From the NCBI GenBank assembly GCA_001603955.1, contig LVAA01000079.1:1-64000 (forward strand): a stretch of DNA of 64,000 nt, in the 5' to 3' direction. Within the stretch, counting starts at the first letter, position 1. The number at the start of each line of letters is the position of its first letter. Under the pieces are notes generated by a model. It worked only from the letters and a program-made list of their open reading frames with translations, did no database searches and was not told the origin of the DNA. Position numbers and translations under genes: made by a program. The DNA comes from Syntrophobacterales bacterium Delta_02. GTDB lineage: Bacteria > Desulfobacterota > Syntrophorhabdia > Syntrophorhabdales > Syntrophorhabdaceae. Shown in pieces: positions 1 through 64,000 of the stretch.

Positions 1-60
1 TCATTATCCTACAAGCATAAAGAACAGGCCATACTTTTAATAAGTTTTACCGGACACTAC

Positions 61-94
61 TGACTTAAAACCTAAAACTTGACACCGTCTTCTA
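61..94 (-). repeat. Stop-adjacent heptad repeat at the hisF 3' end (AGGTTTC family)
   Basis: hisF sense: TAGAAGACGGTGTCAAGTTTTAGGTTTTAAG, near-identical to the kinase 3' end TAGAAGACCGTTTCAAGTTTCAGGTTCCAGG. Confidence 0.6.
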
Positions 95-856
95 TAAATT
101 TACCGCTATCCCCTTCCCTTTCAGGTACTCCTTCACCTGGCGGACGGTGAAGGTGCGGAAGTGGAAGACCGATGCGGCCAGGAGAATGTCCGCCCCACCC
201 CGCACAACGCCTTCGTAGAAGTGCTCGAGTGTTCCCGCTCCGCCCGAGGCGATCACGGGCAGGGTCACCGCGCCGGATATGGCCTTCGTGAACTCCAGGT
301 CATACCCTTTCAGGGTCCCGTCCCCATCCATGCTAGTCGGCAGGATCATGCCGGCACCGAGTTCCTGGCAGCGCTTCGCCCATTCCACGGCGTCCTTGCC
401 GACGGGGGTCGTTCCGCCCGCTACGACAAGCTCGAAACCGGAAGGCATGACCGCGTTGCGCCTGGCATCCACGGCTATGACGATCTTCCCGCTCCCGAAC
501 CTGTCGGCGGCCTCCTTCACGAGGGCGGGGTTCCTGACGGCGGCGCTGTTCATGGAGACCCTGTCCGCCCCGGCCCCGAGGACGAGCTCGATGTCATCCG
601 TCGTGTTGATCCCGCCTCCCACGGTGAGGGGAATGGAGATCACCGAGGAGACTTGCTTGACCCATTCGAGCCGGGTCTTGCGGTTCTCGACGGTGGCCGC
701 GATGTCGAGCATCGCGAGCTCGTCCGCCCCTTCCTTTTGGTAATAGGCCGCGTTCTCGACGGGGTCTCCGGCATCCCTGAGATCAACAAAGTGGATGCCT
801 TTAACGACACGACCATTCTTCATATCAAGACAGGGCATGATCTTCACGGTCTTCAT
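92..856 (-). CDS. hisF: Imidazole glycerol phosphate synthase subunit HisF
   Basis: MKTVKIMPCLDMKNGRVVKGIHFVDLRDAGDPVENA... and VGGGINTTDDIELVLGAGADRVSMNSAAV are HisF TIM-barrel signatures; the listed ORF is over-extended and ATG at 854-856 (minus) is the likely start. Confidence 0.97.
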   Translation of the reverse strand: MKTVKIMPCLDMKNGRVVKGIHFVDLRDAGDPVENAAYYQKEGADELAMLDIAATVENRKTRLEWVKQVSSVISIPLTVGGGINTTDDIELVLGAGADRVSMNSAAVRNPALVKEAADRFGSGKIVIAVDARRNAVMPSGFELVVAGGTTPVGKDAVEWAKRCQELGAGMILPTSMDGDGTLKGYDLEFTKAISGAVTLPVIASGGAGTLEHFYEGVVRGGADILLAASVFHFRTFTVRQVKEYLKGKGIAVNL

Positions 857-1016
857 TGGTACACTCCTCATCTTTGGATTTCCGGCCGGCCTTCCCGGCC
901 CTCTGTGATTCATAATACATATTCGCTTTCTTCGTTCCCTGTCAAGAGGCCTTCTTCGGCGGGCCGGGGAAATGGCTTGCGAGCCCGTGTGGATTTTTGT
1001 AAAGTTAATCAACGGG

Positions 1017-1034
1017 TAACCGATAATATCGTTA
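1017..1034. promoter_or_regulatory. Near-perfect palindrome TAACCGATAATATCGTTA in the hisF/MCP divergent intergenic region; possible operator
   Basis: Inverted arms CGATA/TATCG read directly, upstream of the MCP GTG start. Confidence 0.3.
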
Positions 1035-1114
1035 AAGGCATAATTCACCACCTTGCGTCGATCAGAAGGCCTCCGCACACGTGCGATGAAAAATGAACCG
1101 GGAGGTATGTTCAC

Positions 1115-2761
1115 GTGAAGATCGAAAAACTCAGGAACCTCGGCATTTTCTACAAGATCATGGGGATCTCGGCTGTTGCCATCGTCGTCATCATCCTCTG
1201 GAACATCCTTTACCTTCTCCCCCAGATGGAGCGGACCATGCTGAAGGAGAAACAGAACGCCGTCAAGGACGTTGTCGACGTCGCGTTCAGCATGCTCAAC
1301 GATTACGACAAGAGGGTGAAGACACACGAGATCGAGCTGGGCATGGCACAGATGGCAGCCATAAAGTCGGTCCAGCAGCTTCGCTATCGCGGCGAGAATT
1401 ACTTCTGGATAAACGACACACAGCCCAGGATGATCGTAAACCCCGTCATGGTAGACCTGGAAGGACAGGACGTCTCCGGTTTCGAGGATCCCAAGACAAA
1501 GAGGAAGATCTTCGTTGAGATGACCGCCGTGGCAAAGGATAAGAAGGCGGGCTTCTATGAATACAACTGGAAGAGACCGGGGGCAACATCCTTCTCCACG
1601 AAGCAATCCTATATAAAGTTCTTTGAACCCTGGGGATGGGTGATAGGGTCGGGTATGTTCCTCGATGACGTGAACCGGGAGATCACGAAATTCCGCTGGA
1701 TCATCATCGGCACGACCCTCGTTCTCGCCTTTTTCGTGCTCGGGTTGAGCTATCTCATCGCCAACAACATACGCAGGAACCTCAACAAGGCGGTCGACGC
1801 CAGCAAGTCCCTGTCGGAAGGCGATCTCAGCATCGATATCGGCGCCACCGGTTCCGACGAAACGGGACAGCTGCTGCAGTCGATGAAGAATATGATAGGC
1901 TCCTTCAACACGATGATCGGCAGCATCAAATCCTCCGTCGACAGCCTCGACACGTCTGTGGAGACCATCAAGACACTCGCCGACAAGACCTCGGAAGGAA
2001 CGCGGACGCAGGCCGACCAGGCGAACCAGATATCGGTTTCGGCTGAAGAGATGAGTCAGACCATCGTGGACGTCGCAAACAACGCCAGCGGTGTCAAGGA
2101 CGCCTCGACAAACGCGATGGAAGCCGCGATAACGGGAAAGAAGGTCACCCAGGAGGCCGTCGCCGAGGTCAACAAGGTCCAGCATTCCTCCACTGAACTG
2201 GCAAGCACCATCCAGAAACTCAATCAACGCGTCAGCGAGGTAGCCAAGATCATAACCATAATAGATGACATAGCCGACCAGACGAACCTCCTGGCGCTCA
2301 ACGCGGCCATCGAGGCGGCGCGTGCGGGGGAACACGGTCGCGGCTTTGCCGTCGTCGCCGACGAGGTGAAAAAGCTCGCCGAGAAGACAATGAACGCGAC
2401 AAAGGAGATCACGACCCATCTGACCACGGTTCAAAAGGAATCGGAGGAGACAACGAGGTCGATGGAGGTCACATCGGCCGAGGTTGAGAGGGTAACGCAG
2501 TACATGAAGGAGGTCGAGCAATCGCTGGGCAACATCGTTTCTTCTTCCGAGCAGGTGCGCGACCAGATCCTGCAGATCGCCACCGCCGTCGAGCAACAGT
2601 CGGCGAGCTCCGAAGAGATAGCGAGGAACATCACCTCCACGTCCGGCATAGCCAAGGAGATCGAAGGGGTATCGAGCCAGGTGATGTTCGAGGTGAACAA
2701 GCTTGTCGAGATCACGCAGGTGCTGGGAAGCTCTGCGGCCCAGTTCAAAATAAGAGCCTGA
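1115..2761 (+). CDS. Methyl-accepting chemotaxis protein with periplasmic single Cache (sCache_2-like) domain, HAMP and signalling domain
   Basis: Two TM helices, [31 protein letters not shown] Cache motif, [38 protein letters not shown] hairpin tip. Confidence 0.95.
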
Positions 2762-2853
2762 GAGGCGGCTTTAGGGGGTTACGGGGTAATGGGGTGAGCC
2801 GCTGGAGGGGATGCGGGCATACGGGTTTTCTTCCGTGTGCCCCTTCTTTTGGT

Positions 2854-3393
2854 TTACAAGAGCCCTTCTTTCCATTTCTCTATCTGCCGCCTGAAGGCTC
2901 GGCGGACATCCGCGGACGCATCCTTCCACATCGGCCACGCCTCGATATTGGGCTCCACGCTGTCTCCCTTGATACCTGATGCGGCAAGTTCCTCGGTTAT
3001 GCGGGAACGAATAGAACCTCGTATCCTTTCGAGTTCCCTGAGGCACTCCTTTTCAACGGCCAGCAATTCCCTGCGGGCCTTCTCGTCGACGACGAAACCG
3101 ATGAAGGAGAACAGAGGGGCCATACCGGCAACATCGTCCCCCGTCTCGAACTCGTCGGTAAAGATGTCGAGGGCGATCTTTCTCTTCCGGGCACTGTCAC
3201 ATTCGAGCGCGTCGAGCTGGGCTTTTGTTTCGTCATCGCCGGAAAGGCCCTCACGATAACGCCGGTAGATCGTCATCATCCCGGCAGCAAGTTCCTTGAG
3301 GGCGAGGGACCTTTTTTCCCTGTCGTCCATGACAAGATCCTTCGTCTTCTCCATGGCCAATTCAATGGCGCTCTTTATCTCAGCCATGATCAC
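2854..3393 (-). CDS. Hypothetical protein, alpha-helical, 179 aa
   Basis: Intact ORF with charged helical composition; no family recognised. Confidence 0.65.
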   Translation of the reverse strand: MIMAEIKSAIELAMEKTKDLVMDDREKRSLALKELAAGMMTIYRRYREGLSGDDETKAQLDALECDSARKRKIALDIFTDEFETGDDVAGMAPLFSFIGFVVDEKARRELLAVEKECLRELERIRGSIRSRITEELAASGIKGDSVEPNIEAWPMWKDASADVRRAFRRQIEKWKEGLL

Positions 3394-3785
3394 TCTCCCA
3401 TGTCTGTCCTCAGGGCATCGGTCTTGTCATAGTACTGAGGGCTGTACTCGATGACCAGGGAATCCTCGATGCCCTCGAAGCGGTGGCCGACACGGGTCCC
3501 GACACGGACCTTCATGCCCTTTTCAAGAAGGCGGGTCTCTTTCCCGCCGCCCGCGAGATCGGCAAAGACGGCCTTGATAGCACCGCGGACGACGTAAAAG
3601 GCCTCTTCCTTGCGCTCGTGGTAATGGCCGCCCCGAAACTGTCCCTTGCGCAGCTCGAAAAAGGCAAGGTGGCCAATGTCTTCCCGCCAGGATATCTGCA
3701 CAAACTCACCTTTTTCGTCGACCCAGCGTTTCGCTCCGTCCAGTTCCTTGTCCTCGGGGAGGTATTCGATGATCACCCTGTCCAT
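3390..3785 (-). CDS. Cupin-domain protein
   Basis: GHYHERKEEAFYVVRGAIKAVF...VGHRFEGIEDSLVIEYSP cupin motifs; start at 3783-3785. Confidence 0.85.
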   Translation of the reverse strand: MDRVIIEYLPEDKELDGAKRWVDEKGEFVQISWREDIGHLAFFELRKGQFRGGHYHERKEEAFYVVRGAIKAVFADLAGGGKETRLLEKGMKVRVGTRVGHRFEGIEDSLVIEYSPQYYDKTDALRTDMGE

Positions 3786-3808
3786 TGTCGTGCCCTGTCC
3801 GCCAGGCC

Positions 3809-4330
3809 CTACAGCGGCCTCATCCCTTTTTCGAGATACTTCCTGGCCAGGTCGATGTAAAGTTGTTTTCCCATGTCCCAGAATTCCATGTCCTTCGGGG
3901 CGATCTTTCTGATGACGCGCATGGGGTTCCCGCCGACGACGACGCCCGCTGCCACCACCTGCCGCATCCTGATAACGGTCCCCTCGGCAACGATGGTGCC
4001 GTCGCCGACCTCGCTCTCTATGCTGAGGACCGCTCCCATGCCGACCACGACCGAATCCCCTATCCTGGCAGCGTGTATGACGGCTCCGTGGCCGATCGTG
4101 ACCCTCTCCCCAATACGGCACTGCCTGTCGGGCGGCGCGTGGACCACGACACCCTCTTCCACGGCCGTTCCGCTTCCCACCACGATGGAACCGTAGTCTC
4201 CCCGGAGTATGGCCCCGTGGCCTATGTAGCAGTTGTCACCGATGACGACATCGCCGATCACGTGGGCAATGTCGCTCACATAACTGTCCTTGCCGACCGT
4301 TGGCCTTCGTCCGTCGTATTCATAAAGCAT
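3809..4330 (-). CDS. Gamma-carbonic anhydrase-like left-handed beta-helix protein (YrdA/PaaY family)
   Basis: Hexapeptide repeats, GDVVIGDNCYIGHGAILRGDYGSIVVGSGTAVEEGVVVHAPP...IGHGAVIHAARIGD. Confidence 0.9.
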   Translation of the reverse strand: MLYEYDGRRPTVGKDSYVSDIAHVIGDVVIGDNCYIGHGAILRGDYGSIVVGSGTAVEEGVVVHAPPDRQCRIGERVTIGHGAVIHAARIGDSVVVGMGAVLSIESEVGDGTIVAEGTVIRMRQVVAAGVVVGGNPMRVIRKIAPKDMEFWDMGKQLYIDLARKYLEKGMRPL

Positions 4331-4363
4331 GTATTCCGCCTTCCGTTCCTTCGGAAAAGAGGC

Positions 4364-5194
4364 TTATTTGCCGTCGGGCGCCTTCTTTTCCGGTTCGCCC
4401 GTTCTCTTCTCAGAGGTGTCCGTTCTCTGGTCCGGTGCATCCGCCTTCTTCTCCGGCGTGTCCGTCCTCTGGTCGTTGATCTTGAGCGCGGCCTCTATCG
4501 CGGGAAAATTCGCACCCATGACGAGGTCCTTGCCGTTGATGATGAACATCGGGGTGCCGGTGACGCCGATCTGGCCCCCTATCTGTTTATGGGCGTTCAA
4601 CAGGTCCACTGCCTCCTGTTTCTTGCACACCGTGAACTTCTGCGTATCAAGCTTTCCTTTCATCGTCTCTTCGTAGGCCTTTGCCCTGTCGGAGGAACAA
4701 AAGATGTACTTGACCTTGTTCTCCGCGTCCCTGTGGGAAGGCAGGGGGAAGAAGAAAACGTACCGTGTCAGGTCCTTCCTGGATCCGAAGTACGACGCAG
4801 CCCGGCGGCAGAAGGGACAATCGGGGTCGGTGAACTCTATGACCGTCTGCTTCCCGCTGCCGATCCTGATCGCCTTGTCGAGGGGTATCTTCTTCACGTT
4901 GGCCACGAGTATCTCCGACTTTCTCTCTTCCGTCAGGTTCTTGCCCATACTGTCGATAATCTCGCCGACGAAGAGAAGCCCTTTCTCCTCGAAAAAATAG
5001 ATGATATCCCCGCCCTTCGAGACCTCATAGAGGCCCTTGACGGGTGTCGGCCGAATGGAATCGAAGGGTATCTGCGGATAGGCCTTCTTGAACACCTCCT
5101 CGTAAGGCTCGGCACACAGGCCGACCGACACGAAAAGCAGGGAAAGACCGATCGCGATCATTGCTATATACAGGAATGAAGATTTCTTTTTCAC
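4364..5194 (-). CDS. DsbC/DsbG-like periplasmic thiol:disulfide interchange protein with CPFC active site and repetitive hydrophilic C-terminal tail
   Basis: Signal peptide, VIEFTDPDCPFCRRAASYF, GVTGTPMFIING; tail DQRTDTPEKKADAPDQRTDTSEKRTGEPEKKAPDGK. Confidence 0.85.
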   Translation of the reverse strand: MKKKSSFLYIAMIAIGLSLLFVSVGLCAEPYEEVFKKAYPQIPFDSIRPTPVKGLYEVSKGGDIIYFFEEKGLLFVGEIIDSMGKNLTEERKSEILVANVKKIPLDKAIRIGSGKQTVIEFTDPDCPFCRRAASYFGSRKDLTRYVFFFPLPSHRDAENKVKYIFCSSDRAKAYEETMKGKLDTQKFTVCKKQEAVDLLNAHKQIGGQIGVTGTPMFIINGKDLVMGANFPAIEAALKINDQRTDTPEKKADAPDQRTDTSEKRTGEPEKKAPDGK

Positions 5195-5307
5195 GGTTCC
5201 TCCGGGCGGAATTAATGGTCAAATATACCACCGACAGGGGGCAATTTCCATGACTAATTAGCCCGATGCCGGCCGGCCGCCCTATGCGCATGGCTCTTCG
5301 GATGCCG

Positions 5308-6003
5308 TTACCGGCGCCAGGCCAGCCGCCTCTCGAGCCAGCGGGAAAGGCTCGTGAAAGCATAGCAGATGCTGAAATAGACAACGGCAACGAAGAAGAA
5401 GATCTCCGTGGGATAGGCTATGGTCCTGTTGTTGATCTGCGTCGCCACGTGGGTCAGCTCGGAAACACCGACGATAAAGGCAAGGGACGTGTCCTTTATC
5501 ATGGAAACGAACTGGTTCACGAAGGAGGGTATCATGTTCCGCAAACCCTGGGGCAGCACGATGTAGACCATTACCTGCCGGGGGGAGAGGCCCGTCGAGA
5601 GGCCCGCCTCCGTCTGGCCTCTCGGGATGCCGTCGATGCCCGCCTTTACGATCTGGGACATATAGGCGGACGTGAAAAGGGTGAGCGCCATGATAACGGT
5701 CCAGTTCTCCGAGACGGCCCGTCCCATGAAGGCGGGCAGAAGGAAATACATCCAGAAAATGACCATCAGGAGCGGCATCCCCCTGATGATGTTCACGATG
5801 GCAAGAGACGCGTACCTGACGGCGCGATTGTGGGAAATGTTGAGCATGCCCAGGATAAGGCCGCCGAAGAAGGAAAGGACACAGGCGACAACGGCCAGAT
5901 AAAGGGTGAGCGCTATGCCTCCGAGGGACCCGTGGGGGAAACGGCCCACGAAGAAGTATGTCAGGTTGCGCCAGATGACGGTGAAATCGAACCCGGCCTC
6001 CAT
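5308..6003 (-). CDS. Amino acid ABC transporter permease (HisM/GlnP family)
   Basis: IVNIIRGMPLLMVIFWMYF and GIDGIPRGQTEAGLSTGLSPRQVMVYIVLPQGLRNMIPSF EAA-loop motif. Confidence 0.93.
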   Translation of the reverse strand: MEAGFDFTVIWRNLTYFFVGRFPHGSLGGIALTLYLAVVACVLSFFGGLILGMLNISHNRAVRYASLAIVNIIRGMPLLMVIFWMYFLLPAFMGRAVSENWTVIMALTLFTSAYMSQIVKAGIDGIPRGQTEAGLSTGLSPRQVMVYIVLPQGLRNMIPSFVNQFVSMIKDTSLAFIVGVSELTHVATQINNRTIAYPTEIFFFVAVVYFSICYAFTSLSRWLERRLAWRR

Positions 6004-6004
6004 G

Positions 6005-6712
6005 TCACCTCACCCTCACGGGACTGAGCACTTTCCTGCCGTACAGCGTCATAAAACCCGCGATCACCAGGGATATCACCACGTATACAAGGGTCGCCGC
6101 AGTGAATGCCTCGAAGCCCTTGAAGGTGTAGGATTCCACCTGTCGGGCCTGGTAGGTAAGTTCCATTACCCCTATCGTCATGGCAAGGGACGAGTTCTTC
6201 GTAAGGTTGAGAAACTGGTTGATGAGCGGCGGCACGGTGATCCTCACCGCCTGGGGCAGGATGATGTACCGCATCGACTGGATATAGGAGAACCCGCTGC
6301 TGCGGGCCGCCTCCATCTGTTCCCTGGGGATGGACCTGATGCCGGAGCGTACATCCTCGGCGATGAAGGCAGAAGTGTATATCGTGAGCGCTATCACCGC
6401 GGCGGCGAACTCGAAATTCGTCTTGACCAGCCAGTCATTCACCGCCATGGGCAATATCTTGTAGGAACCGAAATACCAGAAGAAGATCTGGACGAGAAGC
6501 GGGGTGTTCCGAAAGAACTCGAGGTAACCATGGGCAAACCACCTCACGGGCCCGAGGCTGCTCATGCGCATGACGGCGATGAGAAGACCGAGGAAAAAGG
6601 AAAGGACGATGGATACAAGGGAAAGCTGGAAGGTCACCTTGATGCCGGACAGCAGCCACCCGGCGTACTGCCCGGACAGGACAACGGACCAGTCAAAGTG
6701 ATACGTGAGCAT
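6005..6712 (-). CDS. Amino acid ABC transporter permease
   Basis: EFFRNTPLLVQIFFWYFG; GIRSIPREQMEAARSSGFSYIQSMRYIILPQAVRITVPPLINQF. Confidence 0.93.
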   Translation of the reverse strand: MLTYHFDWSVVLSGQYAGWLLSGIKVTFQLSLVSIVLSFFLGLLIAVMRMSSLGPVRWFAHGYLEFFRNTPLLVQIFFWYFGSYKILPMAVNDWLVKTNFEFAAAVIALTIYTSAFIAEDVRSGIRSIPREQMEAARSSGFSYIQSMRYIILPQAVRITVPPLINQFLNLTKNSSLAMTIGVMELTYQARQVESYTFKGFEAFTAATLVYVVISLVIAGFMTLYGRKVLSPVRVR

Positions 6713-6751
6713 CCCGTGCGACCCCTTTCACGCCGCCGTGGTATCCATCCG

Positions 6752-7567
6752 CTACTTTCCGGCCGTGATCGTGAAGTTCCTCTTGAGCGGTGCCTGGGAG
6801 GCGGGCCCGAACCATTTATTGAAGATCTTCTTCGCTTCCCCGCTCTTCTCCATCTCGACAAGGGTCCTGTTCACGAATGCGACGAAATTTCTGTCGCCCT
6901 TGCGCACGCCCAGTCCGTAAGGCTCATCGGAGATCTGGATGTCGGGGATCTCATATCTGTCCCTGTTCGGCGCCTTACTGAGAAGATTGGCAAGGATGGA
7001 TTCGTCCGTGGTAACAGCGAACACCTTGCCCTGATGGAGGGCGAGGAGGGCCTGGGGATAATCGTCGAAGGAGAGTATCGTCGCTTTGGGCAGTGCCTTC
7101 CGGGCATTCTGCTCCGAGGTCGATCCCTTCGCGGTCCCTATCCTTTTACCGTCAAGGTCGGCCAGCGACCTGACGGTGCCCTTCTTCACGATGAATTTCT
7201 GTCCCGTGAAAAAATAGGTGTTGCTGAAGTCGATCTGCTTTGCCCGCTCAGGCGTCCTTGTCATCGTAGCGGCGATAATGTCTATGTTCCCCTCGGTAAG
7301 CTGGGGCATGCGGCTTGCCGACGTGACGGGCTTGAGTTCGAGCTTCACGCCCAGCTTTCGCGCGATCGCTTTGACGAAATCGACGTCGTAGCCCACGATC
7401 TCGCGGGTCTTCTCGTCGACAAAACCGAAGCCGGGGGTCGAATCCTTGACGCCGGCGACGAGAACCCCTTTCTTCTTCACGGCCTCCAGGGTATCCGCGG
7501 CGGAGGCGACACCTCCCACCGCTACGGCGAAGAAAAATGCCGCCACCATCACGACCAGTCTCCTCAT
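6752..7567 (-). CDS. Amino acid ABC transporter substrate-binding protein (SBP_bac_3)
   Basis: Signal peptide, GFVDEKTREIVGYDVDFVKAIARKLGVKLELKPVT; adjacent to the permeases. Confidence 0.93.
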   Translation of the reverse strand: MRRLVVMVAAFFFAVAVGGVASAADTLEAVKKKGVLVAGVKDSTPGFGFVDEKTREIVGYDVDFVKAIARKLGVKLELKPVTSASRMPQLTEGNIDIIAATMTRTPERAKQIDFSNTYFFTGQKFIVKKGTVRSLADLDGKRIGTAKGSTSEQNARKALPKATILSFDDYPQALLALHQGKVFAVTTDESILANLLSKAPNRDRYEIPDIQISDEPYGLGVRKGDRNFVAFVNRTLVEMEKSGEAKKIFNKWFGPASQAPLKRNFTITAGK

Positions 7568-7593
7568 GGGATCCCTCCTTTATTGATATCAGT

Positions 7594-8328
7594 TCAGTGC
7601 ATGGGCGACAGGACTTCCTTCAGGAACTGCCGCGCCCGTTCGTGCCTCGGGTTCTGGAAGAACTCCTCGGGGCGGGCGTCTTCCAGTATCATCCCCTCGT
7701 CCATGAAGACCACCCTGTCCGACACCTCCCGCGCGAAACCCATCTCGTGGGTCACGACCATCATGGTCATCCCTGATTCGGCAAGGCCCTTCATGACAAG
7801 GAGCACCTCCCCTATCATCTCCGGATCAAGGGCCGACGTCGGTTCGTCGAAGAGCATGATGCGCGGTCTCATCGCCAGCGCACGGGCGATGGCAACACGC
7901 TGCTGCTGTCCTCCCGACAGCTGGGTCGGATAGGCGTCGCGCTTCCCGGCGAGACCGACCCGTTCAAGCAGCGCCATCGCGTCTTCCTCGGCCTCTTTCC
8001 TCGTCATCTTCCTGATCTTGATGGGCGCGAGGGTGATATTCCTGAGGACGGAGATATGCGGGTAGAGATTGAACTGCTGGAAGACCATCCCGATCTCCGC
8101 GCGAAGCCTGTTGATGTCCGTAGCTCTGTTGCCCAGGTCCATGCCGTCCACAACGAGGAAGCCGCTGTCGATGGGCTCGAGCCTGTTGATCGTCCTGATA
8201 AGGGTCGATTTACCCGAACCCGAAGGGCCGCAGACCACCACCACCTCCCCCGGATCGACATGGAGGTCAATCTCTTTGAGTACATGCAGTTCCTTGAACC
8301 ACTTATTGACCTTCTTGAAGGTGATCAT
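7594..8328 (-). CDS. Amino acid ABC transporter ATP-binding protein (GlnQ family)
   Basis: [64 protein letters not shown] start at 8326-8328, so the listed ORF is N-terminally extended. Confidence 0.94.
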
Positions 8329-8392
8329 CCCCGCCCCATACGTCCTTGTATCTCCGGTGCGTCCTATCGGTCCCGTGAGGCCCCTTTCGATC

Positions 8393-9043
8393 CTATCCTT
8401 CACCCTCCAGCAACTCCACAACCCCCCGAATATCATCAAAGATGTGGTCGGCCCCCGCATTCATGAACTGCGTGCGGGAGGTCCTGCCGGTGAGCACCCC
8501 TGCCGTCAGGGTCCCGAAGGCCCTGCCTGCTTCTATATCCGTCGGATGGTCGCCCACAAGAACGGTCTCGCCCGGCGCGACCTGCAAGGCCTCGAGGGCC
8601 AGGCGCACGTGCTCGGGGTTGGGTTTCACGTAGCGGGTGTCGTCGCGGGTCACCACGGTATCGACATGGCCGGCGAGATCGGGAAATACGGTGTCGATCA
8701 CCTCAATACAGGTCCTGGTGATTATCCCGACCTTCACCCCTTTCGATCTCAACCGGGTAAGAGTGTCCTTTGCGTAAGGATAGAGGGATTTACCCCGTGC
8801 GGCCTCCACCTCGAGGAGACGCAATTCCTGAAACGCCCTGTGCCGGAAGCGGGGACCGTCTTCGGCGAGGGTGTCCGCGACGGCATGGATCATCTCGAGA
8901 ATGTACTGGTGCGCCTGGGAAGCAAGAACGGACTCATCGACGTATTCCCTGGCCGTCTCCTCCACCTTCGCCCTGAGGAGGGAGAAGTCAAGGGTGAGAG
9001 GGGTCAGTGTGCCGTCAAAATCGAATATCGCCGCGCGTATCAT
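8393..9043 (-). CDS. HAD-superfamily hydrolase (phosphoglycolate phosphatase-like)
   Basis: [53 protein letters not shown]. Confidence 0.9.
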
Positions 9044-9095
9044 GGATCAAGGGACCTGCCGGTTTTCGGGGGCCGCTAGAAGCAGCCTTCGCTCG

Positions 9096-10241
9096 CTAAA
9101 GGTCTTTGAGACAGTCTGTCGCGGCGGCAACGCCCGCCCCCATCGTGAAGGCATAGCCAAGGTCCCTGAGCGCGAACTCGATGGCCGCGACGGCCGTTAT
9201 GACATCGTACTTGTCTGCGTAGCCGAGGGTCGCCAAACGAAATATCTTCCCTTTCAGCTGGTCCTGTCCGCCGGCGCCGGTGACCCCGTACTTCTTCCAG
9301 AGGGTCTTGTATACCGCCTGTCCGTCAATGCCTTCCGGGGCGCAGATGGCCGTGACCGCCGGAGAGGGATTCCTGGAGAACACCTCGAGGCCGATCGCCC
9401 TGGCGCCTTCCCGGGTCGCCCTGGCAAGCATGTCGCTCCTGCGGTAGACATTTTCCAGGCCTTCCTCCCTGAGGAGCCGCAAGGACTCCCTCAAGCCCAC
9501 GATCAGCGAGATGGCGGGGGTGAAGTTGGTCTGGTTCTTTTTCAGATTGTCCCGCTCCTTTGCCCAGTTGAAATAGAACCTGGGCATCCGGGAAGCCTTG
9601 CTGAACTCCCAGGCCTTGTCGCTGACCCCGGCAAAGGCCAGCCCCGGCGGGAGCATAAGGGCCTTCTGGGACCCGCCTATCAGGACGTCGATGCCCCAGT
9701 CGTCCATGGGCAGGGCAAAGACCCCCACACCGGTTATCCCGTCGACGACCATCAACGTGCCGGGACACCCCCTGACGATGTCGGCAACCTCCTTCACGGG
9801 GAACATGGTCCCTGTGGACGTCTCCGTTGCCTGCATGTAGACCGCCTTCGCGTCGGGGTTCTCCCTGAGGGTCCTTTCGACCGCCGCGGGGTCGAGGACA
9901 TCACCCCAGGGGAGGTCGATGTTCACGGACTCCACGCCATAGGCACTGCAGATCTCCGCCCACCGTTCTCCGAACTTGCCGCTGCGGACCACGATGGCCT
10001 TGTCCCCCGGTGAAAGCATGTTCGTCACGGCGCCTTCCATCGCGCCTGTGCCCGATGATGAGAAAATGAGCACCTCGTTCGCGGTGCCGAAGAGATGTCT
10101 CAAGTTCTCCCTGACCTCATCCACCACTACTTCGAACATGGGATTGCGGTGATGGACCATGGGCTCCGCCATCTTGAGTAATACCTCCGGCGGGATCTGG
10201 GTCGGGCCCGGTGCGAGCAAGTACCGTTTAAGCATCATCAA
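9096..10241 (-). CDS. Class V aminotransferase, alanine-glyoxylate / serine-pyruvate aminotransferase family
   Basis: LLAPGPTQIPPEVLLKMAEPMVHHRNPMF; VDGITGVG; GGSQKALMLPPGLAF (PLP lysine). Confidence 0.92.
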   Translation of the reverse strand: MMMLKRYLLAPGPTQIPPEVLLKMAEPMVHHRNPMFEVVVDEVRENLRHLFGTANEVLIFSSSGTGAMEGAVTNMLSPGDKAIVVRSGKFGERWAEICSAYGVESVNIDLPWGDVLDPAAVERTLRENPDAKAVYMQATETSTGTMFPVKEVADIVRGCPGTLMVVDGITGVGVFALPMDDWGIDVLIGGSQKALMLPPGLAFAGVSDKAWEFSKASRMPRFYFNWAKERDNLKKNQTNFTPAISLIVGLRESLRLLREEGLENVYRRSDMLARATREGARAIGLEVFSRNPSPAVTAICAPEGIDGQAVYKTLWKKYGVTGAGGQDQLKGKIFRLATLGYADKYDVITAVAAIEFALRDLGYAFTMGAGVAAATDCLKDL

Positions 10242-10324
10242 TCTCCTTAATTTTAATGCTAGTTTCTAACAAATTCGTCTCAAAAGCGTCAAGCAAAATG
10301 ATATTACAAAAGGTCTGCCGTTTA

Positions 10325-10333
10325 TGCTATATT
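10325..10333 (+). promoter_or_regulatory. Putative extended -10 promoter element TGCTATATT upstream of the iscU-like gene
   Basis: TGN-TATATT about 50 nt upstream of the ATG. Confidence 0.45.
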
Positions 10334-10382
10334 TCACCTATACGATTCGTCCCGTCCTCGCGGGGAACAACAGGAGGCAACA

Positions 10383-10778
10383 ATGTCCCAGGGACCATAC
10401 AGCGATACAGTGATGGACCATTTCGAGCATCCCAGAAACATGGGCGAGATAGAAGAGGCCGATGGCATGGCGCAGGTTGGCAACCCCGCCTGTGGCGACG
10501 TGACGAGGATCTTCCTTAAGATAGAGAACGGTCGCATCGTCGACGTCAAGTTCAAGACCTTCGGTTGCGCGGCTGCGATCGCGTCGAGCAGCATGACGAC
10601 GGAACTCATCAAGGGAAAGACCATCGATGAAGCGCTCGCGCTCACGAATGAGGTTGTTGCGCGGGAGCTTGGCGGACTTCCCGAAGCAAAGCTGCACTGT
10701 TCGGTCATGGCGGAAGAGGCTCTGCGGGCCGCCATCGAAGATTACAAGAGGAAACACGGGCAACAGGACAACACATGA
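10383..10778 (+). CDS. iscU: Fe-S cluster assembly scaffold, IscU / NifU N-terminal-like
   Basis: YSDTVMDHFEHPRNMGEIEEADG..GNPACGDVTRIFLKIENG...FKTFGCAAAIASSSMTTELIKGKT...KLHCSVMAEEAL with three conserved Cys. Confidence 0.93.
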   Translation: MSQGPYSDTVMDHFEHPRNMGEIEEADGMAQVGNPACGDVTRIFLKIENGRIVDVKFKTFGCAAAIASSSMTTELIKGKTIDEALALTNEVVARELGGLPEAKLHCSVMAEEALRAAIEDYKRKHGQQDNT

Positions 10779-11158
10779 CGGAATTCCATGTCAGAACATC
10801 GAAGAGGGTCGAGGCCCTGAACATAACCGGCCAGGTCATGAACGCGGCAAAGGGACACCCGGGAAAGATCCTCCACGTCTACACCCCCCACACGACGTGC
10901 GCCATTACCATCAATGAAAATGCCGACCCCGATGTAATGCGCGACATTATCGAGGCGCTGGACAGGATGGTGCCCGCCGGCCATCCCTACCGGCACAGGG
11001 AAGGGAATTCCGATGCCCACATCAAGGCGGTCCTCGTCGGTGCATCGGTAAGCATCCCCCTTTCCGGTGACACGCCCGGGCTGGGGACGTGGCAGGGCGT
11101 CTTTCTCATGGAATTCGACGGGCCGCGGGAGCGAAGGGTCCAGGTAACGGTGGCATGA
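10775..11158 (+). CDS. yjbQ: YjbQ/UPF0047 family protein
   Basis: GKILHVYTPHTTCAITINENADPDVMRDI...HREGNSDAHIKAVLVGASVSIPL...GTWQGVFLMEFDGPRERRVQV. Confidence 0.92.
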   Translation: MTEFHVRTSKRVEALNITGQVMNAAKGHPGKILHVYTPHTTCAITINENADPDVMRDIIEALDRMVPAGHPYRHREGNSDAHIKAVLVGASVSIPLSGDTPGLGTWQGVFLMEFDGPRERRVQVTVA

Positions 11159-11190
11159 GAAGGCAAGACGATTGCCGCAAGACATTATAG

Positions 11191-11667
11191 ATGGAGAACC
11201 CAATGATAAAACTGAGAACGATATGTGTCATAACACTATGTCTCGTCCTCTTCGCCGCCTTCGCGACGGCGGTCCTTGCGAAGAATGAAAAGGTCGCGAC
11301 ACCGAAGGAGTACGGAGCCTATATCAAGACAAGCAAGGGGTTCGTCAGACTGTTACCCAACATCGTCTTCGATGAGAACGGGGTCGTTTTCGTGGAATCC
11401 AACAATCCCGCCCATTTTTTCCTCAAGGATTTCCAGTACTTCGTCCTCTACGGCAACTATGAGATGAGCGTGCTCACCGTGAACCCCATGGGCTTCTATC
11501 AGCCGTCGGCACTCGGCAAACCGCGTTTCGCCTTCGGAAAGAACATCGGCATCGACGTCAAGCCCCAGGGCAAGGACATGTACATCATAAAACCGAAAGA
11601 ATTGCTCGGCAGGGGATACTACAGCATCTGGATCAACGACACGGCATGGGATTTCATGCTGGATTAA
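11191..11667 (+). CDS. Secreted hypothetical protein
   Basis: N-terminal signal peptide, intact ORF; no family recognised. Confidence 0.65.
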   Translation: MENPMIKLRTICVITLCLVLFAAFATAVLAKNEKVATPKEYGAYIKTSKGFVRLLPNIVFDENGVVFVESNNPAHFFLKDFQYFVLYGNYEMSVLTVNPMGFYQPSALGKPRFAFGKNIGIDVKPQGKDMYIIKPKELLGRGYYSIWINDTAWDFMLD

Positions 11668-11668
11668 A

Positions 11669-11812
11669 ACGGGCTTGAATAGCTTGAGCCGCTTGAACCG
11701 CTTGAGCGTTTAAAGAAAAAAGAGACCCCTGTCGTGCTCAGTCACACAGGGGTCATTGTCTTTCTAACGTTCAAGCGGCTCTCAAGCCATTCAAGCGGTT
11801 CAAGCCGGTTTT
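11669..11812. repeat. Inverted short-period repeat, unit ~GCTTGAACC (9-10 bp), arms flanking a terminator hairpin
   Basis: Left arm GGCTTGAATAGCTTGAGCCGCTTGAACCGCTTGAGCG; right arm TTCAAGCGGCTCTCAAGCCATTCAAGCGGTTCAAGCC. Confidence 0.75.
11715..11754 (-). terminator. Rho-independent terminator reading on the minus strand, downstream of the tRNA genes
   Basis: Minus strand: GACCCCTGT..loop..ACAGGGGTC followed by TCTCTTTTTTC. Confidence 0.75.
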
Positions 11813-11814
11813 TT

Positions 11815-11889
11815 TGGAGGCGGCATCCGGATTTGAACCGGAGAATAACGGTTTTGCAGACCGTCGCCTTACCACTTGGCTATGCCGCC
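11815..11889 (-). tRNA. tRNA-Cys (anticodon GCA), CCA encoded
   Basis: GGCGGCATAGCCAAGTGGTAAGGCGACGGTCTGCAAAACCGTTATTCTCCGGTTCAAATCCGGATGCCGCCTCCA folds as a cloverleaf. Confidence 0.96.
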
Positions 11890-11946
11890 ATGAATTCAAG
11901 GACCAGGCGAGCCGCGTCGGCAACTCGTAAGGTTTGTAGGTTGTTA

Positions 11947-12021
<75 letters not shown>

Positions 12022-12297
12022 GCGTGTGTTTCTTATAATACAAACCCCTCCTCGATGTCAAGACGGAAAAGGTACGGCCGCCTCGAACCCACGACGCAAA
12101 AAAACCGGAGGAGACCCGGATAATCTCCCCCGGCATTCAGCAGGCAAGCCAGCTACCCTGCATCTTCATTCACCGTTAACGGGGCCGGGGTTCACACCCT
12201 TCGTCAGCCCCCTGTCGCGCCGACCCGTGATCCCCCTTCCGGGAACCTCTGCCGACCATTCAATGTGTTTATAATATACACCGTCCTGTCATTTTTC

Positions 12298-12313
12298 TGT
12301 AAAATAGGCTACA
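12298..12313. promoter_or_regulatory. Candidate Crp/Fnr-type operator TGTAAAATAGGCTACA
   Basis: Dyad symmetry; 14/16 identical to 16955-16970; ~20 nt upstream of the Crp-family ATG. Confidence 0.5.
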
Positions 12314-12333
12314 TTCGTGCTAGTTTTTATAGG

Positions 12334-13053
12334 ATGAAGACAAAGAGAGCCGAAAACCAAACGTCCCTGCCCTATTTTTCCGACTCGCCCTATGTCACGG
12401 ACAACGTCGGCAAGTTCACGGACGAACTGGACACCCTCCTCGCCATCGGGCGCCTCAGGCATTACAGTTCCGGTCAGATCGTATACCTGCAGGGAGAAGA
12501 GAGCACGAACTTCTACTTTGTCAGGGACGGGAAGGTCAAGGTAAGCATTTTCAAGGAGAATGGCTCCGAGAAGATACTCGCCATCCAGGAGGACAATACC
12601 TTTTTCGGCGAAAGCGCGGCCTTTGACCGTTATCCCTATTTCGCCACGGCAACGGTCATGGAGGAATCGGACATCTACGCCTTCGATATCGAAGAGACCG
12701 AGGCCCTGCTGAAGGCACACCCCGAGGTTTCACTTCTCATCATTACCTCCATCATCAGAAAGCTCAGGCTTCTCGGGCTCCAGGTGGAGGGCCTTTCCTT
12801 CCTGGACGCACAAAAACGTGTGGCCAGCATTCTTTTGAAGCTCATGCACGAGGTCGGGGAACCCGTGGCCGGCGGGATCCTCATAAAGAAGAGGATCACC
12901 CACGAGGACCTTGCCAATATCACGGGGCTATCAAGGGTGACGGTAACGAATGTTCTCAACTACCTGGACAGACTGAAGCTCATCACGAAAGGGCGGCTGC
13001 GATACACGATCATCGACCGCGCCAGGCTCGAATCCTTCGTCCGGTCAAAATGA
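12334..13053 (+). CDS. Crp/Fnr-family transcriptional regulator
   Basis: cNMP-type beta barrel (HYSSGQIVYLQGEESTNFYFVRDGKVKVSIF...FFGESAAFD) and HTH THEDLANITGLSRVTVTNVLNYL. Confidence 0.93.
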   Translation: MKTKRAENQTSLPYFSDSPYVTDNVGKFTDELDTLLAIGRLRHYSSGQIVYLQGEESTNFYFVRDGKVKVSIFKENGSEKILAIQEDNTFFGESAAFDRYPYFATATVMEESDIYAFDIEETEALLKAHPEVSLLIITSIIRKLRLLGLQVEGLSFLDAQKRVASILLKLMHEVGEPVAGGILIKKRITHEDLANITGLSRVTVTNVLNYLDRLKLITKGRLRYTIIDRARLESFVRSK

Positions 13054-14033
13054 ACAGGATACCCCTCACTTTTTGGAACATGGCATGTTGTCTTGCCCTG
13101 GTCGCCGCCTGCCTCCTTCCCGCCTCCCCGGCGCGTTGTGCCCGCCTGAGAACGATCACCTTCGCAACGACGAACACCGTGTGGGTGAGACAGTTCCAGC
13201 TCTTTACCGACGCGGTACACCGTGACAGCAGCGGAGAGACCCGTTTTCAGTTCGTGGGGGGGCCCGAGGCGATCCCACCCTTTGAACAGATCGAGGCGGT
13301 AAAAAAGGGCGTCGTGGATATCGCCCTTCTGCCCGCGGCCTATTTCGTGGCCCAGATGCCCGAAGCCGATGCCATGAAGCTTTCTCCCCATTCTCCCATG
13401 GAAGAACGAAAAAAGGGGATCTTCGCGTTTTACAGGGAACTGATGGAGAAGAATCTCGACGTCATCTATCTCGGGAAGATAACGGGCGGGATCAGGTATC
13501 ACCTCTACCTGAGGAAGCCTTTGAAAGGACCCGACCTCAAAGGGCTCAAGATCAGGGTAACCCCCATCTACGAGCCCTTCGTCAGGGCCCTTGGCGGGGT
13601 TGGCGTCACGACGGCCCCGGGAGAGGTCTACGTCGCCCTCGAAAGGGCCATTGTGGACGGTTTCGGCTGGCCGTCCATCGGCGTTCACGAGATGGGATGG
13701 GAAGAGGTGGTCCGCTATGTCATCGACCCCGGTTTTTACCAGACCGATGTCTGCGTGCTCGTGAACAGGAGAACCTGGGATGGTCTTCCCCCCACGGAAA
13801 GAAAGCTCATTGCGGGAGCCGCCGAGAGAGCAGAGCGGGAGACCTATGACCTCGCCCGGAAACTGGCCCGGCAGGAAAGGCAGTTTCTGCTTTCCCGGGG
13901 AATACAGGTGATAGAGTTCAAGGACGGCGAAAGAGAGTTCTACCTCGACACGGCCTACCGGGCAGGCTGGGAGAAGGTCATCGCAAAGAGTCCCGTCATC
14001 GGGGGGCGTCTCAAGAAGTTGATGGGGCGGTGA
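13050..14033 (+). CDS. TRAP transporter solute-binding protein (DctP family)
   Basis: Signal peptide, FPFEQIEAVKKGVVDIALLPAAYF-like region, LKGLKIRVTPIYEPFVRALGGVGVTTAPGEVYVALERAIVDGFGWP. Confidence 0.93.
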   Translation: MNRIPLTFWNMACCLALVAACLLPASPARCARLRTITFATTNTVWVRQFQLFTDAVHRDSSGETRFQFVGGPEAIPPFEQIEAVKKGVVDIALLPAAYFVAQMPEADAMKLSPHSPMEERKKGIFAFYRELMEKNLDVIYLGKITGGIRYHLYLRKPLKGPDLKGLKIRVTPIYEPFVRALGGVGVTTAPGEVYVALERAIVDGFGWPSIGVHEMGWEEVVRYVIDPGFYQTDVCVLVNRRTWDGLPPTERKLIAGAAERAERETYDLARKLARQERQFLLSRGIQVIEFKDGEREFYLDTAYRAGWEKVIAKSPVIGGRLKKLMGR

Positions 14034-14034
14034 T

Positions 14035-14511
14035 GTGAGGCGTTTCCTTTCCAGGACCCTCGACGCCGCGGCCGTATTCTCGGCCGCCTGCATTGCATTC
14101 ATCACCCTTTCGATATGCTGTGAGGTCATAGCCAGGTATTTCCTGCACCGGCCCCTGCGGTGGACCGTTGAAATATCGGAATACCTGCAGATCTACTTTG
14201 CCTTTCTCGGCGCCGCCTGGGTTCTGAGAAAAAAGGGGCACGTCAGCCTGGATATCGTGGTGGGCCGGCTCGGCCCCCGGTGCAGAAGAGCCTTCAGGCT
14301 CGCAACGGACATACTCGTTATCCTTGTGGCCGCAACGTTGTCCTTCTTCGCGGCCGTCGTCGCGCTGGAACAGTTCCTTCTCGGAACACCCGTGATCAAG
14401 TCATTGGAAGTGCCGAAGTGGATCGTCATTGCACCCATACCCGTTGGCATGTTCCTCGTCGCGGTCGAATCCTTCGTCGGGCTCATCGACGATCTGCAAG
14501 GCGAGAACTGA
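14035..14511 (+). CDS. TRAP transporter small permease (DctQ)
   Basis: CEVIARYFLHRPLRWTVEISEYLQIYFAFLGAAWVLRKKGHVSLDIV. Confidence 0.92.
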   Translation: MRRFLSRTLDAAAVFSAACIAFITLSICCEVIARYFLHRPLRWTVEISEYLQIYFAFLGAAWVLRKKGHVSLDIVVGRLGPRCRRAFRLATDILVILVAATLSFFAAVVALEQFLLGTPVIKSLEVPKWIVIAPIPVGMFLVAVESFVGLIDDLQGEN

Positions 14512-14512
14512 C

Positions 14513-15817
14513 GTGGAATGGTGGGCCATACTCCTCGTCTTCTTCGGTGGTTTCATCGGCCTTCTCGCGACCGGTCTCCCCGTTGCCTTCGCCTTCTTTC
14601 TCGTCAACATCATCGGGGCCTATTTCTTCATGGGGGGAACGGAAGGCATCAAGCAGCTCGTCCTTAACATGTACAGTTCGCTTGCCAACTTCACCCTGAC
14701 TCCCATACCCCTGTTCATATTCATGGGAGAAATACTCTTCAGATGCGGCATCGCGCGCAACGTCCTTAATATCTTCGACAAGTTCTTCGGCAGGATCCCG
14801 GGCAGACTTGGCATCCTGGCCGTCGCCGCCTCCACGTTCTTCTCCGGTCTCACGGGTTCAGCCATCAGCAACACGGCCCTTCTGGGCTCGTCACTCATGC
14901 CGGAGATGCGCTTGAGGGGCTACGGCAAACCGCTCATGATCGGCCCCATCATAGGGACCGGAGGACTTGCCATGATGATCCCGCCAAGCGCGCTTGCCGT
15001 CGTCCTCGGCTCCGTGGCACAGATATCCATATCGGGGATACTGATAGGGGGGATATTCCCGGGACTCATCATGGCATTTCTCTACGCATCCTACATCATA
15101 GGCAGGACGTTTCTCCAACCCTCCATAGCACCCGATTACGAGGTCCCAAGATCTGACCCCGTGAGCATAGTGAAAGAATTTCTCGTGTACGTCATGCCCC
15201 TGACGAGCGTCATCACCCTCGTTCTGGGACCCATATACATGGGGATCGCCACACCCACGGAGGCGGCCTCCCTGGGCTGCGTGGGGGCCCTGACGCTTTC
15301 CATCGTTTACAGGAAGCTCACTTTCTCCATATTCACCGAAGCCCTGGCAGCAACACTGAAAACAAGCTCCATGATCTTCCTCATAATAGCCGGTTCCGTG
15401 GGTTACAGCCAGATCATCTCTTTCAGCGGCGCCGGGGCGGGCCTGATCTCCGCCGTCGTCTCCCTCAACCTGCCCAACGTCCTCCTTATCACTATCATGC
15501 TCTCGATGTTGCTTCTGCTCGGCTGCTTCATGGACCAGATAGCCATGATGATGGTGACGGTGCCCCTCTTCATGCCCATCGTCTACCAGGCGAATATCGA
15601 TCCCCTCTGGTTCGGTATCATGATGCTCATCGCCCTCGACATCGGCTTCACTTCGCCGCCCTTCGGACTCCTTCTTTTTGTCATGAAGGGGATAGCTTCG
15701 GACGATATCACCATGATGGACATCTACAAGGCGGCCGTGCCCTTCATCGCCTGCAACCTCTTCACCCTCGCCCTTATCCTTGCGCTTCCGCGGATAGTGA
15801 TGGTCTTTCTAAAATAG
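14513..15817 (+). CDS. TRAP transporter large permease (DctM)
   Basis: Multi-TM; TPIPLFIFMGEILFRCGIARNVLN; GSAISNTALLGSSLMPEM; GTG start at 14513. Confidence 0.94.
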   Translation: MEWWAILLVFFGGFIGLLATGLPVAFAFFLVNIIGAYFFMGGTEGIKQLVLNMYSSLANFTLTPIPLFIFMGEILFRCGIARNVLNIFDKFFGRIPGRLGILAVAASTFFSGLTGSAISNTALLGSSLMPEMRLRGYGKPLMIGPIIGTGGLAMMIPPSALAVVLGSVAQISISGILIGGIFPGLIMAFLYASYIIGRTFLQPSIAPDYEVPRSDPVSIVKEFLVYVMPLTSVITLVLGPIYMGIATPTEAASLGCVGALTLSIVYRKLTFSIFTEALAATLKTSSMIFLIIAGSVGYSQIISFSGAGAGLISAVVSLNLPNVLLITIMLSMLLLLGCFMDQIAMMMVTVPLFMPIVYQANIDPLWFGIMMLIALDIGFTSPPFGLLLFVMKGIASDDITMMDIYKAAVPFIACNLFTLALILALPRIVMVFLK

Positions 15818-16006
15818 AGACAAAGAATAACCAAATCTCAAATCACCAAAGAATGCCAATTCGCTGGATTCCAATGACCAAACGAGATACAGCAATACAC
15901 TCTTGTCCTATCCATCGTATGGTCAATTGGACGTTGGTGAATTTGTCACTATTCTTTTCCCCGGTCATTGGAATTTGGTCATTGGTTATTCTTTCTCTCG
16001 ATCTGC
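15815..16006. repeat. Inverted heptad-like repeat element between convergent dctM and HAD genes (unit ~CCAATGACCAAATT)
   Basis: AAAGAATAACCAA (15832 region) and TTGGTTATTCTTT (15983 region) are perfect 13-bp inverted arms, with further CCAAATCTCAAATCACCAA / GGTCATTGGAATTTGGTCATTGG repeats inside. Confidence 0.75.
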
Positions 16007-16834
16007 TTACCGGTCAACCTTTTCGAGGAGTTGCATCACCGCCCGGTTCCAGCCCTCTGGTCCCGCTCCTTCGGCGCGTTCGAAACTCTCCGCCGCAAGG
16101 ATCCGGTCGTAACCGCCGCCGCCCTTTTCGACTATGATCGGCCGTTCCACGCATCGGAGCATGGGCAGGTCATTGGGGCTGTCGCCGAGCGCCACGGTCA
16201 TGACGTCGCCGTATTCCCTCCGGAACATCCCGGTGACGATGGAGACGGCCTTCCCCTTGTCGCTTTCCCCGAGGATGTGATAGAAGAGCCCCCGCGTGAT
16301 CCTGAAACCCTTTCTTTCTATGGAGGCAACCAGTTCTCCCCGCATCTGCGGATCGCCGCTGAACAAGAAGGGTTCGTCGAATTCCCGCTTTCCCGCCATG
16401 ACCGCCTCGGACAGGGGCAGGCCGGTTACGGTCGAGATCTCCTCGGCGGTCATGTCCCCGAACCCTCGAACATCGAACCCCTCATCGCGAAGCTGCGTGA
16501 GCGCCCCCCGCAAGTCCCGGTAACTGGCGCCGAGCCGAAGGACCAGATACCGGCTGTCGTCATCGTCGCCAGACGGGACCGATAACCCTCCGTCCATCGC
16601 AAAGTACCCGCGGGGCACGAAGACCGCGCCTCCGTTCTCCGCGATAAAAGGGTCGCCGTTCCGAAGCTTCACCCGGTAGTGCTCGATCTCGGCGCGTGTC
16701 TTGCTGGAACAAATGACTACGGGGATATGCCGCTCCCTGAGCATACCGAGCGCGGCCAGGGCCGGATCGAAGGAATAGGTCCGCGCGTCGAGGAGAGTTC
16801 CGTCCAGATCCGTGAACACAACGGTTCTCTTCAC
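16007..16834 (-). CDS. Mannosyl-/glucosyl-3-phosphoglycerate phosphatase (HAD-IIB, MPGP family)
   Basis: VVFTDLDGTLLDARTYSF, ICSSKTRAEIEHYRVKL, PFIAENGGAVFVPRGYF, GDSPNDLPML; GTG start at 16832-16834. Confidence 0.9.
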   Translation of the reverse strand: MKRTVVFTDLDGTLLDARTYSFDPALAALGMLRERHIPVVICSSKTRAEIEHYRVKLRNGDPFIAENGGAVFVPRGYFAMDGGLSVPSGDDDDSRYLVLRLGASYRDLRGALTQLRDEGFDVRGFGDMTAEEISTVTGLPLSEAVMAGKREFDEPFLFSGDPQMRGELVASIERKGFRITRGLFYHILGESDKGKAVSIVTGMFRREYGDVMTVALGDSPNDLPMLRCVERPIIVEKGGGGYDRILAAESFERAEGAGPEGWNRAVMQLLEKVDR

Positions 16835-16954
16835 CGGTTCACCGCCTTTCCGGCACCCCCGCCCGAAGTCGACCGGCACATGCAGGCCCGTGGTCCTTTT
16901 ATGTGACGTATTATCATACTTATGATATGCTACCATATGGCGGTTTAAAGAGAG

Positions 16955-16970
16955 TGTAAAATAGCTTACA
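16955..16970. promoter_or_regulatory. Candidate Crp/Fnr-type operator TGTAAAATAGCTTACA in the phosphatase/gpgS divergent intergenic region
   Basis: TGTAA-N6-TTACA perfect half-site dyad; 14/16 identical to 12298-12313. Confidence 0.55.
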
Positions 16971-17023
16971 GATTTTGGACCGCTTCTCAGATAGAGTGCT
17001 ACACTACATTTCAGGAGGTGAGC

Positions 17024-18232
17024 ATGTCCGATTTCTACCAGACAGGTGTTGTCCCCACACTGCACAGACTGGGAAAGGGCAATCTGGAAGAGGTCGAGTC
17101 CAGACTTACGCGATACGCGCAGGACAGACCGATCGCGCTCGTCCTTCCCTCGCTGTACAGCGAACTTGCCGGTGTGGCGCTATCCCGGATCGTTGAAGAA
17201 CTCAAAACCGTGCAATACATCAAGGAGATCGTCGTGACCCTGGGCCCCGCGTCGGAGACCGAGTTCCAGAACGCCCGGCGTTTCTTCTCCGTCCTCCCGC
17301 AGAAGGTCTGCGTCATATGGAACAACGGGAAAAGGATGAAGAAACTCTACCGGGCCATCGAAGCGGAGGACCTGCCTACGGGCCTGGAGGGCAAGGGACG
17401 CTCGGTGTGGATGGCCTACGGCTATGTCCTCGCACGCAGGGAGTTCAATGCCATCGCCCTTCACGACTGCGACATCCTCACCTATTCGCGCGATATGCTT
17501 GCAAGGCTCTGCTATCCCGTCACAAACCCCAGTCTGGACTATGATTTCTGCAAGGGGTTCTACACGAGGGTCACGGACAAGATGCACGGCAGGGTGACCC
17601 GGCTCCTTGTGACCCCCCTCATCCGCGCCCTCATCAAGATCCTGGGCTTCCACCCCCTTCTCGTCTTCTTTGACAGTTTTCGCTATATCCTTGCAGGAGA
17701 GTTCTCCATGGACGTGAACCTCGCCCGCATCAACAAGATCCCCGGCGACTGGGGCCTTGAGGTGGGAACACTGGCCGAGGTCTACAAGAACACCTCCATA
17801 AACCGCGTCTGCCAGGTCGATATCGCCGAGAATTACGAACACAAGCACCAGGAGCTTTCCCCCGAGGACGCCTCGAAGGGCCTCAACAAGATGTGCGTGG
17901 ATATCTGCAAATCCGTGTTCCGGACCCTGGCCTCCGAGGGGATAGTCTTTTCCGACGGTTTCTTCAAAACGCTCTTCGCCACCTACGCCCGCACTGCCCA
18001 GGACCACCTGAAACGGTACGAGGATGACGCCTCCATCAACGGTCTGCGTTTCGACCGTCACGAAGAAAGCCTTTCCGTGGAAACCTTCACGAAGGGCATC
18101 AAAACGGCGGCCGAGGTGATCATGAAAGACCCCCTGGGCGTTCCCCTCATCTCGAGCTGGGACAGGGTGACAGCGGCATTACCCGACATACTTGACAGGA
18201 TACGGGAGGCGGTCGAGGAGGATAACCGGTAG
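17024..18232 (+). CDS. Glucosyl-/mannosyl-3-phosphoglycerate synthase-like glycosyltransferase (GT81 type)
   Basis: LPSLYSELAGVALSRIVEELK, ALHDCDILTYSRDMLARLCYPV, AGEFSMDVNLARINKIPGDWGLEVGTLAEVYKN; adjacent to the cognate phosphatase. Confidence 0.85.
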   Translation: MSDFYQTGVVPTLHRLGKGNLEEVESRLTRYAQDRPIALVLPSLYSELAGVALSRIVEELKTVQYIKEIVVTLGPASETEFQNARRFFSVLPQKVCVIWNNGKRMKKLYRAIEAEDLPTGLEGKGRSVWMAYGYVLARREFNAIALHDCDILTYSRDMLARLCYPVTNPSLDYDFCKGFYTRVTDKMHGRVTRLLVTPLIRALIKILGFHPLLVFFDSFRYILAGEFSMDVNLARINKIPGDWGLEVGTLAEVYKNTSINRVCQVDIAENYEHKHQELSPEDASKGLNKMCVDICKSVFRTLASEGIVFSDGFFKTLFATYARTAQDHLKRYEDDASINGLRFDRHEESLSVETFTKGIKTAAEVIMKDPLGVPLISSWDRVTAALPDILDRIREAVEEDNR

Positions 18233-18276
18233 TGAAGAGCGAACAGCCGGCGCCCTGAAAGCCGGCGGGAGGAAGG

Positions 18277-18540
18277 ATGCGTTTTCTCATACTCATCGCC
18301 TGCATTGTCGTCGTAGTGGCCATTTTCTCCACCCAGAACTCGCAACCGGTCTCGGTCTCGTTCTTTGTCTGGAATTTTCAGGCATCGCTGGCCATCGTGG
18401 TCTTTCTCTCGGTCATGTGCGGTCTGGTTCTTGGTGTCCTGGCGTCGTTCCTTCTACGCGTCACGAGAAAACGGAAGGCGGCGGTCGGGAAGAAGGAGCC
18501 TGGGAGATCTCCGGGGACACCGGAGAGGCCGGGCCCATGA
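18277..18540 (+). CDS. LapA-domain (DUF1049) membrane protein
   Basis: Two TM helices with IFSTQNSQPVSVSFFVWNFQASLAIVVFLSVMCGLVLG. Confidence 0.8.
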   Translation: MRFLILIACIVVVVAIFSTQNSQPVSVSFFVWNFQASLAIVVFLSVMCGLVLGVLASFLLRVTRKRKAAVGKKEPGRSPGTPERPGP

Positions 18541-18595
18541 CCCCGGTTCCCCGGGACGGCCTTGAAGGGCCGTCCATGTAAGCGAGGTAAAACGT

Positions 18596-19282
18596 ATGGA
18601 AGGACATGAAGAACTGGAACGGCCTTTTGACTTCAGGCAGTGCGTGAGCATCATAAAATCAACGGGCGAGAAGGCGGCGGACCTGAAGGAGCTGCGGGAG
18701 GTGATCTCCAGGGTAAGTGATGACTCCATATTCCATCACACGTACCAGTATTTTCTGAAACAGCACATCCTGGAGTACACCAACGACTTCGCGCACTGGG
18801 CTGGAGAGGGTCTCGAGGAGAGGGCTCTGGCGGAGCAGTTGTCGAACATCGACCCTTATTCATTCGAGTCCATCGCGGACCTTCGCGCGGCCCTCGTCGG
18901 GGTGATCGATTCCTACCTCAAAAGGTTCCCCGAACCGCGCTATGCGCTTCCGGGAGATGAGTTCTTCTTCAACGAAACGGTAACCTTCGTCTTCCCCGTC
19001 GGGGTGTACGCGAAGAACCTGGCCGAATTCCTCCTTGCCATAAGATTCGTGGACAGAGGCTGTATCTATTATCATTTTTACGAGGCACGCATGCGGGTTC
19101 CCGGCGGGACGGACGATTTCTCCCGATGGGTCGATGAGACCCTGGGCAAGAAGGACCTGGCGGAAAAGATACAGGCCATCGACCCGTTCATGCACAACGC
19201 GGACGAGATACGGACGTACATCGCCGAGATCGTCATGGAGGAAGTGAATAAGGATATGGAAATGGCGGGGGTTCTGTCATGA
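18596..19282 (+). CDS. DUF5752-type protein linked to a trehalose synthase gene
   Basis: Duplicated segment FHHTYQYFLKQHILEYTNDFAHWAGEGLEERALAEQLSNIDPYSF / IYYHFYEARMRVPGGTDDFSRWVDETLGKKDLAEKIQAIDPFM; overlaps TreT by 4 nt. Confidence 0.75.
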   Translation: MEGHEELERPFDFRQCVSIIKSTGEKAADLKELREVISRVSDDSIFHHTYQYFLKQHILEYTNDFAHWAGEGLEERALAEQLSNIDPYSFESIADLRAALVGVIDSYLKRFPEPRYALPGDEFFFNETVTFVFPVGVYAKNLAEFLLAIRFVDRGCIYYHFYEARMRVPGGTDDFSRWVDETLGKKDLAEKIQAIDPFMHNADEIRTYIAEIVMEEVNKDMEMAGVLS

Positions 19283-20490
19283 TAGGATCCTACGGCGGCA
19301 TCTCTCCCAGGGGCGACCTCCTGCTTCTTCGAAAGCTGGCCGACCATTTGGCGGGAAAGACCTTTCTCCATGTCAATTCGACCCGCGAGGGCGGAGGTGT
19401 GGCGGAGATACTCCAGAGAATGATCCCCATCATGTCAAGCCTCGGGATCAACACCCGCTGGGACGTCATCACGGGCGACCAGAGGTTCTTCGACATGACA
19501 AAGAAGGTGCACAACGCCCTTCAGGGATACACCGAATCCATCGATGACCGGATGTGGGAGCATCATCTCGAGATCAACGAAAAGAACGCCGCCCTCCTGG
19601 ACCTCGATGCCGACGCGGTGTTGATACACGACCCCCAGCCCGTTCCCCTCGTCACGTTCCGGAAGGAAGGCGTCTGGATCTGGCGGTGCCACATAGACGT
19701 ATCCAATCCCCAAAGGGATGTGTTCAGCAGGATAGGGAACTACGCTACGAAGTTCGACGCCGCGATCTACTCAGTCGCCCGCTTCGCGGGCGCCATGGGC
19801 ATCAACGAGTTCATCATACCCCCGTCGATCGACCCTCTGTCAGAGAAGAACAGGCAACTCAGCGACGAGGAGATCAACGATACGGCGTTGAAGCTCGGCA
19901 TTCCCCAGGACCGGCCGGTCATCCTCCAGGTCTCCCGCTTCGACAGGTTCAAGGACCCCACCGGTGTCATCATGGCCTACCGCATGGTCAAGAAATATAA
20001 CGACTGCGTCCTGGTGCTGGCTGGCAGCCCGGCAACGGACGACCCCGAAGGCGCAGGGGTTCTGGAGGAGGTGCGACAGTTCGCTTCCGATGATCCCGAC
20101 ATCCACATCCTCCTTCTTCCCCCCTTCAGCGACAAAGACATCAACGCCCTGCAGACCATGGCCAGCGTCATCCTCCAGAAATCCCTCAAGGAGGGTTTCG
20201 GCCTCACCGTGGCGGAAGGCATGTGGAAGGCCAAACCCGTCATAGGAGGCGCGGCGGGAGGTATACCCCTGCAGATAGTCCACGGCGTGACAGGCTTCCT
20301 CGTTCATTCCATCGAGGGGTGTGCCTTCAGGATACGCCAGCTCCTCAACAACACGGAGATGGCCGTCCACATGGGCGAGCAGGCCCGCGAGTTTGTCCGT
20401 CAGAATTTCCTTATCACGAGACAGGTGCGCGACTACCTGGCCGTGTGGTACACTCTCCTCGAAAAAAAGAAGAGCCTCGTGGAGTTGTGA
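19279..20490 (+). CDS. treT: Trehalose synthase, TreT-type GT4 glycosyltransferase
   Basis: HVNSTREGGGVAEILQRMIPIMSSLGINTRWDVITG; KEGFGLTVAEGMWKAKPVIGGAAGGIPLQI. Confidence 0.88.
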   Translation: MIGSYGGISPRGDLLLLRKLADHLAGKTFLHVNSTREGGGVAEILQRMIPIMSSLGINTRWDVITGDQRFFDMTKKVHNALQGYTESIDDRMWEHHLEINEKNAALLDLDADAVLIHDPQPVPLVTFRKEGVWIWRCHIDVSNPQRDVFSRIGNYATKFDAAIYSVARFAGAMGINEFIIPPSIDPLSEKNRQLSDEEINDTALKLGIPQDRPVILQVSRFDRFKDPTGVIMAYRMVKKYNDCVLVLAGSPATDDPEGAGVLEEVRQFASDDPDIHILLLPPFSDKDINALQTMASVILQKSLKEGFGLTVAEGMWKAKPVIGGAAGGIPLQIVHGVTGFLVHSIEGCAFRIRQLLNNTEMAVHMGEQAREFVRQNFLITRQVRDYLAVWYTLLEKKKSLVEL

Positions 20491-20526
20491 GAGGCGGGCC
20501 GAGGCTCGCGCATCACGGTCTTCTGC

Positions 20527-20532
20527 TATACT
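20527..20532 (+). promoter_or_regulatory. Putative extended -10 (TGCTATACT) 8 nt upstream of the treZ ATG
   Basis: TGC-TATACT; predicted very short leader. Confidence 0.4.
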
Positions 20533-20540
20533 GGTGAAAG

Positions 20541-22400
20541 ATGGAAATGCTCGACAAGACCAGCGCCCCGGCGCATCTCGGAGCGGTGCCCTCCGTGGAC
20601 GGATCGACATCCTTCCGGGTGTGGGCACCTTTTGCGCGAACGGTGTCCGTGGAGATCCTCCAGGGTTCTCGCGGGAGCCGGGAACCCCTGACGCCTTCCG
20701 GGGGGAAACACTTCGAAGGAAAGGTGGACGGCGTCGGTGACGGTGACCTTTACCGGTTTGTCATCGACGGCAGCTCCGCGTTTCCCGATCCCGCATCCCG
20801 GTCACAGCCGGAGGGGGTCCACGGCCCTTCACGGATCGTCGACCACGCGTCCTTCCAGTGGAACGACGGCGGGTGGCGGGGCCGTGCCCTGGAGGAGTAC
20901 GTCATATACGAGCTCCACGTGGGCACCTTCACGGAGGAAGGAACCTTCGAAGCCATCACGGCCTGTCTTGACTATTTCAAGGACCTGGGCGTCAATGCCA
21001 TTGAGCTCATGCCCGTCAGTCAGTTCCCCGGCAGCAGGAACTGGGGATATGACGGCACGTTCCCCTTCGCTCCCCACGAAACGTACGGCGGACCCCGGGG
21101 GCTCAAGACCCTGGTGAACGCCTGCCACGAACAGGGCATCGCCGTCATTCTCGATGTTGTGTACAACCATCTTGGCCCCGAAGGCAATTACCTGGCAAAT
21201 TTCGGACCTTACTTCACGGACCGCTATCGGACGCCATGGGGTGATGCCCTCAACTTCGACGGTCCCTTCAGCGATGAGGTACGCAGCTATTTCATCCGGA
21301 GCGCCCTTGACTGGTTCGTGCACTATCACGTGGACGCCCTCAGACTCGACGCCATTCACGGAATATTCGACTTCAGTGCCAGAACATTTCTCCAGGAGCT
21401 TTCCGAAACCGTGGCCTCAGTGCTGTCCGGCAATCCTCCCGCCTTCCTCATCGCCGAGAGCGACCTCAATGACATACGGATCATAACACCCCGGAAAGAT
21501 GGCGGCATAGGCCTTGACGCACAGTGGAACGATGACTTCCACCACGCCCTTCACACCCTTCTCACCGGGGAAGAGCAGGGCTATTACCAGGATTTCGGCG
21601 ATATCGAGGACCTGGCGAAGTCCTTCGCCGAGGGGTACGTGTACACGGGTGAGTTCTCTTCCTATCGCATGAGAAGACATGGAAGCCCGTCGAAACACAG
21701 GCCGCCCGGCCAGTTTGTCGTGTTCTCACAGAACCACGACCAGGCGGGCAACAGGCCGGGCGGAGACCGCCTTGCCGCTCTCGTCGGCCACGACAGGCTT
21801 AAGGTAGCTGCGACAGCCGTCCTGCTGTCACCCTACATTCCCCTCCTGTTCATGGGGGAGGAGTATGGTGAGACCGCCCCGTTCCTGTATTTCGTGAACC
21901 ACAGCGACGAAAGGCTCATCGAGGCGGTGAGGACAGGCAGGACAGAGGAGTTCGCCTGGTTCCCCTCCGTCGGGGAGATGCCCCACCCGCAAGGGAAGGA
22001 GACGTTCCTTCTGTCGAGGATCAACAGGGCCTCCCGCTTCGATGAGACCCGTCGCTCGCTTTTCGGTTTCTACCGGCATCTGACATCACTGAGGCACTCC
22101 CTCAGGCCCTGGCGGATGACGCAGGGCCGACCCGCCGTCAGATCCTGGCCCGACAGGAGCTCCCTTTCCGTCATGATACCCCTTCCCGGGAACGACGTTG
22201 CCCTCTTCTTCAACTTCAGTGAAGGAAACGTGCAGATCGAGTCACCGCTTCATGAAGGCTCCTGGGCCATGATCGCCGATACCCTTTCGCCCTGCTGGGG
22301 CGGAAGCGGGCAGAAGGCACCCCCCCGCATCACCGGGGAGACCGGGGCCGTCCTTTCCCTGGGGCCGCTGAACGCCGTCGTGTACAGGAGAGAGCGGTAA
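20541..22400 (+). CDS. treZ: Malto-oligosyltrehalose trehalohydrolase
   Basis: FRVWAPFARTVSVEIL; YELHVGTFTEEGTFEAI; DALRLDAIHGIFDFSARTFLQEL; LLFMGEEYGETAPFLYFVNH. Confidence 0.95.
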   Translation: MEMLDKTSAPAHLGAVPSVDGSTSFRVWAPFARTVSVEILQGSRGSREPLTPSGGKHFEGKVDGVGDGDLYRFVIDGSSAFPDPASRSQPEGVHGPSRIVDHASFQWNDGGWRGRALEEYVIYELHVGTFTEEGTFEAITACLDYFKDLGVNAIELMPVSQFPGSRNWGYDGTFPFAPHETYGGPRGLKTLVNACHEQGIAVILDVVYNHLGPEGNYLANFGPYFTDRYRTPWGDALNFDGPFSDEVRSYFIRSALDWFVHYHVDALRLDAIHGIFDFSARTFLQELSETVASVLSGNPPAFLIAESDLNDIRIITPRKDGGIGLDAQWNDDFHHALHTLLTGEEQGYYQDFGDIEDLAKSFAEGYVYTGEFSSYRMRRHGSPSKHRPPGQFVVFSQNHDQAGNRPGGDRLAALVGHDRLKVAATAVLLSPYIPLLFMGEEYGETAPFLYFVNHSDERLIEAVRTGRTEEFAWFPSVGEMPHPQGKETFLLSRINRASRFDETRRSLFGFYRHLTSLRHSLRPWRMTQGRPAVRSWPDRSSLSVMIPLPGNDVALFFNFSEGNVQIESPLHEGSWAMIADTLSPCWGGSGQKAPPRITGETGAVLSLGPLNAVVYRRER

Positions 22401-22422
22401 TGGGAAAAGAGGTAAGTTAGTC

Positions 22423-25413
<2,991 letters not shown>

Positions 25414-25436
25414 CCGACCGGGGAAGGAGCTGTATC

Positions 25437-26669
25437 ATGGCACAGGTGCTCGCAATGATCCTCGCGGGAGGAAGGGTGGGTGAACTTGACGTGCTCACCT
25501 TTTACCGGCCCAAATCGGTCCTGCCTTACGGCGGGCTGTATCGCGTCATCGATTTTCCGATGAGCAATCTCATGCACTCCGACATCGAGAACGTGGGCAT
25601 CCTGTCACAATACAGGCCTTTCGAGCTGATCAGCCACATAGCGAACGGCGAACCCTGGGACATGACGGGAAGGCACCGCAGGGCCGTGATACTCCCGCCC
25701 TTCCAGGGCCGCGACGCCTCCGACTGGTACAAGGGAACGGCTGACGCCGTCTACCAGAACATTGACTTCATACGCATGAGTGACCCCGAGATCGTCGTGG
25801 TCCTTTCCGGAGATCACATCTACCGCATGGACTACCGCAAGCTCATCGAGTTCCACTTTGAGAAGAACGCGGACCTGACGGTCGCATTCACAAAGGTTGT
25901 ACCCGAGGCATCCTCCCGTTTCGGCCTTGCCTTCATCGAGGACGAAGACAGCCGGGGAGGGCGGGTCACGCAATACAGGGAGAAACCGAGGAACTCAAAG
26001 CTGGAATGGGCATCGCTCACTATTTACGTCTTTCGGACCGAACTCCTTATCGCCGCCCTTGAGGAGAACGCCGCGAACTCCTCACATGAGTTCGGCAAGG
26101 ACATCATTCCCATGCTCATGGAGAAACACCGTGTCTACGGCTACAAGCACAGCGGCTACTGGGGATACACCCGGACAATAGACGAGTATTACCGGACAAG
26201 CATGGATGTCCTCGGTGAGAAACCCCGGCTCGACATACGTTCCTGGCAGCTCAGGACCAACATGGCGGACAGGAGCATCAGGGACAGGCAACCGCCTTTC
26301 GTCGGTCCTTCGGCCAGCATCGAGGACACGTTCTTCCATTGCGGCTGCACCATCAAAGGCCGCGTGGCGCGTTCCATTCTCTTCCCGGGCGTGACGGTGG
26401 AGGAGGGTGCCGTCGTCGAGGACTCCATACTCTTCTTCGATTCGACCGTCCTCGCGGGGGCCGAGATCAGGCGCACCATAGTGGATACCGGCTGCCTGAT
26501 ATCCGAAAGAGCCGGTATCGGCGACGCGGGCAACGATCTTGCCGTCGTCGGGATGAGAACGGTCATTCCCGAAGGGGTCCGCATACAGGGCGGTGTCACC
26601 GTCCATCCCAAGCTCAAAGCCGACTCATTCTCGAAGAAAGAATATCTTCGCGGGGAGGTGGTCCAATGA
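25437..26669 (+). CDS. GlgC-like glucose-1-phosphate adenylyltransferase, variant nucleotide-binding loop
   Basis: LAMILAGGRVGELDVLTFYRPKSVLPYGGLYRVIDFPMSNLMHSDI; LSGDHIYRMDY; C-terminal left-handed beta-helix. Confidence 0.88.
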   Translation: MAQVLAMILAGGRVGELDVLTFYRPKSVLPYGGLYRVIDFPMSNLMHSDIENVGILSQYRPFELISHIANGEPWDMTGRHRRAVILPPFQGRDASDWYKGTADAVYQNIDFIRMSDPEIVVVLSGDHIYRMDYRKLIEFHFEKNADLTVAFTKVVPEASSRFGLAFIEDEDSRGGRVTQYREKPRNSKLEWASLTIYVFRTELLIAALEENAANSSHEFGKDIIPMLMEKHRVYGYKHSGYWGYTRTIDEYYRTSMDVLGEKPRLDIRSWQLRTNMADRSIRDRQPPFVGPSASIEDTFFHCGCTIKGRVARSILFPGVTVEEGAVVEDSILFFDSTVLAGAEIRRTIVDTGCLISERAGIGDAGNDLAVVGMRTVIPEGVRIQGGVTVHPKLKADSFSKKEYLRGEVVQ

Positions 26670-27922
26670 AAGGTCCGGCGGCAATCCTTCTGGCAGGCGG
26701 AGTGGGAAGCAGGCTCAATATCCTCGTGCGGCACAGGGCGAAACCGGCTGTCCCCTTTGGCGGCATTTACAGGATAATCGATTTCACCCTCAGCAACATC
26801 GGCAATTCGGAAATGACCAGCGTCGCCGTCCTTACGCAGTATAAGCCGCTTTCCCTCATGGACCACATAGGGGACGGCTCCTCCTGGGACCTCTCCGGGC
26901 GCTCCCGCAAGGTCAAGATCTTCCCCCCCAAAACGGGAGAGGAGGACTGGGATTGGTACAGGGGAACCGCGGACGCCGTGCGTCAGAATATATCCTTCGT
27001 CATGTCGGCGCAGAACGAAGAGATCATGATCCTTTCGGGAGACCATGTGTACCACATGGATTACCGCCGGATGGTCTCATTCCACCGGGAGAAGAAGGCC
27101 CGTGTGACCATCGCCACCATTCCCGTACCCTGGGAGGAGACATATCAGTTTGGCACCGCCGTCACCGACGACAATTGCAGGATCGTTGAGTGGGAGGAAA
27201 AATCGCCCCGCGCGAGGTCCAACCTGGCATCGATGGGGATATACGTCTTCGACAGGAAGTATCTGATAGACCTGCTCACGGAGTCCAAAGAGGATGATTT
27301 CGGGCACCACATCATCCCCAGGGCCCTGGGGGAAAATGTGGTCTACGCTTATTCCTTCGACGGATACTGGCGCGACGTCGGCACCGTTCAGGCATACTGG
27401 GACGCAAACATGGATCTCCTCGATCCTGCATCCGGGATAAACCCGGGACACTGGAGGACGATGACGAACATAAATGCGGGTGGCCCCGCCTTCGACAGGC
27501 CCCCTGTACTGGTATCCTCCGGAGCCCGGGTAACACGTTCCATCGTGTCTCCCGGCTGCACCATTGAGGGGCACGTGGAGAACTGTGTCCTTTCGCCCGG
27601 CGTAACAGTGGAACGTGGGGCTTTTGTCCGCGATTCCATCATAATGCACGATTGCCGCATTGGCGAAGGGGCGCGGGTCGAGCGTTCCATCATCGACAAG
27701 GAGGCGATCGTGGGGGCTCGTACCACGGTCGGCATCGGGGACCCGAAGACGGTCAACCGGACCCATCCGGACCATCTCTACTCGGGCCTCACCGTCATCG
27801 GAAAACGGGTCGTCATTCCCGCCGCGATCAGCATCGGCACGAACTGCATCATCAATCCCATGCTGGAAGCAGGGGCCTTTCCGCGAGAGGTCGCGAGCGG
27901 AATGACCGTGACAGGAACGTGA
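26666..27922 (+). CDS. glgC: Glucose-1-phosphate adenylyltransferase
   Basis: AAILLAGGVGSRLNILVRHRAKPAVPFGGIYRIIDFTLSNIGNSEMTSVAVLTQYKPLSL; LSGDHVYHMDY; overlaps the previous ORF by ATGA. Confidence 0.92.
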   Translation: MKGPAAILLAGGVGSRLNILVRHRAKPAVPFGGIYRIIDFTLSNIGNSEMTSVAVLTQYKPLSLMDHIGDGSSWDLSGRSRKVKIFPPKTGEEDWDWYRGTADAVRQNISFVMSAQNEEIMILSGDHVYHMDYRRMVSFHREKKARVTIATIPVPWEETYQFGTAVTDDNCRIVEWEEKSPRARSNLASMGIYVFDRKYLIDLLTESKEDDFGHHIIPRALGENVVYAYSFDGYWRDVGTVQAYWDANMDLLDPASGINPGHWRTMTNINAGGPAFDRPPVLVSSGARVTRSIVSPGCTIEGHVENCVLSPGVTVERGAFVRDSIIMHDCRIGEGARVERSIIDKEAIVGARTTVGIGDPKTVNRTHPDHLYSGLTVIGKRVVIPAAISIGTNCIINPMLEAGAFPREVASGMTVTGT

Positions 27923-27937
27923 AAGCAAAGGGACCCT

Positions 27938-29200
27938 ATGGCTGAGACCGTTATCAAGAGAGAAGACATCCAGGCGCGGGTGACCCGGATCGGCAAGGCC
28001 GATATCCTTGTCGGCATCCCGAGCTACAACAACGCCCGGTCTATCGGCCACGTCGTGAGGGCTGTGCAGGCAGGTCTTGCCAAGTATTTCCCCGAGAGGA
28101 AAACGGTCCTGGTGAATTCCGACGGAGGATCGAAGGACGGCACGATGGACGTCGTCCATGACACCACGATCGACGATTTCCGGTCGATCCTGCTTTCCCA
28201 CCGCGTGGAATCTTTTTCCAAGATGGCCATTCCCTATCACGGGATCCCCGGCAAGGGAAGCGCCTTCAGGACCATCTTCGAGATCGCACGGGCCCTCGAC
28301 GTGAAGGCCTGTGCCGTGGTGGACTCCGACCTGCGCAGCATCACCCCCGAGTGGATAGAACTCCTCGTCAAGCCCGTCATGGAGGACGGCTATGATTATG
28401 TCTCTCCCCTTTACCATCGCCACAAGTACGACGGGACCATCACGAACAGCATCGTCTATCCCCTGACGCGGGCCCTGTACGGCAGGAATGTGCGCCAGCC
28501 CATAGGGGGTGACTTCGGATTCTCGGGGAAACTCGCGGGTTACTACCTGTCCAAGGACGTCTGGGAGACCGACGTTGCCCGCTACGGCATAGACATCTGG
28601 ATGACGACAACGGCCATAGCCAATGACTTTCGCGTCTGTCAGGCCTTTCTGGGGGCCAAGATCCACGACGCAAAGGACCCGGGGGCGGACCTTTCGGCCA
28701 TGCTCTACCAGGTCGTGGGGGCAACCTTCGACCTCATGGAGGAATACCCGAGGACATGGAAGAGCGTGACACGGACACAGCCGGTGCCCGTGTTCGGGTT
28801 CACCTACGAGGTCGGCCTCGAACCGGTGAACGTCAACATCCAGAGGATGATCGACAAGTTCACGCTGGGTGCCAGAGAGCTTGTTCCCGTGTGGGAGAAC
28901 ATCCTGTCCGGAGAAACCCTCGGCTTCCTAAAGAAACTGGCCGATGCATCCCCGGACAGCTTTCACATGCCCGACACGGTGTGGGTGGATATCATATACA
29001 GCTTCGCCCTGGCCGCCCATCGCAATCTGCTTAACAAGGAACACCTTCTCAAGTCGCTGACCCCGCTGTACATAGGACGCACGGCGTCATTCGTGATCGA
29101 GGCCTGGGAAAGCAGCGGACCCGAGGTGGAAGAGAAGATAGAGAACCTCTGCGGGGTATACGAGAAGCTCAAGCCGTCCTTCTCGGACCGCTGGAAGTAA
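27938..29200 (+). CDS. Glycosyltransferase, glucosylglycerate-synthase-like (GT81 type)
   Basis: ILVGIPSYNNARSIGHVVRAVQAGLAKYFPERKTVLVNSDGGSKDGT; VVDSDLRSITPEWIELL; QPIGGDFGFSGKLA. Confidence 0.8.
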   Translation: MAETVIKREDIQARVTRIGKADILVGIPSYNNARSIGHVVRAVQAGLAKYFPERKTVLVNSDGGSKDGTMDVVHDTTIDDFRSILLSHRVESFSKMAIPYHGIPGKGSAFRTIFEIARALDVKACAVVDSDLRSITPEWIELLVKPVMEDGYDYVSPLYHRHKYDGTITNSIVYPLTRALYGRNVRQPIGGDFGFSGKLAGYYLSKDVWETDVARYGIDIWMTTTAIANDFRVCQAFLGAKIHDAKDPGADLSAMLYQVVGATFDLMEEYPRTWKSVTRTQPVPVFGFTYEVGLEPVNVNIQRMIDKFTLGARELVPVWENILSGETLGFLKKLADASPDSFHMPDTVWVDIIYSFALAAHRNLLNKEHLLKSLTPLYIGRTASFVIEAWESSGPEVEEKIENLCGVYEKLKPSFSDRWK

Positions 29201-29218
29201 AACGAAAGGGGGCTTTAC

Positions 29219-29926
29219 ATGAATTTTCTTCAGAGGGTCATTATAGAACCTTTTGAGAGCTCTTACGAGAAGTTCCTCACATTCATGCCCAATTTCCTCA
29301 CCTCTTTGGCGCTTCTCATCGTGGGCATCGTCCTCGCCGCGGTCCTCAGGATGGTCTTTCTGAGGATCTTCCGGGCCATCAACCTCGACAGGGCAGCCCA
29401 GCGCCTCGGGCTTTTCGATATGCTCCTCAAAGGCGGGATCAGGGACTCCCTTTCGGTCTTCATCGCAAGGATCATCGGATGGCTCGTCATCTTCACCTTT
29501 GCCGTCGTGGCGGTGCAGACGCTCAAGATTCCCACCGTCGAGCACCTCCTGGACCGTTTCTTTCTCTATCTTCCCAACGTCTTCACGGCGGCGGTGATCC
29601 TTCTCTTCGGTTATCTCTTCAGCAACTTTTTCGGTCGGGCCGCCCTTATCGCTTCCGTCAACGCGGGAATGAAAAGGGCCGGTCTCGTGGGCAGGCTTGT
29701 CAAGATCACCGTCTTCATCCTTTCCGCCACAATGGCCATGGAGCAGCTCGGGATCGGCCGGGATACGGTCCTCATAGCCTTTGCTATAATCTTCGGCGGC
29801 ATAGTCCTGGCCCTTGCCATCGCCTTCGGGTTCGGCGGAAGGGATATCGCGAGAACCTACCTGCAGAGGTCCGTGGGGAAAGAGAAGGAGGATGAGGAAG
29901 AACGGGACGACATCAATCCGCTGTGA
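29219..29926 (+). CDS. MscS-related 'conserved TM helix' membrane protein, putative mechanosensitive channel
   Basis: Four to five TM helices; AFAIIFGGIVLALAIAFGFGGRDIARTYLQR. Confidence 0.82.
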   Translation: MNFLQRVIIEPFESSYEKFLTFMPNFLTSLALLIVGIVLAAVLRMVFLRIFRAINLDRAAQRLGLFDMLLKGGIRDSLSVFIARIIGWLVIFTFAVVAVQTLKIPTVEHLLDRFFLYLPNVFTAAVILLFGYLFSNFFGRAALIASVNAGMKRAGLVGRLVKITVFILSATMAMEQLGIGRDTVLIAFAIIFGGIVLALAIAFGFGGRDIARTYLQRSVGKEKEDEEERDDINPL

Positions 29927-29960
29927 AGTTCCAGGTTCCAGGTTGCAGGTTGCAAATCAA
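29924..29960 (+). repeat. Stop-adjacent heptad repeat (AGGTTCC unit)
   Basis: TGAAGTTCCAGGTTCCAGGTTGCAGGTTGCAAATC. Confidence 0.6.
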
Positions 29961-30157
29961 TGACCTTCCGCCCTAATTCCTTGCTGGCGCAGTGTTCCGG
30001 AGGGATTTTTCACAGATGGCCGGTGGGCTAATTCCCCGACTCCGCCCGACAACAGGAATGATCTCTTTCCCGGATTCCGAAGCTTTCTTTTCATTGACAG
30101 GCGATCGGGGATTCTGTTCTTATTTTGGGAAATACAACGGCAGGGAGATGACAGCGG

Positions 30158-31186
30158 GTGATCGAGTTCAGGAAAGTAGAATCGGAGAGCACGTTCCTTG
30201 ACCCGCGAAAGGGTTTTTCGCCTACCTCGGTGCGTTTCCAGGTACGTGTCGACCCGTTGACGGGGAGGACCTGTCATTTTTCTCATTTCGGCGCCGTCAA
30301 ACCCCAGAAACTCGATCTGGCCGGGTATCACGATCCCGCCGTAAAGGGTTTCTGTCCCTTCTGCGCTGAACATCGCGAAAAGACGACACCAAGGTTCGCG
30401 CCCGATGTCGTCCCCGAGGGGAGGCTGAAAAACGGCGAGGCGCTTCTTATACCCAATCTCTTCCCCTATGACATCCACAGCGGCGTCGTCGTCATGACCG
30501 ATGATCATGTCGTCGCCCTGAAGGACTTTACCCGGAAGAGGCTCAACGATGCCTTTTCCCTGGGTATTGGTTTTCTGCGCCGCATAGCGGCCCTCGACGG
30601 GTCGCTGCCCTATCACCTCATGACCTGGAACTACATGCCGCCTTCGGGAGGAGGCCTCGTCCACCCGCATCAGCAGTATTTCGCCACCGCATATCCCGGC
30701 AACCAGTTCATGGATGAGCTGTCGGCATCACGGCGCTTCGCGGAACGCCACAGGCAGAATTACTGGTATGCCCTTGCCAGGCAGGAGGCGGCCGGCAACG
30801 AACGCTATATCGCACGGATCGGCTCGGGACACTGGATCTCTTCTTTCGTTTCTCTCGGGCTGCTCGGAGAGATCATGTGCATCTTTCCCGACATCTTTTC
30901 CCTCCAGGACCTCACCGACGAAGACATCGACGACCTCGTCTCCGGTCTCGAGCGGGTCTTCCGGTATTACGAGGATGCGGGGGTGTACAGCTTCAACGCG
31001 TCGCTCTGTCTCGGCCCCCGCGACCAGGAACACTTCAGCTGCTATTTCCGTATCGTCCCCCGGACATTCCTCAACATGCGCGACTTCGCCCCGGACCTCA
31101 ATTTCTTCCAGGCTATCCTTTCCGAACCCATCTGCGTGGTCCTCCCGGAAGACCTCTGCCGGGAGGTGAAGCCGTACTTCAAGTAG
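30158..31186 (+). CDS. GalT-like nucleotidyltransferase / phosphorylase (HIT superfamily)
   Basis: VKGFCPFCAEHREKT zinc site; PPSGGGLVHPHQQYFAT active-site HxHQQ; second half NASLCLGPRDQEHFSCYFRIVPR. Confidence 0.82.
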   Translation: MIEFRKVESESTFLDPRKGFSPTSVRFQVRVDPLTGRTCHFSHFGAVKPQKLDLAGYHDPAVKGFCPFCAEHREKTTPRFAPDVVPEGRLKNGEALLIPNLFPYDIHSGVVVMTDDHVVALKDFTRKRLNDAFSLGIGFLRRIAALDGSLPYHLMTWNYMPPSGGGLVHPHQQYFATAYPGNQFMDELSASRRFAERHRQNYWYALARQEAAGNERYIARIGSGHWISSFVSLGLLGEIMCIFPDIFSLQDLTDEDIDDLVSGLERVFRYYEDAGVYSFNASLCLGPRDQEHFSCYFRIVPRTFLNMRDFAPDLNFFQAILSEPICVVLPEDLCREVKPYFK

Positions 31187-31460
31187 AGGGGGAAGGGGGA
31201 AGGGATCTCGGGGAGGGAAGGGGCGGATAGGACCAATAGGAGAATAGGACCTATAAGACATATTGGACTTATAGGACAGATAGGACGTATAGGACACCTT
31301 GAAGGCAATTGTTTGCCCGCAGCCGGCGATCGATCCGTCCTATAGGTCCTAAGCGTCCTATAGGTCTTATTGGTCCTATCGGTCCTATTACTCCTATTGG
31401 TCCCATCAAGACCCCTGCCCCCCTTCCCTGATCCCTGCCTCCCGGCCCATATCCCCTTTT
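31187..31460. repeat. Composite inverted-repeat element, copy A: G-rich arm, 10-bp-phased GGACCTATA arms, conserved core, C-rich arm
   Basis: ATAGGACCAATAGGAGAATAGGACCTATAAGACATATTGGACTTATAGGAC...CTTGAAGGCAATTG...GTCCTATAGGTCCTAAGCGTCCTATAGGTCTTATTGGTCCTAT; near-identical to copy B. Confidence 0.9.
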
Positions 31461-31483
31461 CTCTTGCATCATCCTCCTTCTAT

Positions 31484-31491
31484 GCTATAGT
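31484..31491 (+). promoter_or_regulatory. Putative extended -10 TGCTATAGT 6 nt upstream of the nitroreductase ATG (predicted leaderless)
   Basis: TGC-TATAGT-TCCTG-ATG region. Confidence 0.45.
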
Positions 31492-31497
31492 TCCTGT

Positions 31498-32070
31498 ATG
31501 GATATCCTCGAACTGGTAACAAAGAACAGAAGTCACCGGCGGTTCCAGGAAAGCGATCCCATTAGCATGGAGCAGTTGGAAGACCTTGTGGAGCTTGCCC
31601 GTCTTTCACCGTCAGCCGGGAATCTTCAGCCCCTTAAGTTCGTCCTCTCCAACGATCCTGCCCGCAACGCGTCCATCTTCTCCTGTCTCATCTGGGAGGA
31701 TTACATCAAGAACTCCCGCGGGCCCGCCGAAGGCCGGCGGCCGGCAGGGTACATCATTGTTCTCGGCGATAGCACCATCACGAAGGACTTCTCGTGCAAC
31801 CACGGGATCGCCGCCCAGAGTATATTACTGGGGGCGACGGCGATGGGGCTCGGCGGTTACATGTTCGCCGAGGTGGATAAGGCCAGGCTGGCGTCGCTCC
31901 TCGGGATACCCCGGGAATACGAGGTGCTGCTGGTCATCGCCCTGGGCGTTCCCAGGGAGCGTGTCGTCATCACGGAGGCCAGGGACGGAAACACCACCTA
32001 CTGGCGCGACATCAACAAGGTCCATCACGTTCCCAAACGCCCCCTGGGGGAGATCATACTGGATCTCTAA
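31498..32070 (+). CDS. Nitroreductase family protein (copy 1)
   Basis: LELVTKNRSHRRFQESDPISMEQLEDLVELARLSPSAGNLQPLKFVL; HGIAAQSILLGATAMGLGGYM; LVIALGVPRE. Confidence 0.92.
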   Translation: MDILELVTKNRSHRRFQESDPISMEQLEDLVELARLSPSAGNLQPLKFVLSNDPARNASIFSCLIWEDYIKNSRGPAEGRRPAGYIIVLGDSTITKDFSCNHGIAAQSILLGATAMGLGGYMFAEVDKARLASLLGIPREYEVLLVIALGVPRERVVITEARDGNTTYWRDINKVHHVPKRPLGEIILDL

Positions 32071-32100
32071 AAAAAGGTTCAAGGGTTTCGGGTTTCAAGT
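32068..32100 (+). repeat. Stop-adjacent heptad repeat (AGGTTTC family)
   Basis: TAAAAAAAGGTTCAAGGGTTTCGGGTTTCAAG. Confidence 0.55.
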
Positions 32101-32119
32101 AACAACGATCGGAGACGGC

Positions 32120-32692
32120 ATGACTGTGCTGGAGCTTGTTACGAAGAGCAGGAGTTACCGGAGGTTTCACGAGGACCGGGCGGTGAGTTTGCAGCAGCTT
32201 AAGGGACTCGTCGAGCTTGCCCGTCTTTCACCGTCGGCGAGGAACATGCAGCCCCTGAAGTTCATCCTGTCCCATGACGCCCGGAAGAACGCGGCCATAT
32301 TCTCCTGCCTTGCGTGGGCAGGTTATCTCAAGGACTGGCCGGGCCCCGAGGAAGGCGAGAGACCTTCCGCCTACATCATTATGCTCGGGGACGGGTCCCT
32401 TACGAAGGACTTCGGCTGCGACCACGGGATCGCTGCCCAGAGTATATTACTGGGGGCGACGGAAACGGGGCTCGGTGGGTGCATCATCGGCAATATCCAG
32501 AGGGACCGCCTGAGAACCCTTCTGAAGATACCGGAGAAGTACGGGGTCCTTCTCGTCATCGCTCTTGGAGTCCCCAAAGAACAGGTCGTCATCGACGAGG
32601 TCAAAGAGGGGGACATCAAGTACTGGCGGGACACAGACAGCGTCCACCACGTCCCCAAACGCCCCCGGGCGGAACTGATACTCAAAATATAA
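32120..32692 (+). CDS. Nitroreductase family protein (copy 2, tandem paralogue)
   Basis: LELVTKSRSYRRFHEDRAVSLQQLKGLVELARLSPSARNMQPLKFIL; HGIAAQSILLGATETGLGGCI. Confidence 0.92.
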   Translation: MTVLELVTKSRSYRRFHEDRAVSLQQLKGLVELARLSPSARNMQPLKFILSHDARKNAAIFSCLAWAGYLKDWPGPEEGERPSAYIIMLGDGSLTKDFGCDHGIAAQSILLGATETGLGGCIIGNIQRDRLRTLLKIPEKYGVLLVIALGVPKEQVVIDEVKEGDIKYWRDTDSVHHVPKRPRAELILKI

Positions 32693-32810
32693 AGACCGTT
32701 TCAAGTTTTAGGGCAAGAAACGACCGGAAACAGATCGTCGAAAACACGGTCCTTCCGGGAGCTCTTCTTTTGCCTGAAACCTGGAACCTGAAACTTGAAA
32801 CGGTCTTCTA
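32690..32810. repeat. Inverted repeat joining the 3' ends of convergent genes; heptad AGGTTTC family
   Basis: AAGACCGTTTCAAGTTT (after the + gene stop) and AAACTTGAAACGGTCTT (before the - gene stop) are perfect 17-bp inverted arms; right arm also holds CTGAAACCTGGAACCTGAAACTTGAAAC heptads. Confidence 0.85.
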
Positions 32811-35800
32811 TTTCTTGTCCAGAAGTTCCCGCACCTTCCTGAGGAGCAGGGTTGGGGACACGGGTTTCGGCAGGTATTCCAGGGATTCGTCGTGTATTCC
32901 CTTGTCCGTGATGACGTCAGCCGCGTACCCGCTTACGAAGAGTACCTTCGCATCGGCCCGGATCATGATGATCTCGTCATAGACCTGCTTGCCGTTCCTC
33001 TTCGGCATGACGACGTCAAGGATAGAGAGGTCTATCACGTGGGAGAACTCGTTGAAGCGATCGATGGCCTCCTGCCCGTCGACCGCTTCTATTGTGTGAT
33101 ACCCGGCTTTCCGCAGGATCTCCCGTGTAAGCTCCCGGACGCTCCTGTTGTCTTCCGCTATCAGGACGGTCTCGTTGCCGCCTTTTACAGCCTGAACACC
33201 GGAACGCCTGCTTGCCGTTTTTCCCTTCACGATGGGGATATAGACCGTGAAGGTCGTTCCTGCCCCGGGGGCGCTGCTAACATCGATAAAACCGCCGTGC
33301 TGCTTGACTATGCCGTAGACGATGGAAAGACCGAGTCCGGTGCCTTTGCCCGGCTCCTTCGTGGTAAAGAACGGTTCGAATATCTTTTCCTGTACGCGGG
33401 GATCGATGCCGCAACCGGTATCGGCGACGGAGAGGACCGCATAGTGGCCCACCTCTCCGAATCCTTTCAGAGCAATAAAATCCCCGTCGATCAACAAAAC
33501 GTCGGCGGAGATCAACAGGGTCCCGCCATCGGGCATGGCGTCCCGGGAGTTCGTGGTCAGGTTCATGAGGAACTGATAGATCTGTGTCGCGTCGGCAAGG
33601 ACCGTGCAGTCCTCGCGCGGAAGACGGATCTCCAGTCTCATATCCTCGGGGAGGAGCCTTTCGAGAAGCCTCTGCACTCCTCTCACGAGATCGCCCAGCT
33701 TCTGGGGTTTCATCTCCATGACCTGTTTTCTTCCAAAGGCAAGAAGGCCGCTGGTGAGCTGCGCGCCCTTCTCTGATGCCATGCTGATCTCCTCGACATA
33801 CAGCTGATGGGGATCGTCCTCCTCCAACTCGGTCTGGAGGAGGCCACAATAACCCATGATGGTGGTGAGGATGTTGTTGAAGTCGTGGGCCATGCCTCCG
33901 GCCAGCTGTCCGATGGCCTCCATCTTCTGCGCCTGTTGAAGCTGCTCCTCAAGTATCGTCTCTTTTGTGATATCCAAGAGGGTCCCGATGGCGGCCGGTC
34001 TTCCCCGATAATCGAATGTGCTCCCCAGCACCTCCACCCTCGCGATCGGGCCGTTCTTTCGCGTCATCCGGAACCTGTACTGGATGCTCCCCGTCTCACC
34101 GCGGAAGCGTTTCCTCAGGTTCTCCTCCACGACCTCCCGGTCTTCTTCGTAGACAAGATCGAAAGGCTCCATCCTGTCCACGATCTCGTCGTAGCTATAA
34201 CCGGTTATTTCACAGAACCTCCGGTTCACATACCGGAAGAGACCGTCCTGAATGATGTAGAAACCGGCCAGGGACTCCTCGGCAACACTGCGGTATTTTG
34301 CCTCCGATTCCCTGAGCATCTCTCCGGCCTTCTTGAGCTCCGTTATATCGATGATGACGCCGACAATACCGCCGGAAGCTCCGTCAGGCTTGTGGAAGGC
34401 CGCCTTCCGGATTATGACGTCGTGGACGCTCCCCGAAGGGTCGGTGACCACCCCGTCATACTCGAGTATCCCCCCTTCTCTCATCAGCTTCCTCTCCTTG
34501 CCGGCATGGACCTTAGCCTCATCCGGGGGCTCGATGTCAGAGTCGGTCTTTCCCTGTACCGTCTGGCTTGAGACACCGTAATATTCCTCGAAAGCCCTGT
34601 TGCACTGGATGAACCTCCCCTCCGGGTCCTTTATGAAGATGGGGTTCGGCATGGTATCGATAAAGGTCTGAAGGAGCTTCACCTGTTCCTCCAGCTTCCT
34701 CTGGACCTCTACCCGTTTCGTGATGTCCCGCATGAAAACGAGGGTAGCGGGCTCTCCCCTCAAGGTTATCACCGAAACGGCCGCCTCAAAGAATATAACG
34801 CTTCCGTTCACATCGATTATCCTCAACTCGTACCGCGTGGGAACATTCTTGCCCGCCTTGCGGTCTCGGCGATACCGTTCTATGCGGCCGTAGTCATCGG
34901 GGTGCACAAACCGGCCGATGCCCGTTCCCAGGATCTCAGCCGTGTCACGAACCCCCACTGCCTCAACGTACTTCTGATTAGCGTAAACATAGACGCCATC
35001 CCTGAATATGGCCACGCAATCATTGGAGTTCTCGATGGCGACGCGGTATCGCTCCTCGCTCTCGCGCAGGGCCTCCCGCGCCTCCTTCTCGGCGGTGATG
35101 TCTGTCACAATGCCTTCGATACAGTGTTCCCTGCTGTCAAGACGGGCCGAAATAAGAGCCCAGAAGACGCTTCCATCCCGCCTTGACATCAGGATCTCCT
35201 CGCGGTCGATCCCCTTGCGTTTGATCGCTTTCAGGAGCCGCTGGCGGTCCCGGGGGTCGGCATAGAAATCCGCCGCATGCAGGTCCCTGCTGTTATCTAT
35301 CCCGAACATCCTCGACAGGGTGAGGTTGGCATCGACGATGCTCCCGTCGGCGAGGGAACTCCTGAACATGCCGACAGGGGAGTTCTCGAAAAGATAACGG
35401 TACTTCACCTCTCTTTCCTTCAGTTCTTCTTCGGTCCTCTTTTTCTCCGTGACATCCGTCGCCACGTGGACAACCCCCAGGGGCACACCGGACACGTCCA
35501 CGATGGGCGCACAGGAAACGAGAAACGTGCCGTGTATCGTTTCGATCTCCATCTCCACGGTCTCGAGGTTCCCCCGGGTGAGGAGGGAATACATTGGGCA
35601 GCCCCGGGCGGGCTCGTTCATACCGTGCATGACCTCGTAGCATTTCTTTCCGATGAGCTCACCTTCAGCGGCACCCGCTATCTCTTGCGATCTCCTGTTG
35701 GCTGCGACGATGGTGAATTCCGTGTCGAGGACCAGGACGGGTTGGGGTGTCGCCTTGAGAAAACCGTCCCATTGCCCTACCATACGCGCGAGCCTCGTCC

Positions 35801-35912
35801 CGGCAGAGAGCCTGTTCCTTCTCCTGACGCGAACGGGGACCGCAAATCCCGGTCTCGTGCGGCATGGACGCAAAATGTCGAATTGCTCAGGCGACCTTTT
35901 TTTCATGCACAC
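32808..35912 (-). CDS. Multi-PAS hybrid sensor histidine kinase with C-terminal receiver domain
   Basis: Several PAS/PAC modules, [22 protein letters not shown]-box, [69 protein letters not shown]. Confidence 0.95.
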
Positions 35913-36071
35913 CTGGTCTGGTATGTGTAAGAATCACGATTTCTTCAATGATACACCATTCCAGCCAGAGGTCAAGAAAAACGCATAAGCACAACGCATG
36001 GGCACCACGCGTTTCACCCTTTGACATGGGACGGGAAAGGAGGATAAAGTAGACCAAAAGGAGTGCGCGTC

Positions 36072-36443
36072 ATGAAGATCCGTATCGTAGCTGGTCCCGT
36101 TTCCGTGGAGGCCGAGCTTGCCTCTACGCCGTGCGCCACGGCGGTTGCCGGGGCCCTGCCCGTAACGGCGTCCCCGAATGAATGGGGCGACGAGTTCTAC
36201 TTCGGGATACCCGTCCACATGCCCCTCGACGATACTGCCACACGCATGGTCAGGGCGGGAGATATCGGGTATTGGCCGCCGGGAAACGCCATCGCGATCT
36301 TTTTCGGCCCCACCCCGCTCTCGACCGGGCGAGACCCGGTGCCTGCCAGCGAGGTCAATATCATCGGCAGGATAACCGGCGACCCGGAGCTTCTGAAGAA
36401 AGCCAGGGGCTCCGCTTTCATACGGCTTGAGCCTGCGGCGTAA
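36072..36443 (+). CDS. Cyclophilin-like fold protein (TM1367/DUF369-like)
   Basis: NEWGDEFYFGIPVHMPLDDTATRMVRAGDIGYWPPGNAIAIFFGPTPLS...SEVNIIGRITG. Confidence 0.85.
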   Translation: MKIRIVAGPVSVEAELASTPCATAVAGALPVTASPNEWGDEFYFGIPVHMPLDDTATRMVRAGDIGYWPPGNAIAIFFGPTPLSTGRDPVPASEVNIIGRITGDPELLKKARGSAFIRLEPAA

Positions 36444-37429
36444 TGGAAGGATGCTCTGAAAAAAAGCAGAATCCCCCCGAAGGGAGGTTCCTGTCCATCG
36501 TGGCGTCCGTCGCCGACCTTTTTGCCGAACCGTCCATCACGGCAGAGCGGCTGACGCAGGTCCTCCTTAACGAGAGATTGCGCTGCCTTGGCAGTGAGAA
36601 CGACTGGTACGCGGTGGAAGCCCTTGAGCAGCAAAAGCTCTCCGATGGCCGCTGGAAAGACTATCCCGGATGGGTAAGAAAGGACCGGGCGGCCCCCTCG
36701 GAGGGCAGCCCCGTTCTTGACGGCATCGTGGTGCGCGGCACGCTTGCCACCGCCCCTTCCGCGTCCGCCCTCTATCTCTCCGCCGGAACCAGGGTGGAGC
36801 TGACGCGGGAACACAGGGAGCACGCTGCCGGTATACGCCTGCCGGGCGGCACGGTGGCGTGGGTCCCGGCCACGGACATCCGGCGGACGGATACTGGCGG
36901 TGGCGAGGAGATAATGAGACAGAGGATCATCGAAACGGCCACGTCCTTCCTCGGCACCCCCTACCTGTGGGGAGGGCGAAGCACGTTTTCACGCTCCTTT
37001 GGCCGCCGGCTTCCGGTCTCAGCTGTCGGGGGCACCTTGCCGGAGACAGGGGTGGACTGTTCCGGCCTCGTCAATCTCTCTTATCGTAGCGCCGGGATCG
37101 ATGTTCCCCGGGATGCCCGCGACCAGCATGCAGCGGCGAAACCCCTTTCCCCGGGACGACTCCAACCCGCCGATCTCATATTTCTTGCCCCCGGCGAGGA
37201 CCAGGGGATCGACCACGTGATCCTTTACCTCGGCGGGGAACGGTTCATCGAGGCCGCTGAAACGGGCAGACCCGTAGAGATGGGAACATTCAGGAACCGC
37301 TTCGGACAAAGCTACAATGAAATGCTGCGCGCCGGCCCTTCCGGCTGGTCCGGGTGTATACACTTTGCTTCCTACCTGGAAAAAAGACAAAAGGAAAAGA
37401 CCGGACCGGTAACTTATGGCAGGCGATGA
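36443..37429 (+). CDS. NlpC/P60 peptidase with N-terminal SH3-like domains (murein-peptide endopeptidase, YkfC-like)
   Basis: ATSFLGTPYLWGGRS...GVDCSGLVNLSYRSAGIDVPRDARDQ...GEDQGIDHVILYLGGERFIEA. Confidence 0.9.
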   Translation: MEGCSEKKQNPPEGRFLSIVASVADLFAEPSITAERLTQVLLNERLRCLGSENDWYAVEALEQQKLSDGRWKDYPGWVRKDRAAPSEGSPVLDGIVVRGTLATAPSASALYLSAGTRVELTREHREHAAGIRLPGGTVAWVPATDIRRTDTGGGEEIMRQRIIETATSFLGTPYLWGGRSTFSRSFGRRLPVSAVGGTLPETGVDCSGLVNLSYRSAGIDVPRDARDQHAAAKPLSPGRLQPADLIFLAPGEDQGIDHVILYLGGERFIEAAETGRPVEMGTFRNRFGQSYNEMLRAGPSGWSGCIHFASYLEKRQKEKTGPVTYGRR

Positions 37430-38513
37430 GATAAAGACCATCCACATGAGGGAGGTGGTCCGTCCCCTTAAGACGACCTTTTCAACCTCCCTGGGGTACA
37501 AAAATGCGATGCGGAGCGTCATCGTCGAGGTTCATCTCAGGGACGGCTCATCGGGCCTCGGGGAATGTGCCACGAGCTTCGTCCTCCCTCACGAGACGGT
37601 GGACAGGATACGCGGGATCATCCACGAGGAAAGGTCCTTTCTGGCGGGGAAGAGGGCGGCCCGTTTCCCTGTCATCGCAGCGGCCCTGCGCGAGAGGCAT
37701 CCTTTCTTTCCCATGACGATCTCCGGTTTGGAGACGGCCATCTGGAGGGCGTGGCTCCGTAGCACCGGAACAGCCGAAACCGCGTGGTTTGGGGGTGCCC
37801 TGCGACGCATCGAGACGGACATCACGATACCTCACGCGACTGACGGAAGGATTCTCCGGGGATGGATAGGACAGGTCGCTTGCAAGGGTTTTACCGTCTA
37901 CAAGGTCAAGGTGAGCGGGAGGAAGGCCGATGATAACCGGCTCGTCGCCTCCGTGGCATCCGCCCTCGAAGAGCTGGATGTCCACTACATTTTGCGACTC
38001 GACGGAAACCAGGGTTTCACAAGGGCCGGCTGCCTTGCCTTCGCCGATCACGTGGTGAAGAAGGGCTACCCCGTCGAGCTTTTCGAACAACCCCTGCAAA
38101 GGGACGATCGCCGCGGCCTCAAGGAGATAACGAAACATTCACCCCTTCCTGTCATTCTCGACGAGACCGTCTTCTCAGCCGAGGATATGGAAATGGCGCT
38201 CAACGAAGGTCTCGGCCACGGCGTCAATATCAAGACGGCGAAGAGCGGGGTAACGGAATCGCTGTCCATCATGAAGCTGGCCAAAAAGGGGGGACTCAGG
38301 CTCATGGCCGGCTGCATGACGGAAACGATGACGGGGCTGTCCGCCGGCATCGCGATGGCAATGGGAACGGCCGCCTTCGACTATATCGACCTCGACTCGA
38401 TACACTTCCTTCACCACCGAAAACAGTACGGAGAGATAACGGTGGAAGGGGCGGGGTATAGAAGGGAGGAGATGGGGAACGGGAACCAGGGGATAGGGGG
38501 AAGAGTGGGGTGA
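37416..38513 (+). CDS. Dipeptide (L-Ala-D/L-Glu) epimerase, enolase superfamily
   Basis: VYKVKVSG, YILRLDGNQGFT, VELFEQPLQRDDRRGL, VILDETVFSAEDME, NIKTAKSGVTESL. Confidence 0.88.
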   Translation: MAGDEIKTIHMREVVRPLKTTFSTSLGYKNAMRSVIVEVHLRDGSSGLGECATSFVLPHETVDRIRGIIHEERSFLAGKRAARFPVIAAALRERHPFFPMTISGLETAIWRAWLRSTGTAETAWFGGALRRIETDITIPHATDGRILRGWIGQVACKGFTVYKVKVSGRKADDNRLVASVASALEELDVHYILRLDGNQGFTRAGCLAFADHVVKKGYPVELFEQPLQRDDRRGLKEITKHSPLPVILDETVFSAEDMEMALNEGLGHGVNIKTAKSGVTESLSIMKLAKKGGLRLMAGCMTETMTGLSAGIAMAMGTAAFDYIDLDSIHFLHHRKQYGEITVEGAGYRREEMGNGNQGIGGRVG

Positions 38514-38760
38514 GGGGTAGATAGAACCGATAGGAGAATAGGACCTATAGGACATATTGGACTTATCGGACACAGATAGGACCAATAGGGCATCTTGAAG
38601 GCAATTGCCCGCCTGCAGCGGCAATCGACCGGTCCTATAGGTCCTAAGCGTCCTATAGGTCTTATTGGTCCTATAGGTCCTATTCTCCTATAAGTCCTAT
38701 CGTCCGTCCCGCTCCCCACCCCCCTCTTCCCTCTCCCCTGTTCCCTGATCCCCCCATCAT
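38461..38760. repeat. Composite inverted-repeat element, copy B; the left G-rich arm overlaps the epimerase 3' coding end
   Basis: ATAGGAGAATAGGACCTATAGGACATATTGGACTTATCGGACA...CTTGAAGGCAATTG...GTCCTATAGGTCCTAAGCGTCCTATAGGTCTTATTGGTCCTAT; ~43 nt identical to copy A across the right arm. Confidence 0.9.
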
Positions 38761-38761
38761 C

Positions 38762-38770
38762 TGCTATAAT
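38762..38770 (+). promoter_or_regulatory. Putative extended -10 TGCTATAAT 9 nt upstream of the YihY-like ATG
   Basis: TGC-TATAAT consensus match. Confidence 0.5.
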
Positions 38771-38779
38771 TGACCATCC

Positions 38780-40027
38780 ATGGTGTCTTGTAACAGAGTC
38801 TCTCATGTCGAAAGACTGGGCCGTTCGCTACGCGTCGGCGGGATCGTCCTTCGCGAATCCCTGAGGTCATTCCTCGGCAACAATGACTTCGAAATGTCCG
38901 CCGCCCTGGCAACTTACAGTTTCTTTGCCCTCGTTCCCCTTCTCTTCCTCGTGGCCAGCCTCGCTGCCGGCACGGGAAGCGCCGCTGCATGGCTGATCGC
39001 GGGCGTCCAGGGTCTCATCGGTCATCTCTTCCCCCGCATCCATGATTGGATGAGCGTTGAATTCTCGGCGGCTATCGGGCACCCCCTCACCCTCGGCGGC
39101 GCCGCCGCAGTCGTTGTCTTCATCGCCGCCATGTCCCTGGTTGATTCCCTCAGGACCGCCTTTATCAAGATCTTCGGGAAGGATCCCCCGGCGTCACTGC
39201 TCGCGGTCCAACTCGGCAACGTGCGAAGGGCGGCAGCGATGCTCCTTCTCTTTGCCATGCTCATAGGGGCCGAGATGGCCTTTCTCGCCATTGGAAACCT
39301 CCTGCGAGATCGTCTCCTCCTCACGAGCCTCGGAAACATCCTCGTTTCAACCTGCGTCGCCGCCCTCTGCATGGCCTTCTTCTACCGGGTGTTCCTGCCA
39401 GTGAGGCTCACGGCATTCAAGCTCACGGGTGTCTGTCTCATCTCGGCCGTCCTCATCATCCTTATGAGGGAGGTCTTCTCCTTTGTTCTCAGGACGAATC
39501 CCGCCTACGGGGAGGCCTTCGGTTCCCTGAAGGTCCTCTTTGTGATGATCGTGTGGGTTTACTATTGTTTCCTTGCCATCCTTTTCGGTGCCGAGCTCGC
39601 GGTGAACGCCGGGAAGCGCGACACCCTTCTCCTGAAACGCCTCTTTGCCGGCGATGTTCACAGAGCCCTTTCCAAAGGGCTCCTTGCCAGGTTCATCACC
39701 CGCAGCAACCCTGACGACATCATATTCGAGGAGGGTGACCCCGGTGGCGCCATGTACTACATCCTCTCCGGCTCCGTGGACATCGTGCGCGGCGGCAAAC
39801 ACATCCTGACCATGACCGCCGGGAATTACTTCGGCGAGATATCCATGCTTCTTGGCACACCGCGGTCGGCAACCACCCGCACCGCTGACGAGCCCACGGA
39901 ACTCATTGCCATCTCCCAGGAGAACTTTGACCTCATCCTCCGCGACAACGCTCCCATAGTCCTCTCCCTGCTCAAAGAAATGGCCGGCAGGCTCAAGGAC
40001 ACCGACGAATCGCTCCTCGGCCGGTAA
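38780..40027 (+). CDS. YihY/BrkB-family inner-membrane protein fused to a C-terminal cyclic-nucleotide-binding domain
   Basis: EMSAALATYSFFALVPLLFL multi-TM YihY region, then EEGDPGGAMYYILSGSVDIVRGGKHILTMTAGNYFGEISMLLGTPRSATTRTADEPTELIAI. Confidence 0.92.
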   Translation: MVSCNRVSHVERLGRSLRVGGIVLRESLRSFLGNNDFEMSAALATYSFFALVPLLFLVASLAAGTGSAAAWLIAGVQGLIGHLFPRIHDWMSVEFSAAIGHPLTLGGAAAVVVFIAAMSLVDSLRTAFIKIFGKDPPASLLAVQLGNVRRAAAMLLLFAMLIGAEMAFLAIGNLLRDRLLLTSLGNILVSTCVAALCMAFFYRVFLPVRLTAFKLTGVCLISAVLIILMREVFSFVLRTNPAYGEAFGSLKVLFVMIVWVYYCFLAILFGAELAVNAGKRDTLLLKRLFAGDVHRALSKGLLARFITRSNPDDIIFEEGDPGGAMYYILSGSVDIVRGGKHILTMTAGNYFGEISMLLGTPRSATTRTADEPTELIAISQENFDLILRDNAPIVLSLLKEMAGRLKDTDESLLGR

Positions 40028-40348
40028 GGACAAAAAAACGGCCCCACGCCCGTTCGTCGCTTCTCGCTCCTCACTCGAGGGCACAAAGGATAAAGAGAGA
40101 TCGCTGAGAGAAGCATTCCCCTGGATCTTCGACCCCGCTCTGACGAGCAGCGAAAAAGATACCCGGTGACAACTGTCATTGACCGGTGCGGCAGGTGTTA
40201 CGGAACCGTCTTTGCCTCCCGCCGTATGGCGGGACGAGAAGGCCGCCAGGTTTTGGTGGGCTCCGAAATCTGGCGGCAGTCTTTCTCCCTTTTCTTCTCT
40301 CTCTGCGTCCTCTGCAAACTCGAGCAAAGCGGGCGAGAGATAAGGTCT

Positions 40349-41566
40349 TTATTGCTTCCTGTTGACCACGGATACGGCGAGGTTGCCCTTGTGGAGCGTG
40401 ACCGAGAGGGCCTCGCCCGGCATGACGGAGGAGGAGTCGGTGATGACGGTGCCGGTATCGGTCCTCGAGGTTATGGAGTAACCCCTCGCCAGGATCGCCC
40501 TGGGATTGAGGTCATGTATCCTCTGGCCGAGGACGTCGAACCTCGTGCGTGCGTTCTTCATGTAGAGCTGGACGTTGTGGGTGAGACCGACGGTGAGCTC
40601 GTCGAGGTAGAGGCGGTGGGAGGTGAAAAAATCTTTCCTGTCCTTGAATTCCATGACGTTGCTGACAAGCATGTACCGGGCTCTTTCGAGTTTCTTCTCC
40701 ATTGCCTGGCACAGGGAATCCTCAAGACCCCCGATGTAGCGGGCAAGCTCCTCTCTGTCGGGGACGACGAGGGCGGCGGCGGCCGTCGGTGTGGGGGCGC
40801 GCACGTCGGCTACGAAGTCCGCGATCGTGAAATCGACCTCGTGGCCAATCGCAGAGACCACAGGTATACGGGAGGCAAAGACAGACCTCGCCAGGCCCTC
40901 ATCGTTGAAGGAGGCCAGGTCCTCGTAGGAACCACCTCCTCTTCCGATGATGATGACATCGACCTGCCCGCTCCGGTTGAAGTGCTCGATGCCCTCCACG
41001 ATCTCGCGGGCCGCCTCTTCACCCTGTACGGACGCGGGCCAGACCTGAACGGGGACGGTGCCGCATCTCTCGTGTATGACCCTCAGCATGTCCCGTATCG
41101 CGGCGCCCACCGGCGAGGTGACTATCCCTATGCACCGCGGGAATTCAGGAAGAGGTTTCTTCAGGATTTCATCGAAGAGGCCCTCCCTGAAAAGCTTTTC
41201 CTTGAGTTCGAGGAACCGCAGGTAGGCCAAACCCTGCTCGCCGCTGCCGAGGATGTCGCTCACTATCAGCTGGTATTCGCCGCGTTTTTCGTAAATGTCG
41301 ATGCGACCCCTGCACAGGACCCGTTCGCCGTCCTTTATGACCCTGCCTGAGGAGACGCGCGCGGCATAGTTGAAGACAACACCGCGGATCATGGCGAGAT
41401 CGTCCTTCAGGGTAAAGTAGAAGTGTCCCGAGGGATAGAGCTTCGCGTTGGAGACCTCTCCTTCGATGCGGACGTCACGGAACCGGCCGCTGACGAACCG
41501 CTTGAGTTCGGCCGTCAGTTCCGATACTGTCAGAAGTCCTTCATCCTCACGCGGGTAGAGGGCCAT
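40349..41566 (-). CDS. xseA: Exodeoxyribonuclease VII large subunit
   Basis: LTVSELTAELKRFVSGRFRDVRIEGEVSNAKLYPSGHFYFTLKD; VIIIGRGGGSYEDLASFNDE; IPVVSAIGHEVDFTIADFVADVRAPTPTAAAALVVP. Confidence 0.97.
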   Translation of the reverse strand: MALYPREDEGLLTVSELTAELKRFVSGRFRDVRIEGEVSNAKLYPSGHFYFTLKDDLAMIRGVVFNYAARVSSGRVIKDGERVLCRGRIDIYEKRGEYQLIVSDILGSGEQGLAYLRFLELKEKLFREGLFDEILKKPLPEFPRCIGIVTSPVGAAIRDMLRVIHERCGTVPVQVWPASVQGEEAAREIVEGIEHFNRSGQVDVIIIGRGGGSYEDLASFNDEGLARSVFASRIPVVSAIGHEVDFTIADFVADVRAPTPTAAAALVVPDREELARYIGGLEDSLCQAMEKKLERARYMLVSNVMEFKDRKDFFTSHRLYLDELTVGLTHNVQLYMKNARTRFDVLGQRIHDLNPRAILARGYSITSRTDTGTVITDSSSVMPGEALSVTLHKGNLAVSVVNRKQ

Positions 41567-42853
41567 CTACTTCTTCTTGAGATAGTCCTTCATGAGCTTT
41601 ATGGAGCAGTACTCTCCGCACATGCTGCAGACATCGTTCTTCAGGTTCCGTTCCTTGCGGAAGGCCCTGATCTTATCCGGGTCAATAGCGCATTCGATCT
41701 GCCCCTTCCAGTCAAGGGCTTTCCGATATGTCGACATCGCCTTGTCAAGGGCAAAGGCCTTTTGGTTCCCCCGGGCAAGGTCGGCGGCATGGGCGGCTAT
41801 CTTTGTGACGATGACACCGTCGCGGACATCCTGCGGCATGGGCAGACCTAAATGCTCGGTGGGGGTGACATAGCACAGGAAATCGGCCCCGTGGTATGCC
41901 GCCAGGGCACCGCCCATGGCGGACGTGATGTGGTCATAACCGGGAGCTATATCGGTAACAACAGGACCGAGGACATAGAAGGGAGCTTCGTTGCACAGCC
42001 TCTTCTGAAGGACCATGTTCGTTTCAATCTGGTTTATCGGCACGTGGCCGGGACCTTCGATCATAACCTGGACACCTTTGTCAAGGGCCTCCGCACAAAG
42101 CTCTCCCAGGATGATAAGTTCCTCGATCTGCCCGCGGTCGGTCGCGTCGGCGATGCAGCCAGGACGAAGACCGTCCCCGAGACTGATCGTCATGTCGTAT
42201 TTTTTCGCGATATCCACGAGGCGGTCGAAATTCTCATAGAGAGGATTCTCCCTGCCGTTCACGATGATCCACTGCGCAAGGAAAGCGCCGCCGCGGCTCA
42301 CGATGTCCGTTATCCTTCCCTGCTTTCTCAGGCGCTCCAGGGCACTCCTGGTGACACCACAGTGAACTGTCACGAAATCGACTCCATCGGCACCGTGTTT
42401 CTCGATGACCTCAAAGATATCGTCCGCCTCCATTCTGGTTATGGCCTTCCTCTTCTTGGCGGTCTCAATGGCGGCCTGGTATATGGGAACGGTCCCGACG
42501 GGGATCTTTGCCGCATCTACAACGATCTTGCGGATCTCATCAAGGTTGCCGCCGGTGCTGAGGTCCATGACGGCATCTGCCCCTGCCTCCCGTGCAACGG
42601 TCAGTTTCTCCAGTTCCTCGTCGATGTTCACCCGCTCCGGAGAGGTACCGATGTTGGCATTGACCTTGACGGAAAGACCCTTGCCCACCCCCTTGGGGGT
42701 GAAGTTCTTGTGTCTGTTGTTCGCAAGAATTGTGACCTTTCCTTCCGCGAGGTGCCGGCGGAGGTCTTCCCTGTCGATGCCTTCGTCGCGGGCGACGCGC
42801 TCCATCACCTTCGTGATCTTTCCTTCACGTGCTGCAATAAGCTGATTTTTCAT
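41567..42853 (-). CDS. thiC: Phosphomethylpyrimidine synthase
   Basis: VNANIGTSPERVNIDEELEKLTVAREAGADAVMDLSTGG; VMIEGPGHVPINQIETNMVLQKRLC; C-terminal CSMCGEYCSIKL. Confidence 0.98.
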   Translation of the reverse strand: MKNQLIAAREGKITKVMERVARDEGIDREDLRRHLAEGKVTILANNRHKNFTPKGVGKGLSVKVNANIGTSPERVNIDEELEKLTVAREAGADAVMDLSTGGNLDEIRKIVVDAAKIPVGTVPIYQAAIETAKKRKAITRMEADDIFEVIEKHGADGVDFVTVHCGVTRSALERLRKQGRITDIVSRGGAFLAQWIIVNGRENPLYENFDRLVDIAKKYDMTISLGDGLRPGCIADATDRGQIEELIILGELCAEALDKGVQVMIEGPGHVPINQIETNMVLQKRLCNEAPFYVLGPVVTDIAPGYDHITSAMGGALAAYHGADFLCYVTPTEHLGLPMPQDVRDGVIVTKIAAHAADLARGNQKAFALDKAMSTYRKALDWKGQIECAIDPDKIRAFRKERNLKNDVCSMCGEYCSIKLMKDYLKKK

Positions 42854-43746
42854 GATCGTATCATCTCCATACTCTTAACGGACCCGGGTCCTCCGGCAAT
42901 CTCCCGCGAGCCCCTTGTATTTTCACGTGTTCCTTCGCTGCGTCGAAATGTCCTTTCCGTTGCCGAAGAGACGTAGAAATACCCTTTCCTGTCAATCCTG
43001 TAGCTCGACTCCAAAAGCTTTTCGAGATAAACCTGCGTCGCTATGAACGCCTCGGCCAAAGAATATCCCGCCGCGAGGAAACAGGCCAGGGCCGAGGAAA
43101 AGGAACAGCCTGTGCCATGGATTGACCGGGAGAGTCTCTTCTTTCTGTAGAGAAGATATTCCCTGCCGTCGAACAATACATCGACGGGGTCGCCTTCCAG
43201 GTGGCCTCCCTTTATGATGACCGCCCGCGGCCCGAGAGCGTGAATTCTCTCAGCCGCCTTCCTGGCCGCCTTCACTGTCCTTACTCTTGCGTTCGTTATG
43301 GCGGAAGCCTCTTCCGCGTTAGGCGTTATGACCGTGACCTTTCCAAAAAGCAGATCGATGCACGCGTCCCTGCCCTCATCCGTGATGAGCGGGGTGCCGT
43401 TCTTAGCGGCAAGGACAGGGTCGAGAACGACGGGCATACCCTTCCTCCTCGCCAGAAAACGCGCCGTCACCCTGACATGAGACTCATCGCAGAGGACACC
43501 TATCTTTACGGCCTTTACCGCAACCCCTGCCGTGGCCGCCTGGAGGGTGTCACGAAAAAGTTCCTCCGACGACGCCTCCACGCGCCCCACTCCGCCGGGG
43601 CCCTGGACCACGGTGCAGGTGGGCACGGCAATGCCATGGAAGCCGAACGAAAAGAACGTATCGACATCCCTCACGATACCCGCTCCCGAAGAGGCATCAA
43701 AACCGGCTATGGTGACAAGGCTTTTCATTTTTCGTGGCTCGTACAT
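42850..43746 (-). CDS. thiD: Hydroxymethylpyrimidine/phosphomethylpyrimidine kinase
   Basis: TIAGFDASSGAGIVRDVDTFFSFGFHGIAVPTCTVVQG; VLDPVLAAKNGTPLI; SIHGTGCSFSSALACFLAAG. Confidence 0.94.
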   Translation of the reverse strand: MYEPRKMKSLVTIAGFDASSGAGIVRDVDTFFSFGFHGIAVPTCTVVQGPGGVGRVEASSEELFRDTLQAATAGVAVKAVKIGVLCDESHVRVTARFLARRKGMPVVLDPVLAAKNGTPLITDEGRDACIDLLFGKVTVITPNAEEASAITNARVRTVKAARKAAERIHALGPRAVIIKGGHLEGDPVDVLFDGREYLLYRKKRLSRSIHGTGCSFSSALACFLAAGYSLAEAFIATQVYLEKLLESSYRIDRKGYFYVSSATERTFRRSEGTRENTRGSREIAGGPGSVKSMEMIRS

Positions 43747-44060
43747 ACCCCTTGGATTTTAAAACTGAAAACTATACCACACTTGCCCTGTCAAGAGCCA
43801 TACAAATCCCACCGTGAGGCTGTTCAAGCGGGTTGAATGGCTTGAGGGTCAAGGGCAAGGACATACCATCGCTGTTCTTGGACCCGCCAATGACCCCGGC
43901 CACCCAAACCCTTGCTACGCCGCGGCGGGGAGCGTGTTCGACGGTTTTGTCGAAGGCTTTCCGCGGCGTCGACATTTGTTTCCGTGAAATCTTCCGGTCA
44001 TCGATGGTCACGATCTGACTTCCCCCCTGTTTACGGCGACTTACAAACACATGCCGCAAA

Positions 44061-44076
44061 TGGCACGGTAATTGCC
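44061..44076 (+). promoter_or_regulatory. Sigma-54 (-24/-12) promoter TGGCACGGTAATTGCC
   Basis: Consensus GG-N10-GC spacing with TGGCACG and TTGC boxes; upstream of the Spy/ZraP-like gene in a cluster with an NtrC-type regulator. Confidence 0.82.
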
Positions 44077-44122
44077 AAAAGAGAAAGCTATGATTTGCAA
44101 AAAGCCATATGAGGAGGTTACA

Positions 44123-44578
44123 ATGAAAAAGCTTTCGGGAGTCATCGTGGCAGTCCTGTTCGTGGCCCTGGCGACCACTGCATTTGCCGTCGGGCCGGCA
44201 GGTTTCGGGCCGAAAGGGTATGGTCGGGGTATAGATCTCTCCAAGGAACAGACGGATAAGATGTGGCAGATACGAGAGAAATTCGCCAGCGATACCTCAT
44301 CTCTGCGTTACGAGCTCTTTCAGAAACGTGGTGAACTGAGGGCCCTGTATTCCGATCCCAAGGCAAGCGACGCAGCGATCATGGCAAAGGAAAAGGAAGT
44401 CAACACGCTGAGGCAGAAGATGCATGACAGAATGGTCCGGTTCAAGTTGGAACAGAGAAAGGTCTACACTCCGGAGCAGCTCCAGAAACTGGCTGACTCC
44501 GGCTACGGTCCCGGCTTCGGCGGTGGTCGCGGTGGTCGCGGCATCGGGCGGGGACCCGGGCCGTGTGGCAGATTCTAG
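44123..44578 (+). CDS. Spy/CpxP/ZraP-like periplasmic protein
   Basis: Signal peptide; LSKEQTDKMWQIREKFASDTSSLRYELFQKRGELRALYSDPKASDAAIMAKEKEVNTLRQKM; Gly/Arg-rich tail. Confidence 0.88.
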   Translation: MKKLSGVIVAVLFVALATTAFAVGPAGFGPKGYGRGIDLSKEQTDKMWQIREKFASDTSSLRYELFQKRGELRALYSDPKASDAAIMAKEKEVNTLRQKMHDRMVRFKLEQRKVYTPEQLQKLADSGYGPGFGGGRGGRGIGRGPGPCGRF

Positions 44579-44591
44579 GCACATGAAAAAC

Positions 44592-44629
44592 AAGGTGACG
44601 GCCTCCCTCCGAAGGTCCGTCACCTTCAT
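44592..44629 (+). other. Intercistronic hairpin
   Basis: AAGGTGACGG...CCGTCACCTT 10-bp stem, no U-tract. Confidence 0.6.
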
Positions 44630-44645
44630 GAAAAGGGAGGGAACA

Positions 44646-45035
44646 ATGAAAAACATCGTGGCAGTCGTATTGCTGGCAACGGTGGCGGGATTATTCCTGG
44701 TCTCATGCGCGTCTGAAGGATATAACACCCAGAAAGGCGCCGCGATCGGGGCCGGCCTTGGTGCCATAGCAGGACAGGTCATAGGACACGACACGGCCTC
44801 GACGCTCATCGGCGCGGCGGTGGGAACCCTTGTCGGAGCCGTGGGCGGCAATGCCGTCGACCAGCACGTGCAGAACCAGCAGCGCGGTGCGGCTCAGCAA
44901 ACTGCGGCATACCCGTCATCGAGTCAGGTGACCCCCCAGGACCAGCCTCCCGGACAATGGGTTGAAGTGCCCGGTCAGTGGATAGGCGGGAAATGGGTTC
45001 CCGCGCACAAGGTATGGGTACCCGTGAATCCATGA
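44646..45035 (+). CDS. Glycine-zipper lipoprotein with YXXGQWVEVPGQWIGGKWVPAH C-terminal motif
   Basis: Lipobox LVSCAS; GAAIGAGLGAIAGQVIGHDTASTLIGAAVGTLVGAVGGNA. Confidence 0.85.
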   Translation: MKNIVAVVLLATVAGLFLVSCASEGYNTQKGAAIGAGLGAIAGQVIGHDTASTLIGAAVGTLVGAVGGNAVDQHVQNQQRGAAQQTAAYPSSSQVTPQDQPPGQWVEVPGQWIGGKWVPAHKVWVPVNP

Positions 45036-45451
45036 CATTTGTCGCTGTCTTCATTCTCCTGTGCGCGTTCATGACGCCCTCTCTGCGGGCTCAGAATTCC
45101 TATTCCGAGTTCGAGAGAGGGCTTCAACTCACGGAATCCCAGAGGGCACAGGTTGAAGACATCCGGAACAGGTACATCACCGAATGGCAGTCCCTGAGGA
45201 GAGAGTCGTCGCGAAAGCAAAGGGAACTCCGGGAGCTTAGCCGGGACCCCGGGGCCAACTCCGCCAGGATAGGCAGGGTACAGGGCGAGCTGCAGGAGCT
45301 CGACACCGCCAGGCACAACTCCTATCAACAATACCGATCCGAAATCTCGAGAGCACTTAACCAAAGACAACGCCAGCAGTACAACAGCTTCTGCGACCAG
45401 GAGCGTAGACAGAAAATGCAGCGTTTTCGTCCGGGGCGGCATGGGAGATAA
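45032..45451 (+). CDS. Second Spy/ZraP-like periplasmic coiled-coil protein
   Basis: Signal peptide; LTESQRAQVEDIRNRYITEWQSLRRESSRKQRELRELSRDPGANSARI; overlaps the upstream gene by 4 nt. Confidence 0.78.
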   Translation: MTFVAVFILLCAFMTPSLRAQNSYSEFERGLQLTESQRAQVEDIRNRYITEWQSLRRESSRKQRELRELSRDPGANSARIGRVQGELQELDTARHNSYQQYRSEISRALNQRQRQQYNSFCDQERRQKMQRFRPGRHGR

Positions 45452-47021
45452 ACGAGCTGTTGCCCTTCCCCTGTTCTTCGCGCTCTTCCTTGTTCTTGTC
45501 CTACTCACCGGGTTCTTCCAGATAAGGATCATCCGCAGCAACATCGAACGTCAGCTCATGGGAGAAGCGGAGATCATCTTCACGCACGTCCAGAGAGAGA
45601 TAGACATCAACCTTGAATACCTGAGTTTCCTCGACAGATCGCCTGTCATCATCACCCCCTATTTCTTCAACATCATGGCCTTCGACGAGTCGATCATCGA
45701 CGATCTCGACACTGCCGTGGGCCGGCTTCTGAAGAACCCTGGACAGAAGGACCTGGAAACTCTCTCCCCGGCCAACATCGTTGAATACGACCTCACGGGA
45801 AAGATCGTCGCCAGGAAAGGGAGAAACGATATTCCCTCCAGGTTGGTTCGCAAACTCGTCTCAGGAGAGCAGACGACCGTCATCAGGATGCCTGTCACCA
45901 GCGACAGGTCGCTGGTCTTCGGCAGACGCGCGGGCGACAGCATCCTTTTTGTCAGGATCAATGCCCCGGAACTGGAAACACTGAGAAGGAAGGTCATCCT
46001 CAGGGACATTGTAGACAGGGAGGAAAAGAGGTTCAGCGTCGACGCCATCAAGATCTATGACGGAAAAGGTGATCTTTTTGTCGGAACCAGCGAGGGTGGA
46101 AAAGACACTTTCCTTCTCGAGAGGGCGCTGTCCTCGAAGGTTCTCCCCGGGTTTCGCATGCAGATCTTCATCTCGAGGGACCTTGCGCGGGACACCGTCC
46201 AGAGGTCGGCCATCGGCTTCATACTCATACTTGCGGTCCTTTTCGTTTCAGGAGCCGGGAGCATCTACGCGTTCTTCGTGATGGAGCGGAAATACGCGAA
46301 GAAGGTCAAGGAAATGGAACGGGAGATGGAGATCAAGGAACGGCTGGTATCGCTGGGAAAACTGGCTTCCGGGATGGCCCACGAGATCAGAAACCCCCTG
46401 AATGCCATCGGTCTGTCCGTTCAGCGTCTCAAGAGGGAATTCCTCCCCTCCGATGAGAAGAAGGAGGAATACCTCACTTTCCTCGATATCATCAGGAACG
46501 AACTCACGCGCGTCAACGGGATAGTCGAGGAGTTCCTCCAATCGACGAGGGCGCAGGCCCCTTTCAGCCGGGAGGACCTGCGCGATCTCCTCGAAGAGGT
46601 GATCATAATCGTCGGGGAAAAGGCCTCGTCCAAGGGCATCTTCATAGAGAACGCCACGGGCACCGGCATTCATGTTGAATGCCAGAGGGACAGGCTTAAA
46701 CAGGCATTCTACAACATCATCATAAACGCCATAGAGTCCATGAACAACGGGGGAAAGATCGACGTGACGGTGAAGCAGAGAGACTCCCGGGTGGAAATAT
46801 CGGTCAGGGATTCCGGGTCCGGCATCAGTGAAGAGACGCTGTCGAGAATATTTGAATACTATTACACAACAAAGCACAAGGGTATGGGTCTCGGACTTCC
46901 CATATCGTACCTGATAGTAAAAGACCATGGCGGCGACATCAAGGTAACGAGCGCCGCCGGGCAGGGAACCACCTTTACCGTCATCCTGCCCCTCAGGCAT
47001 GACGGCGCGGCGACGGTATGA
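45441..47021 (+). CDS. Sensor histidine kinase (ZraS-like)
   Basis: Periplasmic sensor between two TMs; LGKLASGMAHEIRNPLNAIGLSVQRLKREF; ISEETLSRIFEYYYTTKHKGMGLGLPISYLIVKDHGG. Confidence 0.94.
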   Translation: MGDKRAVALPLFFALFLVLVLLTGFFQIRIIRSNIERQLMGEAEIIFTHVQREIDINLEYLSFLDRSPVIITPYFFNIMAFDESIIDDLDTAVGRLLKNPGQKDLETLSPANIVEYDLTGKIVARKGRNDIPSRLVRKLVSGEQTTVIRMPVTSDRSLVFGRRAGDSILFVRINAPELETLRRKVILRDIVDREEKRFSVDAIKIYDGKGDLFVGTSEGGKDTFLLERALSSKVLPGFRMQIFISRDLARDTVQRSAIGFILILAVLFVSGAGSIYAFFVMERKYAKKVKEMEREMEIKERLVSLGKLASGMAHEIRNPLNAIGLSVQRLKREFLPSDEKKEEYLTFLDIIRNELTRVNGIVEEFLQSTRAQAPFSREDLRDLLEEVIIIVGEKASSKGIFIENATGTGIHVECQRDRLKQAFYNIIINAIESMNNGGKIDVTVKQRDSRVEISVRDSGSGISEETLSRIFEYYYTTKHKGMGLGLPISYLIVKDHGGDIKVTSAAGQGTTFTVILPLRHDGAATV

Positions 47022-47043
47022 AAGGAAAGGAGGGGTTGCGGTT

Positions 47044-48408
47044 ATGGACAGGGTCGGCATATTGATCGTGGAAGACGAGGAGACACAGAGGTCGCTCCTC
47101 GGCGGGTTGCTCAAGAAAGAAGGCTACACGGTAGGCGAAGCATCGGACGGGGAAAGCGCCCTCGCCCTGTTTCAGAAGGATATCTTCGAGATCGTCCTTC
47201 TCGATTACAGACTGCCCGACACGGACGGCCTGTCCCTTCTCAAGAAAATAAAGGAGATCAACCCGGCGACGGAAGTGGTCATGATCACCGCCTTCGGGAG
47301 TATCGAGAACGCCGTTGGGGCCCTCAAGGCCGGGGCTTCGGAATACCTTACAAAACCCATCGATCTCGACGACCTCCTCTTCAAGCTGCGCAAGGTGGAG
47401 GAGAAAACATATCTCATCCGCGAGAACATGGTCCTTCGCGAAACCCTCCGGGACCGTTTCAAGTCGGAGGAGTTCGTCTACCAGAGCGAGAAGATGCATG
47501 AGGTCTCCAGCCTGGTGGTCAGGATAGCGAAAACGGATTCAACGTGCATAATAAGCGGCGAGAGCGGCGTCGGGAAAGAGGTCGTCCTCAACATGATCCA
47601 CGCGCTCAGCGAGCGCAAGGACTTCCCCCTTGTCAAGGTCAACTGCGCTGCCATTCCCGAGACGCTCCTGGAAAGCGAACTCTTCGGTTATGAGAAGGGA
47701 GCCTTCACAGGCGCCTACCAGCGCAAGGCCGGCAAGTTCGAGCTCGCCAACAAGGGGACCATCTTTCTTGATGAGATAGGCGACATTCCCCTCGTCCTCC
47801 AATCCAAGCTCCTGAGGGTAATCCAGGAAAAAGAGATCGAACGTCTTGGCGGGGCGCACCCCATCAAGGTCGATGTGCGCATCATCGCCGCGACCAACCG
47901 GAACCTGGAGGAGGAGGTCAGGAAAGGAACGTTTCGCGAAGACCTTTACTACCGTCTCAATGTCGTCGATATCGTCATCCCTCCCCTAAGGGAACGCAAG
48001 GAAGACATTCCGCTCCTCATCGATTTCTTTCTGAAGAAGTACACCATGAAACATAAGAAGAGCGTCAAGGGCCTCACCCGAGAGGCGCGCGACATCCTCG
48101 TGAAATACGACTATCCGGGCAACGTGAGAGAACTGGAGAACATCGTGGAGCGGGCCACAGTGCTTACCCGGGGAGACCATATCACGAGCCAGGACCTGCC
48201 GAACCTCGCGGAGCAGGCGGCGGCGGCCGGCGGCGGCAGTATCCGCGGCACCGTTGAATCCATCGAGAGATCGATGATCATGGAAGCCCTGGTAAATGCC
48301 GACTGGGTCCAGACAAAGGCGGCGGCGGCGCTGGGCCTGTCGGAACGCATGCTGAGGTACAAGATAAAGAAGTACGGTATATCGCGATCATCCCGCTCCG
48401 CGGGCTGA
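47044..48408 (+). CDS. Sigma-54-dependent response regulator (NtrC/ZraR-like)
   Basis: REC domain, GESGVGKEVVLNMIH Walker A, ELFGYEKGAFTGAYQRKAGKFE, Fis-type HTH ERSMIMEALVNADWVQTKAAAALGLSERMLRYKIKKYGI. Confidence 0.96.
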   Translation: MDRVGILIVEDEETQRSLLGGLLKKEGYTVGEASDGESALALFQKDIFEIVLLDYRLPDTDGLSLLKKIKEINPATEVVMITAFGSIENAVGALKAGASEYLTKPIDLDDLLFKLRKVEEKTYLIRENMVLRETLRDRFKSEEFVYQSEKMHEVSSLVVRIAKTDSTCIISGESGVGKEVVLNMIHALSERKDFPLVKVNCAAIPETLLESELFGYEKGAFTGAYQRKAGKFELANKGTIFLDEIGDIPLVLQSKLLRVIQEKEIERLGGAHPIKVDVRIIAATNRNLEEEVRKGTFREDLYYRLNVVDIVIPPLRERKEDIPLLIDFFLKKYTMKHKKSVKGLTREARDILVKYDYPGNVRELENIVERATVLTRGDHITSQDLPNLAEQAAAAGGGSIRGTVESIERSMIMEALVNADWVQTKAAAALGLSERMLRYKIKKYGISRSSRSAG

Positions 48409-48611
48409 TCGCGTGAACGGGCACACGGAAAAAAGCAAGAAGATTTCCAATAAAGAGCGTGCGGTCGGCAGATCCTGATGGCTTCCGCGCCCACCTCGTG
48501 AGCCCGCTTGCCCGTTTGCGCGCAGGCCCTTACACCCGTCAGGCGAGTCAGCGCCGACCTGTTGGCCCACAGGGTGGACGCTTTAGCATTCATATTTTCC
48601 CTTCCTTATGT

Positions 48612-48617
48612 TATAGA
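48612..48617 (+). promoter_or_regulatory. Putative extended -10 (TGTTATAGA) 5 nt upstream of the mlaE ATG
   Basis: TGT-TATAGA; predicted leaderless start. Confidence 0.4.
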
Positions 48618-48622
48618 TAAAA

Positions 48623-49753
48623 ATGCCCCATGAGAATTCTTACCACATAGAGGCGGCCGATGGCGGCGTGATCACACTTGTGCTCACGGCCAGGATGGAT
48701 CTGGAGCGTTTCGGCGAACTCTCCGGGCTCATCGAAACCATTTTCGATACGCACAGTCCCTCAAAGCTCAACGTGGACATGAGCGGAGTCACCTATTTCG
48801 ACTCGGCGGGGGCTCTCTTCATCGTCGAACTCGAGGACGAGGCACGCAAGCGTTCCGTGGTCTTCACGCTCTCCGGCCTCTCCCGGGAAAAGATGGGGAT
48901 CCTGAGCCTCATCGACAGGGATGCCCTCACAAAACCAAGCCTGGCGCCGCGGGAACGCCGCATGAACGTAGTCGAGCACCTGGGTGCGGCTTCCCTCGGG
49001 GCTCTCAGGGACATTTACGATATCATATCCTTCAGCGGAGAGCTCATCTGCGAACTCGGCCACTCCCTGATGCAGCTTCAGAAGGTCCGATGGGGTGACG
49101 TGGTGTCGTACATGAAGAAGGTCGGCGTCGACGGTTTGCCCATCGTGGGCCTCATCAGTTTTCTCCTCGGCCTCATCATGGCCTTCATGTCGTCCCTCCA
49201 GTTGAAACAGTTTGGAGCGAACATCTACGTTGCCTCCCTTGTCGCCGTGGCGATGGTCCGCGAACTGGGACCGATCATGACGGCCATCATCGTCGCCGGA
49301 CGGTCCGGCTCCGCCTTTGCCGCCGAGATCGGCACGATGAAGGTGAACGAGGAGGTCGATGCCCTCTCCACCATGGGATTCAGTCCCATGCGCTTTCTCT
49401 CCATCCCTAAGGTGATCGCATCCGTGCTCACAGTCCCCGTCCTCACGATATTCTCCAGCATATTCGCCATAATGGGCGGCCTCATCGTCGGGGTCCTGGG
49501 TCTGAACCTCACGATCTTCACGTACATCCAGCAGACAATGAAGGCGATATCGATCTTCGACATAGTGTCGGGCCTGGTGAAGTCCGTTGTTTTTGCGGCG
49601 GCGATCTCTGCGATAGGGTGCCAGAGGGGCTTCAAGGTGCGCGGTGGAGCCGAGGCCGTCGGCAATGCCACCACATCGGCGGTGGTGACGTCCATATTTC
49701 TCATTATTGTGATAGATTCGAGCTTTGCTATAATACTGCATTACATTCATTAG
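48623..49753 (+). CDS. mlaE: MlaE-family lipid ABC permease with N-terminal STAS (MlaB-like) domain
   Basis: STAS segment PSKLNVDMSGVTYFDSAGALFIVELEDEA fused to MlaE core VGLISFLLGLIMAFMSSLQLKQFGANIYVASLVAVAMVRELGPIMTAIIVAGRSGSAFAAEIGTMKVNEEVDAL. Confidence 0.94.
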   Translation: MPHENSYHIEAADGGVITLVLTARMDLERFGELSGLIETIFDTHSPSKLNVDMSGVTYFDSAGALFIVELEDEARKRSVVFTLSGLSREKMGILSLIDRDALTKPSLAPRERRMNVVEHLGAASLGALRDIYDIISFSGELICELGHSLMQLQKVRWGDVVSYMKKVGVDGLPIVGLISFLLGLIMAFMSSLQLKQFGANIYVASLVAVAMVRELGPIMTAIIVAGRSGSAFAAEIGTMKVNEEVDALSTMGFSPMRFLSIPKVIASVLTVPVLTIFSSIFAIMGGLIVGVLGLNLTIFTYIQQTMKAISIFDIVSGLVKSVVFAAAISAIGCQRGFKVRGGAEAVGNATTSAVVTSIFLIIVIDSSFAIILHYIH

Positions 49754-49775
49754 GTACCAGGGTGGGAACGAAGAC

Positions 49776-50558
49776 GTGAACAGTACTGAACCGGTCATTA
49801 GAGTGGAAGGCCTCACCGTGGAATACGGCAGCAACACCGTCCTCAACGACGTCGGCTTTGAAGTGCAGCCGGGCGAGATATTCGTCATCGCGGGGGGAAG
49901 CGGGTGCGGGAAATCGACACTCCTCAGGCACGTCATCGGAATAGAGACACCGGCAAAGGGAAACATCTGGATCAACGGTACGGACACGTCGACGCTCGAT
50001 GACAACGATCTCAGGAAGCTTCACATGGGCATAGGGATGCTCTTCCAGTCGAGCGCTCTCTTCGGCTCCATGACGATAGGCGAGAACGTGGCCCTTCCGC
50101 TGACCGAATTCACCGGCCTGCCGATGAAGGATATAGAATCGATCGTGAAGATGAAGCTCGGCATGGTGGAACTCGCCGGGTATGACAACCACTACCCTTC
50201 CGAACTGTCAGGAGGCATGAAGAAACGCGCCGGGATAGCCAGGGCGATGGCCCTCGACCCCGCAATGCTCTTTCTCGACGAACCGTCGGCTGGCCTTGAT
50301 CCCGTCACATCAGCCGAACTCGACGTTCTGATAAGGAAGCTTAACGAAGGCACGGGTACAACCATGGTCATCGTCACCCACGAACTGGAGACGATCTTCA
50401 ATATATCTCACCGCATCATCATGCTCGACAGGGACGCAAAGGGCATTATCGCCGAAGGCGACCCACGCGCGCTGAGGACGGATTCCGATGACCCCCGGGT
50501 CACGGACTTCTTCAACCGGCGGGTAACGGAGAAAAAAAACGAAATGAATAAGGGATGA
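49776..50558 (+). CDS. mlaF: MlaF-family ABC ATPase
   Basis: IAGGSGCGKSTLLRHVIGIE; LSGGMKKRAGIARAMALDPAMLFLDEPSAGLDPVTSAELD. Confidence 0.95.
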   Translation: MNSTEPVIRVEGLTVEYGSNTVLNDVGFEVQPGEIFVIAGGSGCGKSTLLRHVIGIETPAKGNIWINGTDTSTLDDNDLRKLHMGIGMLFQSSALFGSMTIGENVALPLTEFTGLPMKDIESIVKMKLGMVELAGYDNHYPSELSGGMKKRAGIARAMALDPAMLFLDEPSAGLDPVTSAELDVLIRKLNEGTGTTMVIVTHELETIFNISHRIIMLDRDAKGIIAEGDPRALRTDSDDPRVTDFFNRRVTEKKNEMNKG

Positions 50559-50562
50559 GGAC

Positions 50563-51486
50563 ATGATAAAGAAGAAGACCTATTTTCTGGTAGGTTTTTT
50601 CGTGCTTGCCGGGGCCCTCATAGCGGTAGGGACCATCATCTGGCTCGGCGCCTCCCAGTACCTCCAGAAGGGCGAGCAGTTCGTCACCTATTTCGATGAA
50701 TCGGTTCAGGGACTCCAGGTGGACTCGAGCGTCAAGTACAGGGGCGTCGAGATCGGCATGGTGGAAAAGATCGGTGTCGCACCCGACTACCGCCTTATCG
50801 AGGTCGTCATGAAGATCAATTTCACCGGCGATGCGGCCAACGCGACCATAGCGAAGTTGAAGGCCGCGGGAATAACAGGCATAGTATACGTCGAGCTCGA
50901 CCACCGCAAGAAGGGAGATATCGCCAAGACACCACAGATCACCTTTGAACCCGATTACCCGGTCATCCCTTCCAACCCTTCGGAGATACAGGAGATCGTG
51001 TCGGGCGTCGACGACGTGGTGAAGAAAATGAAAGAGGTGGACTTCAAGGCCATATCCGACGAACTCGTGTCGACAACGAAAAGCATTAAGACGTTCTTCG
51101 CCGGACAGAAGATGACGCGGATCATCACGAACCTGGAGAAGATGACCGAGACCCTTTCCGATTCCGCGGAGAAGCTGGCGAAAATGGTGGGTGACGGAAG
51201 GGCCGACCAGATGGTGAGCGACGCGCGCGACACCGTGCGCGACGCCAGGGAGACAATAGCCAGGGTGAAGTCGGAGCTCGAGAAGATGAAGCTTGCCGAG
51301 ACGGCGGCCAGGACCACGAGGATGATCGAGGACCTCTCGCGCAGGTCAAAGACGATCACCATGGAGGTCCAGCTCACCGGCGAGAACCTGCGCAGGGCTT
51401 CGGAGAACCTGGACCAGCTGATCGAGCGGCTCAAGGCGGATCCGTCGGATATCCTGTTCAGCGATCCACCCCCGAAAAAGAGGTAA
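50563..51486 (+). CDS. mlaD: MlaD/MCE-domain protein
   Basis: N-terminal TM, VTYFDESVQGLQVDSSVKYRGVEIGMVEKIGV MCE motif, long helical C-terminus. Confidence 0.93.
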   Translation: MIKKKTYFLVGFFVLAGALIAVGTIIWLGASQYLQKGEQFVTYFDESVQGLQVDSSVKYRGVEIGMVEKIGVAPDYRLIEVVMKINFTGDAANATIAKLKAAGITGIVYVELDHRKKGDIAKTPQITFEPDYPVIPSNPSEIQEIVSGVDDVVKKMKEVDFKAISDELVSTTKSIKTFFAGQKMTRIITNLEKMTETLSDSAEKLAKMVGDGRADQMVSDARDTVRDARETIARVKSELEKMKLAETAARTTRMIEDLSRRSKTITMEVQLTGENLRRASENLDQLIERLKADPSDILFSDPPPKKR

Positions 51487-51489
51487 ACG

Positions 51490-52125
51490 ATGAAGAGATC
51501 ATTCACAAGAACAGCGGTGCTTTTTCCCTTGTCCCTGATATGCCTGGCGCTCATCGCGGGCTGTCTCGGGAGGACAAAACCGCCCTACATCATGGACCAG
51601 TACACCCTCGATTACGAACCCCCGGCCGTCGTCGCTCAGCAGCCCGTAGATGAACTCATCCGCGTGGAAAGGTTTGCCGTCGCGCCGGCGTTCAATTCGA
51701 ACTCCATGGTGATACGAAAAGGGCAGTACCGTTTCGACACATACACTTACAGCCGCTGGCGCGTCAATCCCGCGGACATGGTGACGGGCTTCGCCCTCAG
51801 GGACATCACCCGTGCCGGGATATTCAAGGGAACGTACTCCTGGTGTGATTCCGACCTCTCCCGGTACATCCTGGAGGGCTATATAGACGAGTTCTGCGAA
51901 TCCTCCGGCAAGGGGCTCCTGAGCGTTCGCGTCACCCTTGTGGACACGAAGGCAGAGAACCCCGTGGAACAGGTGGTCTTCCAGAGGCAATACACCCATT
52001 CCGCCCCTATGGATGACAGTTCCCCGGACGCTCTGGCGGCGGCGCTCAGCGCGGCCATGAAGGAAATCTCGCTGAAGCTCGTGGCCGACATAGGTGCCGC
52101 TCTCACGGAAGATACCGGAAAATGA
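51490..52125 (+). CDS. ABC-type transport auxiliary lipoprotein (PqiC/ABC_trans_aux-like)
   Basis: Lipobox LIAGCLG; YTLDYEPP...LIRVERFAVAPAFNSNSMVIRKGQYRFDTYTYSRWRVNPADMV. Confidence 0.85.
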   Translation: MKRSFTRTAVLFPLSLICLALIAGCLGRTKPPYIMDQYTLDYEPPAVVAQQPVDELIRVERFAVAPAFNSNSMVIRKGQYRFDTYTYSRWRVNPADMVTGFALRDITRAGIFKGTYSWCDSDLSRYILEGYIDEFCESSGKGLLSVRVTLVDTKAENPVEQVVFQRQYTHSAPMDDSSPDALAAALSAAMKEISLKLVADIGAALTEDTGK

Positions 52126-52349
52126 CAAAGGTGTACGGAGGGTGTTCCGGCTTCGATATCTCGATGGAGAGTTCCCGCTGTATCCACGTCCCCACCGACA
52201 GGGACCTTTGTCTTGGGAGGATCTCCGAATGCCGCTTCATCTCGCGCCGCGACGCCTGTCCGGAAGCCGGCGGAATTACTTTTTGTTTGACTTTTCCCGC
52301 GGTGAGAGAATATCTTAAAATCAGTAATAGGGACGAGTCAGGTCCTTAG
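52122..52349 (+). CDS. Small cysteine-rich protein (75 aa, six Cys), translationally coupled to the upstream lipoprotein gene
   Basis: ATGA overlap with the upstream stop; MTKVYGGCSGFDISMESSRCIHVPTDRDLCLGRISECRFISRRDACPEAGGITFCLT... Confidence 0.5.
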   Translation: MTKVYGGCSGFDISMESSRCIHVPTDRDLCLGRISECRFISRRDACPEAGGITFCLTFPAVREYLKISNRDESGP

Positions 52350-52364
52350 TGCAAGGCTTGGTGA

Positions 52365-53099
52365 ATGACCCGTAAAGACCCCCTCGTTGACCTGCTTATC
52401 CATGATCTCACCGGTCCCTTGTCGATCGTATTGACGAGCATCAACAACCTTCTGAGCAAGGAAGATAAGTGCGAACCCTACAATGAGTATCAGCGGGACA
52501 CCTTGAAAAGGGCACAGCGCAACGCCGAAAAGGCAAAGGCCCTTCTGCTCGAGATCATCGAGGTCTACCGTTCGGAAGAAGGCCTTTTCAGAAAGGACCG
52601 CTTCCTCATCTCCGACATCCTCAGGGAGGCACTCGTCGATGCGGTCGAGGTCGCGGCCCCCGCCATCGGGGAGGAACTGACACGGGCCGACGCCTCTTCC
52701 TACGCTGACACCCTCAGGCGCAACGGCATCCTCATCGAGGTGGGGGGCAGATACGAAAGCACCCCTTTCACCCACGACCCCAAGAAGATACGCCAGATCC
52801 TGAGGAACCTCATCTCCAATGCCCTCAAGTACCGGAAAAGGACGATGAAGCTTACCATAACGGGCGACCTCGACCTCGTAGTAGCCGTCGAGGACGATGG
52901 TGAAGGCATCCCCCGGGAGAAACAGGACTATATATTCAAACGTTTCTTCAACCTGAACAGGAATAAGGACGGGCCCGAGGGATTGGGGTTCGGCCTTTCC
53001 TGTGTGAAGAACCTTGTCGAGAAGATGAGGGGGGAGATATCACTGAAGAGCGGAGAGGGCACGGGTTCATGCTTCACCGTGCGCATACCTCCCCTGTGA
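52365..53099 (+). CDS. Sensor histidine kinase (soluble, HisKA-HATPase)
   Basis: LLIHDLTGPLSIVLTSINNLL; ILRNLISNALKYRKR; VEDDGEGIPREKQDYIFKRFFNLNRNKDGPEGLGFGLSCVKNLVEKMRG. Confidence 0.92.
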   Translation: MTRKDPLVDLLIHDLTGPLSIVLTSINNLLSKEDKCEPYNEYQRDTLKRAQRNAEKAKALLLEIIEVYRSEEGLFRKDRFLISDILREALVDAVEVAAPAIGEELTRADASSYADTLRRNGILIEVGGRYESTPFTHDPKKIRQILRNLISNALKYRKRTMKLTITGDLDLVVAVEDDGEGIPREKQDYIFKRFFNLNRNKDGPEGLGFGLSCVKNLVEKMRGEISLKSGEGTGSCFTVRIPPL

Positions 53100-53129
53100 T
53101 GTCGAAACCAAAAATAAAAGGAGGTAATA

Positions 53130-53618
53130 ATGGCAGAATCGATTCTTGACGCAAAAAAGATACTGGCAGTCGATGACGAACCCGATGTTCTCAAGGTTCT
53201 CGAAGAAGAGATCATGGACGCCTGCCCGAAGTGCAGTTTAGATACGGCGACAAGTTTCGAAGCCGCATCAGCGCTTCTCGACTCGAAGGGCTATGATATC
53301 GTCATTCTCGACATCATGGGCGTACGCGGCTTCGACCTCCTTGACATTGCCGTGAAGAAGAACCTCAAGGTCGTTATGCTCACGGCCCACGCCCTAAGTC
53401 CCGAGGCCCTCAAGAAGTCTTACGAGTTGAAGGCGCGCGCGTACCTGCCGAAAGACAAGCTCGGCGAGATAGTCCCCTTCCTCGAAGACGTCCTCAACAC
53501 CGATTTCCACTCCGGCTGGACCCGCCTGTTCGAAAAGCTCCAGAACTTCTTCATTGAAAGGTTTGAAGCAGACTGGGAAAAGAAGGCGGGACTCTTCTGG
53601 AAGGATTGGACGAAGTAA
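53130..53618 (+). CDS. Response regulator receiver protein
   Basis: KKILAVDDEPDVLKVLEEEI; YDIVILDIMGVRGFDLLD; MLTAHALSPEALKKSYELKARAYLPKDKL. Confidence 0.9.
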   Translation: MAESILDAKKILAVDDEPDVLKVLEEEIMDACPKCSLDTATSFEAASALLDSKGYDIVILDIMGVRGFDLLDIAVKKNLKVVMLTAHALSPEALKKSYELKARAYLPKDKLGEIVPFLEDVLNTDFHSGWTRLFEKLQNFFIERFEADWEKKAGLFWKDWTK

Positions 53619-53629
53619 AGAAGATTCAA

Positions 53630-53677
53630 GCAGGAAAAGAAAAAGCGGGCCGCAAGCCCGCTTTTTCTTTTCCTGCC
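53630..53677 (+). terminator. Strong bidirectional rho-independent terminator
   Basis: GCAGGAAAAGAAAAAGCGGGC-CGCAA-GCCCGCTTTTTCTTTTCCTGC: ~21-bp perfect stem with A/T tracts on both sides. Confidence 0.93.
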
Positions 53678-53680
53678 GGT

Positions 53681-53802
53681 GATAGGTGCCGGGTAATGGG
53701 TTATAAGTCGACGAAGCAAACCCTCGGAGCCCGATATGTGATGTACCGTTCCACCCATTACCTATTACCTATTGCCTATCACCCATTACCTATTACCTCC
53801 AT
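53681..53802. repeat. Inverted short-period repeat, unit ~ACCTATT (7 bp)
   Basis: GATAGGTGCCGGGTAATGGGTTATAAG ... ACCCATTACCTATTACCTATTGCCTATCACCCATTACCTATTACCT. Confidence 0.75.
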
Positions 53803-53883
53803 TTGATTTGTCCCTCCGTTTGAGGTACATTAAACACGATAAAAATCACGGGTAAAGAGATTTCCGTTCTTTTTGGAGGATAG

Positions 53884-54867
53884 ATGAAGCGGATCTTCAG
53901 CGGGATACAGCCAACGGGCGAGATACATCTCGGCAATTATGTCGGCGCCATCAGGAACTGGGCGTACCTTCAGGACGACTATGACTGCATCTTCTGTGTC
54001 GTCGATTACCACGCCATAACGATCGAGTACCCCGTGGAGGAGATGAAGAAACGCACTCTTGATACGGCCATCATTCTCCTTGCCTGCGGGCTCACGCCCG
54101 AGAGATCGAAGATCTTCGTCCAGTCCCATGTCCGGGAGCACACCGAACTGGCCTGGATATTCAATACCGTCACCCCCATAGGCGAGGTTGAACGGATGAC
54201 GCAGTTCAAGGACAAGGCCAGGCAGCACCGGGCGAACATCAACATGGGGCTCATGGACTATCCCGTGCTCCAGGCGGCCGACATCCTGCTTTACAAGGCG
54301 GGTTATGTTCCCGTGGGAGAAGACCAGGTACAGCATATAGAACTCTGCCGCGAGGTGGCGCGGAAATTCAACGCACGTTTCACACCCATATTCCCCGAAC
54401 CCGAGGAACTGCTGTCGATGGCCCCGAGAATTCTCGGCGTGGACGGCCAGTCGAAGATGTCGAAGAGCCTGGGTAATTACATCGGCATACTGGAAGAGGA
54501 CGAGGTAGTGTGGGAAAAGCTCCGCACGGCTGTGACGGACGTGAACCGCGTGCGCAGAAAGGACCCGGGCAACCCGGAGGTGTGCAACATCTACACCATC
54601 CACCGCGCCTTCTCCGATAATGCCATGCTTATCGAGATCGACAAGGGCTGTACGTCGGCGGGCATCGGGTGTATCGACTGCAAGAAGATGCTTTTCGAGA
54701 ACGTGAAGAGGGAACTGACACCCGTGCGTGAGAAGGCGCGCGAGCTCGAGAACAACATGGACTATGTCGTCGACGTCCTCGAGAAGGGAGCCGCCGCCTG
54801 CAGGGAGATCGCCGACACCACGATGGAAGAGGTCCGCGCGACCATGGGTCTGTACGCCCCCCGGTAG
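53884..54867 (+). CDS. trpS: Tryptophanyl-tRNA synthetase
   Basis: IFSGIQPTGEIHLGNYVGAIRNW (HIGH-like); VDGQSKMSKSLGNYIGI (KMSKS). Confidence 0.97.
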   Translation: MKRIFSGIQPTGEIHLGNYVGAIRNWAYLQDDYDCIFCVVDYHAITIEYPVEEMKKRTLDTAIILLACGLTPERSKIFVQSHVREHTELAWIFNTVTPIGEVERMTQFKDKARQHRANINMGLMDYPVLQAADILLYKAGYVPVGEDQVQHIELCREVARKFNARFTPIFPEPEELLSMAPRILGVDGQSKMSKSLGNYIGILEEDEVVWEKLRTAVTDVNRVRRKDPGNPEVCNIYTIHRAFSDNAMLIEIDKGCTSAGIGCIDCKKMLFENVKRELTPVREKARELENNMDYVVDVLEKGAAACREIADTTMEEVRATMGLYAPR

Positions 54868-54935
54868 GGCTTTTTCCAGCCCTCCCTCCCTGACGGGTTG
54901 ACATTTTGCTTCCATGCCTTTAATATAGAGGAAGC

Positions 54936-55214
54936 ATGGTAGAGAATCCCGTAAAGAGATACGGATTTATAGTCTTTCTCTCAACCATTTTCTTTCACCT
55001 TATTCTCATGGACGGTGGAATATACGACCTTTTGAAGGTCAAAGTGAAAACGAGGACAGCCAGACTGGCGATCATGCAGATGGAAGATGAGAACGCGGCG
55101 CTGTCAAGAGAGCTTCGCAGGATACGCGAGGACGACCGGTACCTGGAAGAGATGGTCAGAAAGAAATATGGTCTTGTTAGAGAAGGGGAAAAGGTGTACA
55201 GGATTGAACAATGA
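54936..55214 (+). CDS. Septum formation initiator family protein (FtsB/DivIC-like)
   Basis: N-terminal TM, coiled coil, VRKKYGLVREGEKVYRIE. Confidence 0.85.
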   Translation: MVENPVKRYGFIVFLSTIFFHLILMDGGIYDLLKVKVKTRTARLAIMQMEDENAALSRELRRIREDDRYLEEMVRKKYGLVREGEKVYRIEQ

Positions 55215-56086
55215 AATACGAAGGAACTATCTACAGGCCGCCGAGCGAGGCGGACAGTCTCATCCTCCAGGTCACCATCGGCTGCTCCCATAACAAATGC
55301 ACCTTCTGCGGCTCCTTTAAAGAAAAGAAATTCCGTGTACGCTCCTTTGAGGAGATAGCCGAGGATGTGAACGAGGCAAAGCAGTACGCGCGCTACATCA
55401 GGAAGGTCTTCCTCGCCGACGGCGACGCGCTGATCATTCCCCAGAAAAGGCTCTTGCCTATCGTGCAGCTCGTCAGGGACGCCTTTCCGAAGATGGAGCG
55501 CATAGGCATTTACGGAAACACGAAATCGATCCTGAAGAAATCCGTCGAAGACCTGAAGGCGCTGAAGGAACTCGGGGTCGGGATCATTTACCTCGGCGTG
55601 GAGTCGGGAGACCAGGTAGTCCTCGACAGGGTCTGCAAGGGAACCACCCTCGACAAAACGGCCGAGGCGGCGAAGAGGGTTAAGGATGCGGGCATCCTTC
55701 TCTCCGTGACCGTCCTGTTGGGGCTCGGCGGGGCGGAGCGAAGCAGGATACACGCGGAGGAGACAGGAAAGTTCCTGAGCAGGATCCAGCCCGACTACGC
55801 GGGGGCCCTGAGCGTCATCGTCGTGCCCGGAACGGTGCTCGCCGACCAGATAAAAAGTGGCGAGTTCGTCGTCCCCGATCCCTACATGCTTCTCGAAGAG
55901 CTCTATGTCATGATCGAGAACACGAACGTGGAACACACCTATTTCGCGTCGAACCACGCGTCGAACTATCTTCCCGTCAAGGCCTGGCTCCCCGAGGAAA
56001 AAGAAAAGACACTCAAGGCCATACGGCACGTCCTTGCCGAGCGCGACCCTTCGATGCTCAGGCCCGAGTTTATGAGGGCCCTGTGA
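55211..56086 (+). CDS. Radical SAM protein (CX4CX2C cluster motif)
   Basis: LQVTIGCSHNKCTFCGSFKEKKFRVRSFEEI; IYLGVESGDQVVLDRVCKGTT. Confidence 0.9.
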   Translation: MKYEGTIYRPPSEADSLILQVTIGCSHNKCTFCGSFKEKKFRVRSFEEIAEDVNEAKQYARYIRKVFLADGDALIIPQKRLLPIVQLVRDAFPKMERIGIYGNTKSILKKSVEDLKALKELGVGIIYLGVESGDQVVLDRVCKGTTLDKTAEAAKRVKDAGILLSVTVLLGLGGAERSRIHAEETGKFLSRIQPDYAGALSVIVVPGTVLADQIKSGEFVVPDPYMLLEELYVMIENTNVEHTYFASNHASNYLPVKAWLPEEKEKTLKAIRHVLAERDPSMLRPEFMRAL

Positions 56087-56529
56087 CCATGGCGGGGCAG
56101 GCGAAGGACCACTCAAGGGACGACGGGGGGTTCATCGATGTGCCGGTGCGCGTCCGCTACGCCGACACCGACAGGATGGGCATCGTCTACTACGGCAACT
56201 ACCCTGCCTTCTTCGAGATGGGACGAAGCGAATTCATGCGCCAGAAAGGATACCCTTACCGGGACCTGGAGACCCAGGGATATCACTTCGTCGTCGTCGG
56301 CCTCGAGGCCAAGTACTACAATTCGGCAACCTACGACGATGTCCTCATCGTGAAGACCCGTGTGACGGAACTCAAATCCCGGGGCATCACCTTCCATTAC
56401 GTGGTGACGAGGGACGGAACCCTGGTCGTCGAGGGATCGACAAGGCATATCTGTGTGAACACGGACAAAAAACCCGTCACAATACCACAGAAACTCATAG
56501 AAATCTTCCGAGATGGCACAGCCGGGTAG
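56083..56529 (+). CDS. Acyl-CoA thioesterase, YbgC/4-hydroxybenzoyl-CoA thioesterase family
   Basis: VRVRYADTDRMGIVYYGNYPAFFEMGRSEFMRQKGYPY hotdog motif. Confidence 0.93.
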   Translation: MTMAGQAKDHSRDDGGFIDVPVRVRYADTDRMGIVYYGNYPAFFEMGRSEFMRQKGYPYRDLETQGYHFVVVGLEAKYYNSATYDDVLIVKTRVTELKSRGITFHYVVTRDGTLVVEGSTRHICVNTDKKPVTIPQKLIEIFRDGTAG

Positions 56530-57574
56530 CATTCTAGTCATCCGGCTGAGCTCCCTCGGCGATGTCCTGATGAGCGTGCCGGCGGTGAGGGCCTTGAGAC
56601 AACGCTTTCCCGGGGCGCACATCTCATGGCTCGCCGAAGGTTCAGTCACGGGGATCCTCTCGCATCAGGATTTCATCGACGAGGTCATCTTCTTTCCCCG
56701 TGCAGCCCTGACAAAACACCTCAAGGTGGGACATCTCTCAACGGAGACCTATATTGTCCGTGATTTCCTGAAAAATCTCCGCAGGCGGGAATACGACTGC
56801 ATCCTGGACCTCCACGGCATCGCGAAGAGCGTCGCCCTCATGATGCTGGCCCGGGGAAAAAGACGGATAGGCTTCGGCAAAACCTTCGCCAAGGACATGA
56901 GCCATCTTTTCTACGGCGAAAAGGTGGAGGGGACGGAAAAGAGGATACACAAGGTGGAGCGTAACATGCTTGCCGCACGTTATCTCGGATGCGCCGACCC
57001 CACCGGGAATGCCCCCCTTCTCGTGGACGACAGCGCCCGTGCATATATAGACGATTTCCTGAGATCACACGATATCACTCCCCCCGTCATAGCCGTGAAC
57101 CCCTTTGCCAGCAGGGATTCCGCCTTCAAGAGATGGCCTCTCGAACGCTATGCCGACCTTATCGGGATGATACGGCGGGAACGCATGGGCAGCGTCATAA
57201 TAATCTGGGGGCCGGGTGAGCGCGAAGAGGCCCAGAGGCTCGCCGCGATGGTGGGGGACGGGGCCCGGCTTGCCTGCCAGACGGACATCGCACAGCTCTA
57301 CGCCCTTTTAGCGCAGAGCGCCGTTTACATAGGGGGCGATACGGGAACGACCCATCTCGCGTCCGCCGCGGGTGTCCCCGTCCTGTGCCTCTTCGGCCCT
57401 ACCGACTTCATCGTCAATCGCCCTTACTCGAAAAACAGCGTCATCATACGGAAGGATGTCTCCTGCAGCCCTTGCAAGAAAAAGGATTGCAGGACCCGGG
57501 AATGCCTCATGACCATATCTCCCGAGGAGGTCTTCGCGGCGCTCAGAAAGATCCCTTTCAAGGAAAGGGCCTGA
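56513..57574 (+). CDS. Glycosyltransferase family 9 (LPS heptosyltransferase)
   Basis: ILVIRLSSLGDVLMSVPAVRALRQRFPGAHISWLAEG; YIGGDTGTTHLASAAGVPVLCLFGPTDFIVNRPY. Confidence 0.93.
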   Translation: MAQPGSILVIRLSSLGDVLMSVPAVRALRQRFPGAHISWLAEGSVTGILSHQDFIDEVIFFPRAALTKHLKVGHLSTETYIVRDFLKNLRRREYDCILDLHGIAKSVALMMLARGKRRIGFGKTFAKDMSHLFYGEKVEGTEKRIHKVERNMLAARYLGCADPTGNAPLLVDDSARAYIDDFLRSHDITPPVIAVNPFASRDSAFKRWPLERYADLIGMIRRERMGSVIIIWGPGEREEAQRLAAMVGDGARLACQTDIAQLYALLAQSAVYIGGDTGTTHLASAAGVPVLCLFGPTDFIVNRPYSKNSVIIRKDVSCSPCKKKDCRTRECLMTISPEEVFAALRKIPFKERA

Positions 57575-57578
57575 GGAC

Positions 57579-59081
57579 ATGCGGGCTCTCTTCATCTATC
57601 CCAACATCAACACTCAGGTCGGGTTCAATTACGGCATCTCCTATATCTCGGGTTTCCTCAGATCGAGGGGCATAGAGACAATGCTCCTCAACATCAACGA
57701 GAAACTCGGTTATCCCCTCGACCTGCAAAGGATCAGGAACGACGTCCTCGGCTTCAAGCCCGACATCATCGGCTTCTCCGTCCTCACCAACCAGTACAAG
57801 TACGCCCTCGATATAGCCCGGGATATCAAGACCTATTCCGATGTACCCGTCCTCTTCGGCGGCATCCATGTGACAATGGATCCCGTGGAAACGCTCATGC
57901 GCGACGAGGTCGATCTTATATGCGTCGGTGAAGGAGAAGAAGCCATCGCAGAACTGGTCGAGAAGGGCGACCCCCGGGGCATCGCGAACATAGGCCGAAA
58001 GGAGGGAGGGAAGCCTGTCATAGAGCCCCTGCGTCCCTACGAGGACGTAGCGAACCTTCCCTTCAAGGACTACGAGATCTTCGACTTCCAGAGGCTGATA
58101 GACGCGAAGGACGGCTGGGTGGGACTCACCGCGTCACGGGGCTGTCCGTTCCGGTGCACCTATTGTCTCAATCACAAGATCATAGAGGTCTACAAGGGAA
58201 GCGGCCACCTCCCGCGGGGCTACATCAGGAGGCACACCGTGAACCAGATGATCTCCGAGATCGAATACCTCCTCGACCGCTATTCCGGGATAAAGATGTT
58301 CATCTTCGACGATGACATATTCACCTTCGACAAGGCCTGGTTGAGGGAGTTCACCGAACGCTACAGGTCGGTCACGGACGTAAGCTTCGTCTGTAATGCC
58401 CACGCCCGTATCTTCGACGACGAAACGGCCGGGCTCTTGAAGGGTGCGGGATGCCGCATCGTCAAGTTCGGCCTTGAAAGCGGCAGCGACCGGATACGCC
58501 GGAAGGTCCTCAGCCGCTACATGACAAATAAACACATCGAGGACGCCTTCGCCGTCGCCCACAGGCACGGGCTTCACACGTCGGCCTTCGTGATGCTCGG
58601 TCTTCCCTACGAGACGATCGGGGACATCAGGCAAACCATCGATCTGATTGCCGCCATCAAGCCCGGACGTTTCCGCTGGTCCCTCTTCTTTCCCTTCGTC
58701 GGAACAAAAGCATACAACATTGCCCTTTCCTCGGGACAGGTCGACCTCAAAGAGATGGGGAGGCTCGATAACTTCACTGACGAGACCTGCATGAGGCTCG
58801 GTCCCGATGTGGACCTTTACTGCGACAAGGTCAAGACAGTCCTGTGCGCCTTTGTCAACGCGCGCTCTGGCCTCGAACACACCGAAGGCTTCCGGAGCCT
58901 CGCCGAAGAGATCGAGAACATGGACGAGAAGACGTGGCGCGAAAAGAAGGCAAGCATCCTCGACAGGGTGGAAGAGCTCAACCAGGAAATGGAAAAATCG
59001 GGCGGACTCCATTATACTGTGAGATACAATCCTTTTATGGGCGTGCGAAGTGACTGGAAAGACGATAGTATATTTGCCTAA
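57579..59081 (+). CDS. B12-binding-domain radical SAM protein
   Basis: N-terminal B12-binding-like region (KPDIIGFSVLTNQYKYALDIARDIKTYSDVPVLFGGIHVTMDPVETL); GLTASRGCPFRCTYCLNHKI. Confidence 0.93.
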   Translation: MRALFIYPNINTQVGFNYGISYISGFLRSRGIETMLLNINEKLGYPLDLQRIRNDVLGFKPDIIGFSVLTNQYKYALDIARDIKTYSDVPVLFGGIHVTMDPVETLMRDEVDLICVGEGEEAIAELVEKGDPRGIANIGRKEGGKPVIEPLRPYEDVANLPFKDYEIFDFQRLIDAKDGWVGLTASRGCPFRCTYCLNHKIIEVYKGSGHLPRGYIRRHTVNQMISEIEYLLDRYSGIKMFIFDDDIFTFDKAWLREFTERYRSVTDVSFVCNAHARIFDDETAGLLKGAGCRIVKFGLESGSDRIRRKVLSRYMTNKHIEDAFAVAHRHGLHTSAFVMLGLPYETIGDIRQTIDLIAAIKPGRFRWSLFFPFVGTKAYNIALSSGQVDLKEMGRLDNFTDETCMRLGPDVDLYCDKVKTVLCAFVNARSGLEHTEGFRSLAEEIENMDEKTWREKKASILDRVEELNQEMEKSGGLHYTVRYNPFMGVRSDWKDDSIFA

Positions 59082-60045
59082 CTGGCTGGGCGACATGGTG
59101 ATGGCCGTTCCCTTCCTCCATGCCCTCCGGCGGCACTCGCGGGACGAGGTATGGGCCATGGGGAAGGAAAGTGCCATCCATCTGTACAACGGGCTTGGCC
59201 TCTTCGACCGTTTCGTTCCCATCAGCGGGAAGGGGCTCGGCCTCTTCTTCGAAACGACGAACAGGCTCAACAGGGTGGGCTTCACCCGGGCCGTCGCCCT
59301 GCCCCATTCCTTCAGGTCGACCCTCTTCTTCTTCAACCTGAGGGTGCGCGACGTCATAGGATACGCAAGGAACAGGAGGGGCTTCATGCTGAACGTGAAG
59401 GTCCCCGAGGCAAAGGAGCTTCAATCCACCGTCGAGCACTACCTCAGGATCGCGGACACGCTCGGGGTGCCGCGGACCATCGACGCACCCGTCCTTGCCG
59501 TGTCGGCCGACGAGGAGAAGAAGTTCGACGAGGAGTTCTCGGACATGACGAGGCCTTACGGCGTCATGATAGTGGGCGCCCAGTACGGCCCTTCGAAATG
59601 CTGGCCTGCCGCCTATTTTTCCGAGCTTGCCGACGAGATCATCGAAAGGTACGACATGAACGTCTACATGCTTCCCGGCGTGAACGAGAATGACCTCGCC
59701 CGCAGGGTCCATGAAGGGATACGCGCCGGGGACCGCGCCGGGATCAGGTCCATGAACATACGGGACATGAAGGTGTGCCTGTCACGGGCCGCCTTCGTCG
59801 TCAGCAACGACACCGGCCCGCGTCACATCTCCGCGGCGCTGTCCGTCCCGACCGTTGTCCTTGCCGGGCCCATGGATGAACGCTATACCGCCTACCCGGG
59901 CGGACATACCCGCGTGGTCTCGAAGGACATGGCCTGCCGCCCCTGCAACAAGAAGAAATGCGACGGGAACCATGAGTGCATGACGGGAATAAAGCCGGCT
60001 GAGATCGCTGAAATAGTGGGGGATATCCTTGAAAAAAGAGTCTGA
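59050..60045 (+). CDS. waaF: Lipopolysaccharide heptosyltransferase II-like (GT9)
   Basis: TIVYLPNWLGDMVMAVPFLHALRR; SNDTGPRHISAALSVPTVVLAGPMDERYTAY. Confidence 0.9.
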   Translation: MTGKTIVYLPNWLGDMVMAVPFLHALRRHSRDEVWAMGKESAIHLYNGLGLFDRFVPISGKGLGLFFETTNRLNRVGFTRAVALPHSFRSTLFFFNLRVRDVIGYARNRRGFMLNVKVPEAKELQSTVEHYLRIADTLGVPRTIDAPVLAVSADEEKKFDEEFSDMTRPYGVMIVGAQYGPSKCWPAAYFSELADEIIERYDMNVYMLPGVNENDLARRVHEGIRAGDRAGIRSMNIRDMKVCLSRAAFVVSNDTGPRHISAALSVPTVVLAGPMDERYTAYPGGHTRVVSKDMACRPCNKKKCDGNHECMTGIKPAEIAEIVGDILEKRV

Positions 60046-61075
60046 GGACAGGCTGAAGAAACCGGGGAGGAAGGCGAAGGAACGGGACGGGGCGGGACTT
60101 ATTCGCTTTCTCGACCGTTTTCGCGGCAAGAAGATATGTGTCGTGGGCGACATCATAGCGGACGTGTTCATCCTGGGGAAACCCTACCGCCTCTCGAGGG
60201 AGGCCCCCGTGGTCGTGGTCAAGTACGAGGAGTCGAAGATCTATCCCGGCAGCGCCGGCAATACCATCAACAACCTTGCCGCCCTCGGGGCGACGGTCTA
60301 TCCCGTCGGCTTCGTGGGAAGCGATTCCATGGGCGGCAAGCTGATGGATTTCTTTTCCCTGAGGAAGAACATCGACACGGCGGGCATCATCCGCGTGAGC
60401 GGCGACACGGTGACAAAGACACGGATCCTCGCCGGCGACACCCACGTCTCGAAACAGCAGGTCATCCGCATAGACAAGGATGAAGGAGGCAGGCGCACCG
60501 CGAAGGAGAAGGATATCCTCATGGAAAGGATCGCGGCGATCTGCCCCCACGTGGACGCGGTGATCGTCTCCGACTACGGGCACGGCGCCGTCAGCGGCAA
60601 GGTGATCGAATACATGAAGATCCTCGCCAACGACAAGATCGTCGTCGGCGATTCACGCTACGGCCTGAAGAAGTACTCGGGGTTCACCATGATCACCCCC
60701 AACGAGTCCGAGGCATATGCCCTCGCGGGCCTCAAGGAGAACGAACCGATAGAGGACGCGGGAGGCAAGGTCCTTTCCGGCATGCACCTCTCGGCTCTTC
60801 TTGTCACCCGCGGCAACCGGGGCATGACGCTCTTTCTCAAGGACGGAAAGGTCCATCACATCCCCATATCCGGCAAGGATGACGTAACGGACGTTACAGG
60901 GGCCGGGGACACGGTCTGTGCGGCGGTGGCGCTCTCTCTCGCGAGCGGGGCGGGCTTCCTCGATGCCTCCCGGATCGCGAACTACGCCGCGGGGATCGTC
61001 GTCATGAAACGGGGAACGGCGACGGTGACCGTGGCGGAACTAAAGAAGTCGATAGATAACGGGGGAAAGATCTAG
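60029..61075 (+). CDS. rfaE1: D-glycero-beta-D-manno-heptose-7-phosphate kinase (RfaE domain I)
   Basis: ICVVGDIIADVFILGKPYRLSREAPVVVVKYEESKIYPGSAGNTINNLAALGATVYPVGFVG; DVTGAGDTVCAAVALSLASG. Confidence 0.95.
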   Translation: MKKESEDRLKKPGRKAKERDGAGLIRFLDRFRGKKICVVGDIIADVFILGKPYRLSREAPVVVVKYEESKIYPGSAGNTINNLAALGATVYPVGFVGSDSMGGKLMDFFSLRKNIDTAGIIRVSGDTVTKTRILAGDTHVSKQQVIRIDKDEGGRRTAKEKDILMERIAAICPHVDAVIVSDYGHGAVSGKVIEYMKILANDKIVVGDSRYGLKKYSGFTMITPNESEAYALAGLKENEPIEDAGGKVLSGMHLSALLVTRGNRGMTLFLKDGKVHHIPISGKDDVTDVTGAGDTVCAAVALSLASGAGFLDASRIANYAAGIVVMKRGTATVTVAELKKSIDNGGKI

Positions 61076-61112
61076 AGACGGTCTCAGGTTTCAGGTTCAA
61101 AAGTTCAATGGC
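61073..61112 (+). repeat. Stop-adjacent heptad repeat (AGGTTTC family)
   Basis: TAGAGACGGTCTCAGGTTTCAGGTTCAAAAGTTC. Confidence 0.6.
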
Positions 61113-61133
61113 TCAGGAGGGGATGGTCGTTCG

Positions 61134-61616
61134 ATGGGAAAGATAGTCAAGAGTCTGGATGATCTCAAAGGCATCGTCGAGAAGGAGAAGGCGACGGGGA
61201 AGAGGGTTGTGTTCGGGAACGGGTGCTTCGACATCGTCCATGTGGGGCATGTGCGGTATCTTCGGGGAGCGAAGGAACTGGGGGACGTTCTCGTCGTCGC
61301 CGTCAATGACGACGGCTCCGTCACCGGTCTCGGAAAGCGCAAGGAGGTCGTGACGCCGGCGGCCGAACGGGCGGAGATCATATCGGCCCTCGACTGCGTC
61401 GATTACGTCATCCTCTTCGGCGACCCCACCGTGGAGAACCTCCTCGCCACCCTCAAACCACACATACACGCCAAGGGAACGGACTACACCGAGGAGAACG
61501 TGCCCGAGCGCGATATCGTCCTCTCCTACGGAGGAAAGGTCGCCATAGTCGGCGACCCCAAGGACCATTCCACGCGGGACATCATCAAAACGATAAAGAA
61601 CCTCAAAGAAAAATAG
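61134..61616 (+). CDS. rfaE2: D-glycero-beta-D-manno-heptose 1-phosphate adenylyltransferase (RfaE domain II)
   Basis: VVFGNGCFDIVHVGHVRYLRGAKELGDVLVVAVNDDGSVTGLGK. Confidence 0.95.
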   Translation: MGKIVKSLDDLKGIVEKEKATGKRVVFGNGCFDIVHVGHVRYLRGAKELGDVLVVAVNDDGSVTGLGKRKEVVTPAAERAEIISALDCVDYVILFGDPTVENLLATLKPHIHAKGTDYTEENVPERDIVLSYGGKVAIVGDPKDHSTRDIIKTIKNLKEK

Positions 61617-61800
61617 GGAGAAGGGTCCTGATAGTACCCAATAGGACCTATAGGAAAGATAAGACCTATAGGTCCAGGACCAAATAGAACTTATAAGGCC
61701 CATAAGACCTATTGGTCCCATCTGTCCTATAAGTCCGATATGTCCTATTGGTCCTATTACTCCTATAGGTCCTATCTCCCCCTCTTCTTCTTATTTGATT
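61616..61800. repeat. Composite inverted-repeat element, copy C (degenerate, lacks the copy A/B core)
   Basis: AATAGGACCTATAGGAAAGATAAGACCTATAGGTCC...GGACCAAATAGAACTTATAAGGCCCATAAGACCTATTGGTCCCATCTGTCCTATAAGTCC...GTCCTATTGGTCCTATTACTCCTATAGGTCCTATC. Confidence 0.8.
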
Positions 61801-61839
61801 TCAAACACTTTTTAGTGTATTTTTACACCATCGGACCAC

Positions 61840-62637
61840 ATGGGAATGGAAAGAGAACGCGAGACGAGACCACCGCTGTCGGTGTACATGATCACCTTCA
61901 ACAACAGGGCCACCATCGCACGGGCGCTCGAGAGCGTCGCCGGATGGGCGGACGAGGTCATCGTCGTCGATTCCCACAGCCCCGACGGCACGGCGGACAT
62001 TGCCCTTACGTACACGCACCAGGTCTTTCACCTTGACACGACGGACCTCAGGGAGAAATACCAGCACGCCCAGGACCGGTGCAGGAACCGCTGGGTCCTC
62101 TTCATCGATGCCGATGAGTGGCTCACGGAGGGCTTCAGAAAAGAGGTGGAGGCCATACTCACCTCCAGTTCCGCAAGCGACGGGTACATCGCGGACCGGC
62201 GCAACATCTACCTGGGGCGGGAGATAAGACACGGGGGCTGGTACCCGGACCGGGAGATACGCCTCTACAGGAAAGACCGGGGCGGCTGGGAGGGCGGCAT
62301 ACACGCGAAGGTGCACGTGGAAGGAAAGGTGGAGCATATGAGGAACCATTACCTCCACACGCCCTACGCGGACTCGGCCCACCAGCTCCGGACCATCGAC
62401 CGCTATTCCGAGGCCTATGCCCGGGACCTTTTCACTGCGGGCCGCAGCTTTCACCTGGCAAACATGCTGCTCCGTCCCGTCTGGCGCTTCTTCAGGGATT
62501 ACATCTTCAAAATGGGTTTCCTCGACGGCGTGCCCGGCGTCATCATCATGGCATCGACCATGTACTACGTCTTCATGAAGCACGCGAGATTGTGGGAGAT
62601 GGAGAGAAACGAGGGAGGGAAGAAAGGTGTTCGATAA
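61840..62637 (+). CDS. Glycosyltransferase family 2 (WaaE/KdtX-like)
   Basis: LSVYMITFNNRATIARALESVAGWADEVIVVDSHSPDGTADIA; RWVLFIDADEWLTEGFRKEV. Confidence 0.92.
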   Translation: MGMERERETRPPLSVYMITFNNRATIARALESVAGWADEVIVVDSHSPDGTADIALTYTHQVFHLDTTDLREKYQHAQDRCRNRWVLFIDADEWLTEGFRKEVEAILTSSSASDGYIADRRNIYLGREIRHGGWYPDREIRLYRKDRGGWEGGIHAKVHVEGKVEHMRNHYLHTPYADSAHQLRTIDRYSEAYARDLFTAGRSFHLANMLLRPVWRFFRDYIFKMGFLDGVPGVIIMASTMYYVFMKHARLWEMERNEGGKKGVR

Positions 62638-63604
62638 CAAGGAGGTCCTTGTCACCGGAGGGCTCGGCTTCATTGGCAGCAACCTCTGCATAGAGCTCGT
62701 GAAGCTCGGCGCGCGGGTCACCATCATCGATAACATGCTCCCGCGCCAGGGCGGCAACCTCTTCAACATACGCGACATAGCCGGCAGGGTGACGGTCAAC
62801 GTCTCCGATGTCCGCAATCAGCTCTCCATGAACCACCTCGTCAAGGGGAAGGACTATATCTTCCACCTCGCAGGCCAGGTCAATCACGTGGACAGCATGA
62901 AGAACCCCCTGCAGGACCTGGAGATCAACTGCGTGGGGACTCTCGTCCTCCTCGAGGCCCTGCGCCACCACAACAGGGACGCCCGGGTCATCTTCGCCGG
63001 GACGCGGGGCGAGTACGGGTCGAGCGTGACACTGCCCGTGGACGAAGACCACCCGACGAATCCCAAGGGTATCTACGCCGTGACGAACCTGACGGCGGAG
63101 AAGATGGTCCTCGTCTATGACGACGTTTACAGGATAAAGGGTGCGTGCCTGCGTATCACCAACACCTACGGGCCGCGCCACCAGATGGCCCACGACGAGT
63201 ACGGGGTCTTCAACTGGTTCATCCGCAAGGCCCTGGACGACGAGGAGATACCCGTCTTCGGTGACGGCAGGATACTCCGGGATTTCCTCTACGTCGAAGA
63301 CCTCGTGGACTCGATGCTCAAGGTGGCCGCCACGGACGAGGCCTACGGGAAGGTCTTCAACGTGGGCACGGGCGTCCCCGTCAGCTTCTTCGACCTTGCC
63401 GGGAAGATCGTCGCCATCGCCGGGACGGGGAAAACGAAGTTCACGGAGTTCACCCAGGAGCGCAAGGAGGTGGAACCCGGCGATTATTACGCCGACATAA
63501 CGCGCATCACGGGGACGACGGGCTGGCGGCCGGCGACATCCCTCGATGACGGGATAGCCCGGACCATCGAGTTCTACCGGAAACACAGGAAGGAATACTG
63601 GTAA
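62627..63604 (+). CDS. NAD-dependent epimerase/dehydratase (extended SDR)
   Basis: VLVTGGLGFIGSNLCIELVKLGARVTIIDNM; YAVTNLTAEKMVLVYDDVYRIKGACLRITNTYGPRHQM (note YxxxN variant of YxxxK); FNVGTG. Confidence 0.92.
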   Translation: MFDNKEVLVTGGLGFIGSNLCIELVKLGARVTIIDNMLPRQGGNLFNIRDIAGRVTVNVSDVRNQLSMNHLVKGKDYIFHLAGQVNHVDSMKNPLQDLEINCVGTLVLLEALRHHNRDARVIFAGTRGEYGSSVTLPVDEDHPTNPKGIYAVTNLTAEKMVLVYDDVYRIKGACLRITNTYGPRHQMAHDEYGVFNWFIRKALDDEEIPVFGDGRILRDFLYVEDLVDSMLKVAATDEAYGKVFNVGTGVPVSFFDLAGKIVAIAGTGKTKFTEFTQERKEVEPGDYYADITRITGTTGWRPATSLDDGIARTIEFYRKHRKEYW

Positions 63605-63645
63605 CCCTTGAGGAATACCACGACTGAAAAGGACGGTGCAGTTCA

Positions 63646-64000
63646 GTGAACGTGAGAATATTCGATATAGAGAAAGACCATGCCGCGATCAAGGCAGAAC
63701 TCGTGAGAACATTCGAGAAGGTACTCTCCTCCGGGGAATACATCCTCGGCAAAGAGGTCAGGTCCTTTGAAGAGGCCTTCGCCGCCTACGTGGGCACGAG
63801 GTATGCCGTCGGTGTCGCGAGCGGTACCGACGCGATCAAGATAGGCGGGCTTGCCCTCGGCCTTAAGGAGGGAGACAAGTTCGTCACCACGCCTAACACG
63901 TACATCGCCACGGCGATGGCCCTCTCCGAGGCCGGCCTCGTTCCCCGCTTCTGCGACATCGAGGAAGACTCCTACAACATGGACCCCGCCGCGCTCGAAG
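63646..64000 (+). CDS. DegT/DnrJ/EryC1/StrS aminotransferase, 5' part (truncated by window edge)
   Basis: GTG start; SGEYILGKEVRSFEEAFAAYVGTRYAVGVASGTDAIKIGGLALGLKEGDKFVTTPNTYIATAMALSEAGLVPRFCDIEEDSYNMDPAALE. Confidence 0.92.
   Translation, partial: MNVRIFDIEKDHAAIKAELVRTFEKVLSSGEYILGKEVRSFEEAFAAYVGTRYAVGVASGTDAIKIGGLALGLKEGDKFVTTPNTYIATAMALSEAGLVPRFCDIEEDSYNMDPAALE

Follow-up and report, generated by a model that had tools for sequence, protein, structure and literature searches.

Intergenic inverted arrays of the ATAGGAC word and of other short words, with replacement of word families at fixed slots

The 64-kb window, that is, the whole stretch of DNA analyzed here, contained three inverted arrays of ATAGGACNN units at positions 31226-31407 (copy A), 38520-38702 (copy B) and 61631-61776 (copy C); these and the other window features given below carry no strand assignment. 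Copy A consisted of a left arm of ATAGGACNN units with one 8-nt step, GGAGAATA (31226-31300), a core running from CTTGAAGGCAATTG to GCAGC (31298-31335) and a right arm of GTCCTAT units inverted with respect to the left arm (31336-31407). The same core was present in copy B (38593-38630), between a left arm (38520-38592) and a right arm (38631-38701) that two congeners retain without change at the orthologous position. Copy C was more diverged and did not contain the A/B core; it was composed of a diverged left arm (61631-61702) and a right arm (61703-61776). A total of 44 matches to the two-unit pattern ATAGGACNWATAGGAC were detected in the window at up to three mismatches, compared with a mean of 1.3 in shuffled sequence.

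Copies A and B were identical over 43 nt of the right arm and also had the start of the core in common, and are therefore dispersed copies of one element, as an earlier sequence-only reading of this DNA had proposed. The same reading had described the arms as mutual inverted repeats of about 75 nt able to form a hairpin. This was confirmed: the left and right arms of copies A to C were inverted repeats of ~75 nt with ~70-80% identity, and the z-scores of the RNA folds were strongly negative (-10 for A, -13 for B and -5.5 for C). The folds of A and B were lengthened by polypurine and polypyrimidine flanks, which in copy A were placed by sequence and fold at 31187-31225 and 31410-31460 and paired with each other. 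The hairpin energy at copy A was strong, and no intrinsic terminator, defined as a GC-rich hairpin with a trailing U-tract, was found there on either strand. Rfam searches of the window at the gathering score returned two tRNAs only, with weak miRNA-type matches far below the cut-off, and literature searches by sequence word yielded no relevant paper. A coding reading was also rejected, since Gly-Pro-Ile, which can be read in one frame per strand, was broken by 8- and 10-nt steps and the arrays lay between genes.

The same architecture was built from other words elsewhere in the window, namely CCGCTTGAR (9 nt; 11668-11812, in a gap with two tRNA genes), CCAATGA (7 nt; 15826-15992), CAGGTTT (7 nt; 32693-32807, between convergent genes) and GGTAATG/GGTGATA (7 nt; 53678-53800). 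By gap folding at sampled loci, words of equal anatomy were identified in the genome to which the window belongs (G000; CCGCTTGAR, CAGGTTT, CCAATGA, GGTAATG, GTCGCAC and AAGTTTT), in Acidobacterium G048 (GAACGAT, GAGTGAC and TGAAAAT) and in other Acidobacteria and Verrucomicrobia (GAAGGCA, GAAAGCA, GAGTGCT and AATGACA). When two of these words were counted in 23 genomes, CAGGTTT was abundant in the genus and in one Hydrogenedentes genome (204 versus 2 matches), and CCGCTTGAR in the genus only. The word profiles varied among congeners, G008 having the CCGCTTGA word (166) without the other two. Separate dispersed families were also encountered. The palindrome CGTCATCCCGGCGAAGGCCGGGATCCAGG, which resembles the CGTC-tagged REP superfamily, was found in G000 at C200:61058-61394 and 62061-62399 and in G010 at slot C200:149914. 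A near-perfect inverted repeat, TAAGTTGGTTTTCGGGGGTCACACCTGGAAAATCAACTTA, was present in at least three gaps of G048 (loci L200-L209; C9:93850, C7:85077 and C9:13037).

The assembly of G000 comprised 4.03 Mb in 285 contigs and was 98% complete. With one mismatch allowed, the two-unit pattern ATAGGACNNATAGGAC gave 384 matches in this genome versus three for the reversed control, and at least 49 ATAGGACNN arrays, all intergenic, were detected, so that the further copies expected from the window do exist. A strict parse yielded 26 elements of the form F-core-R, three of the form R-F and 32 one-sided runs. The polarity was therefore ATAGGAC arm, core, GTCCTAT arm in 26 of 29 arm pairs, and in G048 it was FR in 15 cases and RF in none. 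In reversed (R-F) elements at L021 3114-3279, L031 3248-3335 and L056 2978-3091, the GTCC arm leads and the conserved GTCCTAAGCGTCC end is on the outer side rather than the inner one. Word arrays were also seen at the starts or ends of contigs (G000 C180:8, C220:11, C249:186 and C252:179, and several contigs of G010 and G004). The array hairpins probably break short-read assembly. Because most genomes are drafts and arrays coincide with contig ends, the array counts are lower bounds.

At the sampled loci of G000, neighboring units were spaced by 9 nt in 261 of 361 pairs and by 10 nt in 25, and the 7-base word was constant while the following two bases varied. The units had been taken as phased at 10 bp, with every GGAC on one face of B-DNA. 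Neither proposal stands: the period is 9, and a 9-bp step turns each unit by ~50 degrees from the last, so that no single helix face carries all the units. The spacing thus departs from that of a phased protein-binding array (~10.5 bp on one helix face), and the arrays have the property of short-word tandem repeats (STRR or long SSR), a word of 5-11 nt repeated above chance. Cyanobacterial STRR heptamers are likewise degenerate short-word intergenic arrays; here, the word length and the taxon differ.

Among the congeners, which included Syntrophorhabdus sp. PtaB.Bin047 (G010), Syntrophorhabdus sp. PtaB.Bin184 (G001) and Deltaproteobacteria UBA1386 (G005), ATAGGACNNATAGGAC had 41-428 matches at one mismatch in six genomes, two of them incomplete assemblies, and 0-10 in five others. 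Copies are thus present in relatives, in about half of the genus. A scan across phyla, made with the ATAGGAC word only, detected the exact inverted pattern of 26 fixed bases in 53 stretches of a genome collection covering 85,462 species. The carriers were distributed in Syntrophorhabdus, Acidobacteria, Hydrogenedentes, Planctomycetota, Phycisphaerales, Opitutaceae, other Verrucomicrobia, Lentisphaeria, Oligosphaera ethanolica, Prevotella pectinovora and one Patescibacterium. The 17 searchable carrier genomes had 31-770 matches each versus 0-14 for the control, and their close relatives sometimes had no arrays at all. Among 196 genomes from the phylum of Oligosphaera, five had at least 20 matches and most had none. 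One of these five, G212, was dropped as an array genome, since its arrays were one-sided and lay inside larger repeats, a different thing from the inverted cassettes; at loci L194-L199 it displayed one-sided GTAGGACATATAGGACGTATAGGAC arrays within longer dispersed repeats, in which the word is kept and the architecture differs. A plasmid search, made with an array-flanking gene only, gave no match.

Such a distribution could be accounted for if the arrays were bound by a sequence-specific protein that reads ATAGGAC every 9 bases in DNA or RNA and that has moved horizontally between phyla along with its sites. The constant 7-base word beside two variable bases, the spacing held at 9, the fixed polarity, the same word in several phyla at counts far above the controls and the near all-or-none spread (5 of 196 genomes in one phylum, about half of the genus) would all be in agreement with such a protein. 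However, the 9-bp step takes the units off a common helix face, no common protein was identified and unrelated words occupy orthologous slots (see below), and we consider this explanation unlikely. A further possibility, which we also regard as rather unlikely, is that bacteria of several phyla build their inverted, hairpin-forming cassettes from a small common vocabulary of 7- and 9-nt words, and that a horizontally carried machinery writes or copies whole cassettes, with both arms of an orthologous slot re-worded at once.

Comparison of orthologous gaps among congeners showed that the flanking genes stay in place while the gap holds a different word family or nothing. At site A, ATAGGAC arrays were found in G000, G010 and G001, GTTCAAG in G005, CAGGTTT in G004 and G002, and the AACCAATAA/TTGGTTATT type in one genome; the site was almost empty, with a short spacer, in G003, G007 and G009. 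At site B, the ATAGGAC array was common to G000, G010 and G004 (with the right arm of G004 at a contig start), a stub remained in G005, and CCAATGA words were present instead in G001 and G002. Site C was present in five genomes, and in G010 its arms were shorter yet symmetrical. Contig C200 contained five switching slots (146277, 149914, 150420, 154929 and 156421). The slot at 154929 had CCGCTTGAA in three genomes, CAGGTTCC in G010 and GTTCAAG in G004, and that at 150420 had three different words and one empty gap of 21 nt. In C200 slots, two congeners carried ATAGGAC arms where G000 has CCGCTTGA. Presence at orthologous loci therefore does vary, arrays being swapped, shortened or absent. At sites A and B, the slot was followed by a conserved stretch that, by eye, resembles the promoter of the next gene. 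A short ORF that we named by eye as ThiS-like lay beside the word arrays at slot C200:146277 in G005 and G010; in G004 it seems, by eye, to be a fragment only. In the slot alignments the whole spacer was replaced with no clean insertion boundary, the congeners being ~85% identical or less. We conclude firmly that these are intergenic inverted word arrays with replacement of families at fixed slots. Such switching requires a concerted change of both arms, which point mutation and slippage can hardly bring about.

The near-identity of the dispersed copies A and B, the solitary, FR and RF forms, which resemble REP singlets and doublets, the empty orthologous slots and the contigs ending in arrays could indicate a MITE- or REPIN-like element mobilized in trans by a transposase. 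However, the REP-associated transposase RAYT (Y1_Tnp, PF01797) had no matches in G000, G041, G047 and G006; the genomes without it include Prevotella and Lentisphaeria UBA1724, and RAYT dependence could be ruled out for G000, which is 98% complete and has no PF01797. No transposase was found among the recurrent array neighbors sampled, and the slot alignments, which compared congeners at ~85% identity or less, had no clean insertion boundaries. Mobilization in trans therefore appears quite improbable to us. In the printed copies, inspected by eye, no constant GTAG or CGTC tag adjoining a palindrome of 20-40 bp was found, the arm unit being 9 nt, and no enzyme moving the cassettes was found. 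An autonomous element beside the arrays was likewise rejected, since the only protein cluster that recurred at many array loci consisted, in the members checked, of common two-component and PAS proteins.

Compensatory changes in the arms, which the earlier reading had named as a check, were searched for at three orthologous sites. None of the 18 changed base pairs was a double change; eight stayed paired and 10 broke. In an arm-swap test, native arms folded better in 13 of 25 cases in G000, which equals chance, and in 12 of 14 cases in G048. Since no changes were compensatory and the arms were interchangeable, selection at the level of base pairs is not seen in G000; what was demonstrated there is the gross symmetry of the arms.

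The lack of compensatory changes, the many word families, the favored slippage length of heptamers discussed previously (PMC4679880) and a genus in which no member, array-free congeners included, has an SbcD above the cutoff would all be expected if replication slippage and strand switching had left the arrays behind as a functionless by-product in genomes that tolerate long palindromes. However, slippage explains neither the fixed polarity nor identical words across phyla, and it is in conflict with the arrays of G048, which are flush with stop codons and avoid divergent gaps. SbcD was present in the array-bearing genomes G041, G042, G047 and G074, and array-free congeners lacked it; given this distribution, SbcCD loss is neither sufficient nor necessary as a switch for the arrays. 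We therefore judge a functionless by-product to be very unlikely.

All three copies had been said to start at the stop codon of a gene. This holds loosely for A to C, where the arms begin 7-40 nt past the stop, and fails genome-wide, as nine of the 46 array gaps in G000 lay between divergent genes. Five divergent gaps were backed by Pfam, which matched 9 of the 10 flanking proteins, and such arrays rule out a strict restriction to 3' ends in this genome. On contiguous tiles, the ATAGGAC arrays of G000 were located in 15 tandem, two convergent and five divergent gaps, an orientation that matches the background (P=0.73) and does not bear out the expected restriction to 3' gene ends. In contrast, divergent gaps were avoided by the other inverted repeats of G000 (1/27, P=0.011) and, in G048, by both the ATAGGAC arrays (1/19, P=0.008) and the other inverted repeats (1/25, P=0.0007); the background in these hypergeometric tests was gaps of at least 100 bp, a limit chosen after the gap sizes had been seen, and genes were called with a simple custom hexamer caller. 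In G048, 21 of 22 flanking 3' ends lay within 20 nt of an array edge, and arrays abutted stop codons. REP elements lie next to 3' ends and avoid divergent gaps (PMC3733652), a pattern like that of G048. Because the ATAGGAC family of G000 also occurs between divergent genes, part of its abundance is probably due to selfish or neutral spread.

We place the ATAGGAC elements with the extragenic palindromic and short-word repeats, as a variant for which no REP transposase, Rfam family or literature entry was found to account. Like the REP/BIME elements of the GTAG and CGTC superfamilies (PMC3733652), they are intergenic, palindromic and multicopy, and occur as singlets and inverted doublets; in G048 they also adjoin 3' ends, as most REP/BIME elements do, and a stop codon may be supplied by their termini. 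However, the REP/BIME unit is a palindrome of 20-40 bp that carries a GTAG or CGTC tag (PMC3733652), whereas here a 9-nt (or 7-nt) word is repeated 2-9 times per arm around an untagged core and the genome has no RAYT. REPINs are also inverted pairs of a short repeat dispersed in a genome (PMC3116915; PMC2817692), but RAYT, part of the REPIN/RAYT systems, is missing in G000, G041 and G047. The TAACTGA heptamer repeats of Beggiatoaceae, cyanobacteria and Bacteroidetes are similarly intergenic, patchily distributed in distant lineages and subject to word-sized indels (PMC4679880). Those arrays are direct, with one inverted case in 170 sets, and in Beggiatoaceae most of them immediately precede start codons (PMC4679880), while the arrays described here are inverted pairs. 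In the deltaproteobacterium Geobacter metallireducens, a multicopy element with GGAC consists of four tandem heptamers, GGGACCG or consensus GGACCGG; it differs in being a heptamer, in having 49 copies that also occur within genes and in not being described as inverted arms (PMC2700814).

Taken together, we give about even credence to the explanation that the ATAGGAC elements are non-autonomous hairpin cassettes which spread and replace one another within a wider class of such cassettes and may act as barriers at transcript ends. Each cassette has a core flanked by two inverted short arrays, both built from a degenerate 7- or 9-nt word, so either strand can fold into one long hairpin. Copying or recombination would spread each cassette in one piece, and the arms would lengthen or shorten by word-sized slippage. 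In most slots, which lie between convergent genes or separate a stop codon from the promoter that follows, the hairpin may behave as an extragenic palindrome that blocks read-through or marks the transcript end, its shape weighing more than its letters. The barrier role is suggested by position and shape, best in G048. The lack of support for base-pair selection in G000, the background-like orientation in G000, the failure to find an enzyme that moves the cassettes and the missing U-tract at copy A count against the cassette and barrier explanation, as does the recurrence of one nonamer across phyla, for which hairpin shape alone does not account.

The switching at fixed slots suggests that whole cassettes are replaced or that their synthesis is self-templated. 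Since the nonamer is nearly all-or-none in the genus, the responsible factor can be searched for by comparing array-rich with array-free congeners. The cassettes coincide with contig ends and merit annotation in their own right instead of a label as low-complexity spacer.
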